Of a DNA stretch of 64,000 nucleotides, positions 1 through 64,000 are shown piece after piece (within the stretch, counting starts at the first letter, position 1; each line of letters begins with the position of its first letter). Made by a program: the position numbers and the translations under genes. Origin of the DNA: Clostridiales bacterium. GTDB lineage: Bacteria; Bacillota; Clostridia; Lachnospirales; Lachnospiraceae. The DNA lies in the NCBI GenBank assembly GCA_012839295.1, contig DUNO01000020.1:1-64000 (forward strand). The letters run 5' to 3'. Under the pieces are notes generated by a model. It did no database searches. It was not told the DNA's origin and saw nothing but the letters and a program-made list of their open reading frames with translations.

Positions 1-437
1 AAGTGCAGGCGATCATGGGATGCCCGGTCTGCGCCCATATGGATATATGTATACTCATATTCACTTCACGGCCTGCCGATCCCTTCACCATACAACCCAT
101 ATTATAAGAAATAATATCAGAAATCTGCCCATATTGAAAGAGGTAAAATTGAGGCTTTAAAATATAAGTCTGAAATTATAATGTCATTTGAATGTATAAG
201 TCCTAAATTATAAGATATCAAAAATGCCCCTATCAAAAATCGTTATAAAAAGAAATCAAGCATGTTAGCTTATTGGACTATTATTTCACAAACCCATGGT
301 AAAATGTACATAAATGTTTTACAAAAAAGATTGGTTTATGGTTAATATCGACAAAGTGACGACAACCCAATCCTTGAATCTTTGGATAATGGACATCCTA
401 ATTCAAGCACTACCGTAGTAAATCAGGGAGAATTCAT
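1..437. other. AT-rich upstream region with a weak promoter candidate
   Basis: No open frame with a ribosome site is visible here. A possible promoter for the first operon is TTTACA at 318-323 with an AT-rich -10 (TTAATA, 342-347) at an 18-base spacing. The ribosome site GGGAG at about 426 serves the ATG at 438. I see no riboswitch or operator palindrome that I would defend. Confidence 0.35.
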
Positions 438-1943
438 ATGGAAAAAGAATTGATTTTTGAAGCCAGAAAATTAACAAAGCATTTCGGACCCACAGTCGCA
501 CTGAATGAGGTTGATTTTAAGGTGTACCGTGGACAGATTACGGGCCTCATTGGGGAAAATGGTTCCGGTAAATCCACAATCACATCGATTGCAGCCGGAA
601 TGCAGCCGGCCACAAGCGGGGAGATGTTCTACCGGGGAAAGCCGCATAAGCCGGCGACGATGATTGAAGGGCAAAAGGCCGGAATCGGAATGATTGTGCA
701 GGAGCAGGGAACCATATCCGGTATCTCAATCGCGCAGAATATATTCCTCGGCCAGGAGAACAGGTTCCGCCGTGCCGGAGTAATCAGCAAAAAGAAGATG
801 AATGCAGAGGCGAAGAAGGCCCTGGAGGATATCGGGGTAAAGGGAATTGACCCGTCATTGCCCATCGACGTGCTGAACATGCAGGAGCGTAAGCTGGTGG
901 AGATCGCTAAGGTGGTCTATGGCAAGCCGGAGATGATCGTAGTCGATGAGACGACGACAGCCCTGTCACAGACGGGTCGTGAGATCATCTATGGCATTAT
1001 GAAAAAAATGAAGGATGAAAACAAGGCAGTCGTGTTCATCTCCCATGACCTGGAGGAATTGATGGAGACCTGCGATACGCTGACAGTACTGCGTGACGGC
1101 AGCCTGATCGCCACCCTGCCAAAGGATGAGATGCAGGAGGACGCGATCAAGCGCCACATGGTCGGCCGGGAAATGAAGGGCGATTATTACAGAAGCGACT
1201 ATGGTACAGAGGTAAGCAAGGAAGTAGTCCTTACGGTGGACAATGTGACCTCCGGTACGGGAATGCTGATGAACTTCAGCATGAAGGTACATAAGGGCGA
1301 GATCCTGGGAATTGGCGGCCTGTCACATTGCGGCATGCATGAGCTTGGAAGGGTTTTGTTCGGTGAGGAAAAGCTCCTGGAGGGCTCCGTAACCTACCTT
1401 CCCACAGGGGATAAGATCACCTCTGCAAGAAATGCGCTGCTCCTTGGCTTTGGCTATGTATCCAAGGACAGGGACAGGGAAGCCCTGGTCCTGACAGGAA
1501 GCATCAAGGACAACATCCTGTCAGCTGGATTAGATAAGCTGAAAAAAGGTCCATTTCTGCCTCCGGCGGATGCAAAGTCCTACGTACAGAAGCAGGTGGT
1601 GGACTTAAGTGTCAAATGTGCATCCGTAGAGCAGGATGTTCAGTACCTTTCCGGTGGAAATAAGCAGAAGGTTGTATTTGGTAAATGGGTTGGCCGTGAT
1701 TGTGACGTGCTGATCCTGGACTGCCCTACCCGTGGTGTTGACATCGGTGTAAAGGCAGCCATGTACCAGTTAATCTATAAAATGAAGCAGCAGGGCAAGA
1801 CAATTGTCATGATTTCAGAAGAGCTTCCTGAGCTGATCGGCATGTGCGACAGGCTCCTGATCCTAAGGGATGGAGAACTATCGGGAGAATTCATGCGTGA
1901 CGCAGATTTAAATGAAAACATGATTATCGATGTCATGATATAG
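438..1943 (+). CDS. sugar ABC transporter ATP-binding protein, duplicated (RbsA/MglA type)
   Basis: A cytoplasmic ATPase that powers a CUT2-type monosaccharide importer. It has two tandem ABC domains. The first carries Walker A GENGSGKST (residues 39-47), a Q-loop at about 88 and Walker B VVDETT near 168. Its signature is degenerate (LNMQERKLVEIAK). The second domain lacks a proper Walker A (GIGGLSHCGMHELG in its place) but keeps a perfect LSGGNKQKVV signature near 402 and DCPTRGVD, the usual asymmetry of this family. Length 501 aa is typical. It is the first gene of a transporter/glycosidase operon: permease, lipoprotein and second permease follow. The substrate cannot be read from the ATPase. 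The neighbours suggest a rhamnose-containing or sulfated saccharide. Confidence 0.93.
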   Translation: MEKELIFEARKLTKHFGPTVALNEVDFKVYRGQITGLIGENGSGKSTITSIAAGMQPATSGEMFYRGKPHKPATMIEGQKAGIGMIVQEQGTISGISIAQNIFLGQENRFRRAGVISKKKMNAEAKKALEDIGVKGIDPSLPIDVLNMQERKLVEIAKVVYGKPEMIVVDETTTALSQTGREIIYGIMKKMKDENKAVVFISHDLEELMETCDTLTVLRDGSLIATLPKDEMQEDAIKRHMVGREMKGDYYRSDYGTEVSKEVVLTVDNVTSGTGMLMNFSMKVHKGEILGIGGLSHCGMHELGRVLFGEEKLLEGSVTYLPTGDKITSARNALLLGFGYVSKDRDREALVLTGSIKDNILSAGLDKLKKGPFLPPADAKSYVQKQVVDLSVKCASVEQDVQYLSGGNKQKVVFGKWVGRDCDVLILDCPTRGVDIGVKAAMYQLIYKMKQQGKTIVMISEELPELIGMCDRLLILRDGELSGEFMRDADLNENMIIDVMI

Positions 1944-2047
1944 GAAGCAGAGTGTGCGAGAGGTTGAAAAAAACCAGTTCAACCTTTTTATTAAGGCCTA
2001 TTCATTTTTTTGGATAGGTCAAAAAATGAAAGGCACGGGAGTATAGA

Positions 2048-3049
2048 ATGGAAAAAACGATTACAAACGGAAAAGATAAAGTAAAATCACCTTCCCGAAT
2101 CAACACCAGGCAGATCGGTAATATGGCTCCATATATTGGGCTGATCCTGGTAATCATCATCTTCGGAGTCCTGACCGAGGGAAGGCTTCTGACGGTTGCC
2201 AACTTAAAGGCCATGAGCAATGATGCGGTGACCACGGGCATCGTAACCATCGGTGCCGTGTTCGTCTTTGGTGCCGGATACTTTGACATATCCCTGGGCG
2301 GAAGCATCGGCTTTGCCGCAGTCCTGGGCGGGCTGGCGGCCATATCCACGGGAAGCCTGCTGGTTGCATTTGTTGTAATATTGGTAGTATCCATTGTTTT
2401 AGCAGTTTTAAAGGGGCTGGTTGCAGCATATATCAAGGTTCCATATTTTATATTTACCATCGTGCTGGCATCCGTATTCTCCTCCACTGTATTAGTGATA
2501 CTGGGGAATGAAAGCTCCATCTTTTTAAAGAATGCGGTGAAGGAGATCCCCTCCTTTAATTTCACCCAGATGTCCATCATCAACACGGTAACGCTGTTTG
2601 GCTTTTTTATCTTCGGCCTTATCCTGTTTAACTATACCACCTTGGGAATTAAGGTGAAAATGATGGGCGGTAACCCCAGGGCTGCGGTACAAAGCGGTAT
2701 CGACACGAAGAAGACTACCATGAAGCTGTTCTTAGTATCAGCCCTTGGAGTAGCCCTTGCGGCCTTCATTATCCTGATCCGGACCAGAAGCGTGGGCGGC
2801 ACTACGGCAGGCTCCATGGGTAATGACGTTATGGTTGCCCTGGTAGTAGGAGGGATGCCCCTGTCCGGCGGTCCCCGTTCTAAAATCAGCCCAGGTATTG
2901 TAGGAGCTGCTACGGTTACCATATTAAACAGCGGTCTTGCCATTATGGGGCTGACCACTGGTGAGATCCAGATCTGCAGGGGTCTTGTATTTATAGCGGT
3001 TGTCCTGGTATCCAGTTTAAGCTATCGCGGAAAACTGTTGCCTAGATAA
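2048..3049 (+). CDS. sugar ABC transporter permease (RbsC-like)
   Basis: An inner-membrane permease of the BPD_transp_2 family, with about 8-10 hydrophobic segments over 333 aa. It has the usual cytoplasmic EAA-like loop region around GGNPRAAVQSGI (near 215-226) and a glycine-rich stretch (VGGMPLSGG) near 275, as in RbsC/XylH proteins. The start at 2048 follows a GGGAG site. It lies 104 bases after the ATPase and is followed 39 bases later by the binding lipoprotein. The operon has a second, sequence-distinct permease (4395-5414), so the channel is probably a heterodimer. Confidence 0.9.
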   Translation: MEKTITNGKDKVKSPSRINTRQIGNMAPYIGLILVIIIFGVLTEGRLLTVANLKAMSNDAVTTGIVTIGAVFVFGAGYFDISLGGSIGFAAVLGGLAAISTGSLLVAFVVILVVSIVLAVLKGLVAAYIKVPYFIFTIVLASVFSSTVLVILGNESSIFLKNAVKEIPSFNFTQMSIINTVTLFGFFIFGLILFNYTTLGIKVKMMGGNPRAAVQSGIDTKKTTMKLFLVSALGVALAAFIILIRTRSVGGTTAGSMGNDVMVALVVGGMPLSGGPRSKISPGIVGAATVTILNSGLAIMGLTTGEIQICRGLVFIAVVLVSSLSYRGKLLPR

Positions 3050-3088
3050 TAGAAAAGTTACAAAAACATTTAAGGAGGATAAAGTATT

Positions 3089-4348
3089 ATGAAAAAGAAA
3101 TTGATCGCAATGCTGGTATGCATTGGACTGGTGGCTTCTCTGTTTGCCGGCTGTAAGTCTTCTTCTGATGGGGGACAATCAGGAAACACAGAACCGACAA
3201 AAGGAGCTTCACAGGACGCGGCAGAGCCCACAGATGAGGCACAGGGAGAGACACCTGCAATTGCCCTCGACGGAACCTGGCCCGAAGAACACGTTAAAAT
3301 TGCTGTAGAATGCTTTGATACAACAGATGAGGGGTTCTTGGCACTTCAGTCCTATTTGGATTATCTTACTGATTATTATAACATTTCCTTTATTTATTCG
3401 GAAAGCATCGCATCTGCAGAAGATGAATTAAGCTTTATTGACTCCAGTGCAGCTGCCGGCTGCAAGGCCTTGATCGCTTATTATAACGTGACCAAGGAAG
3501 AAGCAGTAAAGGCGTGTATCGAAAATGGTATGTATTATTGGAGTGCAGACGCAGGCCTTGCAGAAGCATTCAAGGATAATGAATATTATCTTGGCGGATA
3601 TTCCTTCTTAAAGGCAGGGGATGACAGCAGCCATAACGGTGACTACTTAGGCGGCTACCAGATGGGTTATTCACTCGCAAACCAGGGAGCAAAGCACATC
3701 TTATATTGCAACGGCGGTGTAAGCCTTGGTATCCAGATGTTCATCGACAGGCAGCAGGGCTTCTTTGACGGTGTAGCAGCAGCCCAGGCAGAAGGCAGCA
3801 CAGCAGTATTTGACCAGAAGGCAGACGTTATCGGGGGATGGCCTGGAACAGATGCATTTGCAGCAGCCCAAACAGCAGCTCTTGACAAGGATTATGATGC
3901 AATCGGTGTTTCCTTCAGTGCAGCAGTATGGTTCCAGCCGATCGCTACCGTTGGAAAGACAGGACAGATTAAGCTTGCGACCATCGGTGGAGTTACCGAT
4001 ACCTTCTATGATGCATTCCAGACAGGACAGATGGCTTGTGCCGTATATGACTGTGAAGAGGTTGTATTTGGTAACAGCATCGTTACAATCCTGAATGCTG
4101 TAACAGGAAACATTGATATTGCAAGAGACAACGGCGTTCCTGCTGCAATCTATGTAAACCGTTGGACCGTGGCAGATGCAGATTCCTTTACCGCAATTTA
4201 CAACTATCATGATGAAGGCAAATACTTTGTAACTGCAGAAGATATGACACAGTGCTTCCCGGCCTTCAATCCAGAGGCATCCTACCAGACAGTTTATGAT
4301 TTATATTCAGCATTAGATCTTGAGACAGCATTAGCAAAAATTAAATAA
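3089..4348 (+). CDS. substrate-binding lipoprotein of sugar ABC transporter
   Basis: A secreted, lipid-anchored binding protein for the flanking transporter. The N-terminus is a type II signal peptide with lipobox LFAGC, cleaved before Cys21. A low-complexity Ser/Thr/Glu/Asp linker of about 45 residues follows, then a periplasmic-binding-protein fold of the Peripla_BP_4 type. The ligand-binding part is divergent from RbsB, so the sugar cannot be named. The ribosome site AAGGAGG is strong and close to the ATG. The gene sits between the two permease genes, an unusual order for CUT2 operons, where the binding protein is normally first or last. Length 419 aa is longer than the roughly 300-350 aa of classical RbsB. 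Confidence 0.88.
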   Translation: MKKKLIAMLVCIGLVASLFAGCKSSSDGGQSGNTEPTKGASQDAAEPTDEAQGETPAIALDGTWPEEHVKIAVECFDTTDEGFLALQSYLDYLTDYYNISFIYSESIASAEDELSFIDSSAAAGCKALIAYYNVTKEEAVKACIENGMYYWSADAGLAEAFKDNEYYLGGYSFLKAGDDSSHNGDYLGGYQMGYSLANQGAKHILYCNGGVSLGIQMFIDRQQGFFDGVAAAQAEGSTAVFDQKADVIGGWPGTDAFAAAQTAALDKDYDAIGVSFSAAVWFQPIATVGKTGQIKLATIGGVTDTFYDAFQTGQMACAVYDCEEVVFGNSIVTILNAVTGNIDIARDNGVPAAIYVNRWTVADADSFTAIYNYHDEGKYFVTAEDMTQCFPAFNPEASYQTVYDLYSALDLETALAKIK

Positions 4349-4394
4349 TCAATTTGTTTCAACCTAGTCTATCCAAAAAAATGAGGGTAAGTTC

Positions 4395-5414
4395 ATGAGC
4401 AGAAAAATTACAAAAATAAGCAAAAATATAATATTCAGCCTTGCCATACCGGCAGTAACCTATGTCTTCTTCCGGGTGCTTTGTGAAGCTACAGGCCACC
4501 CTGGCTTTGGCGTCGGTTCTGACCTGCAGACGATCATCTATACCTCGGTATATTCAGGATTGATTGCACTTGCAATGTTTTTGAACCTGACCTCGGGAAG
4601 GCTGGACTTTAGTATCGGTTCAACCCTGGTATTAGCCACCATCCTGGGCGGGAATATCGCAAAGGAGCTGCGTTGCTCAGGAATCGTATTTCTATTGATA
4701 ACCCTGGCAATCGGTGCGCTCATCGGCCTGGTGTCCGGTCTTGTCTATGTCATCCTGGGCCTGCCGCCAATGGTAGTGTCCCTGGGACTGGCTATGATTT
4801 ATGAAGCAATCGGATTTATTTTTAACAAGGCAAAGGGTGTAAAGCTGATCGGTAAGAGCGATCTTCTGATCTATGCGAGGGCTCCTGAGAACATAATCCT
4901 AATCATTATCGTTCTGGCAATCCTGGTATTCTTAATGGAATATACCAGATTCGGATACAACCGGAATGCCCTGGTAAGCGGACAGAAGATTGCCGTGGAT
5001 GTAGGTATTAACGAGAAGAAGAATGCGGTACTCTGCTATGTGCTTGCAGGCGCTATGCTTGGAATTGCAGGCTGCGTCTACCTCAGCAAGTATGGAATGA
5101 TGACGCCGGAAACCGGTCTGTCAAGCTCCTCCTACTTCATGAGCGCCTTCCTTCCGATCTTTATCGCAGGAGCCATTGGAAGATATTCCAGCGCACCTAT
5201 CGCAGTGTTCATCGGCGCAGTGACCCAGGCGTTTTTGACTTCCGGCTTTGCAAGGATGGGAATGTCCAACTCTGCGCAGGCCATTGTAAACAACATAATC
5301 GTATTAGCATTCCTGATCTACTCCTCGAACAGCTACATCTTCCTGGAGCAAAGGATGTTTAAAGAAAAGCTGGAAGCGGCAAAGGCGGCCCGCATGAAAA
5401 GGCAGGCCAAATAA
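4395..5414 (+). CDS. second sugar ABC transporter permease (RbsC-like)
   Basis: A polytopic membrane protein of 339 aa with about nine hydrophobic segments, of the BPD_transp_2 family. It is divergent from the first permease of the operon. Visible features are an amphipathic loop with RNALVSGQKIAVDVGINEKK (around residues 195-214), corresponding to the ATPase-contacting loop, and a final Lys/Arg-rich tail. It ends the transporter part of the operon; the rhamnosidase gene follows after about 185 bases. Two permeases with one duplicated ATPase fit a heterodimeric pore. Confidence 0.88.
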   Translation: MSRKITKISKNIIFSLAIPAVTYVFFRVLCEATGHPGFGVGSDLQTIIYTSVYSGLIALAMFLNLTSGRLDFSIGSTLVLATILGGNIAKELRCSGIVFLLITLAIGALIGLVSGLVYVILGLPPMVVSLGLAMIYEAIGFIFNKAKGVKLIGKSDLLIYARAPENIILIIIVLAILVFLMEYTRFGYNRNALVSGQKIAVDVGINEKKNAVLCYVLAGAMLGIAGCVYLSKYGMMTPETGLSSSSYFMSAFLPIFIAGAIGRYSSAPIAVFIGAVTQAFLTSGFARMGMSNSAQAIVNNIIVLAFLIYSSNSYIFLEQRMFKEKLEAAKAARMKRQAK

Positions 5415-5599
5415 TATTATAGTAAACCTTACCCTGTAACAAAAGAACCTTAACGATCATTTGGCCGTCAGGCCACTTAACTTAAGCAGGCAGGCTGTTG
5501 CGTTGGATTGTGCAGCGGTCTGCCTGTAATAAAGAGGGCGGGCAGGGCACTAATAATTTAGATGATAGAAATGCTGCTGATAGAAAGGGAGTTAAAGAG

Positions 5600-8299
5600 A
5601 TGAAGGACTGGCTGGAAAAAATACATATTGATGTGGAAGGAATGCAATATCCCATTGGAATTGACCAAAGGGCACCTGTATTCCACTATAGGGCAGAAGC
5701 AAAAACTGGCGGAAAATCTATCTCAGCATATCAGATTCAAGTCACAGGGGAAGACGGTCAGATAGCTTGGGATTCCGGCAGGACAGAGACGGATGGAACG
5801 CCCTACATTGTTTATGCAGGAGAAGACCTCAAGGCAAAGACATTATACTCCGTAAAGCTGAAGCTCTGGGATGAGCTTGGGAATGAATCAGGCTTTAGTG
5901 AACCCTGCAGCTTTGAGACTGGCTTCTTTGATACCCAGTGGCAGGCAGAGTGGATTGAGCCTGTGCAGGAGGATGCGTTTGAAGAAAAGGAGCTGGACTT
6001 TTTGGAGATGCTGATTCCTACACCGGAGTTTCGCGGTGGGGATGTCAGGCTAAAGGAATGTAAGAATTTAAGAAGAAAATTCCAGGCGACAGGCGGGATT
6101 AAGAAGGCAAGGCTTTATGCTTCGGCCCATGGGATATACCAGCTATACATAAATGGCAGGGAAGTATCGAGCCGGAGGCTTGCCCCGGAGACCGCCAGCC
6201 ATGAGCATATATTATATTACCAGACCTATGATGTTACGGGACTGCTGGGTCAGGGAGAGAATGTGGTCGGAGCCATATTGGCGGACGGCTGGTGGATCGG
6301 CAGGATGGGACTGGCAGGGGACAGCTGTAATTATGGCAAGCGCCTCGGATTTATCATGCAGCTGGAGCTTGAATATACCGACGGAAGAAGGGATATGATC
6401 TGCTCTGACGGGGAGTTTAAAAGTGCAGGATCCCATATCCGTTATTCAGATTTATTTATAGGCGAAAAACAGGATTTAAACCAGGATTACCAGGAATGGA
6501 AGCTGGCAGGCTTTGATGATTCAGCCTGGGAAAATTGCCTTACGGTAGAGGCCGATAAGAAGATCCTGACGGGTCAGGGCATTGATCCTATCGTAGTACA
6601 AAAGGAAATAGCAGCGAAAAAAATATTCTATACTCCAAGCCGTGAGCTGGTGATCGACTTTGGACAGGTCATGGCGGGAGTTGGCAGATTTGAGATAGAG
6701 GCGGCCAAGGGTACGGAGGTGACCTTTGAGCACAGCGAGGTAATAGATAAAAACGGGAATTTTAAGAATAATATCATTGGAAGGAACAAGGACCAGAAGG
6801 ATGTGCTGGTATGCAGGGAGGGGCACCAGGTATTTGAACCCCTATTCACCTACCATGGGTTTCGCTATGTGAAGATCACAGGCATCGGCAAGAAGCAGCT
6901 ACTCAGCGCGAAGGCCTTGGTCATGGGTACAGCCCTCCAAAAGATCGGTTCCTTCTCCTGCTCCGATGAACGCTTAAACAAGCTCCAGCACAATATCGAG
7001 TGGAGTACCGTCAGCAACATGTTCTCCGTGCCCACGGATTGCCCCCAGAGGGAAAAGCTTGGCTGGACAGGAGATATCCAGGTCTATACGAAGACGGGCA
7101 GCTTTAATTATGACTTGAAGAATTTTCTGGAGGGCTGGATGAGGAATGTCCGGGCTGATCAGAATGAGGATGGGGAAATCCCCGTCGTCGTGCCGAACCT
7201 TCCGAAGCAGGAACGCACCCAGCGGGTCATGAGTGGGGATAATTCCTCCGCAGCCTGGGGTGATGCCTGTGTGTTGGTTCCTTACGGCCTATACCTGCAT
7301 TATGGTGATGTCCAGGTACTGCGTGATAATTTTGCATGCATGCAGCGTTGGCTCCAATATGTGAAGAAGTCCGCAGGCCGGAAGCCGGAGGGCTATGAGG
7401 AATTTACAGCAGCGCAGAAGGAGCGCAGCCCATATCTTTGGACGAAGCAGTACCATTTTGGTGATTGGTTGATTCCAAGCCTGCGGGCGTTGCCGGACGG
7501 GGTTATGAGGGGAACAAAGGAGACGGCGGCAGTTGTAGGAAGCTGTTATTATGCAATTACTGTAACCCATTTCATCAAGGTATGCGAAGCCCTTGGGGAA
7601 AGCAAGCTGGCCGCAGAGCATCGGAGCCTGCTAAAGAATATTAAGAAGGCTGTCCGGGAAGAGTTTGTTGCAGAGGATGGAACTGTGAATAACAGCGCCC
7701 TCCAGGGCTTGTATGTTATCGTATTGGCCTCCGGGGCCGTGGAAGGAGACTTAAAGCATAAGGTATTGGAGAAGCTGGTCACCTTAATTAAGGATAATGA
7801 TTACTGCCTGGATACAGGCTTTGCCAGCATACCCTTCCTGCTGGATGTATTATATGACAACGGTTACCCTGAGGTGGCATACCGATTGCTCTTCCAGACA
7901 AAGGCACCTTCTTGGCTGTATATGGTACAGAACGGGGCTACCTCCATGTGGGAGAACTGGCTGGCAGTCCTGGAGGACGGAACGCCCACAGATTCCTCCT
8001 ATAACCATTACGCCTTCGGCTGCGTAGGAGATTTCATCTACCGCCATATCGGAGGAATCCAGATTGCAGAGCCCGGATATAGGAAGATATTATTTAATCC
8101 GGATCTGGGCTGCGGATTGACCCGGAGCAAGTGTGAAGTCATTTCACCCTATGGCAGGGTGGCTCTGGACTGGAAGCTGGAGGGGAATAAATGCAGGCTG
8201 AGGGGTGAGGTGCCCCTGGGATGCAGTGCAACCTTGTGCGTAAATCAAAAAGAGCTTGAGCTTTCCAGCGGAAGCTTTACAATAGAATTAGAGATTTAA
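5600..8299 (+). CDS. alpha-L-rhamnosidase, GH78 family
   Basis: Hydrolyses terminal alpha-L-rhamnose from oligosaccharides or glycosides. The order of parts is an N-terminal fibronectin-like beta domain, the Bac_rhamnosid_N carbohydrate-binding region (about 180-340), the concanavalin-like region, the (alpha/alpha)6 catalytic barrel (about 460-810) and a C-terminal beta-sandwich. The barrel begins with the family hallmark DCPQREKLGWTGD (residues 480-492), whose Glu485 aligns with the general acid. The motif MWENW near 782 carries the probable base. I chose the ATG at 5600, which has an upstream purine site; the frame is open back to 5498 but that stretch looks non-coding. Length is about 899 aa, normal for GH78. 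There is no signal peptide, so it should act in the cytoplasm on imported substrate. Confidence 0.92.
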   Translation: MKDWLEKIHIDVEGMQYPIGIDQRAPVFHYRAEAKTGGKSISAYQIQVTGEDGQIAWDSGRTETDGTPYIVYAGEDLKAKTLYSVKLKLWDELGNESGFSEPCSFETGFFDTQWQAEWIEPVQEDAFEEKELDFLEMLIPTPEFRGGDVRLKECKNLRRKFQATGGIKKARLYASAHGIYQLYINGREVSSRRLAPETASHEHILYYQTYDVTGLLGQGENVVGAILADGWWIGRMGLAGDSCNYGKRLGFIMQLELEYTDGRRDMICSDGEFKSAGSHIRYSDLFIGEKQDLNQDYQEWKLAGFDDSAWENCLTVEADKKILTGQGIDPIVVQKEIAAKKIFYTPSRELVIDFGQVMAGVGRFEIEAAKGTEVTFEHSEVIDKNGNFKNNIIGRNKDQKDVLVCREGHQVFEPLFTYHGFRYVKITGIGKKQLLSAKALVMGTALQKIGSFSCSDERLNKLQHNIEWSTVSNMFSVPTDCPQREKLGWTGDIQVYTKTGSFNYDLKNFLEGWMRNVRADQNEDGEIPVVVPNLPKQERTQRVMSGDNSSAAWGDACVLVPYGLYLHYGDVQVLRDNFACMQRWLQYVKKSAGRKPEGYEEFTAAQKERSPYLWTKQYHFGDWLIPSLRALPDGVMRGTKETAAVVGSCYYAITVTHFIKVCEALGESKLAAEHRSLLKNIKKAVREEFVAEDGTVNNSALQGLYVIVLASGAVEGDLKHKVLEKLVTLIKDNDYCLDTGFASIPFLLDVLYDNGYPEVAYRLLFQTKAPSWLYMVQNGATSMWENWLAVLEDGTPTDSSYNHYAFGCVGDFIYRHIGGIQIAEPGYRKILFNPDLGCGLTRSKCEVISPYGRVALDWKLEGNKCRLRGEVPLGCSATLCVNQKELELSSGSFTIELEI

Positions 8300-8301
8300 T
8301 T

Positions 8302-8338
8302 AAAAGCTCCGGACAGCCGATAAGGTGGTCTGGAGTAC
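8302..8338 (+). terminator. possible weak terminator or attenuator
   Basis: An imperfect hairpin (CTCCGGAC pairing with GTCTGGAG) follows the rhamnosidase stop and is followed by a short T-rich stretch. It may reduce rather than stop transcription into the sulfatase gene. Confidence 0.4.
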
Positions 8339-8447
8339 TTTATATAAATATACGTGATTTAAGGTTTATTAAATGGAATCTTGAAGATTAGTAAAATCAA
8401 GGCTTAGAGATTCGGAGAAGTTACTCAAACATAAAGGAGGAGAAAAA

Positions 8448-9932
8448 TTGAAAAGGAAGAATTACAATGTAATCTACTTTTTTGCAGATGAAATGCGGGC
8501 AGATGCTATTGGCTGCTATGGAAATAAGGCAGGAGCTATGATTACGCCGAATATTGACAGTATTGCCAGCCAGGGAGTACGTTTTGAAGAGTGCTATTGT
8601 ACAAGCCCGGTGTGTGTGCCGTCCAGAACCAGCATTTTAACGGGATTATATCCAGAAGATACAGGAGTCTATGGGAATGAAGCGTCTCTGCCCCCTTTCC
8701 AGTTGGAGCATGAGTTAGAAACAATCCCATCGGTGCTGGAAAAGCAGGGCTATCGGACTGCGAGCTTCGGCAAAACACACCTGCCGTATGGAATGGAAGT
8801 GTTTGAGGTTAACGATCAGGAAGGCAGTGAAATGGACTTAGGACTTGGGGTTGAACAATTACAGGGCTTAGATAAAATAACCGCCAATGGACCGATTCGC
8901 CAGAATCTTGGAAGCCGGTTTCCAGAGAACACATTCTACAAACCAGAAATGGCAGCCAAGAATTCGATTGAATGGTTAAAGAATGTCGGAGACGAGCCTT
9001 TCTTTTTAAGGGTATCGTTCCTGCAACCACATACGCCGGTAGTTGTTCCGGATCAATATGCTTCATTGTATGATCATATTAATTTTGATACTGAAATAAT
9101 GCCAACAGATCATTTAAGCTGTTATGAGCAGCATTTTGCAAAGCTGCTGGCGTTACCTACAATCCCTCCGGAAAAGCGGAAGCAGATGAAGGCATACTAT
9201 TATGGACTTGCGGCATGGGTTGATTCGCAGGTTGGACTGGTGCTGGACTATGTAAGGAAAGCGGGCTTAGCCGAAAATACGGTTCTGATTTTTGGGGCAG
9301 ATCACGGAGCTTCCCTGGGAGAATCCGGTGCCTATGCAAAATTTCTCTTCAACCGTGCAAGCCAGCGGGTTCCTTTGATCATATCTGTACCAGGAATGAG
9401 GCAGGGAGAGGTGGAAAGTGAAATCTGCTCCATGATTGATTTTGCAAGGACGGTTTTTAATATTTTGGATGTTCCTGTGCCGGAACAGTTCAGGGGGAGA
9501 AATCTTTTTGAAAAGGCTGAGGAAGAGATAGAGGTATTTGGTACGATCGGCTATGGCTCAACCTTCTCTTATCCGATGCAGTATGATGCGGTCGGAACCT
9601 ATAAAGATGGGGCACCATGGCCAAGAAGAGCTTGTATCAGAACGAACCGGTACCGCCTTGATATGAACATCAGGATGGGTGGAAAACTGGTTTCAGAGGA
9701 GGAGGAGGATCTGTTTTTCGTAGACAGGGCAAAATGCCCGGAGGAATCCGGAAATATGGCACAGGAGAATATATATGCAGAAGAGATCCACAGGCTGCGG
9801 GAAAATTTGCTGAAACATTGCTCCAATGGCAAGGAGTGCAGTGAGGAGGTTTTGGAGTCGATCAATCGGTTACTTGTCAGCAAAGAATTTTTTAAATATC
9901 TGCATTTGGCGCGTGATAAGAAAAGAGGATAA
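8448..9932 (+). CDS. type I sulfatase (cysteine-type, formylglycine-dependent)
   Basis: Predicted to remove sulfate esters from a carbohydrate. The N-terminus has the metal-binding FFADEMRADAIGCYG region. The active-site consensus is TSPVCVPSRTS, in which Cys56 of CxPSR would be converted to formylglycine; in anaerobes this is done by a radical-SAM maturase (anSME), which is not in this window. Further family motifs are GKTHLP (about 105) and GADHGASLGE (about 285). Length 494 aa is normal for S1 sulfatases. The start is TTG, directly behind a near-perfect AAAGGAGGAG site. It has no signal peptide, so it acts on imported material together with the rhamnosidase and GH43 enzyme. The exact S1 subfamily and substrate cannot be told by eye. 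Confidence 0.9.
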   Translation: MKRKNYNVIYFFADEMRADAIGCYGNKAGAMITPNIDSIASQGVRFEECYCTSPVCVPSRTSILTGLYPEDTGVYGNEASLPPFQLEHELETIPSVLEKQGYRTASFGKTHLPYGMEVFEVNDQEGSEMDLGLGVEQLQGLDKITANGPIRQNLGSRFPENTFYKPEMAAKNSIEWLKNVGDEPFFLRVSFLQPHTPVVVPDQYASLYDHINFDTEIMPTDHLSCYEQHFAKLLALPTIPPEKRKQMKAYYYGLAAWVDSQVGLVLDYVRKAGLAENTVLIFGADHGASLGESGAYAKFLFNRASQRVPLIISVPGMRQGEVESEICSMIDFARTVFNILDVPVPEQFRGRNLFEKAEEEIEVFGTIGYGSTFSYPMQYDAVGTYKDGAPWPRRACIRTNRYRLDMNIRMGGKLVSEEEEDLFFVDRAKCPEESGNMAQENIYAEEIHRLRENLLKHCSNGKECSEEVLESINRLLVSKEFFKYLHLARDKKRG

Positions 9933-9992
9933 AAAATATCTGGAATAAGATGCCTAATAGAAGGTAAAAAATAAAAATTGGAGAATGAAACT

Positions 9993-11354
9993 ATGTCAAT
10001 AAATTTTAAAAATACCCGTAACCCTATCTTACCCCTGGAGTATCACGTGCCTGACGGTGAGGCTCATGTAATGCCGGATGGAAGGCTTTATGTTTATGGA
10101 AGCTTTGATGATAGGGCGGATGTATATTGCAGCGAAAAATATCATGTCGTATCAACGCCGGATATGGAGGAGTGGACAATCCACGATATCTCCTTTGAAG
10201 GGAAGGACGTACCCTGGTTTGGTGATCCTAATGCGCCGAAATATCAGGGAATTGACTGGACAAAGCCAACACCCTTCATACAGAAAATGCTTGCAAATAT
10301 GGATATGGCCCAGGAAAAGGAGAAGTTTGAACAGAAGGATGAGGCTAAGAAGCCGGCAATCCTCTTCGCACCGGACTGCATTTACCGGGACGGAAAATAT
10401 TATCTGTATTTTTGTATGCCGGATGACAGTGAGGGCGTGGCAGTGTCGGATTCTCCGGAAGGCCCCTTTAAAAATCCCATTCAGCTTCCCTGTGGAGGGA
10501 TTGACCCGGCAATCTTTATTGATGATGACGGGCAGGCATATTATTACTGGGGACAGCTATTTTCCCATGGAGTCAAGATGAATGAGGATATGGTTTCCCT
10601 TGATAAGACCCAGATTGTACATGATCTGGTTACGGAGGAAGAGCATTACTTCCATGAAGGATCCTCCATGAGGAAAATTGGGGATACGTATTACTATGTT
10701 TATGCAGATATGGAACGGGGTAAGCCGACTTCCCTTGGATATGCTACCAGTAAGTCACCCCTTGGGCCATTTACATATAGGGGGATAATTATCGATAATG
10801 ACGGATGTGATCCGGCAAGCTGGAATAATCATGGCTCCATTGAGTGTGTTAATGGACGGTGGTATGTATTCTATCACCGCTCCAGCAGGGCTACCCAGCA
10901 GTATAGGCGTCTGTGTATTGAGCAGATTACAATTCTGGAGGACGGATCAATTCCGGAAGTGAAGATGACTTCCCAGGGACCGGGTGGACCCTTTGGGGCA
11001 GGAGAGGCCATTTATGGGTATCAGGCCTGCGGTTTAACGGGGAAGGCTTATATTGATGCTGATGGTGAGGGGAGCGAATGGCTGACTAATATTTCTGACG
11101 GGGATACAGCAGTATTTCGTTATGTCCAGGCGGAAAAAGGCTTTCAGGAAGCAGTTTTCCATACACAGGGTAGTGGTGGGATAAGAATTTTGCTTGATGA
11201 TATGGAAGTAGGTATTGCCAAGATACAGGAGAATGGATATCATACAATTAAGCTGGATTGTGGGGCGGCGGACAGAAAGCAGATACTGCAGGAATTGAAG
11301 CTGGTGTTTGAAGATGTAAAAGAACTGAAATTGGTATCGGTCGTGTTGAACTAA
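9993..11354 (+). CDS. glycoside hydrolase family 43 with C-terminal CBM6-like domain
   Basis: Likely an arabinofuranosidase, xylosidase or galactosidase. The five-bladed propeller signs are present: an acidic N-terminal blade (AHVMPDGRLYVYGSFDDR), FAPDCIYRDGKYYLYF near 130, GGIDPAIFIDDDGQAYYYWG near 170 and HEGSSMRKIGDTYYYVYAD near 225. This arrangement supplies the Asp/Asp/Glu catalytic triad. The last 130 residues resemble a CBM6 beta-sandwich. I place the start at ATG 9993, behind GGAG; the TTG at 9978 is in frame but has no ribosome site. There is no signal peptide. It closes the rhamnosidase-sulfatase-GH43 group, so the imported saccharide probably carries rhamnose, sulfate and a pentose or galactose. 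Confidence 0.88.
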   Translation: MSINFKNTRNPILPLEYHVPDGEAHVMPDGRLYVYGSFDDRADVYCSEKYHVVSTPDMEEWTIHDISFEGKDVPWFGDPNAPKYQGIDWTKPTPFIQKMLANMDMAQEKEKFEQKDEAKKPAILFAPDCIYRDGKYYLYFCMPDDSEGVAVSDSPEGPFKNPIQLPCGGIDPAIFIDDDGQAYYYWGQLFSHGVKMNEDMVSLDKTQIVHDLVTEEEHYFHEGSSMRKIGDTYYYVYADMERGKPTSLGYATSKSPLGPFTYRGIIIDNDGCDPASWNNHGSIECVNGRWYVFYHRSSRATQQYRRLCIEQITILEDGSIPEVKMTSQGPGGPFGAGEAIYGYQACGLTGKAYIDADGEGSEWLTNISDGDTAVFRYVQAEKGFQEAVFHTQGSGGIRILLDDMEVGIAKIQENGYHTIKLDCGAADRKQILQELKLVFEDVKELKLVSVVLN

Positions 11355-11647
11355 GCCTGTGAACTGGGGCTATTTATCATAGGAAGGCTGAAGGGCAGAG
11401 GAAGTGAAGGGATAGAAGGGCAGGAGAAAGAATAAAAGGGATAAGGACTGGTAGTAGAAATAGAAAGGAATAAAAATGCAGTTAATTAGGAGGTGTCCTA
11501 AAAGTCATGAGATGGCTTGAGAGGGCGCCCTCTTTATTGCGGCATACAGCAGTCACATTAAGAGAAAGAGACAGATCTGACTTAGTTGGATGTAAGTATA
11601 ACTTTATTGTACAAGGTTATAATATATTTAATCCAATATATTTGTTG
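11355..11647. other. non-coding gap: polypurine stretch, small GC palindrome and possible transposon-end remnant
   Basis: The first 100 bases (about 11375-11475) are almost all purine on the plus strand (repeated GAAGGG, GGAAG and AAAGGG). At 11520-11533 lies the perfect palindrome AGAGGGCGCCCTCT followed by TTTATT. Just before it, GTGTCCTAAAAGTCA resembles ends of clostridial insertion sequences, but no partner end is visible nearby. No gene is seen. Confidence 0.45.
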
Positions 11648-11676
11648 TTGACATTATGTTGTATTCAACATAATAT
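11648..11676 (+). promoter_or_regulatory. consensus sigma-A promoter with embedded palindromic operator
   Basis: TTGACA (11648-11653) and TAATAT (11671-11676) are separated by exactly 17 bases. The spacer is almost wholly occupied by a perfect 9-bp inverted repeat, ATTATGTTG (11653-11661) / CAACATAAT (11666-11674), with a 4-base centre. A repressor bound here would block RNA polymerase. The first gene downstream encodes an HTH protein, so autoregulation is the simplest reading. Confidence 0.85.
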
Positions 11677-11705
11677 AAAGATATAAAGTGTTAGGAGGAG
11701 AGCTT

Positions 11706-12011
11706 ATGAGTAGCTTACAATCATATCTTGATCAGGCTTTAAAGGAAGTCAGATTACCAAACAATGAAGATGAGCCCATTGTTGCAGATTATGATATTGA
11801 AACTGAGTTATGTGAGCTTGTTGTGAATACCCGCACACAACTTGGAATTACCCAAAAGCAGCTGGCTGAGAAATCAGGTGTTTCACAAGCTAATATTAGT
11901 AAAATTGAAAATGGAAGCTATCGCCCCAGTATACCGATCCTAAAGAGAATTGCTGACGGCCTTGGAAAACGTTTAGTTATTGAATTTGTAGACCGTGAGG
12001 AGGTGTTATAA
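11706..12011 (+). CDS. XRE-family HTH regulator (HigA-like)
   Basis: A small DNA-binding protein of 101 aa. The HTH_3 domain covers about residues 40-95, with QKQLAEKSGVSQANISKIENG as the classic recognition-helix region. The N-terminal 35 residues are acidic and may contact a partner. The start is ATG 11706 with AGGAGG 8-13 bases upstream; the GTG at 11688 overlaps the ribosome site and is unlikely. It is the first gene of a three-gene unit: its stop codon overlaps the ATG of the ATPase (TAATG at 12009-12013). It probably binds the palindrome in its own promoter. Whether it is an antitoxin-like neutraliser or only a repressor is open. Confidence 0.9.
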   Translation: MSSLQSYLDQALKEVRLPNNEDEPIVADYDIETELCELVVNTRTQLGITQKQLAEKSGVSQANISKIENGSYRPSIPILKRIADGLGKRLVIEFVDREEVL

Positions 12012-13132
12012 TGGCAGTTCACATGGAAAGCTTAAAAATTGGTCATTTTCGTGGAATCCATCATCTCACCGTTGAAAATCTAAATCACATAAATATTATC
12101 GCGGGAGATAACAACAGCGGAAAAACCAGTGTCTTGGAAGCGTTACTGCTATTGCGTAATCCCGCTGATTTTACAAATATTCTTCGCCTAGCCCGCATGC
12201 GGGATACAAATCTTTTTTTTAGTGGACCTTCTGTTTACGAGAGTTTTATTAATTTATTCCCCAAAGATATGTCTGGAATGGAAATAACACTCTATGCAGT
12301 TTGTAAAGGCCAGAATGTAACCTATGAGCTGTCGGGCGAGCAAAAAAAGATTATGATGGATCCGGAGGATGTTATTCAGAAATTGAATTCAGTAAATAGA
12401 AATCGAATGATGCGTGACTCGGGCTCTGATATGGTAGAAGTGGAGGCTTTTAGAGGAGAGCTTTTCTACGAGATTGCAGGATATGGGGATAAAATAAAGA
12501 TTGAAATAGATACGTATGCAACAGCCTCCGGGCGTGAAATCAAAGGAAATAACTATTTGAATATAGTTTATCTTTCTCCAATGGATCATGTTCGTGGGAG
12601 TGTGTTCAATCGCATTTTACGCAGTGATTCCTATAAAGAAATATGCCTGCACATTTTGCAGTTATTTGATCCTGAAATTGTGGATCTCTTAATATTGAAA
12701 AATGAGGACAATAACCGTTCAACTGAATATATCAAGCATATGACACTGGGGAATATGCCTCTTTCTACCTATGGCGATGGAATCAAGAAAGTGCTGTCGA
12801 TTGCAAATGGCATTGCGCAGGCAGCAGGAGGTATTTTACTAATTGATGAGATTGAAACAGCAATCCATTCAAAATATTATGATGATATTTTTAGATTCCT
12901 TGTAAAAGCCGCCATACAGTTTGATGTACAGGTGTTTGTTACAGCACATAGTATTGAAGCTATTGATGCATTGTTATCTACGCAGGATTATGAGAAACAG
13001 AACCAAGCAGACGATATTAATGTACTTACCTTCAAGAAAGAGGGTGCCAAATCAAGAACTTATTCCCGGATTCTTCCCGGAAGAAAGGTTTATGCTAACC
13101 GTGAACAGTTTGGCTTTGAGGTGCGCTTATGA
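12011..13132 (+). CDS. OLD-like / AAA_15 ATPase
   Basis: An ABC-class ATPase of the SMC/RecF/OLD type. The N-terminus has the RecF-like IGHFRGI motif and Walker A AGDNNSGKTS (residues 31-40). A C-terminal half carries Walker B GGILLIDEIETAIH (about 273-286) followed by the FVTAHS switch. Only 373 aa long, it lacks the C-terminal TOPRIM nuclease domain found in classical OLD proteins. Instead the next gene, overlapping by 4 bases (ATGA), encodes a separate TOPRIM protein. That layout matches split OLD systems and AriA/AriB (PARIS) anti-phage pairs, which is family knowledge; membership here is inferred. An alternative is a RecF/SbcC-type repair ATPase. Confidence 0.85.
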   Translation: MAVHMESLKIGHFRGIHHLTVENLNHINIIAGDNNSGKTSVLEALLLLRNPADFTNILRLARMRDTNLFFSGPSVYESFINLFPKDMSGMEITLYAVCKGQNVTYELSGEQKKIMMDPEDVIQKLNSVNRNRMMRDSGSDMVEVEAFRGELFYEIAGYGDKIKIEIDTYATASGREIKGNNYLNIVYLSPMDHVRGSVFNRILRSDSYKEICLHILQLFDPEIVDLLILKNEDNNRSTEYIKHMTLGNMPLSTYGDGIKKVLSIANGIAQAAGGILLIDEIETAIHSKYYDDIFRFLVKAAIQFDVQVFVTAHSIEAIDALLSTQDYEKQNQADDINVLTFKKEGAKSRTYSRILPGRKVYANREQFGFEVRL

Positions 13133-13854
13133 ATAAATTAATTCTCTGTGAGGGTAAAACAGACGCTATATTATTGAGCTATTATTTAGAAAGAACTTGT
13201 GGATGGACGCACCGGAATGCTCCTAAAAGTTTAGCGATAAAGGCAGATGAGAGTAAAGGAGAATCTGCATATTGGTACCGAAAAGATAATGAGAGTCTTT
13301 TGATTTGCGGTGTGGGCGGTAAAAATAACTTTGGTAGTTTCTTCAAGGAAAAAATTCTTCCCACAATGGTAGACAGCAGTGCATTCTCAAAAATTGTAGT
13401 TGTCACAGACCGTGATGACAAGGAGGAACAATCCATTTTGGATTCTTTTCGGTCATTGCTTTGGCCGGTTATAACTAGGATTAAGAATGATACCTGGATT
13501 CCTAATAGCTATGAAAATAGTTATAAGCAAGAAATGTTTGTTGATTTTCTATTGATTATCATTCCAACGGATAAAGAAGGGGCTTTGGAATCTCTCTTGT
13601 TAGATGCAATTTCTGAAAATGAATATGACAAAGCTATTGTGAAACGTAGTATGGCATATGTGGATGAGATTCAGCCGGTGGCAGATAGGTATATACATAA
13701 AAAACGGTTGAAGCTCAAGGCGTGCTTAGGGGTTACCTGGGCAATACAATATCCGGAAAAAATTTTTTCGTTCATTGACGACCAAATTCGCTCGGTAAGG
13801 TGGGAAGAATCACAAGTGCTTGCACAATGCTTTCAACAGCTAAGGAATATTTAG
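13129..13854 (+). CDS. TOPRIM-domain protein (DUF3226/DUF4435-like), probable partner nuclease
   Basis: A 241-aa protein. Its N-terminus is a TOPRIM fold: LILCEGKTDA supplies the conserved Glu8, and IVVVTDRDD near residue 89-97 supplies the Asp94-x-Asp96 metal motif. These are the catalytic acidic residues of OLD nucleases, topoisomerases and primases. The C-terminal 100 residues are helical and I do not recognise them. It overlaps the ATPase gene by ATGA, so the two are translationally coupled and probably form a complex. A nuclease or tRNase effector triggered by the ATPase is the working hypothesis. The exact DUF family cannot be settled by eye. Confidence 0.8.
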   Translation: MNKLILCEGKTDAILLSYYLERTCGWTHRNAPKSLAIKADESKGESAYWYRKDNESLLICGVGGKNNFGSFFKEKILPTMVDSSAFSKIVVVTDRDDKEEQSILDSFRSLLWPVITRIKNDTWIPNSYENSYKQEMFVDFLLIIIPTDKEGALESLLLDAISENEYDKAIVKRSMAYVDEIQPVADRYIHKKRLKLKACLGVTWAIQYPEKIFSFIDDQIRSVRWEESQVLAQCFQQLRNI

Positions 13855-14113
13855 TTTAGGCAGGCCTCACCAGAAAACAAAAACTATGGAGACAAAATAT
13901 TAAATGTCATAAATATTCTCCTATTAACTTTTATTCCTTTGCTGCAAAAGTGTTTTGTGAAATACACAGCCAAATAATATCGGTAAATAACGAAAATCCA
14001 CATAGGACAGAAATAGACTGGCTTGAGTGGGTTTTCTTGCTATCTATTTTAAGCTGGACGGGGAGCGGGGATGAAAGAAGGTGCAAATAAGGAAAGGAAT
14101 GCATGAAAAGATC
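13855..14113. other. intergenic region without gene
   Basis: This AT-rich stretch between the TOPRIM gene and the next promoter has no convincing frame and no strong hairpin terminator. A weak C/T-rich stretch near 13915-13930 is all I see. Confidence 0.4.
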
Positions 14114-14170
14114 TTGACGTAGCGTAACAACCGTAGTATCTTAATATATATCTAATAGATATATATTAAG
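14114..14170 (+). promoter_or_regulatory. promoter with long PadR-type operator
   Basis: TTGACG (14114-14119) and TATCTT (14137-14142) are 17 bases apart. Overlapping the -10 and start point is a perfect 14-bp inverted repeat, CTTAATATATATCT (14140-14153) / AGATATATATTAAG (14157-14170), with centre AAT. A PadR regulator is encoded by the second gene downstream, so repression of its own operon is likely. Confidence 0.75.
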
Positions 14171-14209
14171 AATATGAATGATCACAAGAATGCTATGGAG
14201 GCGCCAGTT

Positions 14210-14932
14210 ATGAAAAGACAAAACATCCGAAAACTTTTCCTTATTTCTGCAATGCTGCTTTTTCCAATCACCATTTATTATTTATCGCCTTATCTGATTA
14301 TCCAGGGAGCGTTGGAAGGAGTTATTAATGGAAGCTTTATTGTATTTGCTGTGATGCTGGTAGCATCCATATTCTTCGGGAGGTTGTTTTGCGCCTATCT
14401 GTGTCCCGCGGGGGGAATCCAGGAATGCATCACGCTGGTTACGGATAAAAAACCGAAGCAGGGCTGGAAAAACAATATTAAGTATGTGATATGGACGGTA
14501 TGGATCGCGGGAGTTGTAGTTAGTTTCCTGAACCGCAGTAAAGAAATCAGTGTAGACTTTTTCTACATGACAGACCACGGGATTTCCATCGCTAATATCT
14601 ATGGCTATATTATTTACTACGGAATCATTTTGTTAATCCTCATGCCGGCGCTTGTTGGAGGAAAAAGAGCCTTCTGCCATTATATCTGCTGGATGGCACC
14701 ATTTATGGTCATAGGAAATAAGCTGGGTCGATTATTACATATAAAGCAGATTAGGTTAACGGCAGATAAAGGCAAGTGCACCAACTGCCATGGCTGTGAT
14801 AAAGCCTGTCCAATGAGTTTAAAGGTTAACGACAAGGTGCAGGCAGAAAGAATGGAGGATGCGGAATGCATCCTGTGCGGGGCATGTATTGGTATATGCC
14901 CAAAGAAGGCCATCCGTTACCAGATAAAATGA
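14210..14932 (+). CDS. NapH/YccM-like 4Fe-4S membrane protein
   Basis: A membrane-bound ferredoxin-type electron carrier of about 240 aa. Four hydrophobic segments occupy the first 180 residues, with the cytoplasmic loop CAYLCPAGGIQECI (a CxxxCP pair typical of NapH/CcoG/YccM). The C-terminus carries two 4Fe-4S motifs, CTNCHGCDKACPM and CILCGACIGICPKKAI. The start is ATG 14210, preceded by GGAGG at 14197-14201; the ATG at 14174 lacks a site. It is co-transcribed with a PadR regulator. Its redox partner is not encoded nearby, so the job (quinone, flavin or metal reduction) stays unknown. Confidence 0.85.
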   Translation: MKRQNIRKLFLISAMLLFPITIYYLSPYLIIQGALEGVINGSFIVFAVMLVASIFFGRLFCAYLCPAGGIQECITLVTDKKPKQGWKNNIKYVIWTVWIAGVVVSFLNRSKEISVDFFYMTDHGISIANIYGYIIYYGIILLILMPALVGGKRAFCHYICWMAPFMVIGNKLGRLLHIKQIRLTADKGKCTNCHGCDKACPMSLKVNDKVQAERMEDAECILCGACIGICPKKAIRYQIK

Positions 14933-15027
14933 TTAAGAGCTTTGGCTGGAGCTAAAATATCGTTATTAACCAGCCTTTCAGTATGTATTTGGCGTATAGG
15001 TGCCGTAGGGCAGGAATGGAGGAACAC

Positions 15028-15564
15028 ATGAAAAAAACCCGGTTTGTCATACTCGGTTTATTACAGGAGGAAGACCTGAGCGGTTACGAAATTAAGAAAA
15101 TCATCAATATCCGGATGTCCTTCTTCTGGCAGGAAAGCTATGGGCAGATTTATCCTGAGCTTGGCAAGCTAAGGGAAGAGGGTCTCATTGAACAGATCCC
15201 TTCCGGAGCTGGACCAAAGGCAAAGGTGGAAAAGATAAAATATAGGATCACGCCGGAGGGAAACAGGGTCTTTAAGCAATGGATGGAAGCAGAGAACGAA
15301 AAAGATACGATCCGAAGTGAATTTTTATTGAAAATGTATTTTTCTACTCAGGAAAATTCAGAGGAAATGAAAAGGCACCTTATGGAGTTCAAGGAACAGG
15401 CAGACCAGAAAGTAGCACTATTTCAGCTGTTTTACCAGGAGCTGGCCAGGGATATAGATATGCACAATAACCATCGGCAAATCTTAAAGGTTCTTGGCCT
15501 GGGGCTTCGCCAGGCACAGCTTTATAGTGACTGGAGTGAGGAGATGCTTGAGGAGCTGAAGTAA
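15028..15564 (+). CDS. PadR-family transcriptional regulator
   Basis: A winged-helix repressor of 178 aa. The N-terminal domain shows the PadR signature: FVILGLLQEEDLSGYEIKK, a W-rich turn (FFWQESYGQIYPELGKL) and the wing GAGPKAKVEKIKYRITPEG. The C-terminal Vir_act_alpha_C-type helices mediate dimerisation. The start ATG 15028 has GGAGG five bases upstream; the in-frame ATG at 14983 has no site. It lies about 95 bases after the ferredoxin protein gene and should control it through the 14140-14170 palindrome. The inducer is unknown. Confidence 0.9.
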   Translation: MKKTRFVILGLLQEEDLSGYEIKKIINIRMSFFWQESYGQIYPELGKLREEGLIEQIPSGAGPKAKVEKIKYRITPEGNRVFKQWMEAENEKDTIRSEFLLKMYFSTQENSEEMKRHLMEFKEQADQKVALFQLFYQELARDIDMHNNHRQILKVLGLGLRQAQLYSDWSEEMLEELK

Positions 15565-15624
15565 AGCTTATCGTAATTTTTCAAAATTGTAGATAGCATG
15601 TGGGGATAAAGCACGCAAAAAATC

Positions 15625-15658
15625 AGGAGGCCAAAGCCTCCAAAATCAGGAGGCTCGG
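15625..15658 (+). promoter_or_regulatory. Shine-Dalgarno / anti-Shine-Dalgarno / Shine-Dalgarno leader (element A)
   Basis: AGGAGGC (15625-15631), GCCTCC (15636-15641) and AGGAGGC (15648-15654) come in series before the ATG at 15659. The central GCCTCC can pair with the first copy (CAAA loop), leaving the functional second site free, or with the second copy (7-base loop), hiding it. The two pairings exclude each other. The two SD copies lie in a direct repeat, AAAATCAGGAGGC. Confidence 0.7.
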
Positions 15659-16336
15659 ATGAAAGTACTTATCGTAGAAGATGATGTAGATATCAACCGG
15701 CTAATATGCCGTTACCTTGAAAAAGAACACTACCAGCCCGTTGCAGCATTCTCAGGAACTGAGGCAAAGTTGCAGCTGTCCATGAATACCTTTGACCTGA
15801 TTCTTCTGGATTTGATGCTACCGGGATTAACGGGAGAGGAATTGGTATCAGAGCTAAAGGGAAAGGTTGCAACGCCAATTATAGTCGTTTCTGCCAAGAG
15901 TGCATTGGAAGACCGGGTGAAAATGCTGAAGGCCGGAGCAGATGATTATATAACAAAGCCCTTTGAACGGGAGGAGCTCCTTGCCCGGGTGGAAGCGGTG
16001 CTCAGAAGATGCCGCAGGGCAACGGAGCCGGGTGAGGGAGAGCTGTCCTTTAAACAATTAGTACTGAAGGAATCGTCAAGGGAGGTCTATGTAAAGGGAA
16101 ACCTGTTACCCCTGACGGCTCATGAATTTGATATCCTGAAGCTACTGCTGCAGTATCCGGACAGGGTATTTACCAAGGAACAGGTCTTTCAGGAAATCTG
16201 GAAATCAGGATATTATGGGGAAGATAATACCATTAATGTCCATATCAGTAACATCCGCAAAAAGATTAAAGACTTTGATGAGGATTCCTATATAAAAACC
16301 GTGTGGGGGATTGGGTTTAAATTGGACATCTTATAA
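15659..16336 (+). CDS. OmpR-family response regulator
   Basis: A two-domain transcription factor of 225 aa. The receiver domain (1-120) has the acidic pocket VEDD at residues 6-9, the phospho-acceptor Asp51 in LILLDLMLPG, and Lys in ITKPF near 100. The DNA-binding domain (about 130-225) is a winged helix with LTAHEFDILKLLLQYPDRVFT and the final GxGFKL. The partner kinase is at 18372-19268, separated by an ABC ATPase and permease gene. This RR-ABC-kinase grouping is common for peptide or bacitracin-type stress modules in Bacillota. Translation probably depends on the SD hairpin switch just upstream. Confidence 0.92.
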   Translation: MKVLIVEDDVDINRLICRYLEKEHYQPVAAFSGTEAKLQLSMNTFDLILLDLMLPGLTGEELVSELKGKVATPIIVVSAKSALEDRVKMLKAGADDYITKPFEREELLARVEAVLRRCRRATEPGEGELSFKQLVLKESSREVYVKGNLLPLTAHEFDILKLLLQYPDRVFTKEQVFQEIWKSGYYGEDNTINVHISNIRKKIKDFDEDSYIKTVWGIGFKLDIL

Positions 16337-16496
16337 TAATGGAAGCAATCTTTATACTTTCTTTAAGTTTGATTAAGTACTAATTAAGAAATAACCACTA
16401 TACTGATTCCTGTAAAAGGCGCCCATAACGGGATATCCTGACCGGAAGTCCATGGGATAGAAAGATGGGCGAATCCGAATTGAAAGGAGTAATAGG

Positions 16497-17492
16497 GTGA
16501 GAGAGGTTATTTTATCAACGGACAGCCTGACGAAAAAATATAAGGACATAAGCGCCGTAGACCATGTGAACCTGGAAATCAAACAAGGTGATATCTACGG
16601 TCTTGTCGGAAAAAATGGTGCCGGAAAGACAACAATACTCAGGATAATAACGGGTCAGACCTTTGCGACAGAGGGGCAGATAAGCTTGTTTGGGGCAACC
16701 TCGGAGGAGGCCTTGAATAAGAAACGCCAACGGATCGGGGCAATTATCGAGACGCCCAGTTTCTATGCCTATATGACGGCAACCCAGAACCTCGAGTACT
16801 ACCGTATTCAAAGGGGAATTCCGGACAGGACATGTGTAAAGGAAGCCTTGGAGGAAGTCGGACTTACGGAGGCAAGGAATAAAAAATATAAGGATTTTTC
16901 TTTGGGCATGAAGCAGCGGCTGGGGCTTGCACTGGCACTGATGAACAGGCCGGAGCTATTATTGCTGGATGAGCCCATTAACGGACTAGATCCCTTTGGA
17001 ATCGTGGAGATCAGGAATATGTTATTGAAGCTGAACAGGGAGAAGAACATCACCATATTAATTTCCAGCCACATACTGTCCGAGCTTTCGAACCTGGTGA
17101 CCAGCTATGGGTTTATCGAGGGCGGAAAGCTGGTAAAGCAGATTACCAGCGAGGGCTTGGCGAAGGAATGCGACCGATATATTGAGCTGAGGGTGGATAA
17201 TGTGGAGGCTATGACAGCCTTGCTTGAAGTAAAGCTAAATTGTACTTCCTATAAAGTCGCCCCGGACAGGGCAATCCATATCTTTGATTATCAGGACCAG
17301 CCGAATAAAATCAGTGAATTGGCAGTAAAGAACGGGATTGGACTGCTGTCCATAATGTTAAAAGAAATTAATCTGGAAAATTATTTTATTCAACTGGTAG
17401 GGGAGGAAAGCCTTCAGAAAGAAAGAGCGGCCAATCCTCCAGAGGACAGGAGGACAAATCCTCCAGAAGACAGGAGGATTGACAATGCTTAG
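16497..17492 (+). CDS. ABC transporter ATP-binding protein (bacitracin/lantibiotic-resistance type)
   Basis: A single ABC domain (about 1-230) with Walker A GLVGKNGAGKTTI near 36-48, signature FSLGMKQRLGLALAL, and Walker B LLLLDEPINGLDP. A C-terminal 100-residue extension follows, as in BcrA/YtrB-type ATPases. The start is GTG 16497, behind AAAGGAG. The last residues encode an in-frame duplicated peptide (NPPEDRRT then NPPEDRRI), whose DNA forms the SD hairpins for the next gene. It overlaps the permease gene by eight bases. The module probably exports or removes a membrane-active antibiotic; no precursor peptide gene was seen. Confidence 0.9.
   Translation: MREVILSTDSLTKKYKDISAVDHVNLEIKQGDIYGLVGKNGAGKTTILRIITGQTFATEGQISLFGATSEEALNKKRQRIGAIIETPSFYAYMTATQNLEYYRIQRGIPDRTCVKEALEEVGLTEARNKKYKDFSLGMKQRLGLALALMNRPELLLLDEPINGLDPFGIVEIRNMLLKLNREKNITILISSHILSELSNLVTSYGFIEGGKLVKQITSEGLAKECDRYIELRVDNVEAMTALLEVKLNCTSYKVAPDRAIHIFDYQDQPNKISELAVKNGIGLLSIMLKEINLENYFIQLVGEESLQKERAANPPEDRRTNPPEDRRIDNA
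17434..17484 (+). repeat. in-frame tandem repeat forming anti-SD/SD hairpins (element C)
   Basis: Two nearly identical 24-base units lie at the end of the ATPase gene. Each holds AATCCTCC followed by AGGAGG: TCCTCC 17435-17440 with GGAGGA 17449-17454, and AATCCTCC 17457-17464 with GGAGGATT 17473-17480. The second GGAGG is the ribosome site of the permease ATG at 17485. The first SD can compete for the second anti-SD. Confidence 0.7.
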
Positions 17493-18264
17493 TTATATAA
17501 AGAGTGAGTTTTATCGTTTATATCATAATAAAGGATGCTATTTATTTATCATAATCTGCAGCGCATTATTAATAAGCTCGAACATCGTGCTAGCCGCTGT
17601 TAAGGCAACGGAGCCGACTTTTCCCTATGCAAATACCTACTTTGCCCTTTCCTGCTTTTATAGCAACGTGATGGCTGTCTTCTTTCTCTGCATTTCGGTG
17701 TCAGCCATCGTGTTTGGAAATGAGCATTCAAACCATACTATGAAAAACAGTATATCCTATGGTATCAGCCGGGGGAATATTTATTTTGGCAAGCTCATTG
17801 TTGAAATAGTATATGCGGTGATTGCCTTTGTAATCATTACAGGAAGCGATATTGCGGCAGCTTATCTGCTTTTAGAGGATTCCGGTATAGAGAACCTATA
17901 CCTGCTGTTAAAGGTTTGTGTTGTGGTAATGCCCCTGCTTTTATGTGCCCTTGCTGTGACAAATTGTTTTTTATTCATATCAGAAAATATGGGAACAGCA
18001 GTCGGTGCTGTAATCGGATTGCTGTTGGCCTTTCCTATCGTTAGCAATTTCCTGGGAATGAAGTTCAAGGTATTTTCTGAAATATCGGGGATCATGCCCT
18101 ATAATATGATAGGGAGAATTAGTTTTGATTATGAAAAACTTGAGCTGACCCTGCCCTGGGACGGAATTGCCGGTTATTATCAATATTGGTTAATTGGTTT
18201 GATTGAATTTAGCGTTGTTGCGTTGATTGGATTTCTGGTGTTCAGGAAGAAAGAGGTTAAATAG
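17485..18264 (+). CDS. ABC transporter permease (ABC-2 / BcrB-like)
   Basis: An integral membrane protein of 259 aa with six hydrophobic segments, the partner of the upstream ATPase. The topology (N-terminal segment, long second segment with a conserved NHTMKNSISYGISRGNIYFG loop near 88-107) is that of ABC-2 membrane proteins of the BcrB/YtrC kind. The ATG at 17485 overlaps the ATPase stop codon (ATGCTTAG), so translation is coupled. The upstream TTG (17479) is in frame but lies inside the ribosome site hairpin. The substrate is unknown; context with a two-component system suggests peptide-antibiotic defence. Confidence 0.87.
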   Translation: MLSYIKSEFYRLYHNKGCYLFIIICSALLISSNIVLAAVKATEPTFPYANTYFALSCFYSNVMAVFFLCISVSAIVFGNEHSNHTMKNSISYGISRGNIYFGKLIVEIVYAVIAFVIITGSDIAAAYLLLEDSGIENLYLLLKVCVVVMPLLLCALAVTNCFLFISENMGTAVGAVIGLLLAFPIVSNFLGMKFKVFSEISGIMPYNMIGRISFDYEKLELTLPWDGIAGYYQYWLIGLIEFSVVALIGFLVFRKKEVK

Positions 18265-18308
18265 GTAATTAGGGAATCAAGAGTATGGCCTGGATTAGAA
18301 GATTGGAT

Positions 18309-18371
18309 AGGAGGCAAAGCCTCCCGGAATGAAGGAGGCCAAAGCCTCCTAGAATAAAGGAGGCTTATCGG
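18309..18371 (+). promoter_or_regulatory. double SD / anti-SD hairpin leader (element B)
   Basis: AGGAGGC 18309-18315, GCCTCC 18319-18324, AGGAGGCC 18333-18340, GCCTCCT 18344-18350 and AGGAGGC 18358-18364 precede the ATG at 18372. Two hairpins can form with the third, functional site free, or the register can shift by one so that the third site is trapped. The 17-base unit AGGAGGCCAAAGCCTCC is identical to that in element A before the response regulator gene. Confidence 0.75.
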
Positions 18372-19268
18372 ATGCTGTATGCATGCTTGGGATTAATTAT
18401 ACTGGTTGTTCTGTTGTCCCTATACATTCTATTTCTTAGAAGAGCCATATCAGAAACGATTAAGCAGATGGAAGAAATCGAACAGAAGCCGGAACGAAAC
18501 CGGAAGCTGAAAGCAATCACGGCGGATACCGGATTCCAGAAATTATTATCGGCAATCAATAAGATTTACCTGGCACGCCAGGAAGAGAGAATTGTGTATC
18601 AGCGCAATGAAACAAAGATCCGCAAAGAAGTTGAGAATATATCCCATGATCTGCGTACACCGCTCACCTCCATCCTCGGATATCTGGAGCTGATGGAAGA
18701 GAGCAATTCAGAGGAAGAAAAGCAGGAGTTTTTGGAGATTATAAGAAAGCGGGCAAGGTTACTGCAGGGCTTCATACAGGATTTTTATGAGATATCAATT
18801 ACTGAGGGAGACAATTATCCAATCATATTAGAAAATGTGGAAGTCCAGGGCATGCTAAAGGATAGTATGATAGCATATTTTCATGAATTTGAGAGAAAGC
18901 AGCTGGGAGTGTCAATTGAACTTGAGGATGATCCGGCCTTTATCATTGTAGATAAAATACAGTTCAACCGGATCCTAAATAACCTGGTCCAAAACGTCTT
19001 AAAATATGCAAAAGAGAAATTTATATTACAGCAATATTGTTCACAGGGGTATTGCGTGATTCAGTTTAAAAATGATAGGAGCAATATTACGGAAGAGGAA
19101 TTGAAGGTAATATTCGAACGCTTTTATACGGGGGACCAATCCCGTTCCAACCAAAGCAGGGGTCTGGGATTGACAATTACTAAGCTTTTGGTGGAGAAAA
19201 TGAAGGGACAGATAGAAGCCCGCCTTGAAGATGGGCTATTCATCATAGAACTTCGCTGGCGAGTTTGA
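18372..19268 (+). CDS. sensor histidine kinase with minimal input region
   Basis: A membrane-anchored kinase of 298 aa. It has one N-terminal transmembrane helix (about 1-22) and no extracellular domain, so the signal is probably delivered through the ABC transporter, as in BceS-like intramembrane-sensing kinases. HisKA follows with ISHDLRTPLTSILGYLEL, in which His92 is the phospho-acceptor. HATPase_c shows NNLVQNVLKYA (N box) and SRGLGLTITKLL (G box). It is the natural partner of the response regulator at 15659. It is unusual that the kinase and regulator share the same repeated SD hairpin unit in their leaders. Confidence 0.9.
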   Translation: MLYACLGLIILVVLLSLYILFLRRAISETIKQMEEIEQKPERNRKLKAITADTGFQKLLSAINKIYLARQEERIVYQRNETKIRKEVENISHDLRTPLTSILGYLELMEESNSEEEKQEFLEIIRKRARLLQGFIQDFYEISITEGDNYPIILENVEVQGMLKDSMIAYFHEFERKQLGVSIELEDDPAFIIVDKIQFNRILNNLVQNVLKYAKEKFILQQYCSQGYCVIQFKNDRSNITEEELKVIFERFYTGDQSRSNQSRGLGLTITKLLVEKMKGQIEARLEDGLFIIELRWRV

Positions 19269-19306
19269 GAAGGCCTTGAAAAGCTCCGGTTTAATGAAAG
19301 TATATA

Positions 19307-19355
19307 AATCCGCCATCAATGTTGAAGCAATGGACATTGATGGCGGATTATTTTA
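19307..19355 (+). terminator. rho-independent terminator after the kinase gene
   Basis: A perfect 15-bp stem, AATCCGCCATCAATG (19307-19321) with CATTGATGGCGGATT (19335-19349), is followed by ATTTTATTATT. It closes the RR-ABC-kinase operon. Confidence 0.88.
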
Positions 19356-19420
19356 TTATTATTTATATCATTGCAATATTTCACCGTCCTATTGGATGTT
19401 ATAGATGAAAGGGGGCTCCC

Positions 19421-19684
19421 ATGAAAAAAGGCATAGTGCGAACGCATGATGATATTAATGGAACCATCGAAGAGTATTCCGGTACAATCTATAAAATAGC
19501 CTTCTCCTATACGAAAGATGCAGCAATTTCAGATGACATCCTGCAGGACGTTTTAATTAAGTATATGACGGATGCGACCTGCTTTCAAGGAGAGGAGCAC
19601 AAAAAAGCCTGGCTGATCCGTATGACAATAAATGAGTCGCATTTTCCCGCGTTCAAATACGAATATTATGATAATAAGGTATAA
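19421..19684 (+). pseudogene. truncated ECF sigma-70 factor (region 2 only)
   Basis: An 87-residue frame with a good ribosome site (AGGGGG). It matches sigma region 2: YSGTIYKIAFSYTKDAAISDDILQDVLIKYMT and the following KKAWLIRMTINES. A complete ECF factor is about 160-190 aa and continues with the linker and region 4 HTH; here the frame breaks straight after region 2 into an unrelated tail and stop. No region 4 is visible downstream, where the valS T-box begins. I read it as a remnant. A truncated product that still binds core polymerase is possible but unsupported. Confidence 0.7.
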
Positions 19685-19706
19685 TCAGGATTTCCGCAAA
19701 AACCCC

Positions 19707-19735
19707 TTGACATTTTTTCAAACATTGCATACTAT
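19707..19735 (+). promoter_or_regulatory. promoter of the valS leader
   Basis: TTGACA (19707-19712) and TACTAT (19730-19735) are 17 bases apart, just upstream of the T-box. Confidence 0.7.
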
Positions 19736-19754
19736 AAGCTAATAGAAATAATAT

Positions 19755-20026
19755 TTTATAATGTAAATGTTTTGATGGAGAGGATTAGGTAAGGGAAGCT
19801 TATCAGAGAGGATCACCCACCGGCTGAAAGGTGGTCTAAGGCAAGCTTATTGAAGGTAGCTCCGGAGCAGTATTTCTGAAACCGTATCGGACGGCGTGTA
19901 GGAAATACCGGGATGTCCCGTTACAGGCACAAGAGTTGGGTGAATTATCGGCTATGATACAAAATTCATTCAAAAATAAAGGTGGTACCACGGTTCTTCG
20001 TCCTTTTTTGGCGGAGAACCTTTTTT
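19755..20026 (+). ncRNA. T-box riboswitch (valine), with terminator
   Basis: An uncharged-tRNA sensor in the valS leader. Stem I shows the AGAGAG element near 19805-19810 and, after the distal stem, a GAA-GGTAGC segment where GTA (about 19856-19858) would be the valine specifier codon. The T-box proper, AGGTGGTACCACGG, lies at 19980-19993; its TGGT pairs with the tRNA acceptor end NCCA. The terminator is GGTTCTTCG (19992-20000) pairing with CGGAGAACC (20012-20020), followed by six T. The T-box sequence overlaps the 5' arm of the terminator, as expected for the antiterminator switch. The specifier assignment is tentative; the class is clear. Confidence 0.92.
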
Positions 20027-20091
20027 ATGTTTAAAAAGCCTTAACCTAGCATAACAAGCAAATCAAATATATTTTCGAAAGGAAGAAACCA

Positions 20092-22752
20092 ATGGAAAAA
20101 GAACTGGCTAAAACCTATGACCCCAAAAACATTGAAGAAAAGCAATACCAAAAATGGATGGAGAACAAATACTTCCATGCGGAGGTAGATAGAAGCAGGA
20201 AGCCCTTCACCATCGTGATCCCCCCGCCAAATATTACGGGACAGCTACACATGGGCCATGCCCTGGACAATACCATGCAGGATATCCTGATCCGTTTCAA
20301 GAGGATGCAGGGCTTTAACGCCCTCTGGCAGCCCGGGACGGATCATGCGAGCATTGCGACGGAGGTTAAGATCCTGGAGCAGCTGAAAAAGGAAGGTATT
20401 AATAAAGAGGATTTGACCAGGGAGGAATTCTTAAAGAGAGCCTGGGAATGGAAGCATGAGTACGGTGGCAGAATCATCTCTCAGCTGAAGAAGCTGGGCT
20501 CCTCCTGTGACTGGGACAGGGAGCGCTTCACCATGGATGAGGGCTGCAATGATGCGGTAAATGAAGTGTTCGTCAAGCTCTATGAAAAAGGTTATATTTA
20601 CAAGGGCTCCAAGATTATCAACTGGTGTCCGGTATGCCAGACAACCATTTCAGATGCAGAGGTTGAGCATGAGGAGCAGGCAGGGCATTTCTGGCACATC
20701 AAATACCCGGTGGTAGGGGAAGATGGCTTTGTAGAGATCGCTACCACAAGGCCGGAGACAATGCTGGGTGATACGGCAGTGGCTGTCCACCCGGAGGATG
20801 AAAGATACCGGCACCTGATCGGGAAGAAGGTTCTGCTCCCCCTGATGGATCGTGAGATCCCGGTGGTTGCAGATGAGTATGTGGATAAGGAATTTGGTAC
20901 CGGTGTTGTTAAGATTACGCCGGCTCATGACCCCAACGATTTTGAGGTAGGCAAGCGGCATAAGCTTCCGGAAATCAACGTCATGAATGATGATGCCACC
21001 ATCAATGCGAATGGAGGCAAATATGCAGGTATGAGCCGTTACGAGGCCCGCAAGCTGATCGTATCGGAATTGCAGGAGATGGGTCTCTTAGTAAAAGTAG
21101 AGGATCATACCCACAACGTTGGTACCCATGACCGTTGTAAGACGACCGTTGAGCCTTTGGTTAAGCAGCAGTGGTTCGTTAAAATGGATGAACTGATTAA
21201 GCCTGCCATCGACAGCGTAAGGAGCGGTGAGGTTCAGTTTGTGCCGGAGCGCTTTGACAAGATATATTTCAACTGGGCAGAGAATATCAGGGACTGGTGT
21301 ATCTCCAGACAGCTGTGGTGGGGACATAGGATTCCGGCCTGGTACTGTGAAAAATGCGGTGAGGTGGTAATCTCTAAGACACATCCTACAGAAAGCTGCA
21401 AATGCGGCCATGACCATTTCAAGCAGGATGAGGATACCCTGGACACCTGGTTCAGCTCTGCATTATGGCCCTTCTCCACCCTGGGCTGGCCCAATAAGAC
21501 GGAGGATTTGGATTATTTCTATCCTACAGATGTATTGGTAACGGGCTATGATATCATCTTCTTCTGGGTGTTGCGTATGGTATTCTCAGGCTATGAGCAG
21601 ATGGGTGAAAAGCCTTTCAGCAAGGTATTAATCCATGGCCTTGTCCGGGATTCCCAAGGCCGTAAGATGAGTAAATCCCTTGGAAATGGCATCGACCCTC
21701 TGGAGGTAATTGATAAATACGGTGCTGATGCCCTTCGCCTAAGCTTAGTGATGGGTAATGCCCCGGGCAATGATATGCGTTTCTATTGGGAAAGGGTTGA
21801 AGCCTGCAGAAACTTTGCAAATAAGGTATGGAATGCTTCCCGTTTCATTATGATGAATTTAGAAAAGGCGGCTATCCCGGAAAGCATCGATGAGAAGCTT
21901 TTAACCGTAGCGGATAAATGGATCCTTTCCAAGGTAAACAGCCTGGTAAAGGAAGCAACGGAGAACCTGGAGAGCTATGATCTTGGTATTGCTGTCCAGA
22001 AGATCTATGATTTCGTCTGGGAAGAGTTCTGTGACTGGTATATCGAGATGGTGAAGCCAAGGCTTTACAGCGAGACGGATGAGACGAAGGCAGCGGCCCT
22101 TTGGACCTTAAAGCATGTATTAATATCCTCCTTAAAGCTGCTCCATCCATATATGCCGTTTGTAACGGAGGAGATCTTCTGTACTCTTCAGGAAATGTTA
22201 GGCCGGAAGGAAGCGGATTCCATCATGATCGCTGACTGGCCTGTATTTAATGAAAAGTTTGCATACACTGAGGAAGCAGAAGCTGTTGAATTGATCAAGG
22301 AAGCAGTTAAGGGTATCCGTAATGTACGTACGGAAATGAATGTTCCGCCAAGCAGAAAGGCTACTGTAATTGTTGTATCGGAGAATGAAAAGGTAAGAAG
22401 CATATTTACCGAGAGCAGGGTATTCTTCGCAACCTTAGGCTATGCTAATGAAGTCCTGGTTCAGGAGGATAAGGCAGGAATTTCTGAGGATGCGGTGTCT
22501 ACCGTAGTGCCCGGTGCAGTTATCTATATTCCCTTTGCTGACCTGGTTGATGTTGAAAAGGAAATCGAACGCCTCCAGAAGGAGAAGGAGCGCCTTGCGG
22601 GTGAGCTAAAGCGTGTTAACGGAATGCTGGCTAATCCAAACTTCGTGAATAAGGCTCCGGAAGCAAAGCTGGCAGAGGAAAGGGCAAAGCTTGAGAAATA
22701 CACGGACATGATGAGACAGGTGAGCGAGAGACTGGAGCATTTTAGCAAGTAA
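20092..22752 (+). CDS. valS: valyl-tRNA synthetase
   Basis: Charges tRNA-Val, a class Ia synthetase of 886 aa, the normal bacterial length. The HIGH-type motif is [15 protein letters not shown] (about 44-58), and KMSKS lies at 525-529 in [10 protein letters not shown]. The CP1 editing domain carries the [18 protein letters not shown] sequence. The C-terminus is the ValRS coiled-coil arm ([15 protein letters not shown]). The ribosome site AAAGGAAG precedes the ATG. The upstream T-box makes its expression respond to uncharged tRNA-Val. Confidence 0.98.
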
Positions 22753-22822
22753 GATCTAATGATATGAAATAAAGTAAGGCATGTTATAGTAAACCCTACG
22801 AAAGCAAATTATATAAAATATG

Positions 22823-22882
22823 ACTGCAGTTATTTGACTTCTTGCCGGTAAACTTAGAGAAGCGGATAACTGCAGTTTTTTG
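22823..22882 (+). terminator. terminator of valS
   Basis: CTGCAGTTAT (22824-22833) pairs with ATAACTGCAG (22866-22875), followed by TTTTTT. The loop is long, about 30 bases. Confidence 0.8.
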
Positions 22883-23196
22883 TGGATAAAGCTTGCGATA
22901 ATCAGCAAGGTTGTGGATTATCTGTTTTTGATTTCTTGATCCGTGTATCAAGGTGCATAATGGTACCGGTCACCATAGTGAAGAAGTGATAACGTTCTTT
23001 GTGGCATATAAATTATTTGTAATATGTTGGAGACTGCTATATAATTAGATATGCGGCAAGGATTTTGAACCAGCTGAGATTTTTAAGCAAAGAATTAGAC
23101 ATGTATAGGTGCAAATATTTTGCATATATCCAATAAAGTGATTTTAAGAAAGGAGATCATGGCGCATTTATTATAAGTGCATCATACAGGAGGAAA
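22883..23196 (+). promoter_or_regulatory. leader region and promoter of the LacI gene
   Basis: TTGTAA (23017-23022) and TATAAT (23040-23045) at 17-base spacing form a good promoter. A short hairpin, CTTGAT / ATCAAG, lies near 22936-22953. No operator of the AAAACGTTTT type is found here, so the regulator gene does not seem to be autoregulated by the sites downstream of it. Confidence 0.6.
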
Positions 23197-24219
23197 ATGG
23201 CTAATAGAAAAATTACAATATGGGATGTTGCGGAAAAAGCAGGTGTTGCACCTGGTACGGTTTCCAGAACACTGAATAATATAGGATACATTAAAGAGGA
23301 AACACGTTTAAAGGTCATGGAAGCCATTAAGGAATTGGATTATATTCCAAATAGAGCGGGGCGCACATTGAAGACAACACGAACAGGATTAATTATGCTT
23401 GCGATACCGGATACGGCAAATGCAATCTTCGTAGGTATGATAGAAGCAGTGAATGAGTGTGCTAAAAAGCGCAGGCATTCTATGGTCCTCTATTATACGG
23501 AAGGAAAATTAGAAGGTGAACTAAAGGCAGTCCGGATGCTGCAAGAGAATTTGGTGGATGGTTTATTCCTGGTCAACTTTTCCTATTCGGATGAACTTAG
23601 AAAAGAAATAGAACGCTGCGATTCCCCAATCGTATTGTGCGGTATGTGTAATAACCCATGGATGAAGGAAGAAGAAAAGACCTTTGGTACCCTTTCCATT
23701 GATGTATATAAAGGAATCTATTCCTCAACCCAGGAGATGATTCGAAATGGTCACAAGAAAATAGCTTACTTAGCAGGTGAATATGGAACGATTGTTTATA
23801 AGCAGAGGTATGATGCATATTGCCAGGCATTGAGGGACCATGGCATTGAGTATAACGAGGATTATGTTTTCTGGAAAAACTATACCCAGGAGCATGGGTA
23901 TGAAGTTGGGAAAAAAATTTATTTAATGAAGGACAGACCTACGGCAATGGTCGCATCAAACGATTTGCAGGCAGTCGGTTTCTGGAAGGCTTGTAAAGAT
24001 TATCATATACAGGTTCCAAAAGATATTGCCCTTTATGGAATGGATAATTTAGAAATAACGCAGATGCTGGATATTTCTTCAATTCAGATGCAAGAAGGAA
24101 TGGTCGGGGAAGCGGGAGCAAATTTAATTCTGGACTGCCTGGAAAACAAGAATGAGGACATTGGAAAAGTAGATTTATATTTTAGGCCAACGCTGATTCA
24201 AAGAAAAAGCAGTAGTTAA
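23197..24219 (+). CDS. LacI-family transcriptional regulator
   Basis: A sugar-responsive repressor of 340 aa. The N-terminal HTH (ITIWDVAEKAGVAPGTVSRTLNN, residues 5-27) and hinge helix region (YIPNRAGRTL) are typical. The rest is a type I periplasmic-binding-protein fold with the effector pocket; MVASNDLQAVGFW near 248-260 is the usual segment. The AGGAGG site directly precedes the ATG. Its targets are almost certainly the three palindromic operators at 24311, 24373 and 24468 in front of the sugar operon. The inducer should be the sugar or its ketose or phosphate product. Confidence 0.93.
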   Translation: MANRKITIWDVAEKAGVAPGTVSRTLNNIGYIKEETRLKVMEAIKELDYIPNRAGRTLKTTRTGLIMLAIPDTANAIFVGMIEAVNECAKKRRHSMVLYYTEGKLEGELKAVRMLQENLVDGLFLVNFSYSDELRKEIERCDSPIVLCGMCNNPWMKEEEKTFGTLSIDVYKGIYSSTQEMIRNGHKKIAYLAGEYGTIVYKQRYDAYCQALRDHGIEYNEDYVFWKNYTQEHGYEVGKKIYLMKDRPTAMVASNDLQAVGFWKACKDYHIQVPKDIALYGMDNLEITQMLDISSIQMQEGMVGEAGANLILDCLENKNEDIGKVDLYFRPTLIQRKSSS

Positions 24220-24271
24220 TCGTTGGATATTATGTACAAGAAAAAAGATTATTATTTAGGAAAGTTGTAGA

Positions 24272-24300
24272 TTGACAACAAGAAATAAATCATGTACTAT
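24272..24300 (+). promoter_or_regulatory. promoter of the isomerase-transporter-transketolase operon
   Basis: TTGACA (24272-24277) and TACTAT (24295-24300) have a 17-base spacer. The first operator begins 10 bases after the -10. Confidence 0.8.
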
Positions 24301-24310
24301 CATAGCATGA

Positions 24311-24328
24311 TGTAAAAACGTTTTTACA
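24311..24328. promoter_or_regulatory. LacI-type operator O1
   Basis: A perfect 18-bp palindrome with the AAAAACGTTTTT core and TGT/ACA flanks. It sits at about the transcription start and would block initiation or early elongation. Confidence 0.85.
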
Positions 24329-24371
24329 AAAATATGATGCTGATACAAAAATACAAGAGCTTTGCCGGCAA

Positions 24372-24391
24372 ATATAAAAACGTTTTTATAT
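24372..24391. promoter_or_regulatory. LacI-type operator O2
   Basis: A perfect 20-bp palindrome with the same AAAAACGTTTTT core and ATAT flanks, 62 bases centre-to-centre from O1. Confidence 0.8.
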
Positions 24392-24467
24392 AAATAAATG
24401 TATTTACATTCATCAATAACAAAATCAGCAATAGAATTCCAAATTGTGGAACTGATTTATAGGAAAA

Positions 24468-24485
24468 TGTAAAAACGTTTTTATA
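24468..24485. promoter_or_regulatory. LacI-type operator O3
   Basis: The same core with TGT/ATA flanks, immediately before the AAGGAGG ribosome site of the isomerase gene. The distance from O2 (95 bases centre-to-centre) suits DNA looping with O1 or O2. Confidence 0.8.
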
Positions 24486-24501
24486 AATAAGGAGGTAGTT
24501 T

Positions 24502-25932
24502 ATGGACAAGCCCAAGATCGGCATTATAGCAGTAGCAAAAGTAAACCATCAAAAAGATGAAATTCGTGAAATGGTAGAATATCTAAAGCTCAGGTTAGGA
24601 AAAGAAGATAAGTATGAAACTGATATATGTCCAGAGGTATTATTCGATGAATATCAAATTCAGGAAAAAGCAAAAGAAATGGAGACAAACAAGGCGGATA
24701 TTATCGTTATGATAGTTGGGACCTGGGTATTTTCATCCCATGTAATTTCAGCAGTAAATGATTTGAAAATACCGTTTATCCTGTTTGGTGAATCGGAAGA
24801 AGTGGCCAATGGTAATTTTGGTGCATCCATACAGATCCGGTATGTATTAGAGGAAATGAGGAAAAAATTCCTCTATTTATATGGAAGTGCAAAAGATGAA
24901 AGTAATATAGGGAAAATCTTAAAATATGCAAATGCGGCACATGTAATTCATGATATCAGGAATAAAAAAATAGCAACAATCGGCGGAAAATGCATGATGA
25001 TGTACCAAACCCAAGTAAATGAATTTTCATGGAAAGAGAAATTTGGCTTGGATTTTCCCCAATATGATACGGTTCAGGTTTTTACTGAAATGAAGCATAT
25101 TTCAGACGAGGAAGCAGATGCGGTGGCGGAGGAGTTTAAAAAGAAATTTGACCGTATTGTTTGGAAATATGAAGCTACCGGCGAATATATTGCCGAGGAT
25201 GTATTCCGTTCGCAGGCAAAGATGTTTTTAGCCTTTAAGAGATTAAAGGAAATGTATGGTATTGAGGTCTTTGCAAATAAATGTATGCCGGAAATGGCTT
25301 CCGAGATATATGGATATAAATATGCGGCATGCATTGCAACCTGTTTATTGAATGAAGCAGGTATTTTAACAGCATGCGAAGCGGATATCCCGGCTGCAGC
25401 TTCAATGATGATATTAAGCAAGCTATCAGACCAAAAGGTGTTTTTTGCTGATATTGCAAAGCTTAGTAAGGATAAAAAGAGAATTACATTTTTTAATTGC
25501 GGTACCGCTCCCGTATCTATGGCGGATCGAAAGCAGCCGGTTGAAATCTGGCCGACACCGGATGCAACGGCGGATGAGGGAGTCGTAACCGACTATATGA
25601 GACATGGCCAAGACAAACAGAGAGGAGGCTGTGTGAGGTTCGATTTAGAAAACGGATTGCCCGTCACAATTTTGAGAGTGGGTGGGAACAATGAAACCTT
25701 ACGCTTCCATGTTGCAAAAGCCAAAACATGCCCAAGGGAGGTAAGACCGGATGAGGCATTAGGACAAAGATGGCCGGGATTTGGATTGGAGTTCACCGGC
25801 AATGTCGATGATTTTATACAGAACACAGTGGGACATCATTATACCTTATGCTTTGGGGACTGGTCCCAGGAATTAGAATATATGGCCAAGATATATGGTA
25901 TCGGATATATGTGCTACGATGGTTTAGCCTAA
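24502..25932 (+). CDS. L-fucose/L-arabinose isomerase-family protein
   Basis: Probable aldose-ketose isomerase of 476 aa. The N-terminal Rossmann-like regions (KIGIIAVAKVNHQKDEI; ADIIVMIVGTWVFSSHV) and the central part (KKIATIGGKCMMMYQTQ; FANKCMPEM) place it in the FucI/AraA fold superfamily. It does not look like a canonical FucI or AraA, and I cannot assign its sugar. It is the first gene under the three LacI operators and is followed by a CUT2 transporter, split transketolase and FGGY kinase. It therefore most likely turns the imported aldose into the ketose that the kinase phosphorylates. Confidence 0.8.
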   Translation: MDKPKIGIIAVAKVNHQKDEIREMVEYLKLRLGKEDKYETDICPEVLFDEYQIQEKAKEMETNKADIIVMIVGTWVFSSHVISAVNDLKIPFILFGESEEVANGNFGASIQIRYVLEEMRKKFLYLYGSAKDESNIGKILKYANAAHVIHDIRNKKIATIGGKCMMMYQTQVNEFSWKEKFGLDFPQYDTVQVFTEMKHISDEEADAVAEEFKKKFDRIVWKYEATGEYIAEDVFRSQAKMFLAFKRLKEMYGIEVFANKCMPEMASEIYGYKYAACIATCLLNEAGILTACEADIPAAASMMILSKLSDQKVFFADIAKLSKDKKRITFFNCGTAPVSMADRKQPVEIWPTPDATADEGVVTDYMRHGQDKQRGGCVRFDLENGLPVTILRVGGNNETLRFHVAKAKTCPREVRPDEALGQRWPGFGLEFTGNVDDFIQNTVGHHYTLCFGDWSQELEYMAKIYGIGYMCYDGLA

Positions 25933-25991
25933 AGAGGGTAAAACATATAATGTAAATTTGCTGAAAAAAGCAATCAAAAAGGAGGAAAAGA

Positions 25992-27134
25992 ATGAAAAAG
26001 AGAATCATCAGCGTTTTACTGTGCACAGCAATGATAGCAACGATGCTCGTTGGCTGTGGAGGTACGAAGGAGTCGGCAGAAACAACAGGTGAAGAATCAA
26101 AAGCGGCTACGGAGCAGGAAGGAAAAGTAACAGAGGCACCGGCACAAGCTAAGGCAACAGAAGAGGCCTCAGGGGAAGCCCAAGAAACGGCAGGAACCTT
26201 TAATCCGGATACCGAGACTGATACGGTTGCATATGCCGACCTGGAAGCAAACTATGGGCCGCTGTCTGACTTATCCTTACCGGAGGGAGTTACCCTGGGA
26301 AGTATTTTAAAGAATCAGGCAAATGAATTCTGGTTAATGCTGGGAGAGGGAATGACGGAAGCAGCAAAAGCAAACGGTACAACAATTGATATCCAGGCAA
26401 CAAGGACGGAAACAGATACGGCGGGGCAATTATCAATTGCAGAAACCATGATCCAAAATAATTATAATGCATTAATTTTATCACCGCTTACCAATGAATG
26501 TCTGGATACTGCAGTTGCAACGGCAAAGGCAGCAGGCATCCCTATTGTTAATGCAAACTGTGAATACATAGCTGATTGTGATACCTTTGTCGGCGGACTT
26601 CAGATTGAAATTGGCCAAAAGGCGGCAGATTACATTGCAAATAAAATCGGTGGAGCAGGTAAGGTAGCAATTCTTGAGGGTGTTGCAGGAACATTCACAT
26701 CCATACAGCGTGTAAACGGCTTTAAACAGCAGCTGGAAGCAAAATATCCGGATATTGAGATAGTGGCAAGTGTTCCGGCAGACTATGAGACAGAAAAAGG
26801 ACTGAATGTTGCAACTGATATTTTGACACAAAATCCTGATGTGGCAGCACTATATTGCTGCAATGATAATATGGCGCTGGGAGCAGTAGAGGCATTAAGG
26901 GCCAGGAATATGCTAGGAAAGGTTATCGTATTGGGAGTTGACGGTACAGGAGATGCTTATAAATCAATCAAAGCCGGTGAACTAACTGCAACCGTAGATC
27001 AGTTTCCGGCTGAAAATGGAAAGGCCGCCGTTGAGGTAGCGTTGAGATTGTTGGCAGGACAAAAGCTGCCTAAGGTTGTCAGTACACCAATCGAAGTTAT
27101 TGACAAAGACAATGCAGGCCAATATGGAAAATAG
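25992..27134 (+). CDS. sugar-binding lipoprotein (RbsB-like)
   Basis: A substrate-binding lipoprotein of 380 aa. The signal peptide ends in lipobox LVGC (Cys22), followed by a Glu/Thr/Ala-rich linker to about residue 75. The Peripla_BP_4 domain then begins at GVTLGSILKNQANEFWLMLGEGM. Conserved family segments include LILSPLTNECLDTAVATAKAAG and YCCNDNMALGAVEAL. It sits directly after the isomerase gene and before its ATPase and permease, so it delivers the sugar of this operon. Confidence 0.92.
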   Translation: MKKRIISVLLCTAMIATMLVGCGGTKESAETTGEESKAATEQEGKVTEAPAQAKATEEASGEAQETAGTFNPDTETDTVAYADLEANYGPLSDLSLPEGVTLGSILKNQANEFWLMLGEGMTEAAKANGTTIDIQATRTETDTAGQLSIAETMIQNNYNALILSPLTNECLDTAVATAKAAGIPIVNANCEYIADCDTFVGGLQIEIGQKAADYIANKIGGAGKVAILEGVAGTFTSIQRVNGFKQQLEAKYPDIEIVASVPADYETEKGLNVATDILTQNPDVAALYCCNDNMALGAVEALRARNMLGKVIVLGVDGTGDAYKSIKAGELTATVDQFPAENGKAAVEVALRLLAGQKLPKVVSTPIEVIDKDNAGQYGK

Positions 27135-27153
27135 AAAATAAGGTGGGAATCGT

Positions 27154-28656
27154 ATGGAAAAAACAGATAGCATTGTATTGCGTATGCAGGGGATAAGTAA
27201 ACGCTTTGCAGCAATCCAGGCACTTGATAATGTTCATTTTGAATTAAAAAAAGGAGAGGTTCATGCACTTTTGGGTGAAAACGGTGCAGGGAAATCTACA
27301 TTTTTAAATATCATGTCAGGAGCATATAAACAAGATGCAGGAACAATAGAAATTGACAATGAGGAAGTAGAATTTAAAAATCCGTATGCTGCAAAGCAGC
27401 ATGGCATTGCAAAAGTTCATCAAGAGCTACAGTTAATTCCAGAGATGACAGTTGCCCAGAATATATTTCTGGGCAACGAGCCCACCAATCAATTTGGAGC
27501 GGTTGACTTCAAGCTTATGGAAGAAAAAGCAGATGAAATGCTAAAAAAACTGGAAGCGGATTTTCCCAGCAGGACAATTACAAAAAAACTAAGCACGGCA
27601 CAGATGCAGATGGTTGAGATAGCAAAAGCATTATTATTTAATTTTAATGTGCTGGCCCTGGACGAGCCGACGGCAAGCTTAACTACGAGAGAAATTAAAC
27701 AGTTATTTAGAATGGTCCAAAAGCTAAAGGAACAGGGAAAAGCTATCATATATATTTCCCACAGACTGGAGGAGATATTTGAAATCTGTGACAGGGCGAC
27801 AGTATTTCGGGATGGAAAATATGTGGATACGGTAAATGTCGCCGACATTACAAAAGACGACCTGGTAAGAATGATGGTAGGACGTGATATCTCCAATGAA
27901 TTTTTTAATAAACAAACAAAAATGACGAACGAGGTCGTACTTGAGGTACAAAATCTTTCAAATGGAACAAATTATAAGGATATTTCCCTGCAGCTGCACA
28001 AGGGAGAAATACTGGGATTATCCGGCTTAGTGGGAGCCGGGAGGACAGAATTAGTCAGGGCAATATTTGGAGCCGATAAATTTAGGCAGGGAAAGGTTTT
28101 TGTGAATGGGAAGGAAAAAAGGATCAGATGTCCGAAGGATGCCATTAGAGCAGGAATTATGCTTATTCCGGAGGATAGAAAATTGCAGGGATTTGTAGGC
28201 ACCTTAACTAATTCAGCCAATGTTGCCATGAGCAATCTGGATAAATATACACACATAGGTGTGATTAATTATAAGAAATTAAAAGAAAAAGTTTCAGAGA
28301 TTACGGACATATTGGATGTACATCCAAAAAATAACGATATTCTGACCGGGAGATTAAGCGGAGGGAACCAGCAGAAAATAGTTGTAGCAAAAGCATTAAA
28401 TATTGAACCGGAAATACTAATTCTTGATGAGCCGACAAGAGGAATTGACGTTAATGCAAAGCGTGAAATCCACCAACTGATTAAAAACCTTGCGAATTCG
28501 GGTAAATCCATCATAGTGATTTCTTCGGAGCTGCCAGAAATACTATGTTTGAGTGACAGAGTCATCATTATGTATGAGGGGAAAATAACGGGAGAAATTC
28601 AAGGAAAAGAAGCAACCGAGAATGATATTATGAAATATGCAATGGGAGGAAATTAG
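27154..28656 (+). CDS. sugar ABC transporter ATPase, duplicated (RbsA-like)
   Basis: A 500-aa tandem ABC ATPase. The first domain has Walker A LLGENGAGKSTF (about 39-50), signature-like LSTAQMQMVEIAKAL and Walker B LALDEPTASL. The second has the family-typical altered Walker A (GLVGAGRTEL), intact LSGGNQQKIVVAKAL and LILDEPTRGIDV. It energises uptake with the permease at 28658. The ribosome site AAGGTGGG precedes the ATG. It is separated from the permease ATG by one base. Confidence 0.95.
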   Translation: MEKTDSIVLRMQGISKRFAAIQALDNVHFELKKGEVHALLGENGAGKSTFLNIMSGAYKQDAGTIEIDNEEVEFKNPYAAKQHGIAKVHQELQLIPEMTVAQNIFLGNEPTNQFGAVDFKLMEEKADEMLKKLEADFPSRTITKKLSTAQMQMVEIAKALLFNFNVLALDEPTASLTTREIKQLFRMVQKLKEQGKAIIYISHRLEEIFEICDRATVFRDGKYVDTVNVADITKDDLVRMMVGRDISNEFFNKQTKMTNEVVLEVQNLSNGTNYKDISLQLHKGEILGLSGLVGAGRTELVRAIFGADKFRQGKVFVNGKEKRIRCPKDAIRAGIMLIPEDRKLQGFVGTLTNSANVAMSNLDKYTHIGVINYKKLKEKVSEITDILDVHPKNNDILTGRLSGGNQQKIVVAKALNIEPEILILDEPTRGIDVNAKREIHQLIKNLANSGKSIIVISSELPEILCLSDRVIIMYEGKITGEIQGKEATENDIMKYAMGGN

Positions 28657-28657
28657 T

Positions 28658-29608
28658 ATGCAGACAAAAGGAATTAGTATTTTAAAAAACGATAATATAA
28701 CAAGGAAAATAGGAATTATTGCGAGCTTATTTCTCCTGTCCGTCGTATTTACCTGCTTTACCTCAAAGTTTTTGACCGGGGCTAACATCATGAATATATT
28801 GCAGCAATCTACTATTAATGGCTGCGTTGCATTAGGAATGACATTGGTAATAATTACGGGAGGGATTGATTTATCCGTAGGTTCCATGATGGCTCTTAGC
28901 GGCATGGTTATGGCGATGCTGATGACGGCCGGGGTACCGGCTCTTCCGGCAGTATTACTGGGAGTTATTTTAGCAGTTGTCTTGGGAATGATAAATGGGT
29001 TTCTTATCTCAGTATTAAAATTGCAGCCATTTCTAGTAACCCTGGGAACCATGAGCGCATACCGGGGACTTACATTAATTATATCAAACGGATTGCCTGT
29101 CCGGGGATTTTCCTCAGCCTATACAAATTTTATGAATTCTTTAAATGGGATTTTTCCTGTTCCCGTGATTCTATTGCTGGTTTTTACCATAATTATTTTC
29201 CTGGTTATTAAGTATTCAAAATATGGGCAGTACATATTTGCAATTGGAGGAAATGAAGAAGCCACCAGACTATCCGGAATTAATACGAATTATATAAAGA
29301 TCATAACTTATGCTTTAAGCGGCTTTGCCTGTGCTTTATCTGCAATCATCTTCCTGGGCAGACTTGCTGCGGCAGATCCACAGGCAGGTAATTCCTATGA
29401 AATGAATGCGATTGCGGCAGCTGCCATTGGAGGTGCCAGCCTGGCAGGAGGAAAGGGAAGTATTGTCGGAACCATGATTGGCGTCCTGATTTTACAGACG
29501 CTGAACAATGGCTTAACCTTACTTAATGTGCAATCCTTTTATCAGACATTTGCAATTGGATTAATTATAATCATTGCTACAATTATTGACCGGTATTCAT
29601 CAAAATAG
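28658..29608 (+). CDS. sugar ABC transporter permease (RbsC-like)
   Basis: A polytopic membrane protein of 316 aa. It has the RbsC motif GMTLVIITGGIDLSVGSMMALSG in the first third, GGNEEATRLSGIN in the cytoplasmic loop and AAAAIGGASLAGGKGSIVGT near the end. I place the start at ATG 28658, behind GGGAGG; the in-frame ATG at 28637 lies within the ATPase gene. This operon has a single permease, so the pore should be a homodimer, unlike the other two transporters of the window. Confidence 0.93.
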   Translation: MQTKGISILKNDNITRKIGIIASLFLLSVVFTCFTSKFLTGANIMNILQQSTINGCVALGMTLVIITGGIDLSVGSMMALSGMVMAMLMTAGVPALPAVLLGVILAVVLGMINGFLISVLKLQPFLVTLGTMSAYRGLTLIISNGLPVRGFSSAYTNFMNSLNGIFPVPVILLLVFTIIIFLVIKYSKYGQYIFAIGGNEEATRLSGINTNYIKIITYALSGFACALSAIIFLGRLAAADPQAGNSYEMNAIAAAAIGGASLAGGKGSIVGTMIGVLILQTLNNGLTLLNVQSFYQTFAIGLIIIIATIIDRYSSK

Positions 29609-29625
29609 ATAGGAAGAGATGAGCG

Positions 29626-30438
29626 ATGGAACATTTAGAAAAAAAGGCGCAGGAAATAAGAAAAAATTTATTGAATATGATTTATGAAGGACAGGCGGGG
29701 CATATGGGAGGCTCCTTGTCCTCCACTGATATTTTGGTGGCACTTTATTATGACATCATGAGGATTGACCCTAAAAATCCAAAGTGGGAAAACAGGGACA
29801 GGTTTATATTAAGTAAAGGCCACTGTGTGGAGGGGTTACTGTGTATTTTAGCCGACAGGGGATATTTTGATAAGAGTATTCTGCATACCTATAGCCAATA
29901 TCAATCAATATTAATCGGACATCCGAATAATAAGGTGCCGGGAATGGAAGTGTGTTCCGGGGCATTGGGACACGGGCTATCAATTGCGGCCGGAATTGCA
30001 CTGGGAGCAAAACGCAAGAAGATGGATATCAGAAGCTTTGTCCTTATGGGGGATGGCGAGCAGGCAGAAGGCAGTATATGGGAGGCAGCAATGGCAGCAA
30101 GCAATTATAAGCTGGATAACCTGTTTGCATATATTGACCGTAACCAGCTGCAAATTAGCGGAACAACAGAGGCTGTAATGAAGTTAGGGGATTTAAGGGC
30201 AAAATATGAGGCTTTTGGCTGGGATGTTTCTGAAATAGACGGTAATAATATGCAGCAGATCATTGCCAATTTCTATGAAGCAGAGAAGAATAAGGGAAAA
30301 CCCCACTTGATTATTGCAAATACAATAAAAGGTAAGGGTGTATCTTTTATGGAAAATAACGTGAAATGGCATCATGGAGTTCCAACAAAAGAACAGCTTA
30401 ATGAAGCGTTACAAGAGCTGGGAGGAGTTAGATCATGA
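29626..30438 (+). CDS. transketolase, N-terminal (ThDP pyrophosphate) subunit
   Basis: The first half of a split transketolase, 270 aa. It carries the ThDP-binding motif GDGEQAEGSIWEAAMAA (about 144-160), the conserved His-rich SKGHCVEGLL and CSGALGHGLSIAAG segments. It overlaps the C-terminal subunit gene by ATGA. In the LacI-controlled operon it would cleave a two-carbon unit from the phosphorylated ketose made by the isomerase and kinase. Split transketolases occur both as housekeeping enzymes and as dedicated catabolic enzymes; the operon points to the latter. Confidence 0.93.
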   Translation: MEHLEKKAQEIRKNLLNMIYEGQAGHMGGSLSSTDILVALYYDIMRIDPKNPKWENRDRFILSKGHCVEGLLCILADRGYFDKSILHTYSQYQSILIGHPNNKVPGMEVCSGALGHGLSIAAGIALGAKRKKMDIRSFVLMGDGEQAEGSIWEAAMAASNYKLDNLFAYIDRNQLQISGTTEAVMKLGDLRAKYEAFGWDVSEIDGNNMQQIIANFYEAEKNKGKPHLIIANTIKGKGVSFMENNVKWHHGVPTKEQLNEALQELGGVRS

Positions 30439-31364
30439 GCATTCCTTGTAGAAAAGTATTTTCTGAAACAATTTTAGAAGAAGCAAAGAAAGATGCCTCG
30501 ATCATGGTTTTGTGTACGGATTCAAGAGGTTCCGTAATGATTGGGGATTTTGCTGATGAACTGCCGGAGCAATTTGTCGAAGTTGGAATAGCAGAGCAAA
30601 ACAGTATCGGAATAGCAGCCGGCTTGGCTAATATCGGGTTTAAACCATATGTGTGTGGGCCGGCATGCTTTTTGTCCATGCGGTCCGCAGAGCAAATAAA
30701 AGTAGATCTGGCATATTCCCATTCCAATGTGAAGGTAATCGCAATAAGCGGTGGGGTCAGCTATGGTGCGTTAGGAGCAACACATCATTCATTGCAGGAC
30801 ATTGCATTGTTAAATGCTATTCCGGATATAAAAATAATTCTCCCAAGTGACAATTATCAAACAATAATGTTAACGAAGGAGCTTTTAAAAGAGGAAGGCC
30901 CGGTTTATCTCCGAATGGGCAGGGGTGCTGTCCCGGATATATACCAGGAAGGTGATAGTTTTCAAATAGGTAAGGCGAACGTTTTAATGGAAGGAGAAGA
31001 TATCGGTATCATAGGAGCAGGGGAGACCGTGTATTATTGCCTGGAAGCCGGAAGAAAGCTAAAATCCGGGGGCATTCATGCAACTGTGGCAGATCTGCAT
31101 ACAATAAAGCCAATCGATAAGGATACATTGCATAGCATCACAAGAAAGGTAAAAAAACTTATTGTTGTTGAAGAACATAGTATCAACGGGGGATTGGGCA
31201 GTATAATATCTTCCCTGTATTCAGAAGATACGGCGGTAACCGTAAGAAAGCTGGCGCTGCCAGATACCAATATGGTAACAGGGAGCAGCAATGAGATTTT
31301 CAAACACTATGGCTTGTCCGTAGACAATATTATTAAAAATGTAAAAGAATTACTTAAGAAATAG
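30435..31364 (+). CDS. transketolase, C-terminal (pyrimidine-binding) subunit
   Basis: The second half of the split transketolase, 309 aa, with pyrimidine-binding and C-terminal domains. The catalytic Glu that activates ThDP lies in FVEVGIAEQNSIGIAAGLA (about 47-65). The C-terminal domain has VEEHSINGGLGS near 240. Its ATG overlaps the stop codon of the N-terminal subunit gene, so the two are made in equal amounts. The FGGY kinase gene starts 11 bases after its stop. Confidence 0.93.
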   Translation: MSIPCRKVFSETILEEAKKDASIMVLCTDSRGSVMIGDFADELPEQFVEVGIAEQNSIGIAAGLANIGFKPYVCGPACFLSMRSAEQIKVDLAYSHSNVKVIAISGGVSYGALGATHHSLQDIALLNAIPDIKIILPSDNYQTIMLTKELLKEEGPVYLRMGRGAVPDIYQEGDSFQIGKANVLMEGEDIGIIGAGETVYYCLEAGRKLKSGGIHATVADLHTIKPIDKDTLHSITRKVKKLIVVEEHSINGGLGSIISSLYSEDTAVTVRKLALPDTNMVTGSSNEIFKHYGLSVDNIIKNVKELLKK

Positions 31365-31375
31365 GAGGAAATACC

Positions 31376-32833
31376 TTGCAATATATTCTGAGTATTGATC
31401 AAAGCACATCTGGTACCAAGGCATTACTAATTGATCATGAAGGAAAAATAATTTCAAAATTAGTAAAAAACCATGCACAGTATTATCCTCATAAGGATTG
31501 GATTGAACATGATGCAAATGAAATATGGAGAAATACCACAGCATTGATTTTTCGTACAATCTTTGATAACAATTTATCCAGCGAAGATATAAGCTCCATC
31601 ACGATTACCAACCAAAGAGAAACAACCGTGCTTTGGGATCGGGAAACAGGAGAACCGGTATATAATGCTGTTGTATGGCAATGCCAAAGGGGAACACAGA
31701 TTTGCCGGGAATTAAAAGAATACGGCGAAATGGTAAAAGAGAAAACCGGCATGGCTTTAAGTCCGTATTATCCGGCGGCAAAGCTGTCCTGGATGCTGGA
31801 GAATATTGCAGGGCTGCGGGAGCGTGCAGAAAATGGGGAAATATGCTTTGGAACGATAGACAGTTATTTGATTTACCGTTTAACAGGACAAAAAGAGCAT
31901 GCTACGGATATTTCCAATGCATCCAGGACACAATTGTTTAATATAAGAACATTGCAGTGGGATGAAGAATTGCTCGGGATATTTAAAATTCCAAAACAAA
32001 TTCTGCCCCAGGTGTTGCCCTCCGATGGGGATTTTGGATATACGGATGAAAGTACCGGTATTGGGGGAATCCCTATTTCGGCAGTTATGGGCGATTCTCA
32101 TGCAGCACTCTTTGGGCATCAATGCCTGGAACGGGGAATGGCAAAGGTTACCTTTGGAACGGGATCTTCCATTATGTGCAATATCGGAGAAAAATACATG
32201 AAGGCGCCGAAAGGCATTTCACTTTCCATTGCCTGGGAATTTGATGATAAGGTCAATTATGTTTTTGAAGGCAATGTCACTTGCTCCGGAGATACCTTAA
32301 ATTGGCTGATTAATGAGATGCAGCTGGTGAGGGATGTCGATGAAATAGAACAACTCGCCGGAAGTGTAGATAGTGCCGGCGGTGTCTATCTTGTTCCTGC
32401 CTTTTCGGGTTTAGGAGCCCCATATTTTGTAAATGGGGTAAAGGGTGTAATTGTCGGCCTGGGGCGCTCCAGCAGTAAAGTACAGATCGTGAGGGCAGCG
32501 ATTGAATCGCTGGTTTATCAAACCGTTGACGTAATGGAAGCGATACAGAAAAAATGTGGGGTTTTAAAGCTGTATGCAAGCGGAGGCCCGACGGTAAATA
32601 AAGTAATGATGCAGCTATTAGCTGACTATCTGGGACAGGATGTGTATGCGACAGAGGAAAAGGAGCTTTCTGGACTGGGAGTAGCTTATATGGGAGGTTT
32701 GAAAACGGGATATTTCAATGCTTTGCCAAAGGACGACAGTAATTTTATATTTCAGGTAAAGGATAATCCATATAAAGAAGCGGCTTTAATTGGGTGGAAG
32801 AAGGCAGTCCAAAAGGTATTGAATTTTAATTGA
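31376..32833 (+). CDS. FGGY-family carbohydrate kinase (glycerol kinase-like)
   Basis: An ATP-dependent kinase of 485 aa. The N-terminal phosphate-binding loop is SIDQSTSGTKALLID; SSITITNQRETTVLWDRETG and NAVVWQCQRG resemble glycerol kinase. The C-terminal half has FGTGSSIMCNIG, VPAFSGLGAPY and ASGGPTVNKVMMQLLADYL. The start is TTG, behind AGGAGG. Given an upstream isomerase and a transketolase, it probably phosphorylates the terminal hydroxymethyl of a ketose. Glycerol itself is unlikely, because no glycerol facilitator or glycerol-phosphate dehydrogenase is present. Confidence 0.9.
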   Translation: MQYILSIDQSTSGTKALLIDHEGKIISKLVKNHAQYYPHKDWIEHDANEIWRNTTALIFRTIFDNNLSSEDISSITITNQRETTVLWDRETGEPVYNAVVWQCQRGTQICRELKEYGEMVKEKTGMALSPYYPAAKLSWMLENIAGLRERAENGEICFGTIDSYLIYRLTGQKEHATDISNASRTQLFNIRTLQWDEELLGIFKIPKQILPQVLPSDGDFGYTDESTGIGGIPISAVMGDSHAALFGHQCLERGMAKVTFGTGSSIMCNIGEKYMKAPKGISLSIAWEFDDKVNYVFEGNVTCSGDTLNWLINEMQLVRDVDEIEQLAGSVDSAGGVYLVPAFSGLGAPYFVNGVKGVIVGLGRSSSKVQIVRAAIESLVYQTVDVMEAIQKKCGVLKLYASGGPTVNKVMMQLLADYLGQDVYATEEKELSGLGVAYMGGLKTGYFNALPKDDSNFIFQVKDNPYKEAALIGWKKAVQKVLNFN

Positions 32834-32850
32834 TGCATGCCGTAATAGAG

Positions 32851-32898
32851 CAAATAAGCAAAGCAGAGGGATAACATTCTGCTTTGCTTATTTGTTTA
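32851..32898 (+). terminator. terminator of the sugar operon
   Basis: A perfect 17-bp stem, 32851-32867 pairing with 32879-32895 (AAGCAAAGCAGA / TCTGCTTTGCTT core), followed by a T-rich stretch. Confidence 0.88.
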
Positions 32899-32928
32899 TA
32901 TATGGTTTATATATTTACAAGAATTAAA

Positions 32929-32952
32929 AACTTTTTCATTCCACGTCACGTC
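32929..32952 (+). promoter_or_regulatory. possible ECF-type autopromoter
   Basis: AAC (32929-32931) and CGTC (32949-32952) are 17 bases apart, in the style of ECF sigma promoters, about 70 bases before the sigma gene. It is a short match, so weak evidence. Confidence 0.35.
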
Positions 32953-33020
32953 TTAGTGTTAGAATTGAATCAAGAAAATCGATTTTCATCAATCAGAAAC
33001 AGATACAAAGGAGCAGGAAT

Positions 33021-33515
33021 ATGGGCAGAATCAATAATTATGACTATCTGGTTAATTTTATCATAAATCAGCGGGAATCATTTTACCGCCTGGCATACAG
33101 CTATGTGCGTAACAAGGAGGATGCCCTTGATATTATTCAGGAGTCCATCTGTAAAGCACTATCGAAGGCAAAAGGCCTGGAGAGCCAGGAGGCGGTAAAG
33201 TCCTGGTTTTACCGGATCGTAGTAAATACTTCCCTGGATTTCCTGAGAAAGAATAAGCGTTATGTCTATGTGGAAGATGAGGTTCTTGAGGCTGTTTCTC
33301 CATCCGCGGAGGATCAGTACGAGGATATTGATCTGAGGGCTGCCATCGAGAAGCTTCCCACACTGAATAAAACAGTAATTATGCTGCGTTATTATGAGGA
33401 CATGAAAATAGAAGATATAGCGCGCATCATGAATGAGAATGTCAACACTACAAAAACCAGGTTATATTCTTCCCTAAAGAAGCTAAGGATTACCCTGGAC
33501 AAAGCAGATGACTGA
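33021..33515 (+). CDS. ECF RNA polymerase sigma factor (SigV-like)
   Basis: A 164-aa ECF sigma factor. Region 2 has FYRLAYSYVRNKEDALDIIQESICKAL and VKSWFYRIVVNTSLDFLRKN. Region 4 has LRYYEDMKIEDIARIMNENVNTTKTRLYSSLKKL. The next gene encodes an RsiV-like anti-sigma protein, so the pair probably forms a cell-envelope stress response; SigV of Bacillus subtilis and CsfV of clostridia respond to lysozyme (family knowledge). The match of this pair to lysozyme resistance is inference. Confidence 0.92.
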   Translation: MGRINNYDYLVNFIINQRESFYRLAYSYVRNKEDALDIIQESICKALSKAKGLESQEAVKSWFYRIVVNTSLDFLRKNKRYVYVEDEVLEAVSPSAEDQYEDIDLRAAIEKLPTLNKTVIMLRYYEDMKIEDIARIMNENVNTTKTRLYSSLKKLRITLDKADD

Positions 33516-33657
33516 TGAAGGCCTGGACGGTATATTCTGGCTGGGGCACAAAATCATATGTAAGACATTTCAATCCTGTGATTAGTCAAATTACAATAAA
33601 GTGGAAAATAACCATTTTTAAGAGACAATTATTTAAATTATGAAGGAGAGAACAAGA

Positions 33658-34530
33658 ATGAATGAAATGAAACAGTTAGCGAATGAATATAAAAGCGTGG
33701 AGATCCCGGAGGAGCTGGAGTTTATCGTAAGGCAGACAGTTGCCAGAAGGGGGAAAGCGTTGAAAAGAATCAGGGGTTTAAAGAAAACGGCGGTTGGAGC
33801 CGCAGCAGCCCTGGTACTTTTTGTCGGCACAGTTAATGTCAGCCCCGGTGTTGCCAATGCGATGTCCGAGGTTCCCGTGCTTGGTACCCTGGTAGGGCTT
33901 GTGACGGTCCGGACCTTAAGCTATGAGGATGGGCACCGTGAGGCAGAGGTGCAGGTTCCCCAGGTAGAAGGGCTTGGGAATAAGGAGCTCCAGGATGCTT
34001 TAAATGAGAAGTATCTGGAGCAGAACACAAAGCTGTATGAGGATTTTATGAAGGAGATCGGTGATAGTGAATTAACACAGGCAAATCTTGCCTTATATAC
34101 CGATTACAAAATCAAGTATCAGACAGCAGACTTTATGGTTGTACAGGGAACCAAGCTGGAGATAGCAGCCTCAGGGGCGGAGTCAGTGGCCTATGATAAT
34201 ATTGACCTCAAAAACCAGATGATCGTATCCCTGCCCAGCCTGTTTAAGGATGACAGCTATATAGACATCATCAGTAAGAATATCCTGGAGCAAATGAAGG
34301 AAAAGACAAATCCGGATGAGGGCATCATGTTTTTCCTTGCAGAGAACGGTGATATTGATGGCTTCGAGAAAATCAAGGCAGACCAAAGCTTTTACATTAA
34401 TGAGGCCGGTAAGCTGGTCATTTCCTTTGATGAGTATGAGGTTGCCCCTGGGTTCATGGGAGTCGTAGAATTTGAGATTCCGACCGAGGTGGTTCAGGAT
34501 ATACTGGTCAGCAACACCTATGTGAAATAA
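33658..34530 (+). CDS. RsiV-like anti-sigma factor (DUF3298)
   Basis: A membrane protein of 290 aa. The cytoplasmic N-terminal 40 residues would hold the sigma factor. One transmembrane helix follows (AVGAAAALVLFVGTVNV, about 45-61), then an extracellular domain with DUF4179/DUF3298 features (alternating strands, SFDEYEVAPGFMG near 265). The ATG at 33658 has AAGGAG upstream; the ATG at 33640 is in frame but lies before that site. It lies 142 bases after the sigma gene. In RsiV homologues the extracellular domain binds lysozyme, leading to cleavage and sigma release. Confidence 0.85.
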   Translation: MNEMKQLANEYKSVEIPEELEFIVRQTVARRGKALKRIRGLKKTAVGAAAALVLFVGTVNVSPGVANAMSEVPVLGTLVGLVTVRTLSYEDGHREAEVQVPQVEGLGNKELQDALNEKYLEQNTKLYEDFMKEIGDSELTQANLALYTDYKIKYQTADFMVVQGTKLEIAASGAESVAYDNIDLKNQMIVSLPSLFKDDSYIDIISKNILEQMKEKTNPDEGIMFFLAENGDIDGFEKIKADQSFYINEAGKLVISFDEYEVAPGFMGVVEFEIPTEVVQDILVSNTYVK

Positions 34531-34553
34531 CTGTTTTGTAACAAAAGCGACAG

Positions 34554-34561
34554 GAGCAAGT
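34554..34561. repeat. target-site duplication, left copy
   Basis: GAGCAAGT, repeated exactly at 36818-36825 on the other side of the element. Eight bases is the duplication length of IS66-family insertions. Confidence 0.9.
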
Positions 34562-34623
34562 GTTACTGTTCACTCCCTCAGATTCAGCATTTAGGAAAAG
34601 TGACGAAATTTATTTTTTTATAT

Positions 34624-34782
34624 TGTGGATAAAACGAATGAAGCAAGGTAATCGCAGTGACGGTTTCCTTGCTTCTTCTTTTTGATAACAGATTATCCAC
34701 GAAAATAGGCTGTAAGGGCTGATATTGTTGATTGCGCTAACATTTGTGTTGCTTTTTTATATATGAATTTACAGTTATCCAC
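34624..34782. other. three DnaA-box-like sites in the left end of the IS
   Basis: TGTGGATAA (34624-34632, a perfect box in reverse), TTATCCACG (34693-34701) and TTATCCACC (34775-34783). They lie between the terminal repeat and the first frame. A hairpin, AAGCAAGG / CCTTGCTT, lies between the first two (about 34642-34675). Confidence 0.6.
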
Positions 34783-34868
34783 CGTCAAATTGCCCACATG
34801 AGAACATCGGTGAATTCGCTTTTTTCAAGAGTTTCTGATATACTGTCTTCTGAAAGCGAGGATTTATT

Positions 34869-35045
34869 ATGAAGCAGAATGTTGAAAATGAAATCGCTAT
34901 TCGCGATAAGCTTATTGACGGCCTTGAGCGTGAAGGCAGGATAAAAGATGAGCTCATCCAGTCACAGAAAGAGATGATCCGGATACTGGAAGACCATAAT
35001 GCTGAATTAGCGAAGCTAATAGAAAACATGATATTACCCCAATGA
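34869..35045 (+). CDS. small coiled-coil ORF of the IS66-family element
   Basis: A 58-codon frame, ATG at 34869 behind GCGAGG, ending at TGA 35043-35045, 19 bases before the transposase ATG. The product is wholly helical and charged (IRDKLIDGLEREGRIKDE; EELAKLIEN-like end). It could be an accessory transposition factor or a regulatory peptide. I do not recognise a family. Confidence 0.55.
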   Translation: MKQNVENEIAIRDKLIDGLEREGRIKDELIQSQKEMIRILEDHNAELAKLIENMILPQ

Positions 35046-35064
35046 TGACAGAGAGGCTGACTAC

Positions 35065-36741
35065 ATGAACCACTCCTTTGAATATACTACAACTCTTGAA
35101 TATCGCCTGAAAGCAGCCAATGCAGAAATATTGGCTTTTAAATCTGGAAAAAAACATGTGCAGATGCAGGCAGCGCATCAAAAAGTAGTACGTTCCCTGG
35201 AACGCCGAATCAGAGTATTAGAGGAGGAAATCTGCCGATCCCATCGTGAAGCAGTCACTGTCCGCAACCAGTGGTTTGAAATATTTGAAGAACTCCAGGC
35301 AGAGTCCGACCGGAAACAGGCTGAGTTTGAAAAGGAAAACAAGCAGTTAAAAGAAAAGATAGTAAAAGCAGAACGCCAGCGTGATGCTGCGCTGGATAAA
35401 GTAACAGAACAACGACATAAAATATATGAACTCGGGACAGAGTTGGAAGAGGAAAAAGGAAAAAATCTTAAATTAAGAGCACAGATTAACCGCGATTACG
35501 AAAACTCTGCCCTGTCATCTTCCAAATCAATCAAAAACAAGAAGATTTCTAACAATCGGGAAAAAACAGGAAAGAAACCGGGAGGACAGCCGGGGCATAA
35601 GGGGCATTGCCGAAAAAAACAGATTCCAACCACAGAACCGGTTTTATTGCCACCACCACAGGAAGTTTTTGATGATCCTGATTTTAAGAAGACCGCAAAG
35701 ACGATTGTAAAACAGCAGATCGGAATCCGCTTACTGCTTGATGTTACAGAATATCATGCTGATGTTTATTATAACGCAAAAACAGGGGAACGGATTCATG
35801 CAGAGTTTCCTTCCGGAGTTGTTGACGATGTGAATTATGATGGAAGCATCAAGGCGTTTTTGTTCCTGCTGAATAATGACTGCTGTACTTCTATTGATAA
35901 GAGCAGGATTTTCCTGTCTGAATTAACAGGTGGAAAACTTAACATATCCAAAGGTATGATAAATAAACTCGGCAAAGAGTTTGCCCGCAAATCTGAGCAG
36001 GATCGCAAAGAAATGTTTATGGACATGCTTCTGTCGCCTGTTATGCACACGGATTGTACGAATGCAAAAGTAAATGGGAAGAGTGCCTATATTTTTGTAT
36101 GTGCCACTCCTGATGGGAAAGCAATGTATTTTGCCCGTGAGAAAAAAGGACATGAGGGGGTAAAAGGTACTCCCACAGAAGATTACCAGGGCATACTCGT
36201 CCACGACCATGAAAAAACTTTTTATAGTTATGGCTCAGACCATCAGGAATGTCTCGCCCATATCCTGCGTTATCTAAAGGACAGTATTGATAACGAACCT
36301 GACCGTACCTGGAATAAAAAAATGCGTTCCCTGGTACAGGAAATGATCCACTACAGGAATAGTCTTCCTCCGGAAGCAGGACCGGACGTTGCAAGAGTCT
36401 CCGACTATGAAGGGCGCTACAGTAAGATACTGCAAAAAGCAAAGGAAGAATACGAATACATTCCGCCAAATGAGTATTATAAAGATGGATACAATCTGTA
36501 TCTACGTATGGAAAAATATATATCCAATCATCTCCTGTTTCTTCGTGATCACAGGGTACCCACCACTAATAATGAAGCCGAGAGGCTTCTGAGAAGGTAT
36601 AAACGAAAGCAACAGCAGGCTGTGTCATTTCGGAGTCCAGAGAGTATCGATCATCTCTGCCAAAGCATGAGCATGCTTGTTATGATGCGCAAAAATGAAG
36701 AACCGAATATATTTAGCAGAGTATCCCAGACTTTTGGATAA
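35065..36741 (+). CDS. IS66-family transposase (TnpC)
   Basis: A 558-aa transposase. The N-terminal 150 residues form a long coiled coil. A zf-IS66-like link region with KKPGGQPGHKGH follows, then the DDE_Tnp_IS66 catalytic domain. The acidic residues lie in MHTDCTNAKVNGK (first Asp), LVHDHEKTFYSYG (second Asp) and TTNNEAERLLRRYKRKQQQ (Glu). The short C-terminal domain ends with LVMMRKNEEPNIF. The frame is intact and the element ends are intact, so it is likely active. Confidence 0.95.
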   Translation: MNHSFEYTTTLEYRLKAANAEILAFKSGKKHVQMQAAHQKVVRSLERRIRVLEEEICRSHREAVTVRNQWFEIFEELQAESDRKQAEFEKENKQLKEKIVKAERQRDAALDKVTEQRHKIYELGTELEEEKGKNLKLRAQINRDYENSALSSSKSIKNKKISNNREKTGKKPGGQPGHKGHCRKKQIPTTEPVLLPPPQEVFDDPDFKKTAKTIVKQQIGIRLLLDVTEYHADVYYNAKTGERIHAEFPSGVVDDVNYDGSIKAFLFLLNNDCCTSIDKSRIFLSELTGGKLNISKGMINKLGKEFARKSEQDRKEMFMDMLLSPVMHTDCTNAKVNGKSAYIFVCATPDGKAMYFAREKKGHEGVKGTPTEDYQGILVHDHEKTFYSYGSDHQECLAHILRYLKDSIDNEPDRTWNKKMRSLVQEMIHYRNSLPPEAGPDVARVSDYEGRYSKILQKAKEEYEYIPPNEYYKDGYNLYLRMEKYISNHLLFLRDHRVPTTNNEAERLLRRYKRKQQQAVSFRSPESIDHLCQSMSMLVMMRKNEEPNIFSRVSQTFG

Positions 36742-36744
36742 AGA

Positions 36745-36788
36745 AAACCGATGGCCCCGACTAGAAATAGTCTATACCATCGGTTTAT
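36745..36788 (+). terminator. terminator of the transposase gene
   Basis: AAACCGATGG pairs with CCATCGGTTT across a 20-base loop, followed by ATTTAATT, just inside the right end of the element. Confidence 0.7.
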
Positions 36789-36817
36789 TTAATTCAAGTT
36801 GACGTGTGAACAGTAAC

Positions 36818-36825
36818 GAGCAAGT
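36818..36825. repeat. target-site duplication, right copy
   Basis: GAGCAAGT, identical to 34554-34561. Confidence 0.9.
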
Positions 36826-36975
36826 TATTGATGTCATAAGATTATAACTCTTGCCTATTGCATTCGCGGTTTTTTTCCTATATGATAATGAGTAGAAAGA
36901 TGATTAATATAGTGGATCAATTTATTGGTTCATTTATCATAGATAAAAATTATTTAGTATAGGAGAAAACAGAAG

Positions 36976-37452
36976 ATGCTACAGGATGAGTATATTGAAT
37001 TTGCTATTCCAAAACAGAAACACATTGCATTAATTGCACACGATACAAAAAAACATGAACTAGTAGAATGGGTAGAGAAAAACAAGGAGATCTTAAAGAG
37101 CCATTTCCTATGCGGCACCGGCACTACCGCACGGCTGATCGTGGATAGGACAGCATTGCCGGTAAAGGCCTATAACAGCGGGCCACTTGGCGGTGACCAG
37201 CAGATCGGCTCCCGTATTGTGGAGGGGAACATTGATTTCGTAGTCTTCTTCTGGGATCCCCTGGCTTCTCAGCCCCATGACCCGGACGTAAAGGCGCTGC
37301 TCCGTATCTGTGCGGTATATGACATTCCCGTTGCCAACAACAGGGCAACAGCGGATTTCTTAATCACCTCTAAGTTTATGAACGAAGAGTATGAGAGAAA
37401 GGTTTTAAACTACAACAAGGTGATCCAGGGAAGGCTGGAGGAATTCCGGTAA
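36976..37452 (+). CDS. mgsA: methylglyoxal synthase
   Basis: Converts dihydroxyacetone phosphate to methylglyoxal and phosphate, an overflow route that relieves sugar-phosphate stress. The 158-aa protein has the family pattern: HIALIAHDTKK at the N-terminus, the phosphate-binding loop CGTGTTARLI (about 46-55), GPLGGDQQIGSRI with the catalytic Asp near 74, and FFWDPLASQPHDPDVKAL. Length is normal. It is alone in its operon and converges with the ribbon-helix-helix gene. It makes sense in a genome with many sugar importers. Confidence 0.97.
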   Translation: MLQDEYIEFAIPKQKHIALIAHDTKKHELVEWVEKNKEILKSHFLCGTGTTARLIVDRTALPVKAYNSGPLGGDQQIGSRIVEGNIDFVVFFWDPLASQPHDPDVKALLRICAVYDIPVANNRATADFLITSKFMNEEYERKVLNYNKVIQGRLEEFR

Positions 37453-37486
37453 GCTTATATTTATTTATATTTATATTAATTTAAGA

Positions 37487-37544
37487 AGGGGTTGCTTCAA
37501 ACCATGTCCATGTAGGAAAGGGACATAGTTTTGGAGCAACCCCT
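37487..37544. terminator. long hairpin between convergent genes
   Basis: AGGGGTTGCT(T/C)CAAAA at 37487-37502 pairs with TTTTGGAGCAACCCCT at 37529-37544 with one mismatch, and an inner stem CATGTCC / GGACATAG extends it. There is no clear T-run on either side. It may be a bidirectional terminator or a dispersed hairpin repeat. Confidence 0.6.
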
Positions 37545-37590
37545 GCGCTTTAAGCCGGTGGCCTTGATCTTGGTCATTATCTTTGGTGTT

Positions 37591-37851
37591 TTATTTCTTT
37601 CTTTTTTTAACGCAATCCGCAAGCAAATATTCAATCTGTCCGTTGATGGAGCGGAAATCATCCTCCGCCCAGGCAGCAAGTTCATTCCATAGACTGGGAG
37701 AAAGCCTTAGAAGCACCTGCTTTTTGGCCTTCTCTTTTTCTTTAATGTCTTTTTCACTTTTTAAGATGGCGGCTTCCATTTCACGAATGTTTTCCAGCCT
37801 TGCCTTGAGGGCATCTTCTTTTGCTTTCAAATTATCTTCCATAGGAGGCAC
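37591..37851 (-). CDS. ribbon-helix-helix (Arc-like) DNA-binding protein with coiled-coil N-terminus
   Basis: An 86-aa protein on the minus strand. Residues 1-42 are a charged coiled coil (KAKEDALKARLENIREMEAA). Residues 43-86 are an Arc/MetJ-type fold: the strand QVLLRLSPSLWNELAAWAED and the second helix RSINGQIEYLLADCVKKRKK. Arc repressors of this kind control short-lived or mobile genes, but the target is not evident here. The start is probably GTG 37851, with AAAGGA upstream; ATG 37842 is the alternative but has no site. Confidence 0.8.
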   Translation of the reverse strand: MPPMEDNLKAKEDALKARLENIREMEAAILKSEKDIKEKEKAKKQVLLRLSPSLWNELAAWAEDDFRSINGQIEYLLADCVKKRKK

Positions 37852-37975
37852 CAGATTCCGTCCTTTCTTTCTAATTCTTTGATACAGGTTCCAGGGCTTC
37901 TTATTATAATAAGCTCTTGGGATTATTATTCATAGCAGCCTTTGAAATTGTTGATAATAGATTTCGATCCAGGCA

Positions 37976-38998
37976 TTAATAGATAGTTCCTGTGTTTACG
38001 ATGGGCTGTGCATCCCGGTTGCCACAGAGTACTACCAGGAGGTTGCTTACCATGGCTGCCTTGCGTTCCTCGTCAAGAACCACGATGCCTTCTTCGCCAA
38101 GCTGGTCGATTGCCATTTTAACCATGCTGACAGCGCCTTCAACAATCTTCTGGCGGGCAGCGATAATTGCGACGGCCTGCTGTCTTTGCAGCATTGCCGC
38201 AGCGATTTCCTCGGAATAGGATAAATGGGTGATGCGCACTTCCTTGATCTCCAGTCCGGCCTCTAATACCCGCCCCTGTAATTCCAGCCTCATGCGGTCT
38301 GCGATTTCCTGGCTGCTGCCCCTTAGGGTCTTTTCATCCGCATCCTCTTCCATGGTATCATATGGATAGAGCCTGGCGATATTTCGGATGGTTGAATCAC
38401 ACTGGATGGATAGGAAGGATTGGTAATTCTCCACGTTGAATACAGCCGTGGTCGGATCTACTACCTGCCAGATAACGATGGCACCAATAATGACTGGGTT
38501 ACCTAGCACATCATTTACCTTCTGCTTTTCATTATTCAGAGTCATGGTCTTGGTGGATATTTTCTTGCTGCGGGATGAGGGGAGGGAGGTCTGGGCAGTT
38601 GTCCCGGAGGTTCCCGTTGCTATGGTAAAATTAGTAGAAGGAGCTGCGCTTGCCGGATTAAAGGCTGAGGCAAAGGGATTGGTGTAATAAAACCCTTCTT
38701 TTTTAATTGTCCCATAATACTTACCAAACAGGGTCATAACCAGGGCTTCCTTCGGATTCACGACATGGAAGCCTGACAGCAGGATACATAGGATACAAAA
38801 CAGTACGATACCGAAGGCCAATAAGAATCCGCCCAGGCCTGAATTCAGGCTGGAAAGTACATTAATACCCAGTATGAACAGTAATACGGAGGCGGCAAAT
38901 CCGCATAGGATCAGTAAAAGTGCAGCAATACCGCTTTTTGGAACAATTTCTTTTTCTACAATAATGTTGGTGCTGTTGTCGCTTTTTTGAATACTCAT
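37976..38998 (-). CDS. SPFH/band-7 (prohibitin-like) membrane protein
   Basis: A 340-aa membrane-anchored scaffold protein. Two hydrophobic segments lie near the N-terminus (about 24-45 and 52-72). The band-7 domain follows from about residue 85 ([27 protein letters not shown]) through [18 protein letters not shown] to [38 protein letters not shown]. It has a Ser/Thr insertion in the band-7 strands. SPFH proteins organise membrane microdomains; the client is unknown here. The ribosome site GGAGG precedes the ATG, and a 39-bp perfect palindrome overlaps the promoter. Confidence 0.92.
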
Positions 38999-39014
38999 AA
39001 TAGAATCCTCCGAA

Positions 39015-39053
39015 ATTATTATAATGATATCAATTTGATATCATTATAATAAT
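39015..39053. promoter_or_regulatory. 39-bp perfect palindrome, operator for the SPFH gene
   Basis: Two 19-base arms (39015-39033 and 39035-39053) around a single T. The centre contains TGATATCA twice, itself a palindrome, so two dimers could bind side by side. It lies 17 bases before the SPFH start codon on the minus strand and contains TATAAT-like -10 sequences in its outer arms. Confidence 0.75.
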
Positions 39054-39122
39054 ATAAAATGAAGGAAATGTCAATGATAGAAAGATTTGTTTTTAGGAGA
39101 AACTTATATTTATTATAAGAAG

Positions 39123-40004
39123 CTATTCTCCGGCCGTTAAGCTGTCGATAAAATATTTCGCTGCATCGGAAATCGGGATATCACTGTTATAGGCAGCAAC
39201 CAGCAGCCGGGAAGGAATCTCCGTGGTAATATCAATTACGGAGAGATTGTCCGTATCCCTGACGCAAAAATCAGGAATAAATGCAATTCCAAGGCCAATT
39301 TTCGCAAGGTCAATCAACAGGTCGTTGCTGCTTAACTCAACGGAAGGAACAAGATCCAGGGAATTCTCCAGGAATAGGTTATGGAGAAATATGCTGGTAG
39401 TGGAACGCTTGTCAAGCATCAGGATTGGGTATTGCTGAAGCTCCGACAGGGTAACAGGGCGGTCAGCCAGCGGATAGGCTTCCGGATTGGCAATAAAGAT
39501 ATCACGGAATTCCTTCACCGGTATAATCTGCATCATATTGTTCAATGCTGAATTCGGGGAATTGGTCACAATCACGTCCACCTCGCCCAGCTCCAACAGC
39601 TTGGCACACTGCAGGGAGGTGCCGTTGGTCACCTTGATATGAATATTTGGGTATTTTTTGTGGAAATTATTTAAATAAGGTACAAGATAATACCGGCAGA
39701 TCGTATCGCTGGCAGCCAGCCTTAATTGGATGCCGCTTTTCGGGTCAGCGCAGAGCTGGTTCTCGCCGCGGCTGATCAGGTTAATGGCAGGCTCCACATG
39801 CTTTAGGAGCAGCTCGCCTTCCTTGGTGAGTGCGACCCGTTTGGTGCTGCGGATAAACAGGGTTTGGTTCAGACGTTTTTCCAGGGTTTTAATGGATTGG
39901 CTTACGGCTGACTGGGAAATAAACAGGGCGTCGGCCGCGTCGGAAAAGCTGAGGCTTTTGGCAACATGATAGAATACTTTATATAATTCATAATTAATGT
40001 CCAT
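39123..40004 (-). CDS. LysR-family transcriptional regulator
   Basis: A 293-aa regulator on the minus strand. The N-terminal winged HTH is YEL..HVAKSLSFSDAADALFISQSAVSQSIKTLEKRLNQTLF (about 6-49). The effector domain begins near 90 with IQLRLAASDTICRYYLVPYL. The AAGGAGC site precedes the ATG. It is divergent from purL across a 336-base gap, but also read into neither the SPFH gene nor any obvious metabolic partner. CysL/YwfB-like activators are the closest type by eye. Confidence 0.9.
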   Translation of the reverse strand: MDINYELYKVFYHVAKSLSFSDAADALFISQSAVSQSIKTLEKRLNQTLFIRSTKRVALTKEGELLLKHVEPAINLISRGENQLCADPKSGIQLRLAASDTICRYYLVPYLNNFHKKYPNIHIKVTNGTSLQCAKLLELGEVDVIVTNSPNSALNNMMQIIPVKEFRDIFIANPEAYPLADRPVTLSELQQYPILMLDKRSTTSIFLHNLFLENSLDLVPSVELSSNDLLIDLAKIGLGIAFIPDFCVRDTDNLSVIDITTEIPSRLLVAAYNSDIPISDAAKYFIDSLTAGE

Positions 40005-40181
40005 TTGGTGCTCCTTTCGTTCTATTGGTTCTTAATATATGATTCTTAAATGGATTGCTAAATGACTGCGAAATAGTTCGCAGGTGCTTCCTAAATAATG
40101 TCCGATTATTTCCCTTAGCTTGAAAAGTATGATAGGGATATCTATTAGTAAACCTAATAAAAAGCTTTATATATATTAATT

Positions 40182-40340
40182 TTGATTATAAGACAAATTA
40201 TGCTATAATGCAAGCAGTAACGCTGATCAGGAAGGTGGGCTCCTGTGTCGAAGTGCCGCCCAATCCGCGGGCGTGGGGCAGAAGAGAGGGAAAACTCTCT
40301 AAAAAAGGAGGAGAAATCCTCCACAAAAAGGAGGATTCGT
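40182..40340 (+). promoter_or_regulatory. purL promoter and structured leader with SD switch (element D)
   Basis: TTGATT (40182-40187) and TATAAT (40204-40209), 16-base spacer. The leader of about 125 bases has a GC-rich hairpin near 40255-40280 (CCGCCC / GGGCG), then GAGAGGGAAAACTCTC (about 40284-40299), then AGGAGGA (40306-40312), AATCCTCC (40315-40322) and AGGAGGATT (40329-40337) before ATG 40341. TCCTCC can pair with either SD copy; with the second it makes an 8-bp stem that hides the true ribosome site. Confidence 0.7.
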
Positions 40341-43300
40341 ATGGGCAGTGTAAAAAGAATCTATGTAGAAAAGAAAGCGCCATATGCTGTCAGGGCAAAG
40401 GAATTAAAAGCAGAGCTCCGCAGCTATTTGGGAATGAAAGGACTGGAATCCGTGCGGGTTCTGGTTCGTTATGATATAGAGAATTTGACAGAGGATACCT
40501 ACCAAAAATCACTTGGCACTGTGTTCTCAGAGCCTCCGTTGGATATCCTGTATGAAGAGGAATTTGATGCCGGAGCAGGGGATAAGATCTTCACTGTAGA
40601 ATACCTCCCGGGCCAGTTCGACCAGAGGGCTGATTCCGCAGAGCAGTGCGTTAAGCTGTTAAATGAGAAGGAAGAGCCAATCATCCGCTCTGCTACCACG
40701 TATGTATTATCAGGAGCAATTCCAGAAGAGGATTTTGATAAAATCAAGGGCTACTGCATTAATCCGGTAGATTCCCGCAAGGCCGGTGAAGCAAAGCCGG
40801 TAACCCTGGTAACGGAGTTCGAGGATCCGGAGGATGTGATCCTTTTGGAAGGCTTCCAGACTATGGCCGAGCCTGAGCTAAAGGAGCTTTATGCTTCCTT
40901 TAACCTTGCCATGACCTTTCAGGATTTCCAGTTCATCCAGGCATATTATTACGGAGAAGAGAAGCGGGACCCATCCATGACTGAGATCCGTGTCCTTGAT
41001 ACCTATTGGTCCGACCATTGCCGCCATACCACCTTCTTAACAGAGCTAAAGGACATCCGGTTTGAGGAGGGTTATTATACAGAGCCTATCAAAGCGGCCT
41101 ATAACAGTTATGTAGAAGAACGGACAAAGCTGTACAAGGACAGGAATGACAAATACATTTCCCTTATGGACATTGCCCTCCTGGCAATGAAGAAATTAAA
41201 AGCCGACGGTAAATTAGAGGATATGGAGGTCTCTGACGAGATCAACGCCTGCTCCATCATTGTGCCCGTTGAAATCGACGGAATGACGGAGGAATGGCTG
41301 GTATTCTTTAAGAATGAAACCCACAACCATCCAACGGAGATTGAGCCCTTCGGCGGTGCGGCAACCTGCCTTGGCGGAGCGATCCGGGATCCCCTGTCCG
41401 GCCGGGGCTATGTATACCAGGCCATGAGGGTGACCGGTGCGGCAGACCCTACGGTGCCTGTAAAGGACACCATGAAGGGCAAGCTTGCCCAGAGAAAGAT
41501 CTGTACCGGTGCAGCAGCCGGCTACAGCTCCTACGGCAACCAGATCGGACTTGCTACGGGATTGGTTGACGAGATATACCATCCAAACTATGTGGCAAAG
41601 AGGATGGAAATCGGTGCTGTTATGGGTGCGGCCCCAAGAAAGAATGTAATCCGGGAGAACTCCGACCCGGGCGATATCATCATATTAATGGGCGGCAGGA
41701 CCGGACGTGACGGCTGCGGCGGTGCAACCGGCTCCTCCAAGAGCCATACCACGGAATCCATCCATACCTGCGGTGCTGAGGTCCAAAAGGGAAATGCCCC
41801 GACAGAACGTAAATTACAGAGGCTGTTCCGCAGGGAAGAAGTAAGTAAATTAATTAAGAAATGCAATGACTTTGGTGCGGGCGGCGTATCCGTAGCAATC
41901 GGTGAGCTGGCTGCCGGACTAAAGATTGACTTAGACAGCGTACCTAAAAAATATGCAGGCCTTGACGGTACAGAACTGGCAATCTCTGAATCCCAGGAGA
42001 GGATGGCTGTTGTCGTTGATCCGAGAGATGCCCATAAGCTGCTGGCATTTGCAGAGGAAGAAAACCTGGAGGCGGTGGTAGTAGCCGAGGTTACGGAAGA
42101 CCCAAGGCTTGTAATGACCTGGAGAGGCAAGGAAATCGTAAATGTATCCAGAGCCTTCCTCGATACAAATGGTGCCCATCAGGAAGCGAAGGCAGTTGTT
42201 ACAATGCCGGAGAAGGACCATAATTATATGAAGACAGGCTACCTTGGCCTGGATGTTTGTGAGGCATCAGCCGATGTAAAGGAGACCTGGTTAAAGAACC
42301 TTTCCGCCCTTAATGTATGCTCCAAGAAGGGCTTGGTTGAGATGTTTGACAGCTCCATCGGTGCCGGCACTATAACCATGCCATATGGCGGAAAATATCA
42401 GTTATCGCCAATCCAGACCATGACGGCGAAGCTTCCGGTATTAGAGGGAACCTGTGATACGGTGACCATGATGAGTTATGGGTTTGACCCGTATCTGTCA
42501 AGCTGGTCTCCCTTCCATGGTTCTGTATATGCAGTTATCTCTTCTGTTGCGAAAATTGTGGCAGCGGGCGGTGACCATAGCAGAATCCGTTTCACCTTCC
42601 AGGAATTCTTCCGCAGGCTTGGCAATGATCCAAAGCGCTGGGGAGAGCCGCTGGTAGCCTTGCTCGGGGCATATGATGCACAGATTAAGCTGGGTCTTCC
42701 ATCCATCGGCGGCAAGGACAGTATGTCTGGCAGCTTTAATGATATTGACGTTCCTCCTACCCTGGTATCCTTTGCGGTGGATATCGCTAAGACAGGGGAC
42801 GTAATAGCAACTGATTTAAAGAAGGCTGGAAATGTATTAGTTAAATTTGATATCAAGAAGGATGCATATGATCTTCCAATTTATGAGCAAGTGATGAATA
42901 TCTATGGAAAGATCACAAATATTATGAGAAAAGGCCAGATAAGCTCCGCCTTTGCAATCGGCTTCGGCGGTGTTGCAGAAGCGGTATCCAAGATGGCTTT
43001 TGGTAATAAATTAGGTGTTAAGCTTGACGGTAAGCTATCCAGGGAAAGCTTATTCCTGCCCGGATATGGATCCATTATTGTGGAGATGAGCCAGGAAGCA
43101 GCCCAGGAGCTTAACAACGAGGGATTTGCAGCAGAGGAATACTGTATCATCGGTACAGTAACAGAAAAGCAGGAATTCCAGTATGGTGAAATGGTAGTCA
43201 CCATGGAGGAAGCCCTGGCAGCCTGGACAGGAACCCTGGAAAAGGTATATCCAACCAATTCAGGCGTGGAAGAACAGAAGCTTGAAACAAAGCTCTATGA

Positions 43301-44135
43301 TGTCAAGAAGCTCTATGTTGCAAAGCACAGGGTGGCAAAGCCAAAGGTATTTATACCTGTTTTCCCCGGCACTAACTGTGAATACGATTCCTTGAAAGCC
43401 TTTCAGGCTGCCGGTGCCGAAGTAGAAACGATAGTTTTCAAAAATTTGACGGCGGACAATATAGCAGAATCTGTGGGGGCCTTTGCAGGGGCAATAAAGG
43501 GGGCACAGATTCTGATGTTCCCCGGTGGCTTCTCAGCAGGAGATGAGCCGGACGGCTCCGGTAAGTTCATAGCTACCGCCTTCCGTAATGAAAGGATTAA
43601 GGAAGCGGTGGGCGAGCTTTTAAATGTGCGGGACGGCCTTGTACTGGGTATCTGTAACGGTTTCCAGGCATTAATCAAGCTGGGTCTGGTACCCTACGGA
43701 GAGATCACGCCCCAAAGTCAAGATTCCCCGACACTTGCAATGAACAATATCGGGCGCCATATCAGCAAGTCCGTCTATACAAAGGTTGTTACAAATAAAT
43801 CTCCATGGTTAATGAAGGCAGAGCTTGGCGGAGTTTATTCCATCCCCGCATCCCATGGGGAAGGACGCTTTGTTGCCAGCGAGGAGTGGATTAAGAAGTT
43901 GTTTGAGAATGGACAGGTAGCTACCCAGTATGTGGATCTGAGCGGTAACCCTACCATGGAGGAAGACTTCAACCCGAACGGATCCTATTATGCGATCGAG
44001 GGGATTACCAGCCCGGATGGAAGAGTGCTTGGTAAGATGGCTCATTCGGAAAGACGGGGGAGTTCGGTGGCGGTTAATATAACCGGGGAGCAGAATCAGT
44101 ATATTTTTGAATCTGGTGTGGCTTATTTTAAATAA
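40341..44135 (+). CDS. purL: phosphoribosylformylglycinamidine synthase (single-chain)
   Basis: ATP-dependent conversion of FGAR to FGAM in purine synthesis. The single-chain form has 1264 aa, the normal length for the large type. Order: N-terminal PurS-like domain, linker with TYWSDHCRHTTF (substrate/ATP lobe), two AIRS-type halves (FKNETHNHPTEIEPFGGAATCLGG; GIGGKDSMSGSF-like), and a C-terminal glutaminase whose Cys1105 lies in LGICNGFQALIKLG, with the His/Glu pair near SHGEGRF. I start at ATG 40341, directly after the SD switch; the longer frame back to 40245 lies in the leader and is not protein-like. No other pur gene is adjacent. Confidence 0.97.
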   Translation: MGSVKRIYVEKKAPYAVRAKELKAELRSYLGMKGLESVRVLVRYDIENLTEDTYQKSLGTVFSEPPLDILYEEEFDAGAGDKIFTVEYLPGQFDQRADSAEQCVKLLNEKEEPIIRSATTYVLSGAIPEEDFDKIKGYCINPVDSRKAGEAKPVTLVTEFEDPEDVILLEGFQTMAEPELKELYASFNLAMTFQDFQFIQAYYYGEEKRDPSMTEIRVLDTYWSDHCRHTTFLTELKDIRFEEGYYTEPIKAAYNSYVEERTKLYKDRNDKYISLMDIALLAMKKLKADGKLEDMEVSDEINACSIIVPVEIDGMTEEWLVFFKNETHNHPTEIEPFGGAATCLGGAIRDPLSGRGYVYQAMRVTGAADPTVPVKDTMKGKLAQRKICTGAAAGYSSYGNQIGLATGLVDEIYHPNYVAKRMEIGAVMGAAPRKNVIRENSDPGDIIILMGGRTGRDGCGGATGSSKSHTTESIHTCGAEVQKGNAPTERKLQRLFRREEVSKLIKKCNDFGAGGVSVAIGELAAGLKIDLDSVPKKYAGLDGTELAISESQERMAVVVDPRDAHKLLAFAEEENLEAVVVAEVTEDPRLVMTWRGKEIVNVSRAFLDTNGAHQEAKAVVTMPEKDHNYMKTGYLGLDVCEASADVKETWLKNLSALNVCSKKGLVEMFDSSIGAGTITMPYGGKYQLSPIQTMTAKLPVLEGTCDTVTMMSYGFDPYLSSWSPFHGSVYAVISSVAKIVAAGGDHSRIRFTFQEFFRRLGNDPKRWGEPLVALLGAYDAQIKLGLPSIGGKDSMSGSFNDIDVPPTLVSFAVDIAKTGDVIATDLKKAGNVLVKFDIKKDAYDLPIYEQVMNIYGKITNIMRKGQISSAFAIGFGGVAEAVSKMAFGNKLGVKLDGKLSRESLFLPGYGSIIVEMSQEAAQELNNEGFAAEEYCIIGTVTEKQEFQYGEMVVTMEEALAAWTGTLEKVYPTNSGVEEQKLETKLYDVKKLYVAKHRVAKPKVFIPVFPGTNCEYDSLKAFQAAGAEVETIVFKNLTADNIAESVGAFAGAIKGAQILMFPGGFSAGDEPDGSGKFIATAFRNERIKEAVGELLNVRDGLVLGICNGFQALIKLGLVPYGEITPQSQDSPTLAMNNIGRHISKSVYTKVVTNKSPWLMKAELGGVYSIPASHGEGRFVASEEWIKKLFENGQVATQYVDLSGNPTMEEDFNPNGSYYAIEGITSPDGRVLGKMAHSERRGSSVAVNITGEQNQYIFESGVAYFK

Positions 44136-44187
44136 TAGGACGAAGGCAACTTTATTGGCTTAAGGCGATAGGATTGCGGTCATCAAT

Positions 44188-44232
44188 AAATTATCCCGAT
44201 ATAAGGATTGGCGTCCTTATATCGGGATAATT
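44188..44232 (+). terminator. terminator of purL
   Basis: A long stem, ATTATCCCGATATAAGGA with its exact complement ending at 44232, separated by a 7-base loop, followed by TTGG. Very stable; lacks a long T-run on the plus strand, while A-rich sequence lies upstream. Confidence 0.75.
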
Positions 44233-44249
44233 GGTTAGAGGTCATTTTA

Positions 44250-44400
44250 TTATTTCGCCATATGTTGCTTTGGAACAAATTCAATTTTTAATGTCATATC
44301 CATTCCCTCAGCAAGTCTTTGCAGGAGGGGCAAGGGTTGGATTACTGTTTCCGTTTTCCAGCTTACTGATATTGGGGACGGTGCCCTTGAAGTTGTCCGG
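44250..44400 (-). pseudogene. frameshifted XRE-family HTH remnant
   Basis: On the minus strand the frame reads VPNISKLENGNSNPTLA, then breaks near 44328, and in the next frame continues LLQRLAEGMDMTLKIEF to a stop at 44250. Together this is the second half of an HTH_3 domain, related in style to the regulator at 11706. A single extra base in a run of G/C explains the shift. The first half of the HTH is missing. Confidence 0.6.
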
Positions 44401-44790
44401 CATTATAATTCATTGGATATCAGGAACAGCATGCTTGGTACTGCCTGGAGAATTAATTGTGACAGCTTTATTTCCGTTGATACTTATATTTCTCGTTCTG
44501 GCGGATTTCATAAAACCATTCCTTTAGTCGGTGGGCAGTTCTCAGATCATCATTATAAAGTAACATCAGATCGCAAGCCTTCTTGTTTTCCTCATTTAGC
44601 TTATATATCTTGTCAGTATCAGCTTCCGACTTCTCTTGTAATACCTTCGCAAATTCGGAGGCATTTTCTTTTGGAGCCGTTTTCTTACGTTTTTAATCGT
44701 CCAAGTAACTTCTGTCTGGCAGGATGTCAAGAATATGGTAATTCTTAGCATCTACCAGAATGCACTGGAACTTTCCCGCGTCTTTATTTT
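44401..44790 (-). pseudogene. decayed ISL3-type transposase remnant
   Basis: Reading the minus strand from about 44790, ILVDAKNYHILDILPDRSYLDD is followed by a stop. A second piece further on contains LYNDDLRTAHRLKEWFYEIR. Both resemble the catalytic domain of ISL3-family transposases. Stops and missing ends show it is dead. It abuts the HTH remnant, so this gap is an old insertion scar. Confidence 0.55.
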
Positions 44791-44844
44791 CCTTTAAAAT
44801 TAAAATCAAGATTTTAGTTCATAATAATATAAAAAAGAGTGAAT

Positions 44845-44946
44845 AAAAGCAAATTTACTTTTGCTTTTGATTTGGTACAATATATATAACAAATGAACAA
44901 AGAATAAAAGTTCATTCGTTGTAAATTATGCATAATTACATAGGGG
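44845..44946 (+). promoter_or_regulatory. promoter region of the glycyl-radical-enzyme island
   Basis: TTTACT (44854-44859) and TACAAT (44876-44881) with a 16-base spacer form the likely promoter. The -35 sits in the loop of the inverted repeat AAAAGCAAA / TTTTGCTTTT (44845-44868). Downstream lie AATGAAC / GTTCATT and the palindrome ATTATGCATAAT (44935-44946). These could be targets of the AraC-type regulator at 54654. Confidence 0.5.
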
Positions 44947-45014
44947 TAAGTTATTTATTAATGGTTTTTGTAAAATGTTGTACTACAAATTCTTAAGTGT
45001 AAGAGGAGGAAAAT

Positions 45015-46136
45015 ATGAAGGTATTTAGAAGATTTTTAAGTTGCTTATTGGTGTTAGCCATGGCAATGACGATGTTTACAGGTTGCAGCCAAAAAAATAA
45101 CAGCAGTAACAATAAGGATACCCAGGAGAGTGCAACGGATGTTGCAAAAGACGCAATAACGCAAGCAGCCGATGCAGCAGGAAAAGATAAAAAAGTAACT
45201 ATCGGATGGGCTATGGCATATTTTGATCATCCCGTATATCAGCTTTTAATGGAAGGTGCGCAGGATGTGGCAGATAGTCTTGATAATTGCGAGCTGATCT
45301 TTGCTGACGGCAAGAATGATGCGACGACTCAGGCCTCACAGATTGACACATTTATTGCGCAGAAAGTGGATGCCATTATTTTAACGGCGGCAGTATCTGA
45401 TCCCATGCTCCCATCCATCAAGAAAATAAATGATGTTGGAATTCCATTGATCATTGTAGACCGCCGTATTCTGTCCCAGGGTCAGGATGTGACATGGGAA
45501 TGTTATGTAACCTGGGACATGGTTCTTTCAGGAACACAGGGTGCGGAACAGACAATTGAAGCACTTGGTGGTGCAGGAAATGCAAAAGGTAAAGTTGTAG
45601 TTGTGGAAGGAACAGCCGGTGCTGGTTCTACTATTGACCGCGGCGGTGCATATTATTCCAAACTGGAAGAAGAACCCGGAATCGAAGTGATTTATAAAGT
45701 AGACGGTGATTTTGACAGAATCAAAGGAATGGAAGTTACAGAGACGATTTTACAAAGATATCCCAATAAGGGTGATTTTGATGTGATCTATTACATGAAT
45801 GATGAGATGGCACTGGGCGGACTTCAGGCTATAGAAGCAGCCGGAAGACTTGGAGAGTTCCAGATCATTAGTGTAGATGGTGAGAAAGAAGCCCTGGATG
45901 CCGTCCGTGATGGAAAGATTAATTATGAAGTTATGTTCAAACCTGATGAACAGGCAGTAGCGGTAGATATTGCTTATAAACTTGCACTGGGTCAGGAAGT
46001 AGATTATTCCAATATCGAATATAAAGGAACTAAGATTGAACGGACAACAACAGATGACGGCTTCACCTGGATGAGACCAACCTGCTATAAAATAGACAGT
46101 ACAAACTGCAACGAACCTGAATTCCAGGGATGGTAA
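45015..46136 (+). CDS. substrate-binding lipoprotein (Peripla_BP_4) of the glycyl-radical island
   Basis: A lipoprotein of 373 aa. The signal peptide ends in the lipobox FTGC (Cys25), followed by an Asn/Ser/Asp linker to about residue 58. The binding fold starts at VTIGWAMAYFDHPVYQLLMEGAQ. Further segments are KVDAIILTAAVSDPMLPSIKK and IYYMNDEMALGGLQAIEAAG. The ligand is a small polyol, sugar or related compound by family, but not known. It precedes the glycyl radical enzyme, not the ATPase, so the transporter is interleaved with the enzyme genes. Confidence 0.9.
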   Translation: MKVFRRFLSCLLVLAMAMTMFTGCSQKNNSSNNKDTQESATDVAKDAITQAADAAGKDKKVTIGWAMAYFDHPVYQLLMEGAQDVADSLDNCELIFADGKNDATTQASQIDTFIAQKVDAIILTAAVSDPMLPSIKKINDVGIPLIIVDRRILSQGQDVTWECYVTWDMVLSGTQGAEQTIEALGGAGNAKGKVVVVEGTAGAGSTIDRGGAYYSKLEEEPGIEVIYKVDGDFDRIKGMEVTETILQRYPNKGDFDVIYYMNDEMALGGLQAIEAAGRLGEFQIISVDGEKEALDAVRDGKINYEVMFKPDEQAVAVDIAYKLALGQEVDYSNIEYKGTKIERTTTDDGFTWMRPTCYKIDSTNCNEPEFQGW

Positions 46137-46170
46137 GATAAATTGTAAAAATGACATAACTGTTACAGTA

Positions 46171-46257
46171 AGGGGCTGTGGTAAAAGCTATTCTTCCTTT
46201 TCGGAATTACGAATTGCCTTTATTAACAGCCTCTACTAAAAGAGGAGGTATAAAGGA
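46171..46257 (+). promoter_or_regulatory. competing hairpins before the glycyl radical enzyme gene
   Basis: AGGGGCTGT (46171-46179) can pair with ACAGCCTCT (46226-46234). The CCTCT of that arm (46230-46234) can instead pair with AGAGG (46241-46245), which overlaps the ribosome site AGGAGG at 46243-46248. The two stems exclude each other. This may set the ratio of binding protein to enzyme. Confidence 0.5.
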
Positions 46258-48510
46258 ATGGAAACTATGACGCAAGAACCTTTTCACTACCAGATCTACA
46301 ATAAGCCGGTAAGAACGGAAAGAATAGATCATCTGTATCATTATGTGGGTGCTTCTAAAGTGGGCATGTGCATGGAACGGGGACGGATCATTACAGAAGT
46401 TTATAAAAAGAATAGATATTGGCCTCCGATTTTACTGAGAGCGGTTACCTTGAAAACAATTCTTGAGCAAATGTCCATCTATATTATGCCGGGAAGTCTT
46501 TTGGCAGGCAATCAGGCAAGCAAACCCAACTATGCACCGTTATTTCCGGAATTTGCGGTAGATTTCCTGGAGGAAGAGTTTATATATGGAAGGCCATATT
46601 TTCCTGATGAGCGACCGGCTGATAAAATTGAATATAGCAGAGAAGATATGCCGGAATTAAAGGAGATGATTAATTTCTGGAAAGGGAATACACATAAGGA
46701 CCGGTTATATGCCAACTTGCCAAAGGAGGCAATATCAGCTCAGGATGATGTGGGAGCGGTGAATATTGTTAACTTTATGCATGGCGGTTGCGGCCATCTC
46801 ACACCGCCTTGGCCTTGGCTGTTTGCCCATGGTTTAAAAGAGATTATCCGTATCTGTGATGAGAATATCGCAGGGCTCGAGATGTGGACCATCGAGGGAA
46901 TGGAGAAAAATAGATTTTATACCGCTGCGAAGACCGTATGTGAGGGAATGATTACATACGCCAAACGATATGCAGCTCTTGCAATGGAACTGGCAAAAAA
47001 AGAAGAAGATAAGACACGCAAGAAAGAATTGATGGAGCTGTCCATAATCTGCAATAAGGTACCGGAGAATCCGGCAGAGACATTTTATGAGGCACTACAG
47101 TTTATGACATTTGTTCAATTTGGCATCCAGATTGAAGACAATGCCCAGGGGATCAGCCCCGGCAGATTTGATCAGGTGATGTATCCGTTTTATGAAAAAG
47201 ATAAAAAAGCAGGAATCATAACCTGTGATTCTGCTACTGAACTAATAGAGAATTTCTTTGTGCTTTTATCAACGGTGGAACGTATGAGATCCTGGGATGA
47301 TACGGCATATTTCCGCGGAAAGCCTATTTTCCAGAACTTAACCACCGGAGGGACTGATCCGGAAACCGGAGAAGATGCAACCAATGAATTATCTTATATG
47401 ATAATGGACTGCATTGCCAATACCAGAACCCTACAACCTTCTCATTATGTACGTTGGCATAAGAATACGCCGTTGGAATTTAAATTAAAGATTGCAGAGA
47501 CAATCCGTCTTGGCACAGGTTTTCCCGCAATCGCCAACGATGAATTATATATTCCGGCTATGATAAACAGAGGATATGACCCAAAAGATGCAGCGGATTA
47601 CTGCATTGAAGGGTGTGCGGAACCGGGGGTAGCCGGATTAAGAGGCGGACGTACCGGAGCAGCCTGGTTCTGTCTTGCCAAAATACTTGAGACAAGTTTA
47701 TACAACGGTTTCGATCCGAGAAGTGGCGTAACTCTCCATCAGAATAAGAATGGAAAAGATTTGGAGACCTTTGCGAGTTTTGAAGAGGTATGGGAAGCAT
47801 TTATGGATCAGATGCAGTATTATGCCAGGATCCACGTTATTATGGATAACACTACCGACCGTTTATGGGAGGAATATATGGAAGAACCATTGACCTCCGT
47901 TTTGGGTTGTACCCTGACCTGTCTTGAGAGGGGAAAATCCATTAAGCGCGGCGGAGCAAAATATGATTTTACCGGAAATGAAACCATAGGTACGGCAAAT
48001 GCTGGTAACAGCTTATATGCTATTAAAAAACTGATTTTCGAGGATAAACTTCTGACAGGTGGACAGTTAAAGCATGCCCTGCTCACCGACTTTAAAGATA
48101 TGACCACTAATCCTACGGGAGCCGAGATTCAGCAGATGTGTCTAAATGTCCCGAAATACGGGAATGACGTGGAAGAAGTGGATATGTTGGTCAGCAAGGT
48201 ATTGGAAAGCGTATGTATGGAACTTCCCAAATATAAGAACACACGTTACGGAAGAGGTCCCATCGGCGGAATTTTTCAGGCATCCACTACAACCGTATCT
48301 TCCAATACTCCCTTTGGTATGTTAACGGGTTCTTTGCCGGATGGGAGAAGCAATGGAATGTCCCTGTCTGACGGACAGTCACCCATGCGGGGGACGGATA
48401 CCAAGGGGCCTACGGCAGCGGTAAAATCCGTATCCCGTTGTAATAATTTACTGTTATCGGAAGGATCATTGTATAATATGAAACTTCTTCCCCAAGATTT
48501 AAGGGATTGA
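46258..48510 (+). CDS. glycyl radical enzyme, catalytic subunit lacking the glycyl-radical domain
   Basis: A 750-aa member of the PFL/glycerol-dehydratase family. The ten-stranded barrel is complete: the cap region MHGGCGHLTPPWPWLFAHGL (about 171-190), TLQPSHYVRWHKNTP near 394, and the active-site loop YCIEGCAEPGV with thiyl Cys453 and the neighbouring base Glu455. A Cys-x-Glu arrangement is that of the dehydratase/lyase branch, not of pyruvate formate-lyase (which has two Cys). The chain stops at SLYNMKLLPQDLRD, exactly where single-chain enzymes go on into the C-terminal glycyl-radical domain. That domain is encoded separately at 48528. I do not recognise the substrate; the residues around GHLTPPW are unusual for glycerol or choline enzymes. 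Confidence 0.92.
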   Translation: METMTQEPFHYQIYNKPVRTERIDHLYHYVGASKVGMCMERGRIITEVYKKNRYWPPILLRAVTLKTILEQMSIYIMPGSLLAGNQASKPNYAPLFPEFAVDFLEEEFIYGRPYFPDERPADKIEYSREDMPELKEMINFWKGNTHKDRLYANLPKEAISAQDDVGAVNIVNFMHGGCGHLTPPWPWLFAHGLKEIIRICDENIAGLEMWTIEGMEKNRFYTAAKTVCEGMITYAKRYAALAMELAKKEEDKTRKKELMELSIICNKVPENPAETFYEALQFMTFVQFGIQIEDNAQGISPGRFDQVMYPFYEKDKKAGIITCDSATELIENFFVLLSTVERMRSWDDTAYFRGKPIFQNLTTGGTDPETGEDATNELSYMIMDCIANTRTLQPSHYVRWHKNTPLEFKLKIAETIRLGTGFPAIANDELYIPAMINRGYDPKDAADYCIEGCAEPGVAGLRGGRTGAAWFCLAKILETSLYNGFDPRSGVTLHQNKNGKDLETFASFEEVWEAFMDQMQYYARIHVIMDNTTDRLWEEYMEEPLTSVLGCTLTCLERGKSIKRGGAKYDFTGNETIGTANAGNSLYAIKKLIFEDKLLTGGQLKHALLTDFKDMTTNPTGAEIQQMCLNVPKYGNDVEEVDMLVSKVLESVCMELPKYKNTRYGRGPIGGIFQASTTTVSSNTPFGMLTGSLPDGRSNGMSLSDGQSPMRGTDTKGPTAAVKSVSRCNNLLLSEGSLYNMKLLPQDLRD

Positions 48511-48527
48511 TAGAAAGGAGATATCGT

Positions 48528-48764
48528 ATGGAACAAAGTGCGGGATTAAACAGATTAGTAAATCTGGTTGATTATTATTTTACCCTTGGAGGAATGCAGA
48601 TACAATTTAATGTTGTCAGCAAAGAAACCCTCCTAAGAGCCCAGGAAGACCCATCCAAATATCAGAATCTGATTGTACGTGTAGCCGGATACTCCGCCTA
48701 TTTTGTAAATCTGGAAAAGAAGGTACAGCAGGACATTATAGAAAGAACAGAAGAAAAAATCTAA
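48528..48764 (+). CDS. glycyl-radical subunit (stand-alone C-terminal domain)
   Basis: A 78-aa protein equal to the C-terminal domain of glycyl radical enzymes. It has the lead-in LVNLVDYYFTLGGMQIQFNVV, then ETLLRAQEDPSKYQNLIVRV and the radical loop VRVAGYSAYFVNL, in which Gly54 would carry the radical. The gene has its own ribosome site (AAAGGAG, 7 bases before ATG) and begins 18 bases after the stop of the catalytic subunit gene, in a different relation of frame, so this is not a simple stop mutation. The radical must be passed to Cys453 of the partner chain. YfiD/GrcA is a known stand-alone radical domain, but it repairs a complete enzyme; here no full-length enzyme is seen. Confidence 0.92.
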   Translation: MEQSAGLNRLVNLVDYYFTLGGMQIQFNVVSKETLLRAQEDPSKYQNLIVRVAGYSAYFVNLEKKVQQDIIERTEEKI

Positions 48765-48844
48765 TGGAATAGTAAAGTGATTATAAAGTGTCGGCATATC
48801 TGGCTGGCACTTTTTCCAAAAAGGATATAGATTGGGGTAAAAAA

Positions 48845-49792
48845 ATGACTGAAAATAAAGAAGGAATTATTTTTGATATTCAACGATGGAGCATTCATGA
48901 CGGGCCCGGAATCCGAAGCAATGTATTCTTTAAGGGATGCCCCCTTCGCTGCAAATGGTGCAGTAATCCGGAATCACAGGAGGTTTATCAGGAATTGGCT
49001 TTCTTCCGGGGAAAATGTATCGGATGCGGCAGGTGTATTACCAATTGTCCCTATCAGGCGATTACTCCGTCAGAAGAAGGAAATATCATTGATTATACCA
49101 TATGTCAAAGGCAATGCTATCAAGGTAAGGGCGGATATGCTTGCACTTCCCAGTGTTATGCCAAGGCCTTAAAGGTGATCGGAGAAAAAGTACCCCTTCC
49201 GGATATTATGAAAGAGGTATTAAGTGACAGCAAATTATATGAGCAAAGTGGAGGAGGTATCACTGTTACCGGCGGAGAACCCTTTACACAACCGGATTTT
49301 TTACTGGAATTATTACGTTTTAGTAAGGAAAAGGGTTTGCACACCACGGTTGAGACCTGTGCCTTTACATCGTGGAAGTATTTCGAACCTGCGCTGGACT
49401 ATATCGATTTCCTATTTGTTGATTTTAAACTTTATGATGAAGAGAAACATATCGCCTATACAGGAACATCCAACAAAATTATAAAAGAGAATCTGTGCCG
49501 CATCAATGAATATGCCAAGAACCATAAACTGACCCTCGTAATCCGTACGCCGGTCATAACAGGGATTAATGATTCTGAGGAAGAAATCAGGCTTATAGCA
49601 GCTTGGATCAAAGAGCATCTTTCGGAAGTTCATATCTATCAGCTGCTTCCTTATCATAGGCTTGGCAGAGGAAAATATCATGATATAGGAAAGTCGTATG
49701 AATTAGAGGAGACAGAGCCTCCTGCAGCTGATGTGATCGGAGCATTGGAGCAAATAATAAGGAGTCATGGGCTGGATATAAAATATGACTAG
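48845..49792 (+). CDS. glycyl-radical-enzyme activating enzyme (radical SAM)
   Basis: Installs the glycyl radical by S-adenosylmethionine cleavage. Of 315 aa, residues 30-40 hold the radical-SAM cluster motif KGCPLRCKWCS (C32, C36, C39). Two additional iron-sulfur clusters follow, CIGCGRCITNC (C58, C61, C64, C68) and the C87-C91-C100-C104 set, as in glycerol-dehydratase and choline-lyase activases. VTGGEPFTQPDF and RTPVITGIND are typical later motifs. The start is ATG 48845; the frame is open upstream to 48788 without a site. Its target is the separate 78-aa subunit. Confidence 0.95.
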   Translation: MTENKEGIIFDIQRWSIHDGPGIRSNVFFKGCPLRCKWCSNPESQEVYQELAFFRGKCIGCGRCITNCPYQAITPSEEGNIIDYTICQRQCYQGKGGYACTSQCYAKALKVIGEKVPLPDIMKEVLSDSKLYEQSGGGITVTGGEPFTQPDFLLELLRFSKEKGLHTTVETCAFTSWKYFEPALDYIDFLFVDFKLYDEEKHIAYTGTSNKIIKENLCRINEYAKNHKLTLVIRTPVITGINDSEEEIRLIAAWIKEHLSEVHIYQLLPYHRLGRGKYHDIGKSYELEETEPPAADVIGALEQIIRSHGLDIKYD

Positions 49793-49804
49793 AGGAGGGC
49801 ACAC

Positions 49805-51331
49805 ATGAATGAAAATATAATTTTGCGGATGAATAACATAAGTAAGTCTTTTCCTGGAGTAAAAGCCTTACAAAAAGTAAACTTTGAGGTAAAACAAGGG
49901 GAGGTACATGCTCTTCTGGGTGAGAATGGTGCAGGAAAATCCACCCTGCTTAAGATATTAGCCGGTGCCTATACGAAGGATGAAGGAGAGATATATATCA
50001 ACGGTAAGATCATTGAAAATATGGATCCGAAAACGGCAGAAGAACTGGGAATATCCATTATTTATCAGGAATTTAGCTGTCTACCTTATCTAAGTGTGGC
50101 GGAAAACATATTTCTGGGAAGGCAGCCAAGAAAGAGCAATGGCTTGATAGACTGGAAAAAATGCTATGAAGACAGCAAAAAGCTTCTTGACAGAGTAGGG
50201 CTTAAGGTAGATCCGAAAACTCTGGTAGCGGATCTAAAGGTGGCGGAGCAGCAGATGGTAGAGATCACTAAGGCTCTGTCCAAAAATGCACATATTATTG
50301 TAATGGATGAACCGACTGCCCCCCTGACCCAGAGAGAAATAGATAATTTGTTTCTGGTGATTAAAGATTTAAAAAAGCAGGGAGTATCCATCATTTATGT
50401 GTCTCATCGTCTGGTTGAGATTAAGGAAATCTGCAACAGAATCACTGTACTGCGGGATGGATGCTACATTGGTGAAACGGAGGTGGCTTCTGTTACTGTA
50501 CAGGATATGATCCGGATGATGGTAGGCCGCAATCTGACAGATATGTTTCCAAGATCCAATGCAGAAATTGGTGGCAAGATGCTGGAAGTGGATCATCTGA
50601 GTACGGCGGACAAATTAAAAGATATCAGTTTTCATGTAAGGAGAGGTGAAATTCTTGGAATTGCCGGACTGGTAGGGGCCGGCCGGACAGAACTTGCAAG
50701 AGCTGTTTTTGGAGCGGATCCGATATCGGAAGGTACGATTAGGATGAACGGTGAAGTAATTAAGATCAACAGCCCATCGGATGCCATTTCCTATAGAATG
50801 GGGCTGGTTCCGGAAGATCGGAAAAGACAGGGCTTGATCTTAAGAATGAATGTGAAGGACAACACCACCCTTGCAAGCTTAAAGAGCTTTATCAGACTGG
50901 GAAAATTAAATTTATTCGAGGAAGAAAAGATATCCCTTACTTATATGAATAAATTGAAGGTAGTAACTCCCGGAATCTTTGAAAAAGTAAATAATCTTTC
51001 AGGAGGAAACCAGCAGAAGGTAGTACTCAGCAAATGGCTCTGCGCCAACTGCAGTCTGTTAATCATTGACGAGCCTACGAGAGGAATCGATGTTGGGGCT
51101 AAGGTTGAAATCTATGAATTAATGAATGAACTTGTAAGAGGAGGACTAGGTATTATTATGATTTCTTCCGAGATGCCGGAATTAATGGGTGTATGTGACA
51201 GAATTCTGGTAATGCATGAGGGAACCATAACAGGAGAGTTAATGCGTGATAAATTTTCGGAAGAAACAATTATGGCTTTTGCAGCAGGACAGCATCCAGA
51301 AACTGAGGAGGATAAGAATGTCAGGAGATAA
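49805..51331 (+). CDS. sugar-type ABC transporter ATPase, duplicated
   Basis: A 508-aa tandem ABC ATPase of the RbsA/XylG type. First domain: Walker A LLGENGAGKSTL (about 39-50), IIYQEF Q-loop, Walker B IIVMDEPTAPLTQ. Second domain: altered Walker A (GLVGAGRTEL), LSGGNQQKVVLSKWL and LLIIDEPTRGIDVG. The GAGGAGG site precedes the ATG, 12 bases after the activase stop. It overlaps the next permease gene by 14 bases. It should power import of the substrate of the glycyl radical enzyme. Confidence 0.95.
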   Translation: MNENIILRMNNISKSFPGVKALQKVNFEVKQGEVHALLGENGAGKSTLLKILAGAYTKDEGEIYINGKIIENMDPKTAEELGISIIYQEFSCLPYLSVAENIFLGRQPRKSNGLIDWKKCYEDSKKLLDRVGLKVDPKTLVADLKVAEQQMVEITKALSKNAHIIVMDEPTAPLTQREIDNLFLVIKDLKKQGVSIIYVSHRLVEIKEICNRITVLRDGCYIGETEVASVTVQDMIRMMVGRNLTDMFPRSNAEIGGKMLEVDHLSTADKLKDISFHVRRGEILGIAGLVGAGRTELARAVFGADPISEGTIRMNGEVIKINSPSDAISYRMGLVPEDRKRQGLILRMNVKDNTTLASLKSFIRLGKLNLFEEEKISLTYMNKLKVVTPGIFEKVNNLSGGNQQKVVLSKWLCANCSLLIIDEPTRGIDVGAKVEIYELMNELVRGGLGIIMISSEMPELMGVCDRILVMHEGTITGELMRDKFSEETIMAFAAGQHPETEEDKNVRR

Positions 51332-52346
51332 ATCTAAAAATACTTCATTTGGAACCAAGATATTGTTGGGAATTAGACCCCATTTGATGCTTTTAGCAGC
51401 ACTATTTTTATTAATGATTATCATGAGTTTTATTGCACCAAATTTTTTGACCAAGGGAAATATGCTGGATATCATGCGCGTGAATTCCATTAAAGGGATT
51501 ATGTCCATCGGTATGACATTGATTTTATTGACAGGTGGTATTGACTTGTCCATTGGAGCTACATTTGCGGTAGCAGGAGCTGTGGCGGCTTCCCTCATCG
51601 GTGGAGGTTACAGTGATTACGCTACCAGTAATCTGATTAAGCTTCCTACCTTAATTGCGATAATCATAGCACTTATGGTCAGTGCTATGATTGGAATGGT
51701 GAACGGTGTTGTAATTACAAAACTTAGGGTGGAACCTTTTATCGCCACGTTGGCAATGATGACTTTTGCAAGAGGTATTACATATCTGTACACCGGAGGG
51801 TATCCAATTAATTTCAAACCGATACCGGACAGCTTTGCATGGTTTGGTAAAGGGTATTTTCTCGATATACCGGTTCCGGCCCTAATCTTTATTATTGTCG
51901 TTCTTGTAGGAGGCTTCGTCCTGAAGTATACCTGCTACGGGCGCTCTCTCTATGCCATTGGAGGAAACAGGGAAACAGCCAAACTGAGCGGTATACAGAT
52001 CAATAAAAATATCTGCAGGGCTTATATTGTAATGGCGGTTTTATCGGGACTTGCAGGGATTATTATGACCTCCCGTGTGGCGTCCGCTTCCGCCGTGGCA
52101 GGAGAAGGTTATGAGATGGATGTTATCGCTAGTGTTGTATTGGGAGGCACTTCTCTCGCTGGAGGCAAGGGAACTATTATTGGTACAGTGATTGGAATTT
52201 TTATTTTAGGAGTAATAGAAAATGGTTTGAATATCCTGGGAATACCGACTTATTTTAAAATCATTATTAAAGGACTTATCATCATATTAGCATTGGGATA
52301 TCACGCATTTTCTCATACATCAAAAAAAAGGAAGGTCACAGTATGA
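51318..52346 (+). CDS. ABC transporter permease (RbsC-like) 1
   Basis: A 342-aa polytopic permease. Motifs: GMTLILLTGGIDLSIGATFAVAG, GGNRETAKLSGIQINK and VVLGGTSLAGGKGTIIGTVIG. I use ATG 51318, which has GAGGAGG upstream, inside the end of the ATPase gene; the in-frame codon at 51246 is far inside that gene. Its last codons overlap the ATG of the second permease (ATGA at 52343). Confidence 0.93.
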   Translation: MSGDKSKNTSFGTKILLGIRPHLMLLAALFLLMIIMSFIAPNFLTKGNMLDIMRVNSIKGIMSIGMTLILLTGGIDLSIGATFAVAGAVAASLIGGGYSDYATSNLIKLPTLIAIIIALMVSAMIGMVNGVVITKLRVEPFIATLAMMTFARGITYLYTGGYPINFKPIPDSFAWFGKGYFLDIPVPALIFIIVVLVGGFVLKYTCYGRSLYAIGGNRETAKLSGIQINKNICRAYIVMAVLSGLAGIIMTSRVASASAVAGEGYEMDVIASVVLGGTSLAGGKGTIIGTVIGIFILGVIENGLNILGIPTYFKIIIKGLIIILALGYHAFSHTSKKRKVTV

Positions 52347-53347
52347 AAATAAATCTGAGAAAAAGCCTTATTTGTATCAATCAGCAGAAACTGATTGCAA
52401 TTTTCCTGGTGTTTATGTTCCTTGGCTTTACACTGGCAAAACCAGAATTCGCATCAAGTTACAGTATTAATAATATTTTGTGCACCATGGCACTTTATGG
52501 TATCGCATCCCTGGGTATGACATTGGTTATCCTCACAGGCGGTACAGATTTGTCTGCCGGTTCCGTAATGGCTTTATCCGGTGTCATCGGGGCAGGACTG
52601 CTGGGAAAGGCATTCAGTGCAGCCAATCCAGTAAGTCTTCCCTTTGCGGCAACGGTTCTGATCGCTCTTATCTTCAGTGGTTTGATAGGATATCTGAACG
52701 GAATCGTAATTACGAAGTTAAAGATTGCTCCTTTTGTAGCCACTCTTGCCATGATGTCCATTGCCAGAGGATTAGTGTATGTTGTTGCAGATTCTGTAGT
52801 ACAGGGCGTATCTGGTTCCCCCATTACCTTTATGAATGACGGATATTCCCTGTTGGGACAGGGGAAAATAGGTGCTGTACCGGTTCAGTTTATCGTGTAT
52901 GTGATCCTTTTCCTGATTGTATTTGTCTTTTTGAAATACACAAGAACAGGAAGGAGTATTTATACGGTAGGCGGTAACATAGATACGGCAAAACTGGCAG
53001 GGATCAAGACAAATAAAATCATTGTTTTAACCTATACGGTTAGTAGTATCCTGGTCGGGATCAGCGGACTAATTCTGGTAGGTAGACTGTCTAGTGCTTC
53101 TACCGTAGCGGCCAAAGGGTATGAACTCGATTTTATAACGGCGGTTGCACTTGGAGGAACAAGTGTGGCAGGAGGACGCGGAAGTGTTATCGGGACATTA
53201 CTTGGGACGGCATTTCTGGCCGTATTAAATAATGGTCTTGATATTGTAAATGTAAAATCCTTTTATCAATATCTGATCAAGGGTCTGATTCTTGTTTTTG
53301 CCGTCTGTGCTGACCTTTTTATGAATAAAAGGGTAAAAAAATCGTAA
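52343..53347 (+). CDS. ABC transporter permease (RbsC-like) 2
   Basis: A 334-aa polytopic permease, sister of the preceding one. Motifs: GMTLVILTGGTDLSAGSVMALSG, GGNIDTAKLAGIKTNK and AVALGGTSVAGGRGSVIGTLLG. It overlaps the first permease by four bases, so both are made together and probably form a heterodimer. It ends the transport part of the island. Confidence 0.93.
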   Translation: MKINLRKSLICINQQKLIAIFLVFMFLGFTLAKPEFASSYSINNILCTMALYGIASLGMTLVILTGGTDLSAGSVMALSGVIGAGLLGKAFSAANPVSLPFAATVLIALIFSGLIGYLNGIVITKLKIAPFVATLAMMSIARGLVYVVADSVVQGVSGSPITFMNDGYSLLGQGKIGAVPVQFIVYVILFLIVFVFLKYTRTGRSIYTVGGNIDTAKLAGIKTNKIIVLTYTVSSILVGISGLILVGRLSSASTVAAKGYELDFITAVALGGTSVAGGRGSVIGTLLGTAFLAVLNNGLDIVNVKSFYQYLIKGLILVFAVCADLFMNKRVKKS

Positions 53348-53361
53348 AGAAGGCAGAAATA

Positions 53362-53370
53362 TGGTATACT
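53362..53370 (+). promoter_or_regulatory. extended -10 promoter of the sensing operon
   Basis: TGG-TATACT (TATACT at 53365-53370) about 75 bases before the lipoprotein gene. No good -35 is seen, which fits an extended -10 promoter. Confidence 0.45.
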
Positions 53371-53445
53371 AATGGACAGGCTGGTACTCTGTAAATAGCG
53401 GTTTGTTAGATAGGCCGCTCAGACTATTTGGTCTCTGAACAGGTG

Positions 53446-54633
53446 ATGAAAAGAGGCGTAGCAGTGGTTTTGAAAAATGCAAAGATTTATTGTTTGATGT
53501 TGTTTGGAATGTTTTTATTTACAGGCTGTGGTATGGATTCCGGTCTTCAAATCAGTAAAGCAAACATGGAGCTAAAAGATACCATCGACTTTATGATTTG
53601 TTGGCCCGAGGAATCTTTGCGCGGAAGTAAAATAAAGCGGCTTGTTGATAATTATAATCTTTTGGCGGATGAAAAATCAAAAATTAATTTAGTTACGATT
53701 TCCGACAGGGAAGATTATATGGCTGAATTAAAAACCTTGGCGGCAACCAATGAACTTCCTGATATCTTTATCTGTATCAGAAACAGAGAAGATCTATTTT
53801 TGGAGGAATCCGGCAAACTGATGAATCTGGCGCCCTATCAGGAGGAGCTAAATTATGAGGAGAAAAGAGCCAAGAATATACCTGGCGATTTTTATAACCA
53901 AGAATTACTTAGCATTTGTTTTGAAATCCCTGCTCTCCGTTTTTATTATTTGAAAGACATGGCGGATTCCTACGGATATCCCTTTGTCTCAAATGATCCG
54001 AAATTACTTTATAAAATGTATGATCATATATTGAAGTCGGAAAATGGAATACTGCAAATAGAAGATTATATATCGTCCGGTGAAGGTCTTTCCTTCCTTT
54101 ATTTCTTGCGTGCCCAGAATAAGGACTTTGATTCTTCCAACGAGGAAGACTGGGAAAACATATTAAAAATATGGAAACATTATTCCAAGGTATTTGGAAC
54201 GTTCAAGAATCAATATACCCCTAATGAAACAGGCAATAATATCAAATTATGTAATATAAATAATGCTGCGTTCAGTGAACCTTGGACAGAGGCATCAGAT
54301 CTGTACAATTCCGTAATTTTGTCGGATAAGAACGATCAGACGTTATTTGGAAGTCCCCTGTGCCTGGCTGCCTTAAGACAGAATGATAAAGAAAAAGAAG
54401 AAAAAGTGATTTGTTTTATCAGCAGTTTTCTGGAGGAGAACTGGTCAGATATTCAGAAGATGGATTTACCGGAAAATCAACTTGATTTATTCGATGATAC
54501 TGTAATAAATGTAACCGAAAGTGAAAATCTGGATCCCAGACAGAAGGATGAAATGAAGGAAGTACTTCGAATGCTGCTCATGGAAACTATGGATTATCAG
54601 GAGTGTGCCAGGATCATTGCAAAATATTGGTAA
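53446..54633 (+). CDS. extracellular solute-binding-like lipoprotein, sensor accessory
   Basis: A lipoprotein with signal peptide and lipobox LFTGC, followed by a domain related to family 1 solute-binding proteins (DTIDFMICWPEESLRGSKI; IFICIRNREDL). About 395 aa with the ATG at 53446; a longer TTG start at 53428 is possible. No permease of the family-1 kind is nearby. Instead it is the first gene of a unit with an AraC-type response regulator and a LytS-type kinase. It therefore most likely presents a ligand to the kinase, as accessory binding proteins do in such clostridial systems. Confidence 0.78.
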   Translation: MKRGVAVVLKNAKIYCLMLFGMFLFTGCGMDSGLQISKANMELKDTIDFMICWPEESLRGSKIKRLVDNYNLLADEKSKINLVTISDREDYMAELKTLAATNELPDIFICIRNREDLFLEESGKLMNLAPYQEELNYEEKRAKNIPGDFYNQELLSICFEIPALRFYYLKDMADSYGYPFVSNDPKLLYKMYDHILKSENGILQIEDYISSGEGLSFLYFLRAQNKDFDSSNEEDWENILKIWKHYSKVFGTFKNQYTPNETGNNIKLCNINNAAFSEPWTEASDLYNSVILSDKNDQTLFGSPLCLAALRQNDKEKEEKVICFISSFLEENWSDIQKMDLPENQLDLFDDTVINVTESENLDPRQKDEMKEVLRMLLMETMDYQECARIIAKYW

Positions 54634-54653
54634 TGACAGCAAGAAAGGGATAT

Positions 54654-56210
54654 ATGAAGATTTTATTTGTTGATGATGAAAAAATTATTCGGGACGGTAT
54701 GCGGGAATTAATTGATTGGAAAAAGTTGAATTGTACCAGACTTGTCATGGCAAAAAATGTAGCAGAGGCAATTGAAATTTTAGAAAGGGAAAATTTTGAT
54801 CTGGTAATTACCGATATCTGCATGCAAAAAATGACTGGTATAGAATTTGCCAAATATATTAAAAAAACCAGACCTCATATAAAAGTAATTATTTTATCGG
54901 CATATGAAAACTTTAGTTATGCAAGAGAAGCAATTGAAGCAGGTGTGCTGAAGTATATGTTAAAACCGGTAATTCCGTCGGAACTGGAGGATGCTGTCCT
55001 GGAAGCGACAAAACTGATCCATTCCGAGGTGAAACTGCAAAACCGGGCGCAGGAATCGGAAAAACTAGCAAGTATCTATCAACCTATTCTGGCAAAAGAT
55101 TTCTGGAAACTGTTACTGAGGGGAGAAATTCAGGATGAAAAAGATATTACGCAGCGCATCTATCTGGCGGGTATCGTACTGCCAGAAGGAAATCTGGGAT
55201 GCATATTATTCTCCGCAAGAGATAAAGGTGCCATGATTACAGATATGGATGTAACAAATATCCATATAAAATATAGGGCGGTATTTGATTGTGTCAGGAT
55301 AGACAGGCATACTATCATATTTCTGTCTTCCAGGGAGCTGACCGGGGAAGAACTTGATGATCTGAAGACGGAAGTTGAGAGCACAATAAAGTGTAATGTA
55401 ATTTTTGTACAGGGTAACTATGTTGATAAAATTACGGATTTGCATTTATCATATCTCCATGGGGAGCAGTTAATGGAGTTTTACCGGGCGATTTCAATGT
55501 CAGACAGTGTAAAAGATATGGAGAATCTGAATGGGATACTTAATTCGGAAAAAATCCGGAAAATCACAGAGAAATTAAAAGAAGATATGCAATACCGATC
55601 CCAGGTTGTTACGAAAAATGTCACCGCTTATTATAAACAGTTAGAGGAATGCAATTTGTCGGAAAGTCAGCAAAACATTGCCGAGGGTAGGCTACTATAC
55701 GAGCTGATTCAGATGGAAAAGAAACAAAAGAAATTATCCGATAAAGATTTCCAGGAGGTTTTTCAGAAATATCTGCAATGTGATTCTGTCCAAAAGAGAA
55801 AATTGTTTATTGTTGACCTGATTCAGCAGGCAATGGATATTCGCAAATCAAATGTAATCAATGATACTGACAAACTTATCGCCGATGCAAAAAAATTCAT
55901 GATGGATCATTTTCAGGATGAGCAGCTGACCATTAACAGCATAGCGGCCTCCCTTCATGTCAGCACCAGTTATTTATCTAGAGTTTTCAAGAAAAGGACA
56001 GGGATGACCTGTATTGAATATATCACAAATAAAAGAATTGAAAGAGCAAAATCGTTTTTAGCCAACACTGAAATGAAGCACCATCAGATTGTTCAGGAAA
56101 TTGGATATTCTAATGTATATTATTTTAGTGTCCAATTTAAGAAAATAACAGGAGAAACACCAGGTCAATATCGAAAACGAATGGAAGATGAAAATGTTCA
56201 AGACAATTAG
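54654..56210 (+). CDS. AraC-type response regulator (YesN-like)
   Basis: A 518-aa two-component regulator. The receiver domain has VDDEKIIRDGM, phospho-acceptor Asp54 in LVITDICMQKMTG and Lys in LKPV near 105. A long helical middle (about 140-410) follows. The C-terminal AraC domain has two HTH motifs: TINSIAASLHVSTSYLSRVFKK and QIVQEIGYSNVYYFSVQFKK. The ATG at 54654 has AAAGGGA upstream. Its gene overlaps the kinase gene. It should activate the glycyl-radical island when the ligand is present. Confidence 0.92.
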   Translation: MKILFVDDEKIIRDGMRELIDWKKLNCTRLVMAKNVAEAIEILERENFDLVITDICMQKMTGIEFAKYIKKTRPHIKVIILSAYENFSYAREAIEAGVLKYMLKPVIPSELEDAVLEATKLIHSEVKLQNRAQESEKLASIYQPILAKDFWKLLLRGEIQDEKDITQRIYLAGIVLPEGNLGCILFSARDKGAMITDMDVTNIHIKYRAVFDCVRIDRHTIIFLSSRELTGEELDDLKTEVESTIKCNVIFVQGNYVDKITDLHLSYLHGEQLMEFYRAISMSDSVKDMENLNGILNSEKIRKITEKLKEDMQYRSQVVTKNVTAYYKQLEECNLSESQQNIAEGRLLYELIQMEKKQKKLSDKDFQEVFQKYLQCDSVQKRKLFIVDLIQQAMDIRKSNVINDTDKLIADAKKFMMDHFQDEQLTINSIAASLHVSTSYLSRVFKKRTGMTCIEYITNKRIERAKSFLANTEMKHHQIVQEIGYSNVYYFSVQFKKITGETPGQYRKRMEDENVQDN

Positions 56211-57852
56211 GGGAAAAATTATTTTTAACTTTTTAATCATATTGATCAGTGTTTTCTTGTTGTTTAGCATTATTAGCTACAGGGTATTGGGAAATCACTT
56301 AACCGTAGCCCAGCTAAACAGTCAGACCAGTCTTGCAGAAGCACTATGCAAGTCCATCGATTATTGGAAAAGTAATTGTGAAGATATTTCGGTCGACATT
56401 GTCACGGATCCTTATCTTCAGGATTCCCTACTGAATATTTATGACGGAGGTATGACACATAGGGAAGAACTGGCAGATTATCTCGAAAAAATTAAAAAAA
56501 GTAATACTATTATCGAAGATATTTTTATTGTAGATAAAACTTACTCCATTCTTGGAACCGGTGACACCGCAGCAGTAAGACCTTATGTATATGATAGAAT
56601 CAGCAGATCGGAACGTTATGCCGGCAGTGCCGTATGGGACAGCGGCTACGATACAAAGAGTATGATTTTATACCGGAATATTAATGATATCAGATATAAT
56701 CCCAATGATAGCCTCGGTTATCTTTTTATCCAGATAGATAATAATGAAATCCTGCAGTTATTTAATAGCTACCGGCTGTATGGAAGTCAGAGATTTTCCT
56801 TGAAGGGTACCAGAGATGGATTTGAGGTAACAGAGCGGGGCTTCTTTTATAATTATTATGATAATTATATCAATCTGCTGCATTCAGAGATAACTATGGG
56901 GGATTGGTATCTGAGGACCTGGAGTGACAAGGCTATAGCCATGGAACCTGCGATCAGACTCCTGAAGCAATTGGCGGCAATTGTAGCAGCATCCCTTGTG
57001 GCTACCGTTTTATTTAGTCTGGCGACCACAAGCCGGATCACAAAGCCAATCCGGAAAATGCGTGAGATCATGGAATATTACGGGGAAGGAGATTTTACCG
57101 CAAAAGTAGAAATCGTTGGTAATGACGAGCTTGCCAGACTTGGAGAAGGCCTGAATCAGATGTCGGAACAGATATCTGATTTATTTGATGTAGTAAAGGA
57201 AGAGGAAAATCAGAGAAGAAAGCTGGAACTGCAGACACTGGTTTATCAGATAAATCCTCATTTCCTTTACAATACCCTTGATTCCGTTAATATTCTTGCA
57301 CGTCAGAACAAAGACGATAAAGTGGCTGAAATCGTCACAGACTTATCCAGACTGTTCCGGTTGGGATTGCATAAGGGGCAGGATATCATTCCGGTAAGGG
57401 ATGAAATCATGCATGTAACCTATTATCTGAAAATACAGGAAATCAGATTTAGCGAGCAGCTCAAATGGAAAATCCAGGTTGATGAAAGCATCATGAACCA
57501 AAACATGGTCAAATTCATCCTCCAGCCCATTGTAGAAAATGCCATCTATCATGGTGTAAAGTCAAAAGATGAACCTGGGCTTATTACGGTTGCAGGATAT
57601 CAACAGGACAATGCCATTATCTTTCAGGTAGAGGATACCGGCATGGGGATGGAGGAAGAACTATGCAGGGAAATAGAGCAGAAAATTCATCAGGACACTA
57701 TATTTGACACAGAAGAAGGAGGTTTTGGATTAATCAACGTAAGCCAAAGAATTCGTTTGATGTATGGAGTAGAATCTGGTTTATTTATCACCAGTACGCT
57801 CGGGCAGGGAACCATTGTGGAAATCCGTTTAATTGGAGAAGTAAAAGTATGA
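56188..57852 (+). CDS. LytS/YesM-type sensor histidine kinase
   Basis: A 554-aa membrane kinase. Two transmembrane helices (about 12-32 and 262-285) enclose an extracellular Cache-like sensor domain. A HAMP domain follows (TSRITKPIRKMREIMEYYGEGDF), then the His_kinase motif YQINPHFLYNTLDSVNI near 353 and HATPase with LQPIVENAIYHGV and GMGMEE. Its start overlaps the regulator gene by 23 bases. The extracellular part probably contacts the lipoprotein at 53446. Confidence 0.92.
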   Translation: MKMFKTIRGKIIFNFLIILISVFLLFSIISYRVLGNHLTVAQLNSQTSLAEALCKSIDYWKSNCEDISVDIVTDPYLQDSLLNIYDGGMTHREELADYLEKIKKSNTIIEDIFIVDKTYSILGTGDTAAVRPYVYDRISRSERYAGSAVWDSGYDTKSMILYRNINDIRYNPNDSLGYLFIQIDNNEILQLFNSYRLYGSQRFSLKGTRDGFEVTERGFFYNYYDNYINLLHSEITMGDWYLRTWSDKAIAMEPAIRLLKQLAAIVAASLVATVLFSLATTSRITKPIRKMREIMEYYGEGDFTAKVEIVGNDELARLGEGLNQMSEQISDLFDVVKEEENQRRKLELQTLVYQINPHFLYNTLDSVNILARQNKDDKVAEIVTDLSRLFRLGLHKGQDIIPVRDEIMHVTYYLKIQEIRFSEQLKWKIQVDESIMNQNMVKFILQPIVENAIYHGVKSKDEPGLITVAGYQQDNAIIFQVEDTGMGMEEELCREIEQKIHQDTIFDTEEGGFGLINVSQRIRLMYGVESGLFITSTLGQGTIVEIRLIGEVKV

Positions 57853-57962
57853 ATTTCTCCTTAATTAATCCTGTCGTATTGCAATGATTTGCTTATCAGA
57901 AACGCCGCTGTTCATACTGCTAGGTATACTTCTAAAGGAGTATAAAATCAAGCGAAGAAATA

Positions 57963-58253
57963 TTATATAAAAATAAACCTTAGAAAAGGGAGAACCAGGT
58001 CGAAAATATTGATTATTTTGTCACAGATCAAGATTATCAGGATAATCTCTTGAAATCCTGTTAAACTTCCTAAAACAGCACTTACTCCATAGGACAGAAG
58101 ATTATTGGAGAAGCGTTTCGAGAAAAACTTATGTGTAATTCCGGTAACTACACCGATAAAGGTACGCGGGACAAAACAAATAATAATACTCCAAAAGTTA
58201 TCTTGAAACTCACAAATACTTAAGTTAATTATCCTTTTGTAGCGATAAAAGAG
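57963..58253 (-). pseudogene. fragment of an ECF transporter substrate-binding (S) component
   Basis: Minus-strand frame containing DNFWSIIICFVPRTFIGVVT and a following LLSYGVSAVLGSLTGF segment, which are the middle helices of an ECF-type vitamin transporter S component (riboflavin or folate type). The N-terminal third and the last helix are missing, and the frame start lies within the opposite gene. It is a remnant of a gene normally about 180-200 aa. Confidence 0.6.
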
Positions 58254-58289
58254 GCACCCAAGATTCTGATTTTTCTTAGGAGATAAGAC

Positions 58290-59129
58290 ATGGAGCATAG
58301 TAAAAAAATAGTTCAGGCAATAGAAGAATACTGTTTGAAGCAATTAGGAGCATATGAATCAAGACCGTTCGGTAAGTATCCGATTTGCTACCGGGTAATG
58401 GGGAAAATATTTGCACAGCTTAATCCGGAAGAAAGGTTTTATAAGTTAACATTAAAATGTGAACTGGAGAAGGCATATTTTTATAGGCAGCTTTATCCGG
58501 AGATTGTAGTACGGGGATATCATTGCCCACCTGTTCAGCAGCCATACTGGAATACCATTGATTTATATGCTTTCTCCGATATGGAAATGTTATTTCAGAT
58601 GATTGATGAAGCATATGGTGCGGTAGTGGATAAATTCAGTAAAAAAGCAAAAACGCGGTTGTCGGCGTTGTCTGAATTGGAATTTAAGGATACGGATGGA
58701 AAAGATCCTGATTTTGCCATGCTTTGTGGCAGACTGGATAGTGCTCTCGATGAAATAGTTGGGAGAAAGTTTCAAAGAAGCCAGTATGACCAATATAATC
58801 AAAGGGATAGTATCCATGATGTGATTGTAGTTTATCAAAAAGGAGAGCCAGTTGCGTGCGGTGCCTTTAAAATGTATGACGAAGACCATGCAGAACTGAA
58901 ACGTATCTTCACAGAGCCGGCTAATCGAAATATGGGATTGGGTGCAGAGCTGGTAAGGCGTTTAGAGACCAAAGCAAAAATTAAAGGATATCAATGGTGC
59001 ATTTTAGAAACCGGAAATCTGCTGGAAGCAGCTTGTCATGTCTATCAAAAAGCAGGGTATAAAGTAATACCAAATTACGGGCAGTACGCAGATATGCCGG
59101 ATTCAATTTGCATGGAACGGAAAATTTAA
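58290..59129 (+). CDS. MmcQ/YjbR - GNAT acetyltransferase fusion
   Basis: A 279-aa two-domain protein. The N-terminal 115 residues are MmcQ/YjbR-like (FGKYPICYRVMGKIFAQL; YFYRQLYPEIVVRGYHCPP; WNTIDLYAFSDMEMLFQMI). The C-terminal 150 residues are a GNAT domain with VACGAFKMYDEDHAELKRIF and the acetyl-CoA loop NRNMGLGAELVRRLE. An AGGAG site precedes the ATG. The acceptor is unknown. YjbR domains bind DNA weakly in some cases; a DNA-linked role is possible but not shown. Confidence 0.85.
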   Translation: MEHSKKIVQAIEEYCLKQLGAYESRPFGKYPICYRVMGKIFAQLNPEERFYKLTLKCELEKAYFYRQLYPEIVVRGYHCPPVQQPYWNTIDLYAFSDMEMLFQMIDEAYGAVVDKFSKKAKTRLSALSELEFKDTDGKDPDFAMLCGRLDSALDEIVGRKFQRSQYDQYNQRDSIHDVIVVYQKGEPVACGAFKMYDEDHAELKRIFTEPANRNMGLGAELVRRLETKAKIKGYQWCILETGNLLEAACHVYQKAGYKVIPNYGQYADMPDSICMERKI

Positions 59130-59210
59130 GCATGATTTATTGACAATATAGGACACATTATGGTGATAAGTAGAATGCATTACTGACAGAAACGAATTAA
59201 AACAGAGCCT

Positions 59211-59242
59211 CAGACGATTCATGGTAGCAGTGTCTGAGGCTC
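59211..59242 (-). terminator. terminator between GNAT and GGDEF-EAL genes
   Basis: GAGCCTCAGAC pairs with GTCTGAGGCTC. On the minus strand it is followed by TGTTTTAATT, so it mainly ends the GGDEF-EAL gene and may also serve the plus strand. Confidence 0.75.
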
Positions 59243-59279
59243 CTGTCATTCTACAAGCTATGTTATTTCGCCTCCCCCG

Positions 59280-61301
59280 CTAAGTAATATTTATAAGAGC
59301 ATCCTGTAAGGGCATGAATTTTTCTTCGTACTCCTGAATCGGGATTGGCTTGCCGAACAGATACCCTTGTACCTGATCACAACCGTTTTGTTCTAAGATG
59401 TTAAACTGTTCCTCTGTTTCAACACCCTCCGCGATCACCCGAATCCCCATTCTTCGGCAGAGGTCCATCACAGACGCAATAACCATTTGTGTTTTTTTGT
59501 TGGTCACGATACTGTCCACAAGACTTTTATCTACCTTAAGCTCATCAAAGCTGGCCGTGGCAAAGAGGGATAGGTTGGTATAATCCACCCCAAAGTCGTC
59601 GATGGCGACAACAAAGCCCGCCTCCCGGATGCTGTCAATCAAAGAGAGGAGATTGAATCCCTCTACGCCCTTTACACTCTCAGTAAGCTCAATGATTACC
59701 CACTGATTGGCAATGCCATATTTGCTGGATATTTCTTCTAACCGCAGGAGAAAATCCGGTTCTGCCAGCGTATACCGCGAGAAGTTGACAGATATGGGCA
59801 CAGCTTTTCTGTCTTCCCTGATCCACTGGGAGAGCTTGCCGCAGACAAAATCAAAGACGAAAAAGTCCAGCATTCCGACCAGCCTTGAGTCCTCCAAAAC
59901 CGGAATAAAGTGGATCGGAGCAATGACATTGCCATCCTCCTGCCGGTAGCGCACTAGTGCCTCGGCACCGCTCACCGACCGGTTCTGGATGGATACCTTC
60001 GGTTGCAGATAGACAAGAAAGCGTCCATCATTCAGGCTTCTTTCCAGTGCGCCGGGCTCACACATGCCAAAGACATCATCAAGGTAATGGCGGTAGCGGT
60101 CGCTGGGTAGGCTTTTGCGGTAATACTTCTTTTTGTCCTCGTACATCCATGCTTCTGCTGCGTGTACCAAGTCCTGTAAGTCATCTGCCTGCCCGGCCCA
60201 CTGGCAGCCAACAGCGGCATGGCAGTCCCGCATATTGATACAAGATACCTCAAAAGCCCGGATGCACTCCTCAAACTTCTCTTGGGGGATATCTCTGCAA
60301 ATTACGACAAACTCGTCCCCGCCTACGCGATAAATAGTTCCCGATGGAAACGCTTCGGTGATCGTGCGGGCACACTGGATCAGAATTTCATCGCCGTAGG
60401 CATGCCCGTGGATGTCGTTGAGGCTTTTTAGCTCATTGATGGTAATGTACGCGGCTCCTGCACTGCCCATGGCCGAAAATTTCGCTATATCCTGCAAATA
60501 GCAATTCCGGTTGCGTACCCCGGTCAGGCTGTCCTCAAAGCTCAGCTTTTGGAGCTGCTCCTCGTATTCAATGCGGTGTATGGCGGACAGCAAAAAGTAC
60601 CGCAGAGAAAGCAGGAAAGGTACAATGTCACGGAGTTTTTTTGAGGATGGATTTTCCATCCCCCAAAGTCCCACAAGGATTCCGTCCTGTTCCAGCGGCA
60701 TGGTGGCAAGGCTTTTTACGCCCTGCAGCCGGAGTTTTTGATGGATTTGCGGATCCAGTTCCTGATACTGCGCCACATCCTCAATAATAATGTATTCTTT
60801 GGTTTCAGAGAGAGCCCGCCACCGGTTAAAGTGATCCATATTCATCTCCCGGTATCGGCTGTCCGATGTCAGCCCAGGTTCGCGCCACTCGTTGGTTAAG
60901 GCCAGTAATTCTCCGGCAGGCTGAAAGAAGTAGGCTCTGTCCGCACCGAAATATTCGCCGGCTCGCCGGAGCACATCGTTCATTGCTTCATTTAAGGATT
61001 TCGCCTTGTATAGCAGACCGATACACTCCCGGACTACCCGCTCGGTTTCCAGCAAATTTTTCAGCGCGCGGAGCTCCTTCTCCTGCCCGGTGATGTCGGT
61101 AGCAATCTGCATGCGGGCCTTCCGCCCATTCCAGAGCACCAGCCTGTCCCGCAAAAGGAAATGCTGGTTCAGCTTTCTGTTGGTGACTTTGGAGCTGTGT
61201 ACCGCCAGGCTGAACAGAACCGTCAGCGGGGCGCTCAGCAGCCTTAGTATCCAATTTCGTTGTTCCTTCACAATATAAGCGCTCCTTCCCCCGCACTTCA
61301 C
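59280..61301 (-). CDS. GAF-GGDEF-EAL cyclic-di-GMP protein, possibly N-terminally truncated
   Basis: A 673-aa protein on the minus strand. The N-terminus is not a clear signal: about 30 hydrophobic residues and then a segment that looks like the end of a PAS domain (WNGRKARMQIATDITGQEKE). A GAF domain follows (about 85-245), then GGDEF with an intact VGGDEFVVI (327-331) and an EAL domain with GAEALVRY (447-449), TESVKG, VIAIDDFGVDYTNLS-type and AEGVETEEQ motifs. Both catalytic motifs are present, so synthesis or hydrolysis is possible. Base composition is clearly more GC-rich than the neighbours. The missing PAS start suggests loss of an upstream part. Confidence 0.88.
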   Translation of the reverse strand: MKCGGRSAYIVKEQRNWILRLLSAPLTVLFSLAVHSSKVTNRKLNQHFLLRDRLVLWNGRKARMQIATDITGQEKELRALKNLLETERVVRECIGLLYKAKSLNEAMNDVLRRAGEYFGADRAYFFQPAGELLALTNEWREPGLTSDSRYREMNMDHFNRWRALSETKEYIIIEDVAQYQELDPQIHQKLRLQGVKSLATMPLEQDGILVGLWGMENPSSKKLRDIVPFLLSLRYFLLSAIHRIEYEEQLQKLSFEDSLTGVRNRNCYLQDIAKFSAMGSAGAAYITINELKSLNDIHGHAYGDEILIQCARTITEAFPSGTIYRVGGDEFVVICRDIPQEKFEECIRAFEVSCINMRDCHAAVGCQWAGQADDLQDLVHAAEAWMYEDKKKYYRKSLPSDRYRHYLDDVFGMCEPGALERSLNDGRFLVYLQPKVSIQNRSVSGAEALVRYRQEDGNVIAPIHFIPVLEDSRLVGMLDFFVFDFVCGKLSQWIREDRKAVPISVNFSRYTLAEPDFLLRLEEISSKYGIANQWVIIELTESVKGVEGFNLLSLIDSIREAGFVVAIDDFGVDYTNLSLFATASFDELKVDKSLVDSIVTNKKTQMVIASVMDLCRRMGIRVIAEGVETEEQFNILEQNGCDQVQGYLFGKPIPIQEYEEKFMPLQDALINIT

Positions 61302-61616
61302 ATCCCGCTTTCCTCCCCATAATAGGCTATACGCTTATTTTACCGTGGTACTGTTTCGCAGCTGTCCGCACAAAAAAGCTACTTTTTTCCTTGTATGTTG
61401 ATTTTACATGAAACATTAGGTGAAGAAAAAGATGGGATTTTCCCCTAATGCATGATACGCCTTTTGATTTGAATTTTATAGGGAATCCGTCCCAGATCAT
61501 TCGTTATTAACGAATATAGATTATTTCTATTATACCGAATATTGTCGATTTCGTCAATGCCGAATACATTAACTTTCGTTTGGTAATTATAATATAGACA
61601 GACGGAGGTGAATAGC
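61302..61616. promoter_or_regulatory. regulatory gap before the XRE gene, with operator palindrome
   Basis: ATTCGTTATTAACGAAT (61499-61515) is an 8-bp perfect inverted repeat with a single-base centre. CCGAATA occurs again at about 61534 and 61559. TACATT (61565-61570) and TATAAT (61588-61593) with a 17-base spacer form the promoter. The regulator may bind these repeats. Upstream, only a weak T-rich stretch is seen. Confidence 0.6.
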
Positions 61617-61958
61617 TTGACAAAGCTTCAGATCAAGGAAATGGCCGCGCGTATTAAAGCCCGCCGTGAAGCGCTGGGATTTACGCAGGAGAGCTTTTGC
61701 GAAGTGATAGACCTATCGGCAAGCTCCTATACAAAAATTGAAAACGCATTTCAAAAACCGTCACTTGATACCTTAATCAGAATTGCCGGGCGTCTTGATT
61801 TGTCATTGGACTATATTGTTTTCGGCTCGGAGGAACGCAAGCCCAAGGAAGTCCTCGGTACGGATGTTCTCAAAATATTACTGGAGTCTACCGACAGCGA
61901 TACCTTGCAGAGTGCAAGCGTGTTTCTTGCGAAAGCTGCAAAAATTAAGGAAAAGTGA
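61617..61958 (+). CDS. XRE-family HTH regulator
   Basis: A 113-aa protein. The HTH_3 domain spans about 8-65: RIKARREALGFTQESFCEVI followed by DLSASSYTKIENAFQKPSLDTL. The C-terminal part, VLKILLESTDSDTLQSASVFLAKAAKI, is helical. The start is TTG 61617, 8 bases after GGAGG; GTG 61608 overlaps the site. It stands alone between the GGDEF-EAL gene and the toxin-antitoxin pair. Its targets are unknown apart from its own promoter. Confidence 0.85.
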   Translation: MTKLQIKEMAARIKARREALGFTQESFCEVIDLSASSYTKIENAFQKPSLDTLIRIAGRLDLSLDYIVFGSEERKPKEVLGTDVLKILLESTDSDTLQSASVFLAKAAKIKEK

Positions 61959-62034
61959 GTTTCAGCGACTCAATTCGCTCATGTGGCTGACTTCCCGGGT
62001 ATCTCAAAAGTGATGGTTACAGCCTGCAAGCAAA

Positions 62035-62073
62035 AAATGCCTATCCTGTGGGCTGACAGGATAGGCATTTTTA
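62035..62073 (+). terminator. terminator of the XRE gene
   Basis: AAATGCCTATCCTGT pairs exactly with ACAGGATAGGCATTT, followed by TTATGG. Confidence 0.85.
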
Positions 62074-62159
62074 TGGTTTGTCCATCAGAAACTTCAAGCA
62101 GTTAGCCAATATTAATAAATGTGAGAAGTAGATAAGGTTAAAAAGGATTTTTCGGTTTA

Positions 62160-62188
62160 TTGACAATGTACATAAATTGCAGTACAAT
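62160..62188 (+). promoter_or_regulatory. toxin-antitoxin promoter with embedded inverted repeat
   Basis: TTGACA (62160-62165) and TACAAT (62183-62188) are 17 bases apart. TGTAC (62167-62171) and GTACA (62182-62186) form an inverted repeat inside the spacer, a likely operator for the antitoxin or its complex. Confidence 0.75.
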
Positions 62189-62247
62189 GAATATAATAAA
62201 AGAAATGGAACAATGAAGTAAATTCAGCTATTATGGAGGGATGCTTT

Positions 62248-62517
62248 ATGGCAAATACAATTAATGTAAACATAAGAGTGGATGAAGAATTAAAAAAGCA
62301 GACAGAAAATTTATTGTCCGATATGGGATTAAACATGACAACGGCAGTAAATATATTTTTAAGACAGATAGTGAGGACAGGTGGAATCCCATTTGAAATT
62401 ACGACAAGGACAGACGATTTTTACAATCCTGTAAATCAGAGAATACTTTATGAATCAATTAACCGTTTAGAACAGGGAATGGGAACAGTGCATGAACTGA
62501 CTGAGGTAGATGAATGA
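62248..62517 (+). CDS. RelB/DinJ-family antitoxin
   Basis: An 89-aa antitoxin. The N-terminal ribbon-helix-helix has INVNIRVDEELKKQTENLL and LNMTTAVNIFLRQIVRTGG-like sequence, followed by GIPFEI, as in DinJ/RelB. The C-terminus wraps the toxin. The ATG at 62248 has GGAGGG upstream; the ATG at 62233 overlaps that site. It overlaps the toxin gene by ATGA. Confidence 0.93.
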   Translation: MANTINVNIRVDEELKKQTENLLSDMGLNMTTAVNIFLRQIVRTGGIPFEITTRTDDFYNPVNQRILYESINRLEQGMGTVHELTEVDE

Positions 62518-62777
62518 TAAAAGTATGGGATGATGTTGCATGGGAAGATTACCTATATTGGCAGACCCAGGATAAAAAGACACTGAAACGAATCAATGCC
62601 CTGATCAAAGATATTGACCGCAATGGGTATGAGGGGATAGGGAAACCGGAACCATTGACTGGAAATTGGGCTGGCTATTGGAGCAGAAGGCTTGATGAAA
62701 AAAATCGTTTGATTTATAAGATTGTAGAGGGAACAATTCGGATTGCACAGTGCAGGACACACTATGGTAATAAATAG
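62514..62777 (+). CDS. YoeB/Txe-family mRNA interferase toxin
   Basis: An 87-aa ribosome-dependent endoribonuclease. It has the family pattern WEDYLYWQTQDKKTLKRINAL, then GIGKPEPLTGNWAGYWSRRL, DEKNRLIYKI and a C-terminal CRTHYGNK with the catalytic His and Tyr. The pairing of a YoeB toxin with a DinJ/RelB-like antitoxin, rather than YefM, is a mixed arrangement but not unique. It is co-translated with the antitoxin. Confidence 0.93.
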   Translation: MIKVWDDVAWEDYLYWQTQDKKTLKRINALIKDIDRNGYEGIGKPEPLTGNWAGYWSRRLDEKNRLIYKIVEGTIRIAQCRTHYGNK

Positions 62778-62814
62778 AACATTTTACAGTCAGAATTACA
62801 ATTCAGAATATAGC

Positions 62815-62862
62815 AAAACCGCCCTGCTGATTTTATTGAAGTCAGCAAGGCGGTTTTCTGAA
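62815..62862. terminator. bidirectional terminator after the toxin gene
   Basis: AAAACCGCC(C)TGCTGA pairs with TCAGCAAGGCGGTTTT with one mismatch. A-rich and T-rich flanks allow it to act on both strands, ending the toxin gene and the minus-strand membrane genes. Confidence 0.8.
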
Positions 62863-62870
62863 ATACACAA

Positions 62871-63188
62871 TCAATAATAAATCCCGGGAACGCTCAACCC
62901 ACGGTTTACCTGTTCCATAATAAACTCAATCATCGACATCCCCATTGCAAAGAAGGAAAGAATAATAATCAGTGCAAAGGCTGTCTTATCATAAACTAAT
63001 TTATCCTCCTTCTGGTTGAAGTTCGCAATCAAGATTTCCATTCCCAGAAAGATGAAGATAATTGGCCAGAGCTTAAATATAACTCCATAGGATATGGTTT
63101 GGATAAATATTCTTAACAGGAAGATTATCCCGAAAGAAACCAGCATCCCGCCTAAGGTAAAGGTACCTACTCTGTGTGTTCGAACCAT
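62871..63188 (-). CDS. small membrane protein (LiaI/DUF5668-like)
   Basis: A 105-aa protein with three or four hydrophobic segments (TLGGMLVSFGIIFLLRI, VIFKLWPIIFIFLGMEILI, AFALIIILSFFAMGMSMIEF). The LWPIIFIFLGMEIL pattern is typical of LiaI-LiaF-TM or DUF5668 proteins of envelope-stress operons. It lies 2 bases after the next upstream gene (63191-63781) in the same direction. Function unknown. Confidence 0.75.
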   Translation of the reverse strand: MVRTHRVGTFTLGGMLVSFGIIFLLRIFIQTISYGVIFKLWPIIFIFLGMEILIANFNQKEDKLVYDKTAFALIIILSFFAMGMSMIEFIMEQVNRGLSVPGIYY

Positions 63189-63190
63189 CT

Positions 63191-63781
63191 TTAAAAATCC
63201 TCCTTTCCGTTGTGCGGGAGGAAAGCTTCCCCGTCTTTGTCCAGTAGCATATTTGTTCCCTCAGGGTGATCCAATTCTTTTTTCTTACCGCGGATCAGGT
63301 ACAGTCCCAGTGCGATGATGGCAGCCCCGATGAAAAGCTGGGGGAAATAGTAACCAATATTGTATAATGCATTGGCAATATAACTGGGAATTACATAACG
63401 CAGGATATCCATAAAATTGTTCCAAAGGATGGATATACCGATTACGATTAATACCAGGGCTAAAATATTTCTATATTTATTCTTGAAAATGTTTAACTTA
63501 TCCATTGGAAGCCGGTTAATAGCCAAAAATTCATCTTCCTGTGCATAAAATTCATCCTCCGGCATAGCGCGCAGGTTGTGGGTATCAAAGAATGCGTAAA
63601 ACCAAAGGACTGGCATAATAAGCATAATAGCCTCGGTCCTTAATAACATTGCCAGGAAGATCAGCAGGAAAAATGCGGACATTAAGCTTAAGCCCCTCTT
63701 CATAAAGCCCATATACATCTGGCCGGCACCAGGTAACAGGGAAAAACAAAATGTTAAAAAGCCGTTCTTTTTTCTGATCAT
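63191..63781 (-). CDS. TM2/DUF5668-type membrane protein
   Basis: A 196-aa membrane protein with about five hydrophobic segments. The N-terminus, FLTFCFSLLPGAGQMYMGFM, is the TM2-like GAGQMYMG turn. The last part, FPQLFIGAAIIALGLYLIRG, is followed by an acidic cytoplasmic tail. Its start overlaps the stop of the upstream gene (TAATG). The three minus-strand genes are co-transcribed, probably as an envelope-stress membrane cluster. Confidence 0.75.
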   Translation of the reverse strand: MIRKKNGFLTFCFSLLPGAGQMYMGFMKRGLSLMSAFFLLIFLAMLLRTEAIMLIMPVLWFYAFFDTHNLRAMPEDEFYAQEDEFLAINRLPMDKLNIFKNKYRNILALVLIVIGISILWNNFMDILRYVIPSYIANALYNIGYYFPQLFIGAAIIALGLYLIRGKKKELDHPEGTNMLLDKDGEAFLPHNGKEDF

Positions 63782-64000
63782 TATTTTTTTACCTCCGTTT
63801 TCATAATATTATTCGAAAAATTCAATATATTGTTGCTAAACTCATTCATATTATCCCATATCCTAGAAGTGAGGGACTGGGTATCTTTTTCTGGTATGTG
63901 GTGCTCTATCGGGGGTCTAGGAATAGGGGAGGAGAGCATATTCAGCGGTTCTTTAAAATTAACGGTAAGCATTAACAGCAGCAGGGCCAGGATCGTAGCG
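63781..64000 (-). CDS. membrane or secreted protein, 5' end cut by the window
   Basis: The frame stays open to the end of the window: upstream of the internal Met at 63972 it reads ATILALLLLMLTVNFKEP, a hydrophobic segment. The visible part is the C-terminal 72 residues, with a proline-rich stretch and NMNEFSNNILNFSNNIMKTEVKK. It overlaps the next gene by one base. The family is not recognised. Confidence 0.6.
   Translation of the reverse strand, partial: ATILALLLLMLTVNFKEPLNMLSSPIPRPPIEHHIPEKDTQSLTSRIWDNMNEFSNNILNFSNNIMKTEVKK

Follow-up and report, generated by a model that had tools for sequence, protein, structure and literature searches.

Glycyl radical enzymes are described as carrying their catalytic barrel and their radical loop on one chain, the loop having to flip out for activation and back for catalysis. 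Some of these enzymes contain more than one kind of chain, as does the locus that we describe here; benzylsuccinate synthase is one of them, and the small subunits added to it are not known to be radical domains. Hydroxyphenylacetate decarboxylase is another, and its small subunit is described as a [4Fe-4S] subunit and not as a radical domain (PMC6181972). A small radical domain is made as a separate protein, as in our locus, in the case of YfiD/GrcA and of T4 Y06I, from which the radical is passed to a cysteine on another chain (PMC8683613, PMC12338860). That a radical on one chain can drive another is illustrated by E. coli PflB G734A, which yields formate together with GrcA and none without it (PMC12338860). 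YfiD/GrcA and Y06I rescue a complete pyruvate formate-lyase (PFL) that has been cleaved by oxygen, whereas the large chain of our locus has no radical domain of its own; one of the reports names YfiD and Y06I as the only validated spare parts, both for PFL, and offers GrcA-like repair of other enzymes as a guess (PMC8683613).

Two further systems bear comparison with the locus. The NCBIfam family GrcA3 (NF038360, autonomous glycyl radical cofactor) is likewise a separately encoded radical domain, of 78 positions, and in ten loci that we examined it adjoins a PFL chain that lacks the domain. GrcA3 belongs to the pyruvate formate-lyase line, however, while our large chain belongs to the TIGR01774 line and our small chain scores 69.6 against the GrcA3 cut-off of 158. 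The B12-independent glycerol and 1,2-propanediol dehydratases resemble our enzyme in the thiyl cysteine, the glutamate and the histidine, which are kept, and in having an activase of the same broad family, but the known ones are single-chain and their His281, Ser282 and Asp447 are replaced in our enzyme. Among open-licence papers, searched by title and by the opening of the abstract, we found none on a split glycyl radical enzyme, and open-licence papers likewise gave none on GrcA2 or GrcA3 or on a split PFL.

The divided locus, its neighbours and its genome

The locus lies in a 64,000-nucleotide stretch of DNA, the window, which is contig C19 in a genome of 6.36 Mb and 82 contigs (Table 1). 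We conclude from sequence comparison that it very probably encodes a two-chain glycyl radical enzyme, in which the large chain would be a barrel without a radical domain and the small chain the radical subunit that the large chain needs.

Table 1. Features of the split locus and of the genes around it (window positions)
Feature	Position	Strand	Remarks
RbsB-like sugar-binding lipoprotein of ABC importer	45015..46136	+	PF13407
Large catalytic chain, 750 aa	46258..48510	+	PFL-like barrel; Cys453 (codon 47614-47616), Glu455; C-terminus LLPQDLRD just ahead of radical domain
Spacer, 17 nt	48511..48527	+	second stop TAG 48511-48513; ribosome site AAGGAG 48515-48520
Small radical chain, 78 aa	48528..48764	+	glycyl-radical domain, RVAGY; Gly54 codon 48687-48689
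Glycyl-radical activase, radical SAM	48845..49792	+	TIGR02494, 331.6 bits against cut-off of 174.35
ABC importer ATPase	49805..51331	+	two ABC_tran stretches
ABC importer permease	51246..52346	+	PF02653 from residue 72; listed start GTG, true start probably later
Second ABC importer permease	52343..53347	+	PF02653
Solute-binding-like lipoprotein	53428..54633	+	PF13416, weak, below cut-off; perhaps sensory
AraC-type response regulator	54603..56210	+	
Sensor histidine kinase	56188..57852	+	

Barrel and radical domain do not share a single polypeptide in the window. In Pfam searches PF02901 covers residues 21-687 of the large chain (profile positions 3-647 of 647; 630.6 bits), while the Gly_radical profile (PF01228) is divided, with positions 2-46 on the large chain and 50-106 on the small one, and this domain, with its radical glycine, is complete only when both genes are taken together. 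TIGR01774 runs contiguously over the two genes (large chain 3-708, small chain 709-786); the large chain by itself scores 577.1 bits against a cut-off of 678.2, a shortfall to be expected of a large chain without its end. The large gene stops at TGA (48508-48510), with a TAG directly behind it, and the small gene begins at its own ATG in a different frame. The break falls in a short linker ahead of the first helix of the radical domain: the window reads LLPQDLRD, a stop and then MEQSAGLNRLVNLVDYYF, where the fused chain of C. symbiosum, discussed below, continues uninterrupted as LLPQDLSEDAGLNRLVNLSDYYF. The initial annotation had claimed that the catalytic chain ends before the radical domain, that the small gene has a ribosome site of its own and that the key residues are Gly54 and Cys453. 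All of this holds: both open reading frames are present and the Pfam and TIGR01774 profiles divide cleanly between them, the AAGGAG stands ahead of the ATG, and the codons of both residues are in place (Table 1). A promoter scan of the region stayed at chance level, with 48 found against 43.0 expected.

The Gly_radical search of the whole genome gave eight matches. Four are full-length proteins, on contigs C18, C22, C36 and C55; the rest are the two halves each of the window's pair and of a second split pair on C73. Typed from 622-628 residues each, the C18 and C22 proteins are pyruvate formate-lyases and the C55 protein is an anaerobic ribonucleotide reductase; the C36 protein is an enzyme of the broad TIGR01774 subfamily, as is the large chain of the window. 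The C73 pair (L009, 4669-7008 and 7080-7331) has a binding protein, ATPase, permease and activase of its own, and its chains are 55% (large, over 738 columns) and 63% (small) identical to those of the window. Divergent genes stand beside split pairs of the C73 type (L009 49-4321, L039 2361-6414 and L088 5571-9650, all on the minus strand) and encode an ABC-ATPase-like protein, a histidine kinase and an AraC-type response regulator; these are likely to be regulators of those pairs. At another split locus (L077 12520-13499 in G247, the same as L085) the activase is spread over two frames, of 86 and 257 aa, which we read as a frameshift or an error.

The four full-length proteins bear on whether the small protein could be a spare part of the YfiD/GrcA type that repairs a complete enzyme, the truncated large gene being dead or irrelevant. 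Its radical domain does stand alone, and a complete relative is at hand: C36, the nearest in the genome, is of the same broad TIGR01774 subfamily and shares 39 identities over 71 columns with the window's small chain at its C-terminus. We nevertheless consider this reading very improbable. The small chain matches the C73 small chain better (score 258) than the C-terminus of C36 (204), and it falls far under the cut-offs for GrcA (42.3 against 170), GrcA2 (50.9 against 145) and GrcA3 (given above). The small gene lies directly behind a domain-less large gene wherever the contig is long enough, and purifying selection acts on both genes in the 8 loci for which we measured it (see below). Finally, a PF01228 search of 11 genomes with clade members found, at E 0.001, the split pair and no other match in Moorella stamsii (G1503), G1248 and G1315, the last two of which are rated 100% complete, although such a search would miss a ribonucleotide reductase that is too distant. 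In these three genomes, unlike the setting in which YfiD/GrcA works, there is no complete enzyme matching PF01228, and the small protein therefore cannot be a YfiD-type spare part there. The other 8 of the 11 genomes hold further Gly_radical proteins. With a profile of the small chain as the query, the split small chain was the only match at E 1e-20 in 5 of 9 named genomes. We thus reject the view that the small protein is a spare part and nothing else, which the three genomes without another PF01228 match, the GrcA scores and the selection on both genes speak against. The initial annotation had seen no complete partner for the small protein; this is borne out in three of the 11 genomes, the kind of genome in which it had proposed to look for the same pair, but not in the window's own genome with its four other full-length Gly_radical proteins. 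An additional role as a spare part for C36 is possible in the window's genome, and such a role would not supply the domain that the adjacent large chain lacks.

Recurrence, junctions and descent of the split pair

In total we count 21 distinct split loci, among them loci from Faecalicatena, Moorella, Ruminiclostridium, Bacillus and one Verrucomicrobiota MAG. They are the window, L009, L039, L072, L073, L074, L075, L076, L077, L080-L084, L087-L090 and L166-L168, with L073 and L079, whose contigs are equally long, counted as one locus and L077 and L085 likewise; contig ends cut L074 and L075 on the large side and L166 on the small side. Among the matches listed for 397 genomes of the window's family, those of the small chain fell into two groups, an upper one of 8 rows from 7 genomes (140-175 bits, frames of 84-106 aa) and a lower one of at most 109 bits that consisted nearly entirely of long single frames. 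One more split pair was found, in G003, among 34 genomes of the genus. Splits also appeared, at E 1e-32 to 1e-35, for G000 and G071 in a sample of the order (392 genomes), for G000 and G853 in one of the class (391) and for G000, G1248 and G1315 in one of the phylum (398); these samples overlap one another and the family sample, and that of the phylum also yielded a fused form in G1257. A scan of GTDB contigs returned at least 591 pattern matches and at least 567 relatives, of which the best 80 were kept; 13 of these loci share 53-83% identity and the other 67 no more than 40%. The small gene is directly behind the large one in 11 of the 13, the two others being L078 (C. symbiosum), which is fused, and L086, where the contig ends about 180 bases past the large gene. 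In all 67 of the more distant loci one frame holds both parts. Natural single-chain fusions thus number two, that of C. symbiosum (L078, a frame of 844 aa) and that of G1257 (L169, 900 aa).

Two candidates were set aside. L040 (4000-5039, in G007) has a PFL-like frame of 290 aa followed by an out-of-frame radical-domain frame of 94 aa, which is probably an internal deletion. L041 (G012) is a match at a contig edge that we read, from its letters and from the PflA-like gene behind it, as an ordinary PFL truncated by the edge.

Junctions were measured at 20 of the 21 loci, the window included and L074 left out; that of L166 is ambiguous because its contig ends within the small gene. All three stop codons are represented at the 20 junctions. 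Nineteen junctions have a clear start; their spacers range from 15 to 153 nt, and the frame of the small gene relative to the large one is 0 in 10 cases, 1 in 4 and 2 in 5. A purine-rich ribosome-site motif of at least 4 letters precedes the small start in 19 of 19, the starts having been picked with the motif in view and without a chance control. Where both genes share a frame, as at 10 of the 19, one could imagine that a single chain arises by programmed frameshift or stop readthrough. The frames, stops and spacers vary too much for this to be the rule, and we reject it as such; ribosome-site motifs stand ahead of the small start, the window itself presents two stops and a frame change, and we regard this explanation as even less probable than the spare part. 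Readthrough could yield a rare fused product at the 10 same-frame junctions.

The split itself, and nothing further, would fit an error of sequencing, or a gene in decay whose single frame was lost only recently. We computed pN/pS for eight pairs of each chain from 8 of the 21 loci; it lies between 0.07 and 0.16 in the large chain and between 0.08 and 0.12 in the small one. Synonymous change is mostly saturated, and in these 8 loci purifying selection acts on the two genes alike. The recurrence of the split at 21 distinct loci, a second one in the same genome among them, the ribosome-site motifs and the low pN/pS of the loci tested lead us to reject error and pseudogene alike, and we hold this the least credible of the explanations that we weighed.

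A tree (IQ-TREE) was made from 32 rows, comprising 20 split large chains, which represent 19 of the 21 loci, together with 2 fused chains and 10 others, and omitting L074 and L075 (no large chain), the second copy of L076, and L086. The 20 split and 2 fused rows form one clade (support 100/100). The fused chain of C. symbiosum lies within the window's subclade (100/100), and the G1257 fusion (L169) pairs with L168 (94/85). At least three changes between the split and fused states are needed in this tree, which does not fix the root within the clade, so that the G1257 fusion may be either ancestral or a rejoining; several branches are long and the program warns of long branches meeting. An earlier quick tree with other outgroup rows likewise grouped C. 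symbiosum with the split rows in a single clade. The presence of two natural fusions inside the split clade suggests that both chains are parts of one enzyme, and the fusions show that the split state is dispensable for function. The two-component reading that the initial annotation had put forward is thus well supported by comparison, given that the same adjacent pair occurs elsewhere and is the sole PF01228 match in three of the 11 genomes.

Two loci, L076 (8326-13977, minus strand) and L087 (7534-12563, plus strand), contain two large split chains and one small radical chain each. A single small chain might accordingly act as a diffusible carrier that supplies the radical to at least two large chains or to further glycyl radical enzymes, and either genome has just one split-type small chain. 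We think such sharing rather unlikely. The remaining loci have one large and one small gene, and in L076 the products of the two large genes show 98-100% identity in each block of 100 residues between 301 and 700, so that one gene may be a recent copy.

Chemistry and proposed mechanism of the probable two-chain enzyme

With either chain as the query, the first three PDB matches by sequence were 1r8w, 5i2a and 9rco, which belong to the glycerol and 1,2-propanediol dehydratases. Alignment to 1r8w shows that Cys433, Glu435 and His164 are kept (as Cys453, Glu455 and His180), while His281, Ser282 and Asp447, which we take to be the substrate-binding residues of glycerol dehydratase, are changed to Gln297, Gly298 and Gly467. 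The other clade rows in the alignment have Gln, Ala, Val or Tyr at the His281 site and Gly at both the Ser282 and the Asp447 sites, and after the catalytic cysteine the clade rows in it read G-R-T-G, compared with W-H-D in glycerol dehydratase. Since the substrate residues of glycerol dehydratase are lost, the substrate should differ from that of glycerol dehydratase. The Cys-x-Glu motif is presumably the mark of the eliminase kind, and it is on this basis that we class the window's enzyme as an eliminase.

The large chain scores under the NCBIfam equivalog cut-offs for trans-4-hydroxyproline dehydratase (377.1 against 1100), CutC (415.6 against 1050) and the PflD type (407.7 against 1109); the small chain adds 98.2, 68.1 and 81 bits, respectively, and the missing end is therefore a minor part of the shortfall. 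Given the sugar-type importer, the substrate would be sugar-like. The neighbours of the Moorella pair encode a glucokinase-like ROK kinase, a PGI/PMI, a 1-PFK and a GatY-type aldolase, those of the G1257 locus a protein like a sugar isomerase, a class II aldolase and an FGGY kinase, and in G1248 sugar genes also lie nearby, by the look of the listed protein starts. The sugar genes beside the Moorella and G1257 loci indicate a sugar substrate, for which no single compound can be named. We note that YbiW with 1,5-anhydroglucitol-6-phosphate (8id7) is among the structural matches, which shows merely that the fold accepts sugar-like compounds.

A model of the 824-residue fused chain from C. symbiosum, built with 35 rows, has a mean pLDDT of 90.9 and a pTM of 0.91, with strands at 795-798 and 801-804 beside Gly800. 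Compared with the PDB, it finds 1,2-propanediol and glycerol dehydratases on top (TM 0.92-0.93), and as the match extends over 811-815 columns for 824 residues, the radical domain must lie inside it; the radical domain of the fused form is so placed, in the model, as in the known enzymes. The small chain of the window modelled alone (AlphaFold, nine rows) has a confidence of 66.7 and a helix in place of the radical loop. This poor model may mean that the small chain needs its partner, or merely that nine rows are too few.

We propose that in the two-chain enzyme the adjoining activase would load the radical onto Gly54 of the small chain, which would dock at the site that the C-terminal domain occupies in single-chain relatives. 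Gly54 would take a hydrogen from Cys453 across the chain boundary, and the Cys453 thiyl radical would then start an elimination on a sugar-like substrate that the neighbouring ABC importer takes up. Radical transfer between chains, known for GrcA and PflB of E. coli, would by analogy be the normal mode here.

Apparently split pyruvate formate-lyases and the separate radical chain

A second kind of split is seen in the window's family. G143 (L175, 5479-9113) encodes a split pyruvate formate-lyase together with PflA, and L178-L186 are similar. The PFL chain of G143 has 691 aa and matches TIGR01255 over 2-668 of 744 positions (1113.5 bits), and its small chain is a radical domain of 81 aa that scores over the GrcA3 cut-off. 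With this small chain as the query against 250 family genomes, one from each genus, the matches listed show 95 genomes (110 rows) with a frame of 159 aa or less; frame length is the criterion, and some of these frames may be cut by contig ends. Among the matches listed, 50 of those 95 genomes have no second match at E 1e-12, and one of the 95, G118, has a full-length row as well. We looked more closely at 18 of the 95. In ten loci (that of G143 and nine more) a PFL chain without the domain and PflA adjoin the small chain, which is over the GrcA3 cut-off in all ten. The PF01228 profile is divided in 12 of 12 genomes, four of them among the ten, with halves up to about 1.1 kb apart. Apart from the divided halves, PF01228 matches frames of 714-767 aa in eight of these 12 genomes, a frame of 502 aa in G126 and frames of 803-804 aa in G182 and G227; G275 has no further PF01228 match. 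Some frames of the small half are long (848 aa in G158, 860 aa in G853) and seem to come from the search output joining two halves of one candidate, the small frame of G853 being 94 aa. Many genomes of the window's family thus appear to have a split PFL, and since this split and that of the window's enzyme fall in different subfamilies, the two look independent.

L175 also holds a frame of 67 aa (7621-7824) that begins like a radical domain and lacks the radical glycine. A similar stretch in L179 and L181-L184 seems to form the C-terminal tail of the large PFL chain. Such stretches, whose endings are Cys-rich and of the form P-N/T-L, are possibly a docking part.

Tentatively, and with somewhat more doubt than conviction, we suggest that splitting of the radical domain is recurrent, with at least two origins (the dehydratase-like clade and the PFL of the family), and that the small chain may be a reloadable carrier that is charged while free, docks, can be swapped after an oxygen cut and may serve more than one large chain, in which case members of GrcA3 would be true catalytic subunits. 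The radical part looks like an exchangeable subunit and not like a fixed end of the enzyme. With a radical chain that is naturally separate, activation, docking and radical transfer can each be tested alone, and the radical subunit can be labelled or exchanged. A separate radical chain would answer oxygen damage while sparing the chain of 750 residues. If the same is true of the PFL of this family, a central fermentation enzyme would consist of two chains, the smaller of which now carries the annotation of a repair cofactor.
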